Shown piece by piece: positions 1 through 36,783 of a stretch of DNA of 36,783 nt (positions are counted from its first letter, which is position 1; each line of letters opens with the position of its first letter). The translations under genes were made by a program, and so were the position numbers. Below the pieces are notes generated by a model. The model ran no database searches. It saw only the letters and a list, made by a program, of their open reading frames with translations, and was not told the DNA's origin. The stretch is taken from NCBI GenBank assembly GCA_021323755.1, contig JAJPKJ010000018.1:1-36783 (forward strand). The letters run 5' to 3'. This stretch comes from Chitinophagales bacterium. Lineage in GTDB: Bacteria; Bacteroidota; Bacteroidia; Chitinophagales; Chitinophagaceae.

Positions 1-343
1 CATAATTTAAATTCAAAGGACTTATTAACGGCAATATCTCAGGTAATTTTTCTGGAATATTAAAAATGAAAGGATATGGCGCAGGGTTACTCTCAGTGCT
101 GGTCTCCACCAAATCCAGGATCTCAGACATGGTATAGGTCTTATCCCCTTTCTCAATCGTTCTTTCACCAAAATTTTTTCTAAACCAATCCGGGGTAAAC
201 AAGCCATTGGCCTTCCAGACCTTTGAAGCATTTTTAAAAACAACCGGAACTCCGGGGTTGTAGAAATTGTCCATGAATTCCTGGTAGGAAATATCATCTA
301 CTTTCTGAATTTCAGGTAGTGACATAGAGTTCGTTTTATTCAT
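1..343 (-). CDS. Cupin_8/JmjC-like oxygenase, N-terminal part (cut by window edge)
   Basis: The reading frame starts at an ATG at 343-341 and stays open to the window edge (about 114 codons). Its translation contains NPGVPVVFKNA, a W, TPDWFRKNFG and the stretch NPAPYPFIFN. These line up along their whole length with residues about 30-120 of the protein encoded from 647 (EPELPVIITDA, TPEFFKNKYG, RPCPYPFNLN), so the two are paralogues arranged head to head. Family knowledge: cupin_8/JmjC-like proteins are mostly Fe(II)/2-oxoglutarate hydroxylases acting on protein or peptide side chains. The iron-binding HxD...H region would lie beyond the window, so activity cannot be judged here. A second in-frame ATG lies at 325-323. 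The call rests on homology to the neighbour and is fairly secure; the substrate is unknown. Confidence 0.8.
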   Translation of the reverse strand, partial: MNKTNSMSLPEIQKVDDISYQEFMDNFYNPGVPVVFKNASKVWKANGLFTPDWFRKNFGERTIEKGDKTYTMSEILDLVETSTESNPAPYPFIFNIPEKLPEILPLISPLNLNY

Positions 344-646
344 TAATTTAAAAAATAGAAAGCGACAATAATAATATAAAAAAACAGGAGTTCCTATTTT
401 TTTTAAGCACTTTCACAGGCAAAAACGTTATATGCATCGTTTTATTTCTCATAATCAGAAATATCAATTCCCGCGTTCGAATTAACCAAGGAAAATCCGA
501 TTAAACCATGACCAACGTCATGTTTTGAATCAGCTTTAAGTCTTTTAAACTTACGATTTTTAGTTTAGATTTGCAGCAATGAATGTATCCGTTTTTGCGT
601 TGTTAAGGCCTGAAAGATCAGCATTCATCATATTTACTGCTACACT
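344..646. other. Divergent intergenic region between the two cupin-like genes
   Basis: This stretch of about 300 bases separates two head-to-head genes and must hold promoters for both. The only elements I can point to are a -7-like box at 566-573 and a 24-codon open frame at 579-650, described separately. I see no strong hairpin or long repeat. Confidence 0.5.
566..573 (+). promoter_or_regulatory. Candidate Bacteroidota -7 box (TAGATTTG)
   Basis: TAGATTTG matches the Bacteroidota -7 consensus TAnnTTTG exactly. No clear TTG -33 element sits 19-20 bases upstream, where the sequence is T-rich instead. If the box is used, transcription would begin near 579-580, giving a 5' leader of about 67 nt before the gene at 647. 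Confidence 0.4.
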
Positions 647-650
647 ATGA
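579..650 (+). CDS. Possible 23-residue leader peptide overlapping the next gene
   Basis: An ATG at 579 opens a frame of 23 codons, starting MNVSVFALLRPERSAF and ending TATL. Its TGA at 648-650 overlaps the ATG of the cupin-like gene at 647-649 (ATGA). Such an overlap usually indicates translational coupling. There is no ribosome-binding site, and the start falls almost at the predicted transcription start. A frame this short can arise by chance, so this is only a candidate. Confidence 0.25.
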   Translation: MNVSVFALLRPERSAFIIFTATL

Positions 651-1543
651 TTAAAGAGAAAGAGCAACAAGAGACAAAAATCGCGAGAATGACCACCAGC
701 TCGATTGACCGGCGTGAAAAGCTATCACGTAAGGAATTAATTAAGGAATACATTGAACCAGAGTTGCCGGTAATCATTACTGATGCCGTCAACAATTGGC
801 CGGCGCTAGGTACCATAACTCCGGAATTTTTTAAAAATAAATACGGTCATTTTACCAAGGAGGTAAAAGGCGTTACCTATACTTTTGCAGAATTTATTGA
901 CCTGATGCTTTCATCAAGCGCTGAAAGACCCTGCCCCTATCCTTTCAACCTGAATATCGATAATTATTTTCCCGAGCTGCGAAAATTAATAAAGCCGGAA
1001 ATAGTTTATGGCAAGATAGACCGGGTGAATCATCCGCTGATGCCTCGTTTTATGATGAATCATACTGAACCCTATGAGTTTTTTCTTGGTGGCGCGGGAT
1101 CAGCTTTCCCTTTTCTGCACATCGATGAATTATACCTGCATAACCAGGCAACACAATTGTATGGTCAAAAAGATTTCATTCTTTTCTCACCAGACCAGGT
1201 AGATTATCTCTACCCGACAAATGAAAATCCAAAAGTTTCTCCGATAAATATTTTCAATCCCGATTACGATAAATATCCCCTGTTCAAAGAAGCAAGGCCT
1301 CTGCGCATAACCTTAAAAAAAGGGGAAACACTTTTATTTCCAACCGGATGGTGGCATACCACCCAAAGTTTTGTACCCAGTATTTCAGTGGGCAGAATCC
1401 AGCTTAATGGCTCTAACTGGAATAAATATCTTCATGATGAATATCGATACTGGAAAAAAAGAGCTCCGCTCAAAGCTGCCATCATACTGGCTTACGGAAC
1501 AGCCTTAGGCAAAGTAATGGATTTGCAGGATGCCTTTGTTTAG
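647..1543 (+). CDS. Cupin_8/JmjC-like Fe(II)/2-oxoglutarate-dependent oxygenase
   Basis: This is a complete 298-residue protein of the cupin_8/JmjC-like group, the expected length for the family. The metal triad is visible: His158-x-Asp160 in the segment FPFLHIDELYLH, and His238 in GWWHTT. A conserved Lys in the following strand (GQKDFILF) could bind 2-oxoglutarate. The N-terminal 120 residues match the truncated gene at 1-343. No signal peptide is present, so it should be cytoplasmic, and family members hydroxylate protein or peptide side chains. The start at 647 gives an ATGA overlap with a tiny upstream frame; Met15 (689) is an alternative start that would still keep the paralogue match. 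The stop lies 3 nt from the end of the convergent flippase gene. The substrate cannot be deduced. Confidence 0.85.
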   Translation: MIKEKEQQETKIARMTTSSIDRREKLSRKELIKEYIEPELPVIITDAVNNWPALGTITPEFFKNKYGHFTKEVKGVTYTFAEFIDLMLSSSAERPCPYPFNLNIDNYFPELRKLIKPEIVYGKIDRVNHPLMPRFMMNHTEPYEFFLGGAGSAFPFLHIDELYLHNQATQLYGQKDFILFSPDQVDYLYPTNENPKVSPINIFNPDYDKYPLFKEARPLRITLKKGETLLFPTGWWHTTQSFVPSISVGRIQLNGSNWNKYLHDEYRYWKKRAPLKAAIILAYGTALGKVMDLQDAFV

Positions 1544-1546
1544 CGA

Positions 1547-2884
1547 TTATTCCTTATTCAAGATGGCTTTTGAGTTTTTAAAGAACTCGGGGTAAAACCG
1601 TGCAGCATAAATGAATGTATTGAGTACATTGACCCCCAACTCTTTTTTCAATATAATTACCTGCGCGATAAAAATAACTACATCTGCAATCAGTGTTGCA
1701 TATACCGCCCCCATTATACCATCTGCTTTTATCATGAAGAAATTCAGCACCAGTTTCAAAATGGTAAACAAAATCAAAATAATAAAATTGATCTTTGGTC
1801 TCCCGATCGAATCCAGGATCGTTCCGAACAAAAGTCCAAAAGGATTGAATATACATACCATGGCAAATACCCTAACCACAGGAATTGAATCGTTATAATT
1901 GCTGCCAGCAACAATATGCACGACAAATCCCGGAAAGAGCACCAGGAAGATCAAACAGGGGATCAAAACAGCCAAAATAGTTCCGACAGATTTTTCATAC
2001 AGATATTTGATGGCGTCGTGACCTTCTGCTGCAAACCTTTTTGCACTTTGCGGAAATACAATTGTACTCAATGCGGTGGTGGGAATGTCTACAAGGTTGG
2101 TGATCCTGGAGGCAACATTGAAAACACCAGCTGCATCAACAGACAATAACGCGCCTAACATCATTTGATTGATGGTATTGGCGAGAATAGAGCTGATGGA
2201 AGTGCCAAAAACAAATTTGCCATAGTTGAACAATTTCTTTACCCAATCCATATTTATCTTGAAAGAAAAGAAAAGATATTTCCTGATAAAGAAATATTCA
2301 AGCAATGCTCCCAAAAAAGCAAATATTGCCTGCACATAGATCAGTCGCATCAAAGAAAGATCGAAATGAAAAATAAAACAGGCAAGGACATAAAAAAAGA
2401 AACCACCCTGCTTGACCGCATTGGTGATCAAAATTCCGCTGAAGCTCAGATTGGCCTGTTCTATCCATTGAAACTGCGAAAGAATGCCCTGCAATAAATA
2501 AACAATATTGTACAGATAGAACATCTGCACCAATCCCGGATAATGCCAGATATCCGCAAAATAACCGGCGAGACTTACATTGATGACCATGCAAACGATC
2601 ATGAGTATCCCACTTAAAAAATATGATGCAGAAAGTATATCCCGCCTTTCTTCTTCTGAACTATGCGAAAGGAATTTAATCAGCGCATTTTGAATCAAAC
2701 CACTCCGCGCCATATCAAAGATGGTGGTAGTAGCCACAAATAACACCCACACGCCAAAGCTGTGCTTGTCTAAAATACGTACCAGCAAATAAAAAGAGCC
2801 AAAGCCAAACAAAAGACTCTGAACATTACTCATCAAAGTGTAAGATCCTGACTTGAACCAGTAATTTCGGTTTGCTGACTGCAT
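1547..2884 (-). CDS. Polysaccharide/oligosaccharide flippase (Wzx/MATE-like)
   Basis: This 445-residue, strongly hydrophobic protein has about 12-14 membrane segments. It opens with a segment typical of the polysaccharide biosynthesis family (NYWFKSGSYTLMSNVQSLLF, then FGSFYLLVRIL, then FGVWVLF). Such proteins move undecaprenyl-linked sugar repeats across the inner membrane. Near the middle, FGTSISSILANTINQMMLGA and AAGVFNVASRI correspond to the conserved second-bundle start of the family. No glycosyltransferases or polymerase genes are adjacent, so the exported glycan is unknown. The gene converges on the cupin-like gene with only 3 nt between stops. Family assignment is secure; the exact substrate is not. 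Confidence 0.85.
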   Translation of the reverse strand: MQSANRNYWFKSGSYTLMSNVQSLLFGFGSFYLLVRILDKHSFGVWVLFVATTTIFDMARSGLIQNALIKFLSHSSEEERRDILSASYFLSGILMIVCMVINVSLAGYFADIWHYPGLVQMFYLYNIVYLLQGILSQFQWIEQANLSFSGILITNAVKQGGFFFYVLACFIFHFDLSLMRLIYVQAIFAFLGALLEYFFIRKYLFFSFKINMDWVKKLFNYGKFVFGTSISSILANTINQMMLGALLSVDAAGVFNVASRITNLVDIPTTALSTIVFPQSAKRFAAEGHDAIKYLYEKSVGTILAVLIPCLIFLVLFPGFVVHIVAGSNYNDSIPVVRVFAMVCIFNPFGLLFGTILDSIGRPKINFIILILFTILKLVLNFFMIKADGIMGAVYATLIADVVIFIAQVIILKKELGVNVLNTFIYAARFYPEFFKNSKAILNKE

Positions 2885-3017
2885 AATTGATTTGGTGAAG
2901 ATAATATGTGTTTTGTAAACGCCTGGCTATTATCTCGTGGCTATAAGCTCATTTGGATTAGAACGCTTTACCAGAACAATTATTTGCTTTTTTCAGAGAC
3001 AATTTTTGAAAGAATAA

Positions 3018-3437
3018 TCATATGGTTTTTGAAAAATGATGACTGCTCAAGGTGAATCCATTATTAAGATACAAACGATGTGCATCGAGACGCTGATAAC
3101 CGGAATCAAGCGTTATTGTTTTAAACCCTTTTGACCTTGCATAATCAGTTACATAATCCAGCAATTCCCCGCCGTATCCGCGTCCCCGATAGGTAGACAA
3201 TGTCGCCAGATCATCAATATAAATATGCTTGCCATTATACAAAAATTGCAAATAGCGAAAACCGACAGCAGCTGCGGCCTTACCGTCCTGTTCAATAAAT
3301 GCCAAGACATATCCTTCCCCAAACATTTCCTGTATGGTCAAAACAAAATTATTTTTATCAAGATGTGGTCTTAGTTCAAAAAGTACATCCCAGCATTTTA
3401 AAATGTCTTCCTCCGTTTTTGCAATTTTGATTTCCAT
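3018..3437 (-). CDS. GNAT-family N-acetyltransferase
   Basis: This is a 139-residue single-domain GNAT protein. The acetyl-CoA pyrophosphate loop is R84-G-R-G-Y-G-G at the start of the main helix, preceded by the strand IYIDDLATL. The C-terminal half carries the usual Y-L-N-N-G-F signature (RLYLNNGFTL). I chose the ATG at 3437-3435 because the protein then begins MEIKIAKTEEDILKC, directly at the first GNAT strand. An open frame extending to 3512 would overlap the upstream Mur ligase and adds no recognisable sequence. The gap to the ligase stop is 37 nt, so the two genes may be co-transcribed. The acceptor substrate is not predictable. Confidence 0.85.
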   Translation of the reverse strand: MEIKIAKTEEDILKCWDVLFELRPHLDKNNFVLTIQEMFGEGYVLAFIEQDGKAAAAVGFRYLQFLYNGKHIYIDDLATLSTYRGRGYGGELLDYVTDYARSKGFKTITLDSGYQRLDAHRLYLNNGFTLSSHHFSKTI

Positions 3438-3474
3438 TTTATGATTGATTAATGAATGATGTATCGGACCAAAA

Positions 3475-4854
3475 TTATAATTCTTTCCAAACCTCCTGGG
3501 CAAATAGTTCAAGCGAGGGATCTCTCGCTCCCATTAATAATAGGACGCAATCATCGGTTAAATGCGAACGGACATTGTTGATAAAATCATTTCTTTGTTC
3601 TACAAAAAATGCCGGTTTATTTAAAGCAATGAGATCATGGACCAGATCACCGGAAGAAATATTTTTTGTCGTTGTTCCACCGGCATAAAAGATCTCGCTC
3701 ATCCATATCTCATCCCCGGCCCGAAGCGCGCCGGCGATCTCATGAACAAAATCATTTCGCAAAAATCGCGTCGGACCATATCCATGCGGTTGAAACCACG
3801 CGATAACCTTCGGCGCTATATGCTGACAGGCCCTGATCGATGCTGCGCATTTGGCAGGATTATGCGCATAATCATCGATCAGCAAAACCCCATGCTTCTT
3901 TCCGATCACCTGATGCCGGCGATAAATTCCCTGATAGTTTTTCAAAGATTCAGCGCAAGTCTTTAAATCAACACCCAACTGACTGGCAACAGCAGTCGCG
4001 GCAAGCGCATTTTCCATATTATGCTCGCCAAGGGTATTCAGTAAAAAATCAACATTATTTATTTTAAAAGAGATCACTAATTCGTTTTGATGAAAATCGG
4101 TAGCTATATAACCTGCCTTTGAATTTGGGTCCACAGAAAAATCGTGAAGGATGTTTTGTGAAAATTTTTTTGAAAGGGCATTGGATTGGTTTACGACAAA
4201 TAATTTCCGTGTATTATTCTTAAAGATTTGAAAGATCCGCATCAGTTCATCTATCTCCTGGTGATCCTTATCAATATTCAATAATAATCCGATCTCAGGT
4301 TCATATTGAATGATCGATCCATCGCTCTCATCCGCCTCGATAACCAGTAATTCTCCATTTCCAACTTTCGCATTACCGATTTTCCCTTCATTGATAATGC
4401 TGACCAAACCGGCGCCGCTGATGACCCCTGGCTCCAGTCCGGCATATTGCAATATCTCAAATAACATGGCGCTTGTGGTGCTCTTACCGGATGTCCCACC
4501 AACGGCGATCGTCCTTTTACTTTTTGCAATCAGCGCAAGCAATTCAGAACGTTTTATGATCGGTATACCAAGTTGCTTTGCCTTTTGAACTTCCGCAACA
4601 GTATCTTCAACCGCCGTGGAAACAACAACCAGATCAGTTTCTTTGGAGATACCTTCACCGTTTTGTAAAAAACAACGTATGCCCGCTTCCGTTAATTTCT
4701 TCTTTGTATCATTATCTGCGCCGGCAGAAAAATAGCGATCCGAACCGCTCACCTTTTTTCCGACACCGGAAAGCCACTGCGCAACTGCGCTCATTCCCGT
4801 TCCGGCAATACCGATAAAAAAAATATCATTGAAATCTGCAATATCCAAAATCAT
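3475..4854 (-). CDS. MurC-like Mur ligase with atypical P-loop
   Basis: This 459-residue protein has the three-domain layout of MurC/Mpl ligases. A Rossmann-like start (FFIGIAGTGMSAVAQWL, residues 12-28) is followed by the ATP-binding domain, and a C-terminal domain contains YRRHQVIG, DDYAHNPAK and FQPHGYGPTR. Mur ligases join an amino acid or peptide to a UDP-MurNAc carboxylate using ATP. The P-loop here is GGTSGKST (residues 119-126) where MurC and Mpl have GTHGKTT, and the usual NIEADHLD region reads NIDKDHQEID. The acceptor may therefore differ from that of housekeeping MurC, or this may be a lineage-specific second copy. No other cell-wall genes flank it. Family: sure. Exact reaction: unsure. 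Confidence 0.75.
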   Translation of the reverse strand: MILDIADFNDIFFIGIAGTGMSAVAQWLSGVGKKVSGSDRYFSAGADNDTKKKLTEAGIRCFLQNGEGISKETDLVVVSTAVEDTVAEVQKAKQLGIPIIKRSELLALIAKSKRTIAVGGTSGKSTTSAMLFEILQYAGLEPGVISGAGLVSIINEGKIGNAKVGNGELLVIEADESDGSIIQYEPEIGLLLNIDKDHQEIDELMRIFQIFKNNTRKLFVVNQSNALSKKFSQNILHDFSVDPNSKAGYIATDFHQNELVISFKINNVDFLLNTLGEHNMENALAATAVASQLGVDLKTCAESLKNYQGIYRRHQVIGKKHGVLLIDDYAHNPAKCAASIRACQHIAPKVIAWFQPHGYGPTRFLRNDFVHEIAGALRAGDEIWMSEIFYAGGTTTKNISSGDLVHDLIALNKPAFFVEQRNDFINNVRSHLTDDCVLLLMGARDPSLELFAQEVWKEL

Positions 4855-5012
4855 GTGGGCTAATTATTCACAAATAAAAGAAATAAAAAGACGGCGATCA
4901 CGAACAGAACGAAAAAACCAGGTTTGAAGTGTTGGTAGGGAATATTTATTTATGTAGATTAATTTTTAACTTAGATAATGAGAATCGTTTGAAATTGATC
5001 TTTACAAAAAGC

Positions 5013-5762
5013 ATGAGCATAAAAGTTTTAAAAGTTGAGCTTTCCGAAATTTTATCCCTGCGAAATTTATTTTTGCAGGAAAATAATTTTCAGATCAGGT
5101 ATAATGCCTGCCACGAACGGGGTTGGACGGATAGCTATATTTTAATTCATAACAATAAAAAAATCGGCTATGGATCCGTAAGAGGAAAAGAAAACCACGC
5201 TGACAGAGATTCTGTTTTTGAATTTTATATAGTTCCCCCTTACCGAAACATTGCTTCAATTGCTTTTCAAGAATTATTACATGTTTGTGCCGCAACTTTT
5301 ATCGAATGCCAGAGCAATGATTTTTTACTGACATCATTATTGTATCAATTTGGAGAAAATATAAATGCAGAGGTGATCTTATTTGGCGATAATACAAAGA
5401 CCTTGCTCAAGAGTGAAAATGTCATTTTCAGAAAAGCAAAGGATGATGACATTATGTTTGAACATAAAGCAGAACCGGAGGGTGATTATGTTTTAGCAAT
5501 GAATAATGAAATTATAGCAAGCGGTGGCTTTCTTCTTCATTACAATAAGCCATTTGCAGATCTGTACATGGAAGTAAAAGAAGATCATCGCAAAAAAGGG
5601 TATGGCAGTTTTTTGATCCAGGAAATCAAGAATGAATGTTACATCGCGGGAAGAGTGCCGGCCGCCCGTTGTAATATTGACAACGTAGCATCGAGATCGA
5701 CACTTTTAAAAGCAGGATTGAGCATTGCGGGTTACCTGCTTTTAGGAAAAGTAAGGGCCTGA
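5013..5762 (+). CDS. Two-lobed GNAT acetyltransferase
   Basis: This is a 249-residue protein made of two GNAT-like lobes. The C-terminal lobe is the better preserved one: ADLYMEVKEDHRKKGYGSFL (residues 182-201) gives the acceptor strand and the acetyl-CoA loop, followed by NIDNVASRSTLLKAG. The N-terminal lobe keeps only the shape (FEFYIVPPYRN, then FQELL) and lacks a proper glycine loop. I start it at the ATG at 5013 (MSIKVLKVELSEI), where the domain begins; the open frame reaches back to 4929, but that leader looks non-coding. The gene is divergent from the Mur ligase and the DoxX-like gene follows. The acceptor is unknown. Confidence 0.75.
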   Translation: MSIKVLKVELSEILSLRNLFLQENNFQIRYNACHERGWTDSYILIHNNKKIGYGSVRGKENHADRDSVFEFYIVPPYRNIASIAFQELLHVCAATFIECQSNDFLLTSLLYQFGENINAEVILFGDNTKTLLKSENVIFRKAKDDDIMFEHKAEPEGDYVLAMNNEIIASGGFLLHYNKPFADLYMEVKEDHRKKGYGSFLIQEIKNECYIAGRVPAARCNIDNVASRSTLLKAGLSIAGYLLLGKVRA

Positions 5763-5826
5763 TAAATGTTCCTTGCAAAAAATAATTTATTTTTCCATTA
5801 TAAAATCTTCATCAAAAAAATTCGAT

Positions 5827-6210
5827 ATGAAAAAGACCAATATCATCTTTTGGGTTGTTACCACCTTGTTCCTCGCGTTCACGCTTTTTTCTGCGACTAC
5901 CGAAATAATGAACGGGCCCGATGCAAGAAAGATCATAGACCATTTGAGATTCCCGGATTATATTAATCCATTCATCGGCGTAATGAAAATATTTGGACTG
6001 ATCGCCATTCTTGTTCCGGGATTCCCAAGAATTAAAGAATGGGCATATGCAGGATTCTTTTTTGATCTTATCGCCGCCACTTATGCTCAAATTGCCACCG
6101 ATGGCTTCATGCCACAAATCGCATTTATGCTGGTCTTCTTTGCCTTTCTCTTTATTTCCTATATCTATTATCATAAAAGAGTGAATAATTCCCGGTCGGG
6201 GGTATTGTAA
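5827..6210 (+). CDS. DoxX-like integral membrane protein
   Basis: This 127-residue protein has four predicted membrane helices: residues about 5-25, 48-65, 73-90 and 97-116. Segments such as NPFIGVMKIFGLIAILVPGF, IKEWAYAGF and FDLIAATYA are typical of the DoxX-like family, small inner-membrane proteins of poorly known role. The ATG at 5827 begins MKKTNIIFW and is a natural start; a longer frame from 5773 adds an implausible leader. It lies 64 nt after the GNAT gene and may share its transcript. Confidence 0.75.
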   Translation: MKKTNIIFWVVTTLFLAFTLFSATTEIMNGPDARKIIDHLRFPDYINPFIGVMKIFGLIAILVPGFPRIKEWAYAGFFFDLIAATYAQIATDGFMPQIAFMLVFFAFLFISYIYYHKRVNNSRSGVL

Positions 6211-6403
6211 TTGCCCGGGGATTGGGAGTAATTAATGCCTTAACCGATTGCTATTTAATATTATATAAAAAAATAACCAGAAGCTGTTGCAAATCTTGAA
6301 GTCAACGATTATCTTGTGGCAGTATTTGATTCTTACATAAGGTCTATTCCTCTTGAAATACCCATGATTTAGTTCGTAGTATTTCATTTGCAAAATAGAC
6401 TCT

Positions 6404-6853
6404 ATGATACACACAAAAGAACTCCGCTTCGGAAACAAAGTACAAACTCGCCAGGGCGAGATCATCAGCATCCAGCAAATACTCAGCAACACTATTGTCT
6501 GCGAAACACAGATTGAAGTAAATTCAGAAGCCCTTGCATTAAGCGGCCCTTCTTCGGAAACAGAATATATGTTCGAATTGAATGAAGTCGTCAGAGAATT
6601 CGATGCGGATGAGATTTACCCGATCGCTTTAACTCCGGAAATATTAAAACAATGTGGATTCAGAAACTTCGTACGCGAAGAATGGATCATTAGTGTTGGG
6701 AATAGTCATATTGACTTTGTATACGTTGATAATGTATTAAAATTAAGATGCCCCGCTCCTTCACTTTCTAATATCAGATACCTGCACCAATTGCAAAACC
6801 TGCTTTTTGCAATAACAAGCCAGGAGTTGGAAGTTGAATTGGAAAGAGCATAA
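6404..6853 (+). CDS. Conserved Bacteroidota hypothetical protein (HQLQNL family)
   Basis: This is a 149-residue soluble protein. It starts with an ELRFGNKV segment and a small beta domain, has a central segment IYPIALTPEILKQCGF, and ends with IRYLHQLQNLLFAITSQELE. That combination (LR.GN near the start, I.LT.EIL..CGF in the middle, .YLHQLQNL.FA.T..EL at the end) is one I recognise from a widespread Bacteroidota protein group also present in phages and integrative elements. Its function is unknown. No integrase, repeat or other mobile gene is nearby, so this copy gives no evidence for a mobile element. Confidence 0.7.
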   Translation: MIHTKELRFGNKVQTRQGEIISIQQILSNTIVCETQIEVNSEALALSGPSSETEYMFELNEVVREFDADEIYPIALTPEILKQCGFRNFVREEWIISVGNSHIDFVYVDNVLKLRCPAPSLSNIRYLHQLQNLLFAITSQELEVELERA

Positions 6854-7276
6854 AAAACAAAACACATACTAAAAGTTTTTATTTTCTTTCGGGATTATTA
6901 GGATCTGTTGATATACTATTTACCAACAATTCCCAAAATCGTGTAAGATCATTTTCTCTCACCTATTCTTTCCCATCGAACCTGTGCGCAGGTATTTTTT
7001 GTGGCTATAGCAAAAATATAGTTACCACAGTCCCATTACCGTTAGACTCTTTTACATTTCAGCTGCAATGCTGATATTGGCGCCTGGAAAAAATACCAGC
7101 AGCCAGCCTCATTTTTTTGGGCGCAATTGCGCCGTCAATCCCGTTTTTTGAGCGCCTGCACATAATATCAATCATATCTATCAATGACGTAAATCATGGT
7201 TCGCATAAGAACCAGCCTATAATTTTACTACCTGAATTTGTTTCAACGCATTTAATTCAATTTTAAATCTTTGTTT
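6854..7276. other. Intergenic region, no gene seen
   Basis: About 420 bases without a convincing coding frame on either strand. It contains a terminator-like hairpin at 6980-7000 and a 14-base palindrome (GGCGCAATTGCGCC) at 7120-7133. The last 40 bases are AT-rich and should hold the promoter of the cytochrome gene at 7277. A 27-codon frame from about 7067 has no supporting features. Confidence 0.5.
6980..7000 (+). terminator. Short intrinsic terminator-like hairpin
   Basis: A 5-base-pair stem, ACCTG / CAGGT, with a TGCG loop, is followed by A and six Ts. It lies 127 nt past the stop at 6853 and before the cytochrome gene. The stem is short, so the call is tentative. Confidence 0.4.
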
Positions 7277-7711
7277 ATGTTTATACAATCATTTCGCGCA
7301 AATTTTTCCCGATTCATAGTGTTGCTTTGTCTTATCATTCTGCTCACACCGCTTCATCGTGCAAATGCCCAATCAAAACCCTGGGTTGCACCAAAAGAAT
7401 TCACCAGTTTAAAGAACCCGGCTGTTGGAGACCCTCAAACGATCAAGGAGGGAAAGACCCTATATACATCGTACTGCACGCCCTGCCATGGCGATAAAGG
7501 AAAAGGAGATGGAGTTGCTGCAGCAGCGCTCAACCCCAAGCCCGCAGATCATTCATCGGCGGCGATGTTGAATGAACCCGATGGCTCAATATTTTATAAG
7601 ATCTCTGAAGGCAGAACTCCGATGCCACAATATAAGGGCTCACTTTCAGAAAAACAACGGTGGGAGCTCGTGAGCTATATACGCACACTTTGTAAAGCAG
7701 GAAAAAAATAA
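7277..7711 (+). CDS. Exported monohaem cytochrome c
   Basis: This 144-residue protein has a signal peptide (hydrophobic core IVLLCLIILL, probable cleavage after ANA) and one class I cytochrome c domain. The haem site is Cys67-x-x-Cys70-His71 (CTPCHGDKGKGDG), and Met116 in TPMPQY is the likely distal ligand. It should carry electrons in the periplasm. I start it at the ATG at 7277; the frame also has a TTG two codons earlier, at 7271. It is the first gene of a same-strand trio with the beta-barrel at 7800 and the cytochrome lipoprotein at 9029. An extra Cys (139) near the C-terminus could form a thioether or disulfide. Confidence 0.85.
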   Translation: MFIQSFRANFSRFIVLLCLIILLTPLHRANAQSKPWVAPKEFTSLKNPAVGDPQTIKEGKTLYTSYCTPCHGDKGKGDGVAAAALNPKPADHSSAAMLNEPDGSIFYKISEGRTPMPQYKGSLSEKQRWELVSYIRTLCKAGKK

Positions 7712-7799
7712 TTTATTTTTCGTTTACTCATATACGTTAGTTCATCTATGAATAAAGGAAGAAGCATCAGAATCTGATCTCAATCAAAATTGACTTTTT

Positions 7800-9017
7800 A
7801 TGACACAACAAAAAAATATCATCAGAACGTCTTTCATGCTCCTGTTGATCATACTGCAACAGACAGCCATCAAGGCCCAACAGACAGTTGTTGATTCCTC
7901 AGTGCTTGACCGGATCACAGAACTTGAAAAACAAGTCTCTTATAAAAAATCTGGAGAAGAACATTTTCTTGTAGTGGGTGTCGCAACGATGGGATTCGCA
8001 GCATATAAAACAACCAATACAATAGGTGGAATTGCTTCTACCTCCAAAACCAATAGTTTTCCGGACGCAGATAATTTTGAATTCAGCCCCATGTTATTGT
8101 GGAGACATGGTAGTAAATTCTTAATGGAATTTGAACCATCTTTTAACAATAATGGACTGAGCGTAAACTGGGCCGATGTATCTTATTTCGCTGCGCCCGG
8201 ATTGATAATAAGGGCGGGGTATTTTGTATTGCCATTTGGCACTTATGCCAAAAGAGAAGCAGCAGGCTGGATCGACAAATTAGCTACTGATCCAATGGGT
8301 ATTGCAGACATGACGCCAACGGACTACGGAGTAGAAGTGGAAGGCGGACTGCCATTGGGGAATATGAAAATGAATTATGACCTTGCTTTGACCAATGGTA
8401 ATCAGCTTAATCCTGACGGAACATTAACAAATGGGAACATTGTTGATAACAACAATAATAAAACAGTAACAGGAAGATTGGGTCTTCTGCCTTTCTCAAA
8501 TTCTTCCTTGGAAATTGGTGTCTCTGGAATGTTTGGAAAGGTCGGGGATCAGGGTGCACTCGTTCAAAACACCAGCGGCAACTTGTATGCCTTTGATCTT
8601 AATTATGTGAAAACCCTGAGCCCTATTCTCTTAAATATAAAATCACAATACAATATCCAAAACATCGGTAATGTAAATTATTTAAACCCTGCTGATTCTT
8701 CCACCTACACATTCAACAATCACACCAGTTCATTCTTTGCCCAGTGTTCAATCAGACCCGTGGGCGCAGAAGGGTTTTTAAAGAATCTGGAATTGGCAGG
8801 CAGATACACCACCTTCAATACCCCATCCAATTCTACGTTCGGGGCTAACCAGCATTCCGTTACCATTGGCTTGGATTACTGGTTAAATTGGAGAAGCGTT
8901 TTCAAAATCACTTATGATTCCTATACCAATAATAGTACTGCCAGTAAGAATCTGGGAGCCTTTACGGGTACCACTAATATCAATACTTTCTATCTGCAAT
9001 TTTCTATTCAACTATAA
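7800..9017 (+). CDS. Outer-membrane beta-barrel (porin-like) protein
   Basis: This 405-residue protein has a signal peptide (about 27 residues, ending KAQQ). A short coiled-coil-like segment follows (SVLDRITELEKQV, residues 34-46), then alternating beta strands to the last residues (FYLQFSIQL), which end in a typical outer-membrane fashion. Segments such as FVLPFGTYAKREAAGWIDKL and LTNGNQLNPDG resemble porins of the OprO/P and OmpL-like (BBP2) groups. It sits between two cytochrome c genes (88 and 11 nt gaps), so it is probably transcribed with them. The pore substrate is unknown; a structural role holding a cytochrome at the outer membrane is conceivable but unproven. Confidence 0.7.
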   Translation: MTQQKNIIRTSFMLLLIILQQTAIKAQQTVVDSSVLDRITELEKQVSYKKSGEEHFLVVGVATMGFAAYKTTNTIGGIASTSKTNSFPDADNFEFSPMLLWRHGSKFLMEFEPSFNNNGLSVNWADVSYFAAPGLIIRAGYFVLPFGTYAKREAAGWIDKLATDPMGIADMTPTDYGVEVEGGLPLGNMKMNYDLALTNGNQLNPDGTLTNGNIVDNNNNKTVTGRLGLLPFSNSSLEIGVSGMFGKVGDQGALVQNTSGNLYAFDLNYVKTLSPILLNIKSQYNIQNIGNVNYLNPADSSTYTFNNHTSSFFAQCSIRPVGAEGFLKNLELAGRYTTFNTPSNSTFGANQHSVTIGLDYWLNWRSVFKITYDSYTNNSTASKNLGAFTGTTNINTFYLQFSIQL

Positions 9018-9028
9018 ATACATTTTAT

Positions 9029-9307
9029 ATGAAAAGGCCAAAATTTAAGAATATATCACTCCTCATAGCAACAGCATTTAGCATTTTTATTGTTGTTTCT
9101 CTCATTGATAGTTGTAAAGTGAGTCAGCAAGTCGCTGCCAAATCCGGCGCACAATTATGGGCGGAAAATTGCCAGCGCTGCCACAATACGCCATCACCAT
9201 CCACTTTTTCTGCAGAACAATGGGAAACGATCGGGCTGCACATGCAAACACGTGCTTTGATCACTGATGATGAAAGAAAAAAGATTGTGGATTTCCTGAA
9301 ACAATAG
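9029..9307 (+). CDS. Small cytochrome c lipoprotein
   Basis: This is a 92-residue protein. A hydrophobic leader runs into LIDSC (Cys29), a plausible lipobox, so the mature protein should be lipid-anchored. The haem motif is Cys48-x-x-Cys51-His52 (CQRCHNTPSP), and Met72 in LHMQTR is a candidate axial ligand. The end (DDERKKIVDFLKQ) is the usual last helix of small cytochromes c. It starts 11 nt after the beta-barrel gene, which argues for one transcript. A strong hairpin follows its stop by 27 nt. The electron donor and acceptor are not identifiable from the window. Confidence 0.8.
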   Translation: MKRPKFKNISLLIATAFSIFIVVSLIDSCKVSQQVAAKSGAQLWAENCQRCHNTPSPSTFSAEQWETIGLHMQTRALITDDERKKIVDFLKQ

Positions 9308-9650
9308 GTAGTATGGAATCTTAAATTTTGTTTGAAGCAAGGAATTGCATGATAGAATTATAGTCCCCCGGCATTCCTTGCTTCTTCAATTACCTTCGCA
9401 TTTTGCATCAAAACATTTCTGAAATTCCATCTCTGGAATATTTAATTCATTTCTGCTGAAATTATATTAATAAAATATAAAATCGAGATTTAAATTTTTA
9501 TTATAACAATATGATTTTCAATTAAATAATATTTTTATTTTATATTAATAAAATAAATATTTGTAATTTTTTATATTTTGTTTATAATTTTTATTTAAAA
9601 TTGTCATTTCATATCAAATATTTTTTTTTATAATTTGTAAAACTGAAGCG
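9308..9650. other. AT-rich intergenic region before the ammonium transporter
   Basis: No gene is visible. The first part holds a 12-base-pair hairpin (9334-9384). From about 9440 to 9640 the sequence is almost only A and T, including two copies of TTATATTAATAAAATA at 9462-9477 and 9540-9555. TATAATTTG at 9629-9637 resembles a -7 box with one extra base. This stretch must contain the transporter promoter. Confidence 0.5.
9334..9384 (+). terminator. Strong hairpin ending the cytochrome operon
   Basis: GAAGCAAGGAAT (9334-9345) and ATTCCTTGCTTC (9373-9384) form a perfect 12-base-pair stem around a 27-nt loop. No T-run follows directly, so it may be a terminator helped by other factors or a transcript-stabilising hairpin. 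A perfect stem of this length is not expected by chance in a window of this size. Confidence 0.5.
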
Positions 9651-11033
9651 ATGAAAAAAATCAGGCTACAAAATACTTTCCCCTTTTTTATCCTGCTGAT
9701 CTTAGCTGTTTTAGCTGTTTTCATTCCCTCCCTCCCCAATTTTGATGAGGGTAAGTATAATGGAGCAGATACTGCCTGGATGATCGTGGCCACCGCGCTG
9801 GTTTTCATCATGACGCCTGGTCTTGCTTTTTTTTATGGTGGCATGGTCCACAGAAAGAATGTGATCTCTACAATGATCAAAAGTCTTATCGCAGCGGGTA
9901 TCGTAAGCGTGCTATGGCTCATCATCGGTTACAGCCTGTGTTTTGGAGAAAGCTTTCACGGTATTATCGGGAATCCCCTGACCCATCTATTTTTCAAAGG
10001 GGTCAATTCAGGTAAGCCCTGGACCGGTGCTCCTACCATTCCCCTGACCCTGTTTGCCATGTTCCAACTGATGTTTGCGATCATCACTCCCGGGCTGGTC
10101 GTAGGCGCAGTTGCCGAGAGGATACGTTTCAGCTCCTTTATATTGTTTGTGATCCTCTTTAGCCTGTTAGTATATGCCCCACTTGCCCACTGGAGCTGGC
10201 ACCCCCAGGGCTTCCTCGCCAAAATGGGCGTTCTTGATTTTGCAGGGGGAACCGTTGTACACATTTCCGCAGGCTGTGCAGCGCTGGCAGGGGCAATGGT
10301 ACTGAAACGACGGAAAGTTCATATCGAACAAAAAGAGATTCCACCGGCAAATATACCTTATGTACTTATTGGTACCGGGCTGTTATGGTTTGGATGGTTT
10401 GGTTTTAATGCGGGTTCGGCAGGCGCAGCTTCCAGCCTTTCGGTATCCGCCTTTGCAACCACCAATACAGCCGCCGCAGCCGCCGGTCTTTCCTGGATGT
10501 TCTTTGAAGTTTTGAAAGGGAAAAAACCCTCCGTACTCGGATTTTGTATCGGCGCTGTAGTCGGACTTGTAGCCATTACTCCCGCTGCTGGTTTTGTCGC
10601 CATTCCGCAGAGCATCTTTATTGGTGTTGTGGCAGCAATTATTTCCAACACAGCAGTCCATATCCGCTCCAGGACAAGGCTCGATGATACCCTTGATGTC
10701 TTTCCCTGCCACGGTATCGGCGGAATGGTAGGTATGTTGATGACCGGTATTTTTGCGACCAAGACAGTTAATGCCGGAGGGAATGACGGCTGGCTTTACG
10801 GAAATTTCTCTTTTTTTCTGATCCAGCTCAAAGCCCTCGTCATCGTGGTAGGGTATAGTTTTCTGGTCTCTTATGCTATTTTCCGTCTGATCAATGCCAT
10901 ACTGCCCTTGCGTGTAAGTTCACGTGACGAAGAAGAAGGTCTGGATGCGAGTCAGCACGCAGAAAAATACCTGCAGGGAACCCTGCTTGTATCTACCCCG
11001 CAGGGGATACAGGAAGAAATGGTATCGGATTAA
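9651..11033 (+). CDS. amt: Ammonium transporter (Amt/AmtB family)
   Basis: This 460-residue protein has the eleven-helix Amt fold after an N-terminal hydrophobic leader. Family landmarks are TAWMIVATALVFIMTPGLAF (residues 41-60), FYGGMVHRKNV, the Asp196 segment LDFAGGTVVH with pore His204, WFGWFGFNAGSA, and the second pore His354 in DVFPCHGIGG. The protein conducts ammonium or ammonia inward across the inner membrane. The C-terminal tail from about residue 420 (SSRDEEEGLDASQHAEKYLQ) is the cytosolic part that PII proteins normally contact. No glnK/PII gene is adjacent; instead a KdpD/KdpE-like pair follows 153 nt downstream on the same strand. Confidence 0.95.
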   Translation: MKKIRLQNTFPFFILLILAVLAVFIPSLPNFDEGKYNGADTAWMIVATALVFIMTPGLAFFYGGMVHRKNVISTMIKSLIAAGIVSVLWLIIGYSLCFGESFHGIIGNPLTHLFFKGVNSGKPWTGAPTIPLTLFAMFQLMFAIITPGLVVGAVAERIRFSSFILFVILFSLLVYAPLAHWSWHPQGFLAKMGVLDFAGGTVVHISAGCAALAGAMVLKRRKVHIEQKEIPPANIPYVLIGTGLLWFGWFGFNAGSAGAASSLSVSAFATTNTAAAAAGLSWMFFEVLKGKKPSVLGFCIGAVVGLVAITPAAGFVAIPQSIFIGVVAAIISNTAVHIRSRTRLDDTLDVFPCHGIGGMVGMLMTGIFATKTVNAGGNDGWLYGNFSFFLIQLKALVIVVGYSFLVSYAIFRLINAILPLRVSSRDEEEGLDASQHAEKYLQGTLLVSTPQGIQEEMVSD

Positions 11034-11060
11034 AAATAATAAAATTTTGGTTTTAATTGG

Positions 11061-11090
11061 CAAGGGGAAGCATGGTTCTAGCTTCCCTTG
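11061..11090 (+). terminator. Hairpin after the ammonium transporter gene
   Basis: CAAGGGGAAGC and GCTTCCCTTG pair with a single bulged G around a short loop, 27 nt after the transporter stop. No T-run follows. It may attenuate read-through into the sensor kinase gene. Confidence 0.4.
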
Positions 11091-11186
11091 CTGCGTTAAG
11101 CCCGGTATATGACAAAACATCGAGTAGTAAAATAGATTTGTTCATGCAGTGGCTGGATCTATTATTAAGAAAACCTAAAAAACCTT

Positions 11187-12275
11187 TTGACACTGAAAAA
11201 AAATCAGTTTATCCATTTTGTATTGAATAGAAAACCAGCCAAAAAAATGCAGTTCTTGCTATCTGGGTTGGCAATCGGGGGTGTATCCCTGGTCGCTTTT
11301 CTCTTCTCGGCCTATATCGGCCAAGAGGGGGTCGCCTTTATTCTGCTGGTCACCCTTTCCGTGATCGGGATGTTCTTTGATATCGTGCCGGTCCTGGTTG
11401 CAGCGGTCCTCAGTGCTCTCATCTGGGACTACTTTTTCTTATTGCCCCGCTTTAATTTTCGTGTTGGAAACACCGAAGACAAGATCATGCTTTCAATGTA
11501 TTTTATCATCGCCCTGGTCAGCGGGGTCCTAACCTTTAAGATCCGGCAGCATGAAATGATTGCCCGCACACAACAGGAGCAAGAAAAGACCCTTGTCCTG
11601 TATGACGCCGTACTCAACTCTCTTTCTCATGAATTCAGGACCCCGATCGCTGCGATCATTGGGGCATCAGATAACCTGATCGCTGACCAACCCCTGCTTT
11701 CTCCAAGTGACCGGAAGGATCTTTTGTCTGAGATTTCCAAAGCCGCAATACGTCTCAATCAACAGGTCGAAAACCTCCTGGATATGTCAAGACTGGAATC
11801 GGGGATCATTGCAGTAAAAAAAGATTGGTGCGATATCAGCGAACTGATCTATACGGTTACCCTACGACTGGAAAATGAATTAAAGCATTTCGAACTCAAG
11901 GTCGACACTGCCAATAACCTGCCCCTGTTTATGCTCGATTACGGACTGATTGAACAAGTTCTCTTTAATCTACTGCAGAATGCGACCCGGTATACCCCTG
12001 AAGGCTCGTCCATTCGGATCAGCGCAAATGTAACGGATCCTGGTTTGCAACTTATCGTTACAGATGACGGCCATGGATTCCCACAGGGCTCGATGCAAAA
12101 GGTATTTGAAAAATTCTATCGCCTTGAAAGCAGCGGAACCGGTGGGATAGGTCTCGGACTTTCCATTGTCAAAGGCTTTGTTGAATCTCACCGGGGTACG
12201 GTGATCTTGGAAAACCAATCGCCACGGGGCGCAAAGTTTATCATAGAGATTCCTACAGACAAATATTACGCATGA
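11187..12275 (+). CDS. KdpD-type sensor histidine kinase lacking the N-terminal KdpD/Usp domains
   Basis: About 362 residues. Residues 22-118 form the four-helix KdpD membrane domain (DUF4118; FSAYIGQEGVAFILLVTLSV, IWDYFFLLPRF). A HisKA helix follows with His148 in LSHEFRTP, then the ATPase domain with an N box (LFNLLQNATRYTPEG), a G1 box (DDGHGFP) and GIGLGLSIVKGF. The cytosolic KdpD and Usp domains of full KdpD are absent. The start is uncertain. I use the TTG at 11187 because the first membrane helix then has a basic 20-residue lead-in, as I would expect for the family; the first ATG, at 11247, would begin almost inside the helix. It overlaps the regulator gene by 4 nt. Confidence 0.85.
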   Translation: MTLKKNQFIHFVLNRKPAKKMQFLLSGLAIGGVSLVAFLFSAYIGQEGVAFILLVTLSVIGMFFDIVPVLVAAVLSALIWDYFFLLPRFNFRVGNTEDKIMLSMYFIIALVSGVLTFKIRQHEMIARTQQEQEKTLVLYDAVLNSLSHEFRTPIAAIIGASDNLIADQPLLSPSDRKDLLSEISKAAIRLNQQVENLLDMSRLESGIIAVKKDWCDISELIYTVTLRLENELKHFELKVDTANNLPLFMLDYGLIEQVLFNLLQNATRYTPEGSSIRISANVTDPGLQLIVTDDGHGFPQGSMQKVFEKFYRLESSGTGGIGLGLSIVKGFVESHRGTVILENQSPRGAKFIIEIPTDKYYA

Positions 12276-12952
12276 AAGAAATATTGGTTATCGATGACGA
12301 GATCCAGATTCGCAGGTTGCTGGAAATTACGCTGCAGTCCAGCGGGTACAAAGTAATATCGCAAGCAACAGGTTTACAAGGTCTCGAGACTGCGGCCAAT
12401 CACCAACCTGACCTGATCATCCTCGACCTGGGTTTGCCAGATGAGAGTGGGCATTCGGTGCTTGAAAAACTGCGGGAATGGTACATTAATCCCATATTGA
12501 TATTGTCGGTGCAAAAAAATGAAAAAGATATTATAAGGTCCCTGGACCGCGGCGCAAACGATTACCTGGTCAAACCTTTTCGTACAGGAGAATTGTTGGC
12601 CAGGATCAGATCCGCGCTGAGGAGTAATACCCAGGCAGAAAATACCCCGCTGATCCAATTCAAAGAATTGCAGATCGATCTTGCTGCCCGGACAGTAACC
12701 ATCAATAAGGAAACGGTCCGATTTACCGCAACCCAATATGCCCTGCTCATTCTTTTAGCCAGGAACGAAGGAAAAGTATTGACCTATGACTATTTATTAA
12801 AAGAGATCTGGGGTGATGCCTATATCGGACAATTAGAATACTTGCGGGTCTATATCGCGCAGTTGAGAAACAAGATCGAAAAAGATGCCAATCATCCTGC
12901 TTATATCATTACAGAACCAAAAGTAGGATATCGCTTTGTTTCCGGAGAATGA
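12272..12952 (+). CDS. OmpR/KdpE-like response regulator
   Basis: This 226-residue regulator has a receiver domain (residues 1-115: acidic Asp8/Asp9, phospho-acceptor Asp52 in IILDLGLPD, Ser79, Lys101 in LVKPF). A winged-helix DNA-binding domain follows (about 130-226; RFTATQYALLILLARNEGKV, YIGQLEYLRVYIAQLRNKI, then VGYRFVSGE). Its ATG overlaps the kinase stop (ATGA), so the pair is translationally coupled. KdpE-type regulators normally control kdpFABC, but no potassium ATPase gene is in view. The nearest candidate target is the ammonium transporter gene just upstream, by position only. Confidence 0.9.
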   Translation: MKEILVIDDEIQIRRLLEITLQSSGYKVISQATGLQGLETAANHQPDLIILDLGLPDESGHSVLEKLREWYINPILILSVQKNEKDIIRSLDRGANDYLVKPFRTGELLARIRSALRSNTQAENTPLIQFKELQIDLAARTVTINKETVRFTATQYALLILLARNEGKVLTYDYLLKEIWGDAYIGQLEYLRVYIAQLRNKIEKDANHPAYIITEPKVGYRFVSGE

Positions 12953-13067
12953 TTAAAAAAATGCAGGATAATGAGAACGAAGTCACAGGTAATGAATCAG
13001 ACTCCGTTATTGGCTGGTTCAACCTGAGATCGTGCTAAACCAACCAGGGCCCAATCATCTGCAAAAT

Positions 13068-14486
13068 TTATATCTGAATAATGAATACGGACCCCTCACC
13101 TTCCCTTGTCTTCACGTTTATTTCTCCGCCATGTGCTTTTACAATATCATAGCTTAGACTGAGTCCCAGGCCGGTCCCCTGTCCTGTTGGTTTTGTGGTA
13201 AAGAAAGGCTGAAAGATCTTATCTACTATTTTTTGCGGGATGCCGTTTCCATTATCCATCACCGTGAGCTCGACGGTATCATTCACTTTTTTTGTTTGCA
13301 CCGAAACTGTTGGCTGATAGCTTGAATCGGCAGTTTTCTTTTTTTCACTGACCGCATAGAAGGCGTTGTTGTATAAATTCAGCAAGACCCTGCCAATATC
13401 CTGTGGAATGATATTTATTTTCCCGATCCTTGCATCAAAATCGGTTTTCATTATTGCATTGAATGAATTGTCTTTTGCTCTCAATCCGTGATAAGCCAAC
13501 CTCATATATTCATCGGCCAATGCGTTAATGTCCGCCGGTTCTTTTACGCCTGCGCCTGAACGTGAATGCTGTAACATTCCTTTTACAATTGCATCGGCGC
13601 GCCTGCCGTGATGGATTATTTTTTCTTCGTTGGCAGCAATAGTATCCAATAGTTCATCTGCTTCTTCAGTCTTTAATTTTGACTTTTGACTTTTTAATTC
13701 CTCGATCATCTCTTTGTTCACTTCAGAAAAATTATTCACGAAGTTCAACGGGTTTTGTATCTCGTGAGCGATGCCGGCAGTGAGCTCGCCAAGTGAAGCC
13801 ATTTTTTCCGCGTGGATGAGTTGGGACTGCGTTGACCTTAATTCCGATAAAGCAGATTCGATCTTTTGTTTCTGTTCCTGCAGTAACAGATTTGCCTTTT
13901 TCTTTTGCCGGTTATTTTTCCATTGTATAAAAACGACCACCAGGATAACAACTAAGAGTACCGCAAGACCGGCAATCGTGAAATATTGAATATTTTTTAT
14001 TCTTTTTTGCTCGGCATCTTTTTTTTCCTGCTCTGCTTTTGCGATCGCCTGTTTTTTATCAAACTCATATTGCATTTTCGCCTTGAGTTCTTTTTGCTCT
14101 GTTTCTTTTTTTTGCAAACTGTCGCGGTACAGGGTGTAAAGTTTAAAATTTTCGTAAGCTCCTTTATAGTTACCACGAATAGAATCAATGGTTGAAAGTT
14201 TGCGGTAACCTCCGGTAAGTTTATAGATGTCGCCGGCGGATCTTGCGACCCGCATATTCTTGTTCAGCTCCTTGAACAGCGAACCCAGATCAACAGGAGA
14301 TTTTCCGCTCAGATCCGGTAGGCTGTCGGAATAATATTTTGTAACTCCTTTTTGTTTTAGATCTTTCTGAACGGACTCGAGTATTGATTTTTGAAATGAA
14401 TCCACATCTGGAACCTGCGCATGCGCTATAAAGAAAAAATTCAGGGCAACTGCGAGCAATAGTATTTGGAGAAACCTCAATTTCAT
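13068..14486 (-). CDS. Sensor histidine kinase with short TPR-like sensor and coiled coil
   Basis: This 472-residue protein starts at the ATG at 14486 (MKLRFLQIL). It has a signal peptide (to about AHA), a periplasmic part with one TPR-like helix pair (DIYKLTGGYRKLSTID, YKGAYENFKLYTLYRDSL), and a charged coiled coil rich in Glu and Lys. One membrane helix follows (TIAGLAVLLVVILVVVFI), then the kinase core with His241 in GIAHEIQNPLNF, LLNLYNNAFYAV, DNGNGIP and GTGLGLSLSYDIV. Related kinases usually carry many TPR units, so the sensor looks shortened. No receiver domain is fused or adjacent. Its catalytic half is close to that of the next gene upstream. It converges on the KdpE-like gene. Confidence 0.85.
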   Translation of the reverse strand: MKLRFLQILLLAVALNFFFIAHAQVPDVDSFQKSILESVQKDLKQKGVTKYYSDSLPDLSGKSPVDLGSLFKELNKNMRVARSAGDIYKLTGGYRKLSTIDSIRGNYKGAYENFKLYTLYRDSLQKKETEQKELKAKMQYEFDKKQAIAKAEQEKKDAEQKRIKNIQYFTIAGLAVLLVVILVVVFIQWKNNRQKKKANLLLQEQKQKIESALSELRSTQSQLIHAEKMASLGELTAGIAHEIQNPLNFVNNFSEVNKEMIEELKSQKSKLKTEEADELLDTIAANEEKIIHHGRRADAIVKGMLQHSRSGAGVKEPADINALADEYMRLAYHGLRAKDNSFNAIMKTDFDARIGKINIIPQDIGRVLLNLYNNAFYAVSEKKKTADSSYQPTVSVQTKKVNDTVELTVMDNGNGIPQKIVDKIFQPFFTTKPTGQGTGLGLSLSYDIVKAHGGEINVKTREGEGSVFIIQI

Positions 14487-14718
14487 GGTAGTCAATTGTC
14501 CATAAATATACTTCGTTTACAAAATATGATATCCACCTTATTCATTTCTTATTCTTAATCATTGTTGTTACTCAATTTTTACCAAAATTGAATTTCTTTT
14601 ATGGCAGTCCAGCATCACCCACAAGTAGAAAAGAAATAATTTAAAGAATATTTTCTGGTACTCTTATTACTATTTCTCGTCGTGTCTCTTGGTTCATTTG
14701 AATTCCGGAGCCTTTCGT

Positions 14719-14740
14719 TTTGAAATATTATGATTTCAAA
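14719..14740. repeat. Inverted repeat after the propeller-kinase stop
   Basis: TTTGAAAT (14719-14726) and ATTTCAAA (14733-14740) are perfect 8-base arms with a 6-base spacer, 17 nt beyond the stop codon of the minus-strand kinase. It could be a weak AT-rich hairpin at the transcript end. There is no T-run, and 8-base arms of this kind can occur by chance. Confidence 0.25.
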
Positions 14741-14757
14741 TGAATGAAGGATTATCC

Positions 14758-17700
14758 TCAGGAAGGCAATTCAAAGATAAATTGACTTCCTTCTCCTTCT
14801 TTTGTGTTTACTTTAATTTCGCCACCATGGGTCTTAATGATATCATAGCTCAGGCTGAGTCCCAGACCGGTCCCCTGACCGGTTGGCTTTGTAGTAAAGA
14901 ACGGTTGAAAGATCTTGTCAACAATATTCTGGGGAATGCCATTTCCATTATCCATCACCGTTAGTACGACTTTCCCGTTTATCTTTTTTGTTTGTACGGA
15001 AACCAACGGATCATAACTCACGTCTGATAACTCATTGCTTTTCTTCTTTTCATCAACAGCATAAAACGCATTGTTATAAAGATTGAGTAATACCCTTCCA
15101 ATATCCTGCGGGATCATATTGATGGTACCGATGCTTTTATCAAAATCAGTCTTTAAGGTCACCTTGAATGATTTTTCCTTTGCTCTGAGACCATGATAAG
15201 CCAATCGCAGGTATTCATCAGCCAGCGCATTGATATCTATCGGTTCTTTTACTGCGGTGCTCGACCTTGAATGCTGCAGCATACCTTTTACAATCGCATC
15301 AGCACGCCTTCCGTGAAGATTTATTTTTTCATTGTTTTGAAATATATTTTTCAGTATTTCATCTTGTTCCTCATTTTTTAATTTTGACTTTTGGTTTTTT
15401 AATTCTTCGATGAGTTCATTATTCACTTCGGAAAAATTATTCACAAAGTTCAGTGGGTTTTGAATCTCATGTGCAATGCCCGCTGTAAGTTCTCCGAGTG
15501 AAGCCATTTTTTCTGAATGAATAAGTTGGGACTGAGTGGATTTTAATTCCACCAGCGTTTTTTCCAGATTGTCCCGCTGTTGGGTCAGTTCTTCCTTTTG
15601 CTGCATTACCTGGGTGGTGCGTATTTTTATTTTCTGTTCCAGCATCCTGTTTTCTTTGATCAGCCTTCTGCCGCGCAGGTAAATAAACGCCCATAATGCT
15701 CCTATAAACGCTGCTACATATAACACGTAAGCCCACCAGGTTCGCCACCAGGGTGGCGATATCACAAGGGTGATTTCATCATCTTTTGTCCCCCAGATGC
15801 CATCGCTGTTGGCCGCTTTGACATGAAACGTGTAGGTGCCGGGGGCCAGGTTGTTATAAGTGACTGTACGCTCGGATCCTGCTTGCACCCAGTCTTTGTC
15901 GTAACCATCTAATTTGTATGCATACTGATTTAATTCGCTGTACTGGTATTGCAGGCCCGTATAATGAAAGCTTAATTTATTTTCATCATGTTTGAGCTGA
16001 ATGGTATTTTTTTCAATTACCGAAAGTATAGAATCCCTTGGCCGGTCTGCCCTGGTATTTTGAAAACTCAACGTTTCAATATGGATGATTGGCGCAGCAG
16101 TATCAGGAAAGAACTGCTGCGGATCAAATACAATAAATCCATCGTCGCAACCGATCAGGAATTTCCCCTCTCTGGTTTTGTAAAATTTGGTGAACCCGCC
16201 TGCCGAGAAATCCGGCAGACCATTTTTTGTGGAGAGTATACTGAAACTATTGGTTTTGGGGTCCAAGATGGTCAACCTGTCGGATGATAATAGCCATTTT
16301 CTTTTAAACCCATCCTGGTAAATTCCGAGTACATCATTGCTTGGCAGCCCATCCCTGATACTGATGCGGCTGAGGGTCTTGCTTTTCTTGTCTACCATGA
16401 TCACCCCCGCCCCGAGGTGGGTGCCCACCCATAACCGCTCCGCATCTTCATGGATACATATGGTTTCCCCAAAATCCTCGTAAGGATTCGCTAAAGGGGT
16501 AAAATTGTTTTGCCCGGGCAATAAAAAAAACAAGTTGCCGTAGACACCCGCCCAGATGGTTCCGCTGCTATCTTCATGGATACAATTGATCTGCAGATTG
16601 TTTAATGAAGGATAGCGGGTGAACCTACCTGTCTTTGGGTTGTAACTGCAGATGCCCGACTCATTTGTACCGATCCAGATTCTCCCAAGATGATCTTCAA
16701 AGACATAACGCACGATTTTGCCACATACCGAATTGGAGTCCTTCATATCATAGCTGAAATGAACGATCCTATTATGCGCAGGATCATACCTCAGAAGCCC
16801 ATTGCCCAACAAGCTGACCCAGAGATTTCCCTGGTGGTCTGTCGTGATGCCTCTGAAAGGAAGATCATATTTGAAGCGGTGCTTAAAATCGTTTACAATT
16901 TTCACCGCCGCAAATGAATCTGCGCTCGGAAACCAATGGTAAAGCCCTCTATCACTGGCGAGCCAAAAACTGCTATCAGTCCCCTGGGCAAAGCATTCAA
17001 TTTTACCCAGGTTATATTTATTGTCAATATCATTGGTCACCTGGTAGCGGCTAAATTTTGACCGGTTACGGTTAAGCCAATGTACGCCGAAACCCCTCAT
17101 CCCCACCCAAAGGCTCCCATCCTTACTGATCAAAAGGTCGTTGATGAGATTGGGAAAAATAGAAATGGGTAGACGGTCAGGAGCATTTTTATTGCTTAGG
17201 CTATGGATGAATTTCTTTGTGCTCTTATTGAAGAAATACAGATCAGTGGATGTTTTATACCAGATGTTTCCTTCCTTATCCGCGATCAGTCCGGGCAAGG
17301 GGTCACCACCAGTTTCAAAAAAAACAAAACTGTCTTTTTTGTCTGCCGGCTCATAATTGATGAAATGACTGGAAGCGTTGTCAAATTCGCAAAGACCTGC
17401 AGGCGAGCCAACCCAGAGATTGCCCATGCTATCTTTTTGAAATGCTGTAAATTTTTCGCCATCAATGCTATTCTTGTCTTTTGCGTCATGTTGAAAAATG
17501 TCAAAACTGTTTTTTGGGATATTGTACCTTACTATCGAAGCGCCCCCTTTTAGAGGGTTTTGATCAAGATAACTGGCCCTGCTGCGAGAAAACATCCAGA
17601 TTTGGTTTTTGTCTCCCGGATCCTCAAACAAGCCCCAAAAAACCTGCTGATCTTTCTGTTGAGCAGTGGGGAGCATTTTGGTGAGTTTACCCGATCGGTA

Positions 17701-18321
17701 TTGATACCGGTACATACCACTGTCCGTTCCTATCCAGGCCTGCCCGTCTTTTTGGACGAGGTAGTCTAATATCGTAACACCGGGATACAAGCCCTCGTCG
17801 CTTTCCCTGGTCTTGGTCTGTAAATGTTTTGCTGTTCGGTTCGCAGTTATTATTACATCAATAAAATATTTGTTGCTCTGTGCATTATATGAAATAAGCC
17901 AAATATTATTAAGTGTGTCAGATTTGAGGTAAAATACACTGTTCCCAGAGATCATCGGCATATCACCGCCATAATACGCGAAACGTGTAAAGCTGTCGGC
18001 AGCGCGATCGTAGGTAAAAAGACCGTTGCCGTCTGTGCCGATCCATAACCTGCCTTTGGCATCCTGGTGAATGGTATTGACTTGAGAGGGAAGTTTTCCC
18101 GGCATATTCAAACCATACGCTTTGGTGCTGTAACCATCAAAGCGTACCAGACCACTTTGCGTCCCGATCCAGATATAGCCTTCCTTATCTTGCAGCATGG
18201 CTATTTCCGTATTTTCCGGCAAACCATTCTTGATCGTCAGATGATTGAAATGAAATTCCCTGAACTGGGCGCCGCAATGCAGGGACAGTAATAAAAGAAG
18301 CAGAAAATATATTTTTTTCAT
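14758..18321 (-). CDS. Propeller-sensor histidine kinase (Reg_prop, Y_Y_Y, HisKA, HATPase)
   Basis: About 1187 residues from the ATG at 18321 (MKKIYFLLLLLLSLHCGAQF, an exported leader). The first 700 or so residues are two-component regulator propeller units with the motif D..G.IWIGT..GL. (examples: GYIWIGTQSGLVRFDGY, GRLWIGTDGNGLFTYD, GRIWIGTNESGICSYNP). A Y_Y_Y domain follows (YAYKLDGYDKDW, APGTYTFHVKAANSDG), then a membrane helix (AYVLYVAAFIGALWAFIYL), a coiled coil and the kinase core with His951 (AHEIQNPLNF) and GTGLGLSLSYDII. Unlike classical Bacteroidota hybrid sensors it has no receiver or AraC domain. It starts 10 nt after the SusD stop, so it is probably in the SusC/SusD operon and may sense the same ligand. 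Confidence 0.9.
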   Translation of the reverse strand: MKKIYFLLLLLLSLHCGAQFREFHFNHLTIKNGLPENTEIAMLQDKEGYIWIGTQSGLVRFDGYSTKAYGLNMPGKLPSQVNTIHQDAKGRLWIGTDGNGLFTYDRAADSFTRFAYYGGDMPMISGNSVFYLKSDTLNNIWLISYNAQSNKYFIDVIITANRTAKHLQTKTRESDEGLYPGVTILDYLVQKDGQAWIGTDSGMYRYQYRSGKLTKMLPTAQQKDQQVFWGLFEDPGDKNQIWMFSRSRASYLDQNPLKGGASIVRYNIPKNSFDIFQHDAKDKNSIDGEKFTAFQKDSMGNLWVGSPAGLCEFDNASSHFINYEPADKKDSFVFFETGGDPLPGLIADKEGNIWYKTSTDLYFFNKSTKKFIHSLSNKNAPDRLPISIFPNLINDLLISKDGSLWVGMRGFGVHWLNRNRSKFSRYQVTNDIDNKYNLGKIECFAQGTDSSFWLASDRGLYHWFPSADSFAAVKIVNDFKHRFKYDLPFRGITTDHQGNLWVSLLGNGLLRYDPAHNRIVHFSYDMKDSNSVCGKIVRYVFEDHLGRIWIGTNESGICSYNPKTGRFTRYPSLNNLQINCIHEDSSGTIWAGVYGNLFFLLPGQNNFTPLANPYEDFGETICIHEDAERLWVGTHLGAGVIMVDKKSKTLSRISIRDGLPSNDVLGIYQDGFKRKWLLSSDRLTILDPKTNSFSILSTKNGLPDFSAGGFTKFYKTREGKFLIGCDDGFIVFDPQQFFPDTAAPIIHIETLSFQNTRADRPRDSILSVIEKNTIQLKHDENKLSFHYTGLQYQYSELNQYAYKLDGYDKDWVQAGSERTVTYNNLAPGTYTFHVKAANSDGIWGTKDDEITLVISPPWWRTWWAYVLYVAAFIGALWAFIYLRGRRLIKENRMLEQKIKIRTTQVMQQKEELTQQRDNLEKTLVELKSTQSQLIHSEKMASLGELTAGIAHEIQNPLNFVNNFSEVNNELIEELKNQKSKLKNEEQDEILKNIFQNNEKINLHGRRADAIVKGMLQHSRSSTAVKEPIDINALADEYLRLAYHGLRAKEKSFKVTLKTDFDKSIGTINMIPQDIGRVLLNLYNNAFYAVDEKKKSNELSDVSYDPLVSVQTKKINGKVVLTVMDNGNGIPQNIVDKIFQPFFTTKPTGQGTGLGLSLSYDIIKTHGGEIKVNTKEGEGSQFIFELPS

Positions 18322-18331
18322 CCTTTCAAAA

Positions 18332-19750
18332 TTAATAGCCTGTATTTTGTTCTGACGCAATGCTGGGATTGGCTTCTATTTCCGTCAGCGGTATAGGTGC
18401 TATCCTCCGGTAATCAGCATAAGGAATGACCAGATTTATATTGCCTGGACCGGCAGGTAGAGCAGCTGGGTTTGCCCCACGGGCAACAGGCAATTTAAGC
18501 CTGTTCAGGTCGCTCAAACGGTCGCCCTCAAATGCGAGCTCCTTTCTTCTTTCCTGCACAATGTCACTGAGCAGATCCTTGCCTGTACTATTATAGACAA
18601 AGCTGGGGTCACGCTCCGCCATCAGCGCATTGAGATATTGTCTCGCGTCTGCCTCATTGCCAGGCAGTGATGCCTCCGCTGCGATAAGGTATACTTCAGA
18701 GAGCCTGATCACCTTATAATTATCAGGATCTGCATTCAGCGCATTTGGAAATTTATTATTGAGATAAACAGAAGCCCCGCCGGGTGTAATGTAGGGAACA
18801 AAAAGGGTCCTCCTTATATCTGTAGCGCTATACAGATCATATAACTGGGAAGAAACGAAGAAATCCTGGAGCCCGTTTATATAGACACCCCCAATGCTTA
18901 CAGATCCATTATTATTCAGGGGGTCTGCATCTACTTCAAACATGACTTCTGTCTGATCACTTTGAGGAGCAGGATTTGCCCAAAAAGCATTAAAGTCTGC
19001 AGGTGCAACCAGCGAGAACCCGCTATGATTGATCACATCGAGAGCTGCGATTTTTGCATCTTGTTTATCCCCTTCATATAAATAGACCCTCGCCATCAAT
19101 CCTTCTATCGCGTATTTGCTTAAATGCACAGAATTGAAATAATCGGGGGCGTTTCTAAGAGCGGCTTTTAGATCATTCAGGATCTGGCCGTAAACTTCTT
19201 TAACAGCGCTTCGGGCAGGCAAGAGGTAAGGATTATAGGTCAAAACAAGGGGAACGCCGGGTGCTGTTGAATCATCGGTATAAGGTCTTGCATAAATATT
19301 CGCCAACTTAAAATACAGCAGCGCCCTGATAGCATATGCCTGCGCTTTGATCGTGTCAGCCGCTGGGGTGCTCACCGTTGCATTGATGATCTCGTTGGCA
19401 TTTAATATTCCGGTGTAAGCGGCAGCCCACATCTCTAATGCCACTCCGTCTGCAGCACTTACGGAATAAGTATATTGAGCGATAAATAAATTGTGATTTT
19501 GCATTTGCACATAACAATTGTCCGCCTGCAGGTCACCCAGTATGGTAAAATCCAGGCCAAATAGGGTCGTAGATCTTAATGAAGCATATGCTCCGTTCAA
19601 TGCACTCTGTAGTTCATCCACCGTATTCAGAGCCTCGCTTAGCGGTATAGAATCGCTGGGTGTTTGCACCGTGAAATTTTTTGAACAGCCGAGCATTAGC
19701 ATGAATAACCCGGGGACGATGAACAGCAGCTGTCTGATCAATTTTTTCAT
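18332..19750 (-). CDS. SusD/RagB-like substrate-binding lipoprotein
   Basis: This 472-residue lipoprotein has a leader ending LMLGC (Cys22), giving a lipid anchor at the outer face of the outer membrane. The body has the SusD pattern: a TPR-like helical core with AYASLRSTTLFGL, YAIRALLYFKLANIYARPY and YAIEGLMARVYLYEGDK, and C-terminal YKVIRLSEVYLIAAEA, RRKELAFEGDRLSDLNRL and PIPLTEIEANPSI. SusD-type proteins act as a lid over the SusC barrel and capture the nutrient. The ATG at 19750 follows the SusC stop by a single base, a sign of tight coupling. The ligand is not predictable: no enzyme genes accompany the pair. Confidence 0.93.
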   Translation of the reverse strand: MKKLIRQLLFIVPGLFMLMLGCSKNFTVQTPSDSIPLSEALNTVDELQSALNGAYASLRSTTLFGLDFTILGDLQADNCYVQMQNHNLFIAQYTYSVSAADGVALEMWAAAYTGILNANEIINATVSTPAADTIKAQAYAIRALLYFKLANIYARPYTDDSTAPGVPLVLTYNPYLLPARSAVKEVYGQILNDLKAALRNAPDYFNSVHLSKYAIEGLMARVYLYEGDKQDAKIAALDVINHSGFSLVAPADFNAFWANPAPQSDQTEVMFEVDADPLNNNGSVSIGGVYINGLQDFFVSSQLYDLYSATDIRRTLFVPYITPGGASVYLNNKFPNALNADPDNYKVIRLSEVYLIAAEASLPGNEADARQYLNALMAERDPSFVYNSTGKDLLSDIVQERRKELAFEGDRLSDLNRLKLPVARGANPAALPAGPGNINLVIPYADYRRIAPIPLTEIEANPSIASEQNTGY

Positions 19751-19751
19751 A

Positions 19752-22700
19752 TTAAAATCCAATTTTAATTCCTCCCGTTAAAGTTCTGGGGGTGTAAACA
19801 TCAAATCCGTTTATGCTAATCAGACCCTTTTCAGGATCGAAGGGCAAATTCCGGTCTGCAACAAACGTCAATAAATTAGTTCCGCGCACATAAACCACAA
19901 GGTTCAGGATATGCCAACTTTTCAGAACCCGGTTTATGATCGAATAACTCAATTCGAAATTTCTAAGCCTTGCATAATCACCCTTATAGAGGTAACGGGT
20001 GGACATTTTGAAGGAGTTATTGTTCCCGCCATAAATGATCTGGGGAATACTGGTCTTGTCGCCAGGTTTCTGCCAGGCGGATAATTCATCGGTTGACTGG
20101 TTTTCAAAGCCCAGGTACGCCCCTTCGGTACTTTTATATTTACCCCAATAATCATAGATATAATTTCCAAGATTGTAATATATCTGTATCTGCAGGGAAA
20201 TCCCCTTATAGGTGAACGAATTGGTGATAGCACCAAAAATTTTCGGAGAAGCGGACTTGCCGGTTAATGCATACTGGGCCTGGTTATAATCACCAGTTGT
20301 TTTGGAATGGGTGCCATCAGTGTACCAGAGCGGCGTACCATCTGCCGGGTTTGCACCGATCCACTCGGGCAGATAGAACTCCTGGAAATCATGACCTATC
20401 GAAGCGTTGAATATAATGTCCGGGATCGGGTTGCCAAGGTATAATTGAGTAACCCTGTTCTTATTATAGGAAAAATTAAAATTGATATCCCAAGTTAAAC
20501 TACTGTTCATAACAGGCTTGCCCCCCAATGTAAGTTCTACCCCCTTATTGGATATCGCTCCCGCATTCCTGTTTTGCGTAGATACCCCTGAAGTTAAAGA
20601 CAGGGGCACAGCAATAAGGAGACCTGATGTGGTACGCTCATAATATTCGATCGTTCCGTACAGGCGGTTTTTGAATAATCCAAGGTCTACCCCCAGGTTG
20701 AATATGGCATTCTTCTCCCAGGTAAGGTCGGGATTGCCGATATTGGTGAGGGCGCTGCCGGGGTTTCCGGTATAATTGAATCCGTAACCAAATGTTGCCA
20801 GGGCGGTATAATTGCCGATGGACTGATTGCCATTCTGTCCATAAGAGCCCCTTAATTTTAATAGATTGACAATCCTGCTGTCCTTTAAGAAATATTCTTC
20901 ATTGATATTCCATGACAGTCCCGCTGAATAAAAATTTCCCCATTTATGGTCTGCTCCAAAGCGTGACGAGGCATCACGGCGATAACTCCCGCTGAGTATA
21001 TAACGCTCCTTATAGTTCAGATCTGCAACAGAAAATAATGAACTGGTTGTATTATCATTGATGATTGAGTTAGCAAGGAGCGGCATCGCAGCGGTGGCAA
21101 GCCATTGCAGAGCAAGAGTTGGCGGGAAGGACTGACCGGCAGCCTGTAGCTGGTATACCTTCTGCTGGTAGGCCTCATATCCCGCCTTGAGGTCAAAGTA
21201 AAAGTCTCTATCCTTGCTTAACCATTTACGGTAGTCCGCAAAATTGCTCCATGTCCAGTCAAATATTCTTTGATAGGAACTCTGCGCGTACCCAAAAGGA
21301 TAACCCGTACCATATAAGGGATTATTGTATTGATCCTCGCTGATATCAAAATATTCGGCGCTATACCGGCTGGTCAATTCCAGGTTACTCAATATCCTGT
21401 ATTCGCCCGACAAATTTCCCCTGATAACTGTTTGTTTGGAATTGTATTTGTCCCAGGCGGCGATGATAACCGGGTTATACGCGGCAGTGCCCCCACCTGC
21501 GGGGAATTCACCCTGTGGGTCATTATATCTAAAAGAACCGTCGGCGTTATAAGGCGAATACCAGGGAAGCAAAAAGGACTGCGCGAGTACCGGGTTATCT
21601 GAAGCCCCCACATGGTTTGGTGTATTCTGGTTACTGGTTCCGCCTCTAAGACCTGCATTAAAAGTGAATTGCTCATTCGGTTTATGCGTAACCGATATGC
21701 TGCCGTTATAGCGTTGAAACCCTGATCCAATGGTATTGCCTAACTGATTAAACAACCCTCCTGATGCATAGAACTGCGTTTTCTCATCTCCACCACTCAG
21801 GCTCAGGTTATATTGTGCCTGTCTGCCCGCCCTGGTAACAACTTTGAGCCAGTCGGTATTTGTTTTTGTGTAGTTGGGATCGATACCCAGGCCATTTACC
21901 GGATTGCTGATCAGCGCATCAGCACTGGCATCATCTGTTGCCAGTCCTGCATTGATGACCCCCTCGCGGAGCAGGGTTTGGCTTTGAATACTGTTTACCG
22001 GTTTGTTCCTGGGATGAAATGCCAAGGTATTGCTCCCATCTTCGGCAGTAAAGGCAAAAGTGGTTCTGCCGCCCTTTCCTTTTTTTGTGGTAACCAATAT
22101 AACGCCGTTCGCAGCACGAGAACCATAGACCGATGCGGTAGCAGCATCTTTTAAAACGGTGATGGATTCAATGTCATCCGGGTTCAAAGAACTTAGTGCG
22201 TTAGCGGTAGTGGTCTGGATGGTAGGTTCACCGGTAGTGGCGATTGCTCCATCGATCACCCATAAGGGGCTTGCATCGGCCGTGATCGATCCTATACCAC
22301 GTATACGTATATCCGTAATTGCGCCCGGAGCCCCAGATTGTGAAGTGGACTGCAGACCTGCCACCGCTCCCTGCAATGCCTTATCCACTGAAGTGAAGGG
22401 TTTATTTTCCACATCACCACTCTTGACAATCGCAAGAGATCCTGTAAGATTCGTTTTTTTGAGTTGTCCGTAAGCGACTACCAGCACTTCAGAAAGGTTT
22501 CCGGCTAATGACTGCAGGGTGATGGACAAGTTATCAGCAATGCGAACCTCCCTTGTCATAAAATTGACGGATGAAATGATCAGGGTATCTGCTGTACTTG
22601 GCACAGCGAGCGAATAACTGCCGTCTGCGCTTGAAACTGTCCCTATTTTCGAGCCCTTGACCATGATGGATGCCCCGGAAATACCAATGTTCTTTTCACC

Positions 22701-22787
22701 CATGACTTTGCCCGTGATCATGCGCTTTTGCGAATAGGCATGTGTGACCCATAAGAAAAAGAATATAAAGAATATGATATTTCTCAT
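19752..22787 (-). CDS. SusC/RagA-like TonB-dependent outer-membrane transporter
   Basis: This 1011-residue transporter has a signal peptide ending in AYSQ and a carboxypeptidase-D-regulatory-like domain (about residues 22-100; KVMGEKNIGISGASIMVKG). The plug domain follows (ALQGAVAGLQSTSQSGAPGA, IRIRGIGS, SVYGSRAANGVILVTTKKGK), then a 22-strand-type barrel ending in TLTGGIKIGF. It imports a ligand delivered by SusD using TonB energy. No STN signalling domain is present, so control by an anti-sigma factor is unlikely; the LuxR-type regulator gene 81 nt upstream is the likelier controller. The length is normal for the family. Confidence 0.95.
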   Translation of the reverse strand: MRNIIFFIFFFLWVTHAYSQKRMITGKVMGEKNIGISGASIMVKGSKIGTVSSADGSYSLAVPSTADTLIISSVNFMTREVRIADNLSITLQSLAGNLSEVLVVAYGQLKKTNLTGSLAIVKSGDVENKPFTSVDKALQGAVAGLQSTSQSGAPGAITDIRIRGIGSITADASPLWVIDGAIATTGEPTIQTTTANALSSLNPDDIESITVLKDAATASVYGSRAANGVILVTTKKGKGGRTTFAFTAEDGSNTLAFHPRNKPVNSIQSQTLLREGVINAGLATDDASADALISNPVNGLGIDPNYTKTNTDWLKVVTRAGRQAQYNLSLSGGDEKTQFYASGGLFNQLGNTIGSGFQRYNGSISVTHKPNEQFTFNAGLRGGTSNQNTPNHVGASDNPVLAQSFLLPWYSPYNADGSFRYNDPQGEFPAGGGTAAYNPVIIAAWDKYNSKQTVIRGNLSGEYRILSNLELTSRYSAEYFDISEDQYNNPLYGTGYPFGYAQSSYQRIFDWTWSNFADYRKWLSKDRDFYFDLKAGYEAYQQKVYQLQAAGQSFPPTLALQWLATAAMPLLANSIINDNTTSSLFSVADLNYKERYILSGSYRRDASSRFGADHKWGNFYSAGLSWNINEEYFLKDSRIVNLLKLRGSYGQNGNQSIGNYTALATFGYGFNYTGNPGSALTNIGNPDLTWEKNAIFNLGVDLGLFKNRLYGTIEYYERTTSGLLIAVPLSLTSGVSTQNRNAGAISNKGVELTLGGKPVMNSSLTWDINFNFSYNKNRVTQLYLGNPIPDIIFNASIGHDFQEFYLPEWIGANPADGTPLWYTDGTHSKTTGDYNQAQYALTGKSASPKIFGAITNSFTYKGISLQIQIYYNLGNYIYDYWGKYKSTEGAYLGFENQSTDELSAWQKPGDKTSIPQIIYGGNNNSFKMSTRYLYKGDYARLRNFELSYSIINRVLKSWHILNLVVYVRGTNLLTFVADRNLPFDPEKGLISINGFDVYTPRTLTGGIKIGF

Positions 22788-22868
22788 CAGTGGCTGGTTC
22801 TGGTTTGTATTAAATGATAAATCAAATAGCCGATATAATGATTTTGAGGTCGATTTTGTTTCCGTCCA

Positions 22869-23507
22869 TTAAACAATTTTTCCTTTTATTGCTTTTACTA
22901 CAGCTTCTGATTTAGAGCTCACATGCAGTTTTTCATAGATGTTGCGGATATGAAACCTCACTGTGTCGATACTTATTTTACGAGCGGATGCGATCATTTT
23001 ATAACTCATCCCTTCAACCAGGCATTCCAAGATCTCTTTTTCACGCTGAGAAAGATCATCGAGTTCTTCTGATGATACAGGGGAATTGCTCCTGAATTTT
23101 TCGAGCACTTTCTGAGCAATGGAAGGGGTCATCGGAGCGCCCCCTTCATTCACTTCCACGATCGACTGCAATAACCTGGAAGGGGCAGTGTTCTTTAGCA
23201 GGTAGCCGGACGCACCGTTGCAGATAGAGGCAAATATCCTGTTCTCATCCTCTACCACCGTCTGCATGATGATCTTTATTCCCGGAAAATTTTCCCTTAT
23301 TATTTTCACGGCGTCAACCCCGTTTGTCCCTGGCATCTGGATATCCATCAGCACTACATTAGGTTTTGATTTTTCCAAATTGAAGATAAGATCATCACAG
23401 CTGGGGAATGCCCCCGTGCAGTGCAAACCTGCCGTGCCATTGATCAGTTGATACAGGCTTTCCCGGAGCAACAGATTATCTTCAAAGATCGCAACACCTA
23501 TGTCCAT
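22869..23507 (-). CDS. NarL/LuxR-family response regulator
   Basis: This 212-residue regulator has a receiver with acidic pair Glu9/Asp10, phospho-acceptor Asp55 (VVLMDIQMPG), Thr83 and Lys105 (YLLKN). A LuxR-type helix-turn-helix follows (about 148-212; LSQREKEILECLVEGMSYKM, DTVRFHIRNIYEKLHVSSKS). It starts 2 nt after the stop of the propeller kinase, whose HisKA_3-type catalytic core is the standard partner of NarL regulators, so they form a cognate pair. The SusC gene follows after 81 nt on the same strand and is the most likely regulated target. Confidence 0.93.
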   Translation of the reverse strand: MDIGVAIFEDNLLLRESLYQLINGTAGLHCTGAFPSCDDLIFNLEKSKPNVVLMDIQMPGTNGVDAVKIIRENFPGIKIIMQTVVEDENRIFASICNGASGYLLKNTAPSRLLQSIVEVNEGGAPMTPSIAQKVLEKFRSNSPVSSEELDDLSQREKEILECLVEGMSYKMIASARKISIDTVRFHIRNIYEKLHVSSKSEAVVKAIKGKIV

Positions 23508-23509
23508 GT

Positions 23510-26500
23510 TCAGTCATTTTTAAATTCAAGTTCAATCGTTGTGCCTTTGCCTGGGATGGATTCAACGTTAAAAAAAGCTTTCATCCCTTCTGCCCGCTGC
23601 TGCATATTGAGCAGCCCGTTTCCTGGTCTTACCGAACTCAAGTCAAAACCGTTGCCATCATCGCGTATCGTCATCTTTAGGTTATTATCCCTGTTCCAGA
23701 TCATTACAAATGCATTCGCTGCGCCGGAATACTTGGCGACATTGTTCACCGCTTCTTTAAAGACCAGGTAAAAATCTCTTCGCATGTCCATCTTTAGTTT
23801 TGACTGCAAGAGATTTCTGTCGAAATCGAAATGAAAAGCAATGTCTTTTGCAGCGAGGATCTCCGAACCAAATGTCCGCATTCGTTTGATGATATTTTCA
23901 AAACTGTCATTTTTCGGATTTATCGCCCAGACCATATCATTCACTGATTCGATCATATTGCGCGAGCTGATCCCGATCTTTTCAAGCAGTGAACTCGATT
24001 GCGGAGAATGGTCTTTTATCTGTTGATTGACCAGTTCACTCATAATAGAAATGCTGCTTAGTGTTGCTCCAAGATCATCGTGCAGGTCACTGGCTATTTT
24101 GTTTCGTATGCGAAGGATCTCGCGAAATTTCTGCATGCGGTAATGATAAACCGAATACAAGATTATGCCAAGAACAATCAAACATAGCAATCTGAACCAC
24201 CATGTCTGCCAATATGGAGGTCTGATGATGAGTTTAACGGTAGCTCCCTGCTCATTCCAGAGACCATCGTTATTGCTCGCTTTTACCATGAATGTATAAG
24301 TCCCTGCATTAAGATTGGTGTAATTGGCAAAACGTTTGTCCGAATGTGTATAGATCCAATCCTTATCAAATCCTTGCAGCATATAAGCATACTGATTTTT
24401 TTCAGGATGAATGTAGCTCAGTGCCGAGAAAGTAAATGAAAATGCGTTTTGACGGTAAGAAAGTTCTATCACTTTTGCTTCATCCGGAAAAATAGGCAAG
24501 ATGCCAGTAGAGTCCCCTGGTAAAATTGATTTGTTGAATATACTGAAATCTGTGATCGCAACAGGCGGTATGTATGGGTTGTCCTTTAGATCTTCGGGGT
24601 CAAAACCAACAAGACCGGCGCTGCCCGCGAAATATAAAATTCCATCATCGCTTTTTACGCTGGCATTGAACCCAAATTCGTCGCCTGGCAACCCATCGCT
24701 CATGTTGTAATTGCGGCAAACCGGTTTTTTAATTTCAGGGGATGGGGGAGTGAACTTGCAGATACCTTTATTGCTGCTCAGCCAAAGGTTCCCAAGCCCA
24801 TCACTAAGTATTCCCCTTATCGAATTATCCGGCAAGCCATCCTTTACCGTGAAAGCAATGAACTGCTGGCTTTTCTTATCAAAAAGGCTGAGACCTGCAT
24901 TCGTACCGATCCAGACCTTGCCCTTATTATCGTCAAAAAAATAATTGAGCGTATTATTATTGATGGAATTTGGATTGTTCTCATCATGCCTGAAAACCTT
25001 GATTTCGCCCGTTATCGTATTAAACAAAGTCAACCCTCCCTCGCTTCCGGCGATCCACAAAACCGATTCAGGGTCAAAATATAGGTCAGCTATCCCATCG
25101 GTACTCAGCTGGTTGGTATCCCGAAAAATCTTTTCAAACCCGGAGAATTTTCTTGTTTTCAGGTTATAGCATTTCAATCCGTGGTTGGTGCCGATCCATA
25201 GTCTCTTATTGCCGTCTTCGACAATACAATTGCAGGCATTGCCTGAGTTCGGGAACTGGTTGGAGGCGATATGAGCACTGGTGAACTTTTTTGTTTTCAG
25301 GTCAAAGCTGTGCAAGGCTTCAGCATAACCTATCATCCAGAAATTTCCGTCTGAAGCTTCAACTGTACCGTGGCTGACGTTCTCAAAGCCCAATGAGTCG
25401 TTGGGCAAAACAATATTGTGCGATATGAATTTTCCAGCCACAGGGTCAAATTCCTGCAGCCCCGCTCCCCGCGTTGTCATATAGATCTTACCCGTGCTGT
25501 TCTTATACAAAGAAGTTGGACGATGCGTTATATAGTCCTTATCCCAGTTTTGATATATGAAAAATTTCGCCGGTGCCAGGTAACAATTGTTCAGCCCTGC
25601 CCCCCCCGTGCCGATCCACAATACACCACCCGCATCTTCAAAAAGATTTTCGATCTCGTTTGTGCCCAATGAGTGTATATCATTTACGTCGGACTTCCAT
25701 GTCCTGAAATTGTCTGTGGAGGGCTGGTAAATGCTTAAACCCCCAAAGGTAGTGCCAGCCCATATCCGGTTATAGCTGTCCACGAGCAATACGCGTACCA
25801 TGTCTGAACCAAGCGAGCTGGGGTCGCTGGCCGAATGCCGGTAAGTTTTAAAGTTCCCGGTAGCCGGGTCATAGCGGCAGATCCCGCTGTTCCATAAACT
25901 GATCCAGATCTTTCCTGCTTGATCTTCGACCAGGCTGGTAACGGCTTTGTTCAATCCCGCAAGATCTTTACCTGGAAGGATAAGTCGTTTTAATTTCCGA
26001 TTTGTGGGATCATATACATTTATCCCATCCGAGGTCCCGATCCACAACAGTCCATTATGATCGGTCATCATACAGCGAACGCTTTGGCTGTTTAAAGAAT
26101 CGGGATGGATAATTTCAGAAATATTGACAAATCTATTTGAATCCTTTTCATAATAACATAATCCGGCATCTCCTGTGCCAACCCATAGCCTCCCCTGTTT
26201 ATCGGTCTTCAAACAAGTCACATTGTTGGAAGGAAGTGAATATTTGCTTGCTGTATCATGGCTCCAGTTGGTGAACCTGCCCGTGTGTAAATCGTATTTG
26301 CTTAATCCATCTCCTCCAGCCCATATATTGCCTTCTTTGTCTTCGCTCAGTGATTTCACAAAGTCCGATGCGAGTAGATTCTTATTGGATTGATCTGCCG
26401 CGAAACTGGTAAAGGTGTAACCATCATATTTTATCAGACCGTTTAAAGTGCCAAACCAGATATATCCCTTACTGTCCTGCAATATGGATTCAAAAACGGT

Positions 26501-26677
26501 CTGCGATAACCCATGATCTGCGCTGAAATGATTGAACTGGATATTTCCCGGTATTTGTTGTCCCACACAAAAAAAAGGAACCAAAACGGTAAGGATAATA
26601 TTGGACTGTTTTAAATACAACAGTTCGCTAAAATATTTTTTAATAAAGCAGAGAATTTTCAACAGCTCAATTTTCAA
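23510..26677 (-). CDS. Propeller-sensor histidine kinase with HisKA_3 core
   Basis: About 1055 residues. Repeated propeller units (GYIWFGTLNGLIKYDGYTF, GRLWVGTGDAGLCYYEKD, GLLWIGTSDGINVYDP) fill the first 750 or so residues. A Y_Y_Y domain (YAYMLQGFDKDW, NAGTYTFMVKASNNDG), one membrane helix (LLCLIVLGIILYSVYHY), then HisKA_3 with His866 in SDLHDDLGATLSS and an ATPase domain (DDGNGFD, GNGLLNMQQRAEG) follow. The periplasmic propeller is the presumed ligand sensor. No ATG occurs in frame before the propeller. The first usable start is a TTG at 26677, and the secretion core (NIILTVLVPFFCVGQQ) begins around residue 25, so a later TTG is also possible. It is divergent from the cysteine-rich gene. 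Confidence 0.9.
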   Translation of the reverse strand: MKIELLKILCFIKKYFSELLYLKQSNIILTVLVPFFCVGQQIPGNIQFNHFSADHGLSQTVFESILQDSKGYIWFGTLNGLIKYDGYTFTSFAADQSNKNLLASDFVKSLSEDKEGNIWAGGDGLSKYDLHTGRFTNWSHDTASKYSLPSNNVTCLKTDKQGRLWVGTGDAGLCYYEKDSNRFVNISEIIHPDSLNSQSVRCMMTDHNGLLWIGTSDGINVYDPTNRKLKRLILPGKDLAGLNKAVTSLVEDQAGKIWISLWNSGICRYDPATGNFKTYRHSASDPSSLGSDMVRVLLVDSYNRIWAGTTFGGLSIYQPSTDNFRTWKSDVNDIHSLGTNEIENLFEDAGGVLWIGTGGAGLNNCYLAPAKFFIYQNWDKDYITHRPTSLYKNSTGKIYMTTRGAGLQEFDPVAGKFISHNIVLPNDSLGFENVSHGTVEASDGNFWMIGYAEALHSFDLKTKKFTSAHIASNQFPNSGNACNCIVEDGNKRLWIGTNHGLKCYNLKTRKFSGFEKIFRDTNQLSTDGIADLYFDPESVLWIAGSEGGLTLFNTITGEIKVFRHDENNPNSINNNTLNYFFDDNKGKVWIGTNAGLSLFDKKSQQFIAFTVKDGLPDNSIRGILSDGLGNLWLSSNKGICKFTPPSPEIKKPVCRNYNMSDGLPGDEFGFNASVKSDDGILYFAGSAGLVGFDPEDLKDNPYIPPVAITDFSIFNKSILPGDSTGILPIFPDEAKVIELSYRQNAFSFTFSALSYIHPEKNQYAYMLQGFDKDWIYTHSDKRFANYTNLNAGTYTFMVKASNNDGLWNEQGATVKLIIRPPYWQTWWFRLLCLIVLGIILYSVYHYRMQKFREILRIRNKIASDLHDDLGATLSSISIMSELVNQQIKDHSPQSSSLLEKIGISSRNMIESVNDMVWAINPKNDSFENIIKRMRTFGSEILAAKDIAFHFDFDRNLLQSKLKMDMRRDFYLVFKEAVNNVAKYSGAANAFVMIWNRDNNLKMTIRDDGNGFDLSSVRPGNGLLNMQQRAEGMKAFFNVESIPGKGTTIELEFKND

Positions 26678-26708
26678 ATAAAGTTAACTATTAGAAGCTA
26701 AGAAAGGT

Positions 26709-26728
26709 ACCTGCATAAATATGCAGGT
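26709..26728. promoter_or_regulatory. Candidate operator: near-perfect palindrome in divergent promoter region
   Basis: ACCTGCATA (26709-26717), two As, then TATGCAGGT (26720-26728) give perfect 9-base arms. A third half-site core, TATGCAG, lies at 26771-26777 in the same orientation as the second arm. It lies between the propeller kinase (minus) and the cysteine-rich gene (plus), a place where a dimeric regulator could control both. About one such palindrome is expected by chance in a window this long, so position is the main argument. Confidence 0.4.
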
Positions 26729-26845
26729 GGTTAGCTATAATCGCTGATCAAACTCTCTTGGCAGCATGTTTATGCAGTTGATGGATCTGTTTGTAAAGTG
26801 GACTTTTATGTTTCAGAATCTCCTACAAACCAAAACCAAGGCAAA

Positions 26846-27412
26846 ATGAAACATAAAAAATTAAAAAAGCTTTGCGCATTCTTTATCACCCTGATGCTTT
26901 TTTCTTGCTCTATTCTATTTGCAAAGGCACAAAAAACTTCAGCATATTTATGCAAATGCGGTGCACGACAATATGGTTGCTCACCCACTAATTCAGGATG
27001 TGTTGCTGCCTGCGCCTCAAGGTGCCGGATCACCGATTCAGTGGCAGAAAAATCTTTAAATGATAGTCTCTTCGCCATATCTGCCGATACAGCCTTTACG
27101 CCTAAAATTAATATTGCACCTGGAAATGATCCTTCAACACTTTTTTACCCAACAGAAAATGCCGCGGGCTATAGCTGCAATTGTTTTATTCGAGGTTATG
27201 GTTGTCCGCGGTTTGATACCAAATGCGTTGGAATTTGCGGTGCAAAATGCGGAAGGCTCAGTGACAAAGAAAAAAAAACTTCAATTACTCTTGACCAGGA
27301 CAACAATTCTTCTCCGGTTTTTGAAAATGAAAGTCCCTTTATAAAACTGAATGATAATCCCCTGAACTATCCTTTGATAAAATGGAATTGGAATTTGCCA
27401 TCAGAACTATAA
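26846..27412 (+). CDS. Secreted protein with two identical-spacing six-cysteine motifs
   Basis: This 188-residue protein has a signal peptide (FITLMLFSCSILFAKA, probable cleavage before Gln29). I start it at the ATG at 26846; an upstream in-frame ATG at 26798 would put 16 polar residues before the leader. The mature part has two modules with the pattern C-x-C-x6-C-x6-C-x3-C-x3-C: Cys36, 38, 45, 52, 56, 60 and Cys111, 113, 120, 127, 131, 135. Each cysteine in the second module is exactly 75 residues after its partner, and Y.C.C, YGC and the final .C are also shared. The linker and the tail are polar and Asn/Asp-rich. The motifs could be disulfide knots or metal sites. I do not recognise the family. 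Confidence 0.75.
   Translation: MKHKKLKKLCAFFITLMLFSCSILFAKAQKTSAYLCKCGARQYGCSPTNSGCVAACASRCRITDSVAEKSLNDSLFAISADTAFTPKINIAPGNDPSTLFYPTENAAGYSCNCFIRGYGCPRFDTKCVGICGAKCGRLSDKEKKTSITLDQDNNSSPVFENESPFIKLNDNPLNYPLIKWNWNLPSEL
26951..27025 (+). repeat. Six-cysteine module 1
   Basis: Codons for residues 36-60 of the cysteine-rich protein: cysteines at 36, 38, 45, 52, 56 and 60, with YGC in the middle. It matches the module at 27176-27250 in cysteine spacing. Confidence 0.8.
27176..27250 (+). repeat. Six-cysteine module 2
   Basis: Codons for residues 111-135: cysteines at 111, 113, 120, 127, 131 and 135. The residues between cysteines differ from module 1 at most positions, so the duplication is old or the spacing is under selection. 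Confidence 0.8.
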
Positions 27413-27475
27413 AGGCATCTTGTTTTTATCACCAGAGTCTACAAAATTATTTGTTCAATTAAAAAACTAACATGT

Positions 27476-29020
27476 ATGAAAACCTTACTCCTCAAAATTT
27501 TGATGTTGACGTTCATCGCATATCTCTTCGACGCGTCAGCTAAAGCTCAGTTACCAAATCCGCAATTAAAAATTAAGGATTTCAAATTCAAAAATAATCC
27601 ATTGATGCGCATCAAAGGGGCGCAAGTAAACCCGGGACAAAACTTTGGAATAAAGATCAATGCTTTCTGGGAAGATATATATGCTCCGCACACTTATAAC
27701 AGCCATATTACGCAGATAAAAGTACCAACCACAAACGCAGTATGGGCAAAAGTAGATTATGATTCTTCAGATTACGATGCAAACAGTTTTTTGCGTAGTG
27801 CAGACGGCGGCAGGACCTGGCGTCTTGACTCAGTCGATGCGCCAGCCGGCTATGGATTAAGCGGTATTTCCCCTGTCGATGCCAACACTTGCTATGCTGC
27901 CATGTATAATGCGTATGCCGGCATAGGCGGGGGCATCTTTAAAACTACAGATGGCGGGGACACTTGGAAACAGATTAAAGCCGGCAGTCTTTTTGGTGAA
28001 AACTCATTCCCTGATATTGTTTATTTTTTTGATGCGCTGCATGGGATAGCCATCGGCGATGATGACGGCACCGATATTTCAAGGCTAGAGATCTATACAA
28101 CCGGTGATGCCGGCAGAACATGGCAGCGTGTACCTGATAAGAATATTCCGCCAACTGCAGGTTACGCTTTCAGCTCGAACTTCAATTCCTACGCAGTTTT
28201 TCAGAATAGATTTTGGTTTACTGCAGGTGATAGCTATGGCAATAATTATTTTTATCGTTCCGATGATCTTGGGCAGCACTGGCAGCAATTCCCATATAAT
28301 TTGGCCACGGTCATCTCAGGTTTTGCGTTTGCCGACAACCAAAATGGTCTTGGTGTCTCCTTTGATTTTGGCGTTGGACCTCATGAAGTAGAGACACATG
28401 ACGGCGGCAAAACATGGAAAGATAAAAGCTATACCGGCTACCCCATGGGGCTGTCTATTTCCGTCATTCCATCAACTCACACTTTCGTAAGCGTCATTCC
28501 TTATGATGTGACACCGGTTGCCGGATCTTCTTATAGCAATGATTTCGGGGCAAGCTGGAAGCTGATTGATTCGAGCGCAGGCTTCAGACCTTTCTCAGTA
28601 GCATTTCTGGATCCTTTTGATGGATGGGCGGGAAGAGCTGATGCCCAGGATCCCAAAGGCGGCATGTATAGATGGAAATATCAGTTTCCATTGGATAATA
28701 CCCCTGCCCTTGCTTCAGCAGATGGAATACCCCAGACAAAAAGTAATATAACAGGCTTGTCGGTTTATCCCAATCCTTCAAAAAGCATAGTAAACATTTC
28801 ATTCTCGAATCCACAAAATCAGAAAGTTTCAGTTACTGTCTATGAAATGAATGGAAGACTCATTAAAACACTCGCCAGTGAACAAATGCTGGAAGGTTTT
28901 CACCAGCTGTCCTGGAATACAAGAGATGAAAATGGGAACGCAATAAATACCGGTGTCTACTTTTTAAGAATTGATACCTGGAATCATGCGGAAATAAGAA
29001 AATTACTAATTGAAAAATAA
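27476..29020 (+). CDS. Secreted Asp-box beta-propeller protein with T9SS sorting domain
   Basis: This 514-residue protein has a signal peptide ending in AKAQ. Six Asp-box/BNR-type turns are visible at residues about 108-115 (SADGGRTW), 157-164 (TTDGGDTW), 209-216 (TGDAGRTW), 262-269 (SDDLGQHW), 308-314 (HDGGKTW) and 354-361 (SNDFGASW), as in YCF48/BNR-like propellers. Residues 427-514 are a type A sorting domain (LSVYPNPSKSIVNISFS, VTVYEMNGRLIKTL, NTGVYFLRI). The protein should be exported by the type IX system and attached or released at the cell surface. Sialidase catalytic residues cannot be confirmed, so I do not call an enzyme. It lies 63 nt after the cysteine-rich gene and 13 nt before the next gene. 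Confidence 0.85.
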   Translation: MKTLLLKILMLTFIAYLFDASAKAQLPNPQLKIKDFKFKNNPLMRIKGAQVNPGQNFGIKINAFWEDIYAPHTYNSHITQIKVPTTNAVWAKVDYDSSDYDANSFLRSADGGRTWRLDSVDAPAGYGLSGISPVDANTCYAAMYNAYAGIGGGIFKTTDGGDTWKQIKAGSLFGENSFPDIVYFFDALHGIAIGDDDGTDISRLEIYTTGDAGRTWQRVPDKNIPPTAGYAFSSNFNSYAVFQNRFWFTAGDSYGNNYFYRSDDLGQHWQQFPYNLATVISGFAFADNQNGLGVSFDFGVGPHEVETHDGGKTWKDKSYTGYPMGLSISVIPSTHTFVSVIPYDVTPVAGSSYSNDFGASWKLIDSSAGFRPFSVAFLDPFDGWAGRADAQDPKGGMYRWKYQFPLDNTPALASADGIPQTKSNITGLSVYPNPSKSIVNISFSNPQNQKVSVTVYEMNGRLIKTLASEQMLEGFHQLSWNTRDENGNAINTGVYFLRIDTWNHAEIRKLLIEK

Positions 29021-29033
29021 ACAATACAAACCA

Positions 29034-29717
29034 ATGAAAAAAAATCAATTCAAAACCGCAGTGATCATTTCGATCCTTTCTCAGCTGATATTTGTTGGTG
29101 CTGTTCGTTCACAGAATGACATCAATGATACGACAAATGGCAAAGCAGATTATGCTGACAGATTTCCTTGTATTCCATACCTGGCACCACCTTCAAACCT
29201 GGTTGCAGATTCAATTACCAGCAATTCGGCTCAGTTGCATGCAAGCGGCTCAGGTCTTATAACAATATACTATAAACTACTTGCCGCACCAACCTGGACA
29301 TTTGCGCCTGGTGGAATAGCAAGTTCACTTCTTCCAAATACAGAATACGAGTTTTATGCAACAGCTTACAAATATGTCTGTAATAAATACTTGACGAGTA
29401 AATCTTCAGCCTTCGCTTATTTCACAACACTTCATGCTGCAAGCCATTCTTCTATCAACACCATTTTTTTTCCAAATCCGAGTCACGGTCTGGGAATGCT
29501 TTCCTTTACCCTTCCCCAACCTGGCTATGTTTTAATCAAATTATTTGATAAAACCGGAAGGACAATATCTACCATTAACAAAGGGAATATGCCAGAAGGC
29601 GAGCACCATATGTCAATAGTGCTGGATAACGGCTCCACGCCCGCTGGCTTATATTTTGTGAGCATAGAAACTTCATTCGGACTAACGGAAACAAAAAAAA
29701 TCATATTGATAAAATAG
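29034..29717 (+). CDS. Secreted FnIII-like protein with T9SS sorting domain
   Basis: This 227-residue protein starts at the ATG at 29034, 13 nt after the propeller gene. It has a signal peptide (AVIISILSQLIFVGAVRSQ). One fibronectin III-like domain follows (PPSNLVADSITSNSAQL to LPNTEYEFYATAYKYVC), then a C-terminal sorting domain (IFFPNPSHGLGMLSFTL, IKLFDKTGRTISTI, PAGLYFVSIET, ending KKIILIK). It is probably a surface or released binding protein with no enzymatic motif. Tight spacing argues for one transcript with the gene before it. The ligand is unknown. Confidence 0.8.
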   Translation: MKKNQFKTAVIISILSQLIFVGAVRSQNDINDTTNGKADYADRFPCIPYLAPPSNLVADSITSNSAQLHASGSGLITIYYKLLAAPTWTFAPGGIASSLLPNTEYEFYATAYKYVCNKYLTSKSSAFAYFTTLHAASHSSINTIFFPNPSHGLGMLSFTLPQPGYVLIKLFDKTGRTISTINKGNMPEGEHHMSIVLDNGSTPAGLYFVSIETSFGLTETKKIILIK

Positions 29718-29786
29718 AAAAATTATGTATTGAAAAACAAAAGATTCATCAATAACATCCTAGGCGGCTTATTCAAATGAATTCAT

Positions 29787-30836
29787 ATGAAAAAGAACTG
29801 GTCAACAATTATTTTCTTGTCAGGTATAATATTTTGCTCATGTCAGAAAGGGAATAATTCCCCTCCTTCCAACACTCCGGTGGATGTTTATGTAGCGGGA
29901 TACGAAGCAAACAACGCAAACAATAATGTGGCCAAGTATTGGAAAAATGGTGCCCCCTATGTCCTTAGCGATGGCTTATATCCTGCCGTTGCGACATCCG
30001 TTTATATTTCAGGAAATGATGTATATATATCCGGGTATGAATCCAATGCCGCCGGCAACAATGTCGCAGGGTATTGGGAAAATGGCACCAAGGTCATTCT
30101 TGGTGATGGCACAATAAATACAACGGCCTGGTCAATCGTTGTTTCAAACAATGATGTTTATGTAGCAGGAGCTTCTTATGATAGCAGCGTTGGTATATCA
30201 AAAGCAATTTATTGGAAAAACGGTACACCCTTTTACCTTGATTCAGCAAGTAATTACGGAGGCGCTTATCGAATAGCGGTTTCGGGAACTGATGTGTATG
30301 TAGCCGGAAATGATGATTATGGCAATGCAGTATATTGGAAAAATGGTAACATAATGATTCTTCAGGGTAATGCTTTGGTAAGATCCATGGTCATTTCAGG
30401 AAATGATGTATATATAACAGGAATTGTTCTCCCCCCGACTGGCGTTCGTGCAAAGGTGAAAGCAAGGATCTGGATAAATGGCTCTGTTCCGACATATCTG
30501 TCGGATAATGCAAATGCAACCTATGGAGAAGGCATTGCCATTTCCGGGAATGATATATATGTCGCTGGCTTTAGTGTTGATGGAACCGGTAACCATCCTG
30601 TATACTGGAAGAATGATTCGATTAATTATTTGCCTTCAAATGGTACTGGTCCGGGCGCAATAGGCTTGGGGGCGGCAGGTGCAATCTCAGCTTTTGGAAA
30701 TGATATATATATAGCAGGAGAAGACGGAAGTGCCACCAATAAAATTGCTGCCTATTGGAAAAACGGCAAACTGGTGGATCTGACCGACGGCTCTCACAAT
30801 GCGGAAAGCCTCGCAATATTCATTTCAAAACAATAG
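29787..30836 (+). CDS. Lipoprotein with seven-repeat beta-propeller
   Basis: This 349-residue protein has a leader FLSGIIFCSCQKG; Cys19 (or Cys17) is the likely lipid-modified residue. The mature part is seven tandem units of about 38-50 residues, each opening NDVYVAG or a close variant (Asp at 33, 78, 123, 169, 207, 256 and 306) and usually containing YWKNG about 15-22 residues later. Seven units fit one closed seven-bladed propeller. No catalytic signature is visible. It lies 69 nt after the FnIII gene and completes the run of four exported proteins on this strand. A binding or scaffold role is the reasonable guess. Confidence 0.8.
   Translation: MKKNWSTIIFLSGIIFCSCQKGNNSPPSNTPVDVYVAGYEANNANNNVAKYWKNGAPYVLSDGLYPAVATSVYISGNDVYISGYESNAAGNNVAGYWENGTKVILGDGTINTTAWSIVVSNNDVYVAGASYDSSVGISKAIYWKNGTPFYLDSASNYGGAYRIAVSGTDVYVAGNDDYGNAVYWKNGNIMILQGNALVRSMVISGNDVYITGIVLPPTGVRAKVKARIWINGSVPTYLSDNANATYGEGIAISGNDIYVAGFSVDGTGNHPVYWKNDSINYLPSNGTGPGAIGLGAAGAISAFGNDIYIAGEDGSATNKIAAYWKNGKLVDLTDGSHNAESLAIFISKQ
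29883..30833 (+). repeat. Seven propeller-blade repeats
   Basis: In-gene tandem array of seven units built on (N/T)D(V/I)Y(V/I)(A/S/T)G ... YW(K/E)NG ... L.D. Even at the DNA level the starts resemble each other (for example GGAAATGATGTATATATA at two units). Confidence 0.8.
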
Positions 30837-31153
30837 ACTAAACGGGGAAACGCCAATAATAAAATTTGGCTCCGGAACGCTATCGAGACTACCTGGCACT
30901 AATCCATTTTCGGTCATGAAATAGTCTTCGGTTGTGCATATACGTTAGTATAACAGAATCTATTGTGTGTGCTGTTCTTTTCCTTCACCCATAAATGAAA
31001 TTTTTTAATACTGTGGAATTTGCGTATATTCAAAAAGTCAATTCCTGATTTCTGGAAAATCTCTTCTTAGCATTGTTATCCTGACATATAACTTTACCTG
31101 GAATCTTTCAGACTTTTTAGCAGATCAGCTTTTTTATTTTTAAAAATTCGCAC
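30837..31153. other. Intergenic region, nothing recognised
   Basis: About 317 bases between the propeller lipoprotein and the stand-alone receiver. I see no coding frame beyond 17 codons, no clear terminator after 30836 and no exact TAnnTTTG box. The last 60 bases are T-rich and should contain the receiver promoter. Confidence 0.5.
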
Positions 31154-31522
31154 ATGCAAAATATTTTGATCGCAGATGATTCTGCCGATCTGCCGGCGAT
31201 CGTCAGGTCCATTTATTCCAGGCGCAATATATTTATCTCCGAAGCCACATCCAAAGCGGAATTGCTCTCTTCTCTGTCACGCATGAGACCGGATCTTATC
31301 CTGCTTGACGTTATACTAGACAGCGATGACGGCAGGGTGCTCTGCAAAGAACTAAAGCTTTCCGATGATTATAAGACGATCCCCATCATACTGATATCCG
31401 GCGACCCGGAAAAACTGCTTGATCCCCAGGAAGTTTTTGCCGATGGGATCCTTCAAAAACCTTTCAGGGTTGAATCGGTGCTTTCAAAAATTAAGGAAGT
31501 GATCAATAAATATGCATCTTGA
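31154..31522 (+). CDS. Stand-alone response-regulator receiver domain
   Basis: This 122-residue protein is a single receiver domain: Asp8/Asp9 (LIADDS), phospho-acceptor Asp52 (ILLDVILDSDDG), Ser82 (LISGD) and Lys102 (LQKPF). There is no output domain, as in CheY-like or phosphorelay intermediates. No kinase gene is adjacent. The two kinases at 13068-18321 have no receiver partner of their own in the window, so it is a conceivable but unproven acceptor for one of them. Flanking gaps of 317 and 85 nt make it a single-gene unit. Confidence 0.88.
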   Translation: MQNILIADDSADLPAIVRSIYSRRNIFISEATSKAELLSSLSRMRPDLILLDVILDSDDGRVLCKELKLSDDYKTIPIILISGDPEKLLDPQEVFADGILQKPFRVESVLSKIKEVINKYAS

Positions 31523-31607
31523 AAAAAAGATCGAACCAGCCGCTTACCTGCCGAACCAAAATGTAATGAATCATCCTTACAATTTAAACAATCCAGTTTC
31601 AATTGTC

Positions 31608-31967
31608 TTAATGGTTTTCTCTCCCGATCAATGAACCTTCCATATTGAAAATCTCGCGTAAGATCATTTTTCTTTGCCGGTCATAAACGGTCCTGGTTAA
31701 GTACAGGTCCTTAGCATTGTTTTGACACTGGTAATATTTTAATTCGGTCACCAGCGAATCGTACTTGTCAAATGAGCGGAAGGTCAAATAGCAACCCGTC
31801 ATATTCGAATCAGTTCTTACAATTCCTTCTAGCAAACTTTCAATGGTGTCATTTTGGAAATAGTCAAAATAATCAGTCTTTTGTGCTGACCGCTGACCCG
31901 CCTTTTGCCTGGCAGAATTGTCGCACGCAAAGGAAATCAAAAGGCAAAGTATAATAAGATACCTCAT
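31608..31967 (-). CDS. Small lipoprotein of unknown function
   Basis: This 119-residue protein has a short hydrophobic leader ending ISFAC (Cys15), a plausible lipobox, followed by a polar Gln/Lys-rich linker. The remainder (TIESLLEGIVRTDSNMTGCY, LVTELKYYQCQ, LTRTVYDRQRKMILREIF) has two cysteines that could pair. I do not recognise a domain. It starts 7 nt after the stop of the dehydrogenase gene and is probably the last gene of that three-gene transcript. Confidence 0.65.
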   Translation of the reverse strand: MRYLIILCLLISFACDNSARQKAGQRSAQKTDYFDYFQNDTIESLLEGIVRTDSNMTGCYLTFRSFDKYDSLVTELKYYQCQNNAKDLYLTRTVYDRQRKMILREIFNMEGSLIGRENH

Positions 31968-31974
31968 TTAGCGA

Positions 31975-32811
31975 TCACATTCTTTTGCGAACAAAATAGT
32001 CAAGCATGCGTGCAGGTATCACCCGCGGCAGGAACCAGTTAGTAAAGACTCCCTGCACGATCGCATACCTCGTCCGTGGTCGGCGGCTCTCAATGATGTC
32101 TGCAAGACGCCTGGAAAATTCATCCAGTGGCATTCCCTGCTTTCCCAGGGTCACAAAAAGTTTAAAAAAACGGGCTAGAGAAGCGATATAAGGCGTGTTC
32201 TTGTATAGATCCAACGAGCCCTTATCCCAGATCGGTGTCTGCACGGCGCCCGGGCCGATAATGATCACTTTGATCCCAAATAGCAAAAGCTCACGGCGGA
32301 GGCATTGAGATATCCCTTCCACAGCGTGCTTGGTGCCGGTATAGGGGGCCATATAGGGCGGGGCGATCTTTCCGTTAACTGAACTGATGTTGAGGATCCT
32401 CCCGGGAGTCAAAGAATACTCCGGTACTGCACCCAGCAGCGGGAGAAAGGCCTGGGTCACCTGCACCAGACCAAAGACATTCACTTCAAAATTTTTGCGC
32501 AGATCTGCTATCGGAATATATTGCAATGGACCGGTGACCGAGATACCAGAATTATTGACTAGGGCATCAAGCCCTTCCCCATTTAGTTTTTGTTTGACTT
32601 CCTCCGCTGCCAGGAGGATCGCAGCATTATCTGTTACATCAAAGACCAGGGGGACAAAATTCTCGCCCAGTTCTCCGCGCAGGCGGTTTGCATCCTCTAT
32701 TTTGCGCACACTGCCAAAGACCCGCCACCCCCTTTTCAATAGTTCCTTGGTCGCTCCATAACCTAGCCCGGTCGAAACGCCGGTAATGACTATATTTTTT
32801 GACATTTTCAT
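31975..32811 (-). CDS. Short-chain dehydrogenase/reductase
   Basis: This 278-residue classical SDR has the cofactor loop TGVSTGLG at residues 10-17, DVT at 58-60, NNSG at 86-89 (usually NNAG), catalytic Ser143/144 in NISSVNG, and the YxxxK pair Tyr157/Lys161 (PYTGTKHAVEG). It reduces or oxidises a carbonyl/alcohol with NAD(P). I use the ATG at 32811; the one at 32805 (MSKNIVITG) is equally plausible, and the open frame back to 32853 would overlap the upstream gene. The substrate is unknown. Confidence 0.88.
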   Translation of the reverse strand: MKMSKNIVITGVSTGLGYGATKELLKRGWRVFGSVRKIEDANRLRGELGENFVPLVFDVTDNAAILLAAEEVKQKLNGEGLDALVNNSGISVTGPLQYIPIADLRKNFEVNVFGLVQVTQAFLPLLGAVPEYSLTPGRILNISSVNGKIAPPYMAPYTGTKHAVEGISQCLRRELLLFGIKVIIIGPGAVQTPIWDKGSLDLYKNTPYIASLARFFKLFVTLGKQGMPLDEFSRRLADIIESRRPRTRYAIVQGVFTNWFLPRVIPARMLDYFVRKRM

Positions 32812-32833
32812 CAGGCTAAGATAAGACTGATAC

Positions 32834-33709
32834 TTAATCATCAAGAAAAACAATTTTTTTTATCGGGTGGATCTCCCAGGAAGTAGTTGGTTTGTAATTG
32901 GGAAAACCCACTTTCCCCGAAGGATGGTCGATATCGAAAAAAATCGATCCTTCTATGGTGATGGGGATCAGCTGACCCAGGGGCTTATAGGCTCCGCTGC
33001 CACAGGTGATATCACCGAATTTCTCCTTGATCTGCTGGCGCACCGCATCCAGAGCTGTGCCTGAAGCAGGGAGGCCGGAAACCTCGACATTTAGCAGTTT
33101 TCTGGCTGATCCGGTCATCCCGTTCCCGATGATCATATGAAAATCATTATCATTTTCCCGGTAAATACCGCATATATAGACCTTGGTGATGCGGACATTT
33201 TTTTTCTCTTCGGCGACTCTCGGGCTGGTCGCGCTTTCCGATATAGCGGGGACATGGGAGCGCATTGTCGTATCGTCCACCAGCAGCCCGGAGCCGAACA
33301 GATCGTCAAGGGTGGCGAAGACATGCGATGCCCCCTGAACCAGGTGCGTCTTTGCCTGGGCGCGGTCGGTCCCAGCGTATTCGTCGCCGGAACAACTGGT
33401 AGCTCCGGGATAAAATGAACCTCCTGCCCCCGCAACCGCCTTTTCGCTTACAGCGGGCATGTGTGGGGTGACGACTGCAGTTTTTTTACGCTCACTAAAA
33501 GTGATCAGCCGCGACGGGTAGCGCTTGAATTTATAATATTTTTTATCGTTGAATTTTAAATAAGCGGTGTCCGTTTTGAATTCGGTCAGTTTTCCAAGTG
33601 TATCATATATTGGACGTACAGGCTTTTGCGCGCTGCATAAGACCGGCGCCAGCGCTAAGGCAATGATCAGTCCATTACCGGAAAATCGGCTGCGTATTTT
33701 AGGTGTCAT
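32834..33709 (-). CDS. Secreted protein of unknown function with C-terminal WEIHPI motif
   Basis: This 291-residue protein has a signal peptide (LIIALALAPVLCSAQ). The N-terminal third is basic and Tyr/Lys-rich, and the middle is low in recognisable motifs. The C-terminal 120 residues look like a beta-rich domain (ITKVYICGIYRENDNDFHMI, LLNVEVSGLP) ending with PITIEGSIFFDIDH and TTSWEIHPIKKI. A GS.F.D..H ... WEIHP ending recurs in assorted bacterial proteins of OB-fold type; I infer a similar fold but no activity. It is first in the minus-strand trio and 22 nt upstream of the dehydrogenase start. The 179-nt gap to the divergent phosphoesterase gene should hold promoters for both. Confidence 0.65.
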   Translation of the reverse strand: MTPKIRSRFSGNGLIIALALAPVLCSAQKPVRPIYDTLGKLTEFKTDTAYLKFNDKKYYKFKRYPSRLITFSERKKTAVVTPHMPAVSEKAVAGAGGSFYPGATSCSGDEYAGTDRAQAKTHLVQGASHVFATLDDLFGSGLLVDDTTMRSHVPAISESATSPRVAEEKKNVRITKVYICGIYRENDNDFHMIIGNGMTGSARKLLNVEVSGLPASGTALDAVRQQIKEKFGDITCGSGAYKPLGQLIPITIEGSIFFDIDHPSGKVGFPNYKPTTSWEIHPIKKIVFLDD

Positions 33710-33888
33710 GTTAGCAGGATTTAAGTGATCCCTGCTTAAAGCTATGCGAAAATCAGCTGACCGCGCTCCAAGCCCTATTATTTTCCGGTTCTATACAGGA
33801 ATACATGTATTTACACTTTGAAACAGAAAAATTTTTGGAATAACGGCCCTGCACTTGTAGATTAGGACTATACTTCTAAAATATCTTT

Positions 33889-35409
33889 ATGGCAACCAAC
33901 CTGGCAAACCCCGCCATCACCCATGTCTTTGTCCTGATGCTCGAGAACCGTTCCTTTGATCATATGCTAGGGTTTTCGGGAATTTCAGGGGAAGATGCCG
34001 CTACTGGAAAACCGACAACCATTAATGGTACAAACAAGTCCTTCCTCAATACTTACCAGAATATCCCTTATTCCGCCATGACGCCGGCAGATAATATTAT
34101 GGCATATGACCCCGGTCATGAATTCCAGGATGTCGCTGAGCAACTATGCGGCGAAGGCATTAGCTACAAAGGAGGCAGTTACCCTGCCATTCACAACAAC
34201 GGATTTGTGGCAAACTACGCCGGGACCAAATCGCCGGGCGAGGGAGGAGCCACTAAAAATTTTGGCGATATCATGAAATGTTATGCCTCACCATCTCAAC
34301 TGCCTGTGCTAACGCAGCTGGCAACAACATTTGCGGTATGCGACAATTGGTTCGCTTCCTTGCCGGGACCGACCTGGCCAAACCGGTTTTTTGTCCACGC
34401 CGCTACTTCGGGTGGACTGGACCACAGCCCGAAGACAACTGAATTGCTCAAATGGTCAATGATCAGCGGGTTCAGCTTCCCCGGCGGATCGATCTATGAC
34501 CAGATGAATAAGTATCCGGGGAATAATAAAGGATGGCGCATCTATCATGGGGTAAACCTACCGCTCGTCGGGGCAATCGCAGGGGTCGCGGCGCTGAAAG
34601 GAATTCAACTATCGGATACGCATAGCTATGAAAATTTTGCGTCCGATATCAAGGGAGCATATCCCTGGTCATACACTTTTATTGAACCCAATTATGGGGA
34701 CATCATCAATAATTCCTATTCAGGCGGCCAATCGCAGCACCCGATGGATGACGTGCGAAGAGGTGAAGCGCTCATTAAATCAACCTATGAAGCGATTCGT
34801 AATTCTCCGCTCTGGCTGAGCAGCATGCTTGTCATCACCTATGATGAACACGGCGGATTTTGTGACCATGTCGCTCCGCCGCCGGCGGTGGCACCGGGGG
34901 ACACCAAACCCTATGACCCATTCAATGATTTCGGATTTGATTTTAAGCAGTACGGCGTGCGGGTTCCTGCCGTGATCATATCCCCCTACACGAAAAAAAA
35001 CATCATCAGTCATACCCTCTATGACCACGCCTCGGTTCCCGCGACCCTGGAAAGGATGTTCGGAATGCCTGCGCTTACGGCAAGAGATGCTGCAGCAAAT
35101 GACCTAACGGGATTGGCAAACCTACCCAAAGCAAGAACCGACGCACCGGTCCAGCTTAAAACAGTCACCGCTCCCACAGCGGATGAAGTGGCAGCAGCAA
35201 AAGCAATCCAAAAACCACCGGACGAAACAGGCACTGTGGAAGAGGGAAACCTACCGGGTTTTTTGCATATTGTCATGAAAAGCCATATGGAAAAGCATGA
35301 ACAATCCACCAGAATGCAGCTCATGGATACCTTTAACCACCAAGTAAAGACCAAGGCAGATGCAAGAGCATACGTAGAATCTACTTTACCTGGCCTATTG
35401 GCTGAATAA
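33889..35409 (+). CDS. Phosphoesterase of the phospholipase C/acid phosphatase AcpA family
   Basis: This 506-residue protein opens with the family signature VFVLMLENRSFDHMLG (residues 13-28; Glu19, Asn20 and Asp24 are the expected metal/active-site residues). Further landmarks are YDPGHEFQDV, CDNWFASLPGPTWPNR, FIEPNYGD, ITYDEHGGFCDHV and VRVPAVIISPYTKKN followed by HTLYDHASVPATLERMFG. The family cleaves phosphodiesters or phosphomonoesters such as phospholipids. No signal peptide is visible, although many relatives are exported. The last 80 residues or so form a charged helical tail (HEQSTRMQLMDTFNHQVKTK). Family sure; substrate unknown. Confidence 0.9.
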   Translation: MATNLANPAITHVFVLMLENRSFDHMLGFSGISGEDAATGKPTTINGTNKSFLNTYQNIPYSAMTPADNIMAYDPGHEFQDVAEQLCGEGISYKGGSYPAIHNNGFVANYAGTKSPGEGGATKNFGDIMKCYASPSQLPVLTQLATTFAVCDNWFASLPGPTWPNRFFVHAATSGGLDHSPKTTELLKWSMISGFSFPGGSIYDQMNKYPGNNKGWRIYHGVNLPLVGAIAGVAALKGIQLSDTHSYENFASDIKGAYPWSYTFIEPNYGDIINNSYSGGQSQHPMDDVRRGEALIKSTYEAIRNSPLWLSSMLVITYDEHGGFCDHVAPPPAVAPGDTKPYDPFNDFGFDFKQYGVRVPAVIISPYTKKNIISHTLYDHASVPATLERMFGMPALTARDAAANDLTGLANLPKARTDAPVQLKTVTAPTADEVAAAKAIQKPPDETGTVEEGNLPGFLHIVMKSHMEKHEQSTRMQLMDTFNHQVKTKADARAYVESTLPGLLAE

Positions 35410-35445
35410 AGGGTAGCGACATTTTTTCTTTAGTTTCAGGTGCCC

Positions 35446-35868
35446 CTATTTCCTTGAGTAAAATATCCAATGCAGCGCTCCCGTCGACCATAAAGCGAGA
35501 ACTATTAGTACCGGCTGGAAAAAGAGCCGGATCAGCCTAGAGCGGTCTGTGCTCAAACCAAAGGCGCTCCGGTGACCTGTGTATTGTGCAATATTGCCGG
35601 GAAAGATCAGTACAAAAAAAACAGCCAGCGCAAGACCTACCAATGTTTTTTCCTTTACCCAAAAGATCATCGCAAGACCCAGTACCGCCTCCACTACACC
35701 TGAAAGAACCACGGTAAGATCTTTGGAGAGCGGAACCCAGTCCGGAACCTGCGCCTGGAACGAATTGCGGCCAAAGGTGCAATGCGCTATCGCAGCAAAA
35801 ATCATCAGCAGTCCCAGACTTACTCTGAAAATGCTCTGAAGCGCGGTGGTCGGCATGTTCTCTATCAT
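35446..35868 (-). CDS. DoxX-family membrane protein
   Basis: This 140-residue protein has four membrane helices: an opening helix with FRVSLGLLMIFAAIAH, then VVLSGVVEAVLGLAMIF, VGLALAVFFVLIFPGNIAQY and the final LFFQPVLIVLALW. The NIAQYTGHR segment between helices 3 and 4 is typical of DoxX proteins of this size. The precise role is unknown. It lies 51 nt downstream of the PepSY-like gene on the same strand and converges on the phosphoesterase gene with a 36-nt gap. Confidence 0.8.
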   Translation of the reverse strand: MIENMPTTALQSIFRVSLGLLMIFAAIAHCTFGRNSFQAQVPDWVPLSKDLTVVLSGVVEAVLGLAMIFWVKEKTLVGLALAVFFVLIFPGNIAQYTGHRSAFGLSTDRSRLIRLFFQPVLIVLALWSTGALHWIFYSRK

Positions 35869-35919
35869 ACAAGTACCGTTTACGGCATCTGAAGATTACC
35901 CTATTTATTTTTTGAAACT

Positions 35920-36360
35920 TTATTGATGGTAATTGCGATGCTCTCCCCGCTGATCAAGGTACACAGTCCTGTATTTCTTTTTATGCATGAACCTGGCCTT
36001 ATACACCGGTTCATTTTCCCTGCGATCGATCCGGGTATATTCATAATGATCCGACCCTGGATATTGTTTGCGCAGGTTATCCTTCACTACCACCGGGACG
36101 TCGCCGTCATCATAAGGAATTTGTGTATCCAGATGCCTGCCACGGGAATCAAAATGAGCAGTAGCATCGCCGTTATCAAAATCCCTGTCTTCAAATTCTA
36201 CGCTCCAGCCTCCCGCAGAATGGGTCCAGCGGGATGGACTCGAATGTGGGTATTCTTTCTGGAAGGATTCACTCACTGCCTTTGGCGGGTGGCGACTGGT
36301 TTGCGCGAATACCGGAATCACCATCACACCAATCAAAAAGGTCATTAGAAACTTTTTCAT
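35920..36360 (-). CDS. PepSY-like periplasmic protein
   Basis: This 146-residue protein has a signal peptide (LIGVMVIPVFAQ). Two repeated alpha-plus-beta units follow: AVSESFQKEYPHSSPSRW plus a strand pair (WSVEFEDRD, ATAHFDSRGR), then VVKDNLRKQYPGSDHYEY plus VYKARF and YRTVYLDQRGEH. This is the PepSY-like (BLIP-like) pattern common in exported Bacteroidota proteins, which are thought to bind other proteins. It is probably transcribed with the DoxX gene downstream. Confidence 0.8.
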   Translation of the reverse strand: MKKFLMTFLIGVMVIPVFAQTSRHPPKAVSESFQKEYPHSSPSRWTHSAGGWSVEFEDRDFDNGDATAHFDSRGRHLDTQIPYDDGDVPVVVKDNLRKQYPGSDHYEYTRIDRRENEPVYKARFMHKKKYRTVYLDQRGEHRNYHQ

Positions 36361-36603
36361 ATGTTTTTTTATATACTATCTCAATTATGCTGCCATGATC
36401 ACCAGCACATGATTTATTAGAATAGGCTGCCTGAAAAGTAGCAACCGGGTTCCCGCTGTATAATAAAATCTACAAAATGAGGCATGGGTGAACAGGAAAA
36501 CCGGTGGCACGATTTTTAGACCAACATTGAACAGACCCTCCTTTACATTGAAAACAATGATAAAGACGTGTTTTGGCAAGTCCATTGAGTTCACAAGATA
36601 AGC

Positions 36604-36726
36604 ATGAATATAATGTATAAAAGAAAATGGCAAAGACCCAGATGGCTTTCGGGTTTTTTGATCCTCGCTGTCACCCTTCTTCTGGTGGTCATTATTTTAA
36701 TTTATAATAGCCGTTTTTCTTATTAA
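36604..36726 (+). CDS. Small single-pass membrane protein (about 40 residues)
   Basis: A short frame from the ATG at 36604 to TAA at 36724 encodes a basic head (MYKRKWQRPRW from the inner ATG at 36613), one hydrophobic helix (FLILAVTLLLVVIILIY) and a short tail SRFSY. Basic residues before the helix suggest the N-terminus stays inside. The clean domain order and positive-inside pattern make it a likely real gene despite its size. The competing 82-codon frame on the other strand (36385-36633) has no domain and overlaps it only partly. Function unknown. Confidence 0.6.
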   Translation: MNIMYKRKWQRPRWLSGFLILAVTLLLVVIILIYNSRFSY

Positions 36727-36783
36727 ATAAAAGTTGTTGGAGGTAAACAATAATCCGGTGCTGAACCATAGATTTATCTTACA

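Follow-up and report, generated by a model that had tools for sequence, protein, structure and literature searches.

Descriptions of small disulfide-stabilised domains are plentiful for eukaryotes but sparse for bacteria, and the small exported products of Bacteroidota include NVEALA and other small cysteine-containing peptides. Bacterial defensins are a described bacterial case of such domains: the accessible part of the source (PMC11561630) presents the cis-defensins, of the CS-alpha-beta type, as small exported cysteine-rich cationic units with a CxxxC helix and a CxC strand, and gives their cysteine order as C-x(2,18)-C-x3-C-x(2,12)-C-x(4,17)-C-x-C. A second relevant case is that of SprF and PorG, Bacteroidota envelope proteins in which, according to the accessible text of PMC12635249, a cysteine pair in the periplasmic tail bonds GldK, CxC being the reactive motif of SprF; the SprF-GldK disulfides demonstrate that such bonds do form in the periplasm of Bacteroidota.

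The protein considered here is encoded in a window (the whole analyzed stretch of DNA, 36,783 nucleotides) of a Chitinophagales genome (GCA_021323755.1, contig JAJPKJ010000018.1), and the features of the locus are listed in Table 1. Like the cis-defensins, it contains small, exported, cysteine-rich and cationic units with a predicted CxxxC helix and CxC strand, but its predicted hairpin precedes the helix, and two modules are joined in one longer protein. The cis-defensin expression, as worded in the accessible text of PMC11561630, is absent from it. The GXC gamma-core of the cis-defensins occurs only in module 2, as GICGAKC at residue 129, within the stretch that aligns to the predicted helix of module 1. 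The CxC pair is shared with the tails of SprF and PorG, but these, in the portion of PMC12635249 at hand, carry a pair that bonds GldK and have no six-cysteine module. The spacing C-x3-C of Nigellin-1.1 (2nb2) is also common to our protein, the match being non-significant (E = 1.1 over 15 residues). With NVEALA-type peptides the protein has no NCBIfam or Pfam match in common.

Table 1. Features of the six-cysteine gene and its surroundings (window coordinates)
Feature	Position	Strand	Properties	Basis
Propeller sensor kinase	23510..26677	-	divergent; Reg_prop, Y_Y_Y, HisKA_3, HATPase_c	Pfam
Inverted repeat	26709..26728	.	20 bp, 9-bp arms, ACCTGCATA-AA-TATGCAGGT; divergent intergenic stretch	by eye
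Exported protein	26846..27412	+	188 aa, two six-cysteine modules	ORF translation; codon model best of six frames
Probable Sec signal peptide	26846..26929	+	residues 1-28	by eye
Module 1	26951..27025	+	CKCGARQYGCSPTNSGCVAACASRC, net charge +3	
Linker	27026..27175	+	50 residues, net charge -3	
Module 2	27176..27250	+	CNCFIRGYGCPRFDTKCVGICGAKC, net charge +3	
Tail	27251..27409	+	53 residues, net charge -2, without T9SS sorting domain	Pfam scan
BNR-repeat protein	27476..29020	+	next gene downstream; T9SS sorting tail over cut-off	profile scan
Downstream protein	29010-29717		T9SS tail near threshold: 25.9 vs cut-off 27 bits	
Lipoprotein-like protein	29787-30836		349 aa, YWKNG-like repeat units, no Pfam match at E <= 0.001	by eye

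Translation confirmed the open reading frame, its coordinates and both cysteine motifs of the original prediction. The pattern C-x-C-x6-C-x6-C-x3-C-x3-C spans residues 36-60 (cysteines 36, 38, 45, 52, 56 and 60) and 111-135 (cysteines 111, 113, 120, 127, 131 and 135), and two extra cysteines, 10 and 21, lie in the signal region. Trained on 14 ORFs elsewhere in the window, a codon model favours the frame at 26846-27412 over the other five (0.06 bits per codon, compared with -0.12 to -0.72); when cysteine codons are excluded, the frame scores 0.24, and four held-out genes score 0.17-0.24. Read by eye, the N-terminus MKHKKLKKLCAFFITLMLFSCSILFAKA followed by QK is a probable Sec signal, likely cut between AKA and QK; a lipobox at Cys21 is a possible alternative, but it would have F at position -2. 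The mature part defined by this cut (160 residues) contains twelve cysteines and neither histidine nor methionine. A module charge equal to or greater than that observed is reached by 2019 of 100000 shuffles, and a KEKK run follows module 2.

As a DNA pattern, the motif occurs twice in the window, compared with a mean of 0.00 and a maximum of 0 in 100 dinucleotide shuffles. The chance that two six-cysteine clusters of 25 residues have identical interior spacing is 1 in 8855, and when twelve cysteines were placed at random in the 160 residues of the mature part, identical spacing was obtained in none of 200000 trials. The modules have a few other residues in common (R, YG, V and a tyrosine two positions ahead of the first cysteine), which makes domain duplication more likely than chance. 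Further, the BLOSUM62 score of the 19 non-cysteine module positions is matched by only 359 of 100000 shuffles, so that the modules are probably homologous copies arising from an internal duplication; the count of identities taken alone is weak, as 4194 of 100000 shuffles reach four. The exact 75-residue register noted originally is true but does not constitute separate evidence, because it is the same fact as the identical spacing. Most intervening residues do differ between the modules (15 of the 19 non-cysteine positions, the four identical ones being R, Y, G and V).

The original prediction recognized no named family in the protein, and this holds as far as tested, with no significant match to a known domain profile in Pfam, NCBIfam or PHROGs (in Pfam and PHROGs the best E values are 0.1 to 0.2, and the 188-residue protein has no NCBIfam match). 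The Pfam search of the whole protein up to E = 10 yielded only two unrelated virus models (E of 0.16 and 0.22) and did not detect the T9SS C-terminal sorting domain PF18962, and the best match of the modules (E = 0.13) is not significant. The same is true of the best PHROGs match of the whole protein (E = 0.1) and of the best sequence matches in PDB (E = 0.54 for the whole protein and 0.12 for the modules). Plasmid records contained no match at E <= 1, and among phage records a single phage, represented by two entries, was matched at E = 0.5. No description of the framework was found among the papers listed from the literature covered, which excluded supplements and most subscription journals.

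Since no relatives were available, the AlphaFold2 run modelled module 1 from an alignment whose sole other row was module 2. The program predicts strands at 6-10 and 13-17, a helix at 22-31 and a strand at 33-36, with a mean pLDDT of 77, three of the five models of this run averaging 48-52. When the whole mature protein was modelled as a single sequence (mean pLDDT 41), module 1 retained the same elements, residues 11-30 falling in blocks with pLDDT of 70 and 74, and module 2 appeared as two strands without the helix (block means 37-42). The structure prediction proposed originally as a check gave a compact hairpin-helix for module 1 and, for module 2 in the whole protein, only low-confidence strands. 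A Foldseek search of PDB with the 41-residue model, a weak test, returned three matches, the best with E = 7.1 and TM 0.23. In the module 1 model, the CxC cysteines would share one side of a strand and those of CxxxCxxxC one side of the helix, and three hairpin-helix staples are then the simple reading.

The choice left by the original prediction, a disulfide-rich mini-domain or a metal-binding cage, is partly supported by the compact hairpin and helix predicted for module 1, and of its two options the disulfide one fits better. We favour it over both a metal cage and a defensin-like precursor; relative to metal binding, it is preferred because of the even number of cysteines, their likely positions on strand and helix faces, and the absence of histidine and methionine from the mature part. 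We suggest, giving this reading about an even chance, that the protein is a Sec-exported tandem of disulfide-stapled mini-domains that serves as a binding or effector unit outside the inner membrane. It would consist of two copies of a domain of about 30 residues, with polar, slightly acidic and probably flexible segments between. Each copy would comprise a beta-hairpin, with CxC on strand 1 and a third cysteine where strand 2 ends, and a following helix whose three cysteines (i, i+4, i+8) point to the same side, the helix presumably being stapled to the hairpin by three disulfides. The stapled knobs would each be cationic, and the pair would most likely form a stable binding or effector unit, in which two tethered knobs could bind an anionic or surface partner with avidity. 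Co-production with the T9SS-exported products of the downstream genes is possible. The disulfide reading is mildly weakened by a search for VKOR, which was not found in the source genome, the control being matched in three of 14 named genomes. An extension of this reading, in which the hairpin-then-helix module with its C-x-C-x6-C-x6-C-x3-C-x3-C order is an undescribed framework of one lineage, an exported tandem effector or binder and a defensin-like counterpart with reordered elements, seems to us rather doubtful.

Two cationic cysteine-rich modules with acidic segments between them could also belong to the precursor of two defensin-like disulfide peptides, from which the acidic linker and tail are removed and whose modules act singly on competitors. 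The predicted fold and presumed pairing, which would attach the helix to a hairpin in cis-defensin fashion though in another order, are consistent with this possibility. On the other hand, the protein does not match the bacterial cis-defensin cysteine expression quoted above from the accessible part of PMC11561630, module 1 lacks the GXC core, the charge of a module is only +3, and the nine neighbouring proteins scanned include no immunity or peptide-export families. We consider such a precursor unlikely, and continue to prefer the stapled tandem.

Another possibility is that the gene is young or fast-evolving and specific to its lineage, with a product that has no settled role, the duplication of the module representing recent drift. 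Part of the evidence for it comes from the searches for relatives. The whole protein found only itself, weak rejected matches aside, in 58 relatives and 344 family genomes. The module profile did likewise, apart from weak matches, in genomes drawn from the genus (33), family (294), order (396), class (390) and phylum (395); these draws overlap, include the source genome in their totals, and each cover a part of their group. Besides the source genome, weak matches were observed in six of the 58, five of the 33 and 63 of the 294 genomes at an E threshold of 0.1, in four of the 396, one of the 395 and two of the 344 at 0.002, and in none of the 390 at 0.0005. For them 44 loci outside the source genome were returned, the matches of the family draw at E <= 0.1 (63 of 294) being covered where a locus was returned. 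Twenty-six of the 44 were read, 24 as translations of both strands and two (L087 and L092) as ORF lists, and none keeps the six cysteines in their spacing. Judged by eye, L087 looks like an AraC-type helix-turn-helix protein, and the others look like adhesin-like repeat proteins, reverse strands of genes or frames containing stops. The nearest, L090, has five cysteines and the last three spacings in a 37-residue frame that lies within a 552-residue one.

Scans of contig collections, by protein and by cysteine pattern, led to a similar picture. Of 78 stretches matched by a protein-based scan of genome_contigs (84,980 species), none codes for a relative; this collection may omit near relatives of the source genome, and a pattern scan requires the exact spacing. 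The pattern CxC-x4-[FY]GC-x6-C-x3-C-x3-C matched 72 stretches of genome_contigs, of which none was accepted: 27 carry an in-frame stop inside the module, and 44 of the 45 open ones are overlapped by a longer open frame in another frame. The remaining open stretch, L026, is a cysteine- and arginine-rich frame (197 vs 176 residues), and the best-looking one, L028 (CPCLEARYGCMGNSRQCSRTCFIIC), was dropped since it overlaps a 452-residue frame. In viral_contigs, where YGC was fixed, nine stretches were found. One of them, L134 (544-738, minus strand, in the 406-kb viral contig IMGVR_UViG_3300044797_000098), is a 64-residue ORF whose start resembles a signal peptide and which has the complete six-cysteine spacing; a search of viral_contigs for its relatives finds it alone. 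Because it contains two additional cysteines within the module and otherwise shows no clear likeness to the window protein, it is treated as convergent, although this is unproven. A looser spacing search of frames of at least 50 residues in 142 loci, including all 44 weak ones, returned only the gene itself and loci of the pattern scans, among them L139, which is L134 again.

With no accepted relatives in the samples from genus to phylum and in the pattern scans, the gene is an orphan within the collections searched, which is not proof of uniqueness. A recent origin would agree with this, and also with the similarity of the modules in DNA, as they share 56% of their nucleotides, and their four common non-cysteine residues have identical codons, three of the six cysteine codons being different. 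However, the twelve cysteines are exactly spaced although 15 of 19 other positions have changed, and this suggests selection since the duplication. A young gene without a settled role thus appears quite unlikely to us.

We find it still less probable that the cysteines bind metal clusters, the protein being a thiolate cage in the envelope for Cu(I) or Zn or a metallothionein-like sink. The density of cysteines, twelve in 160 residues, and the failure to find VKOR in the source genome speak for such a cage, and CxC and CxxxC are capable of binding soft metals; but thiols outside the cytoplasm tend to oxidise, the mature part offers no histidine or methionine, and neither matches to metal families of Pfam or NCBIfam nor metal genes among the nine neighbouring proteins scanned were observed. 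Finally, it is very improbable that the CxC pairs link the protein through disulfides to a component of the envelope or the T9SS, in the manner of SprF and PorG with GldK: the shared CxC motif of SprF (PMC12635249, accessible text) and the adjoining T9SS cargo genes are compatible with this, but the SprF and PorG pairs are described there in periplasmic tails, and here CxC belongs to an even six-cysteine set in which internal pairing is expected.

The stapled tandem, if true, would be a new scaffold, a duplicated domain whose cysteine order is unmatched in the libraries searched, and an example of a module that keeps its cysteines while most other positions drift. At present the six-cysteine protein is real and unusual, and a curiosity more than a discovery.

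The genomic context is as originally described: the gene lies back to back with that of a divergent propeller kinase and heads a run of genes for probable exported proteins, as seen from domain scans and, for the lipoprotein-like product, by eye. The downstream BNR gene (27476-29020) has no matches in 32 other genomes of the genus at E <= 1e-30, and hence the run may be lineage-specific. A gene for a LuxR-type regulator lies behind the divergent kinase. Related regulator genes, each next to a kinase gene recognised by eye, are present in three other genomes (G007, G010 and G020), and no such six-cysteine gene occurs in the fetched stretches, the G020 contig ending about 700 bases past the kinase; the regulator matches in G001 and a second one in G020 were left out of this comparison. 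Likewise, the fetched stretch around a second regulator-kinase pair of the source genome has no such gene.

The -7 element of Bacteroidota promoters has the consensus TAnnTTTG, which is absent from 26601-26860 on both strands, and 26500-31200 contains nine sigma-70-like sites, compared with 13.8 in shuffles. The inverted repeat upstream of the gene has no second genomic copy with up to two mismatches, one further copy having three, and may be a candidate operator or an RNA hairpin. On the far side of the first kinase's regulator, a SusC/SusD pair adjoins a second propeller sensor kinase of 1200 residues (14758-22787, minus strand).
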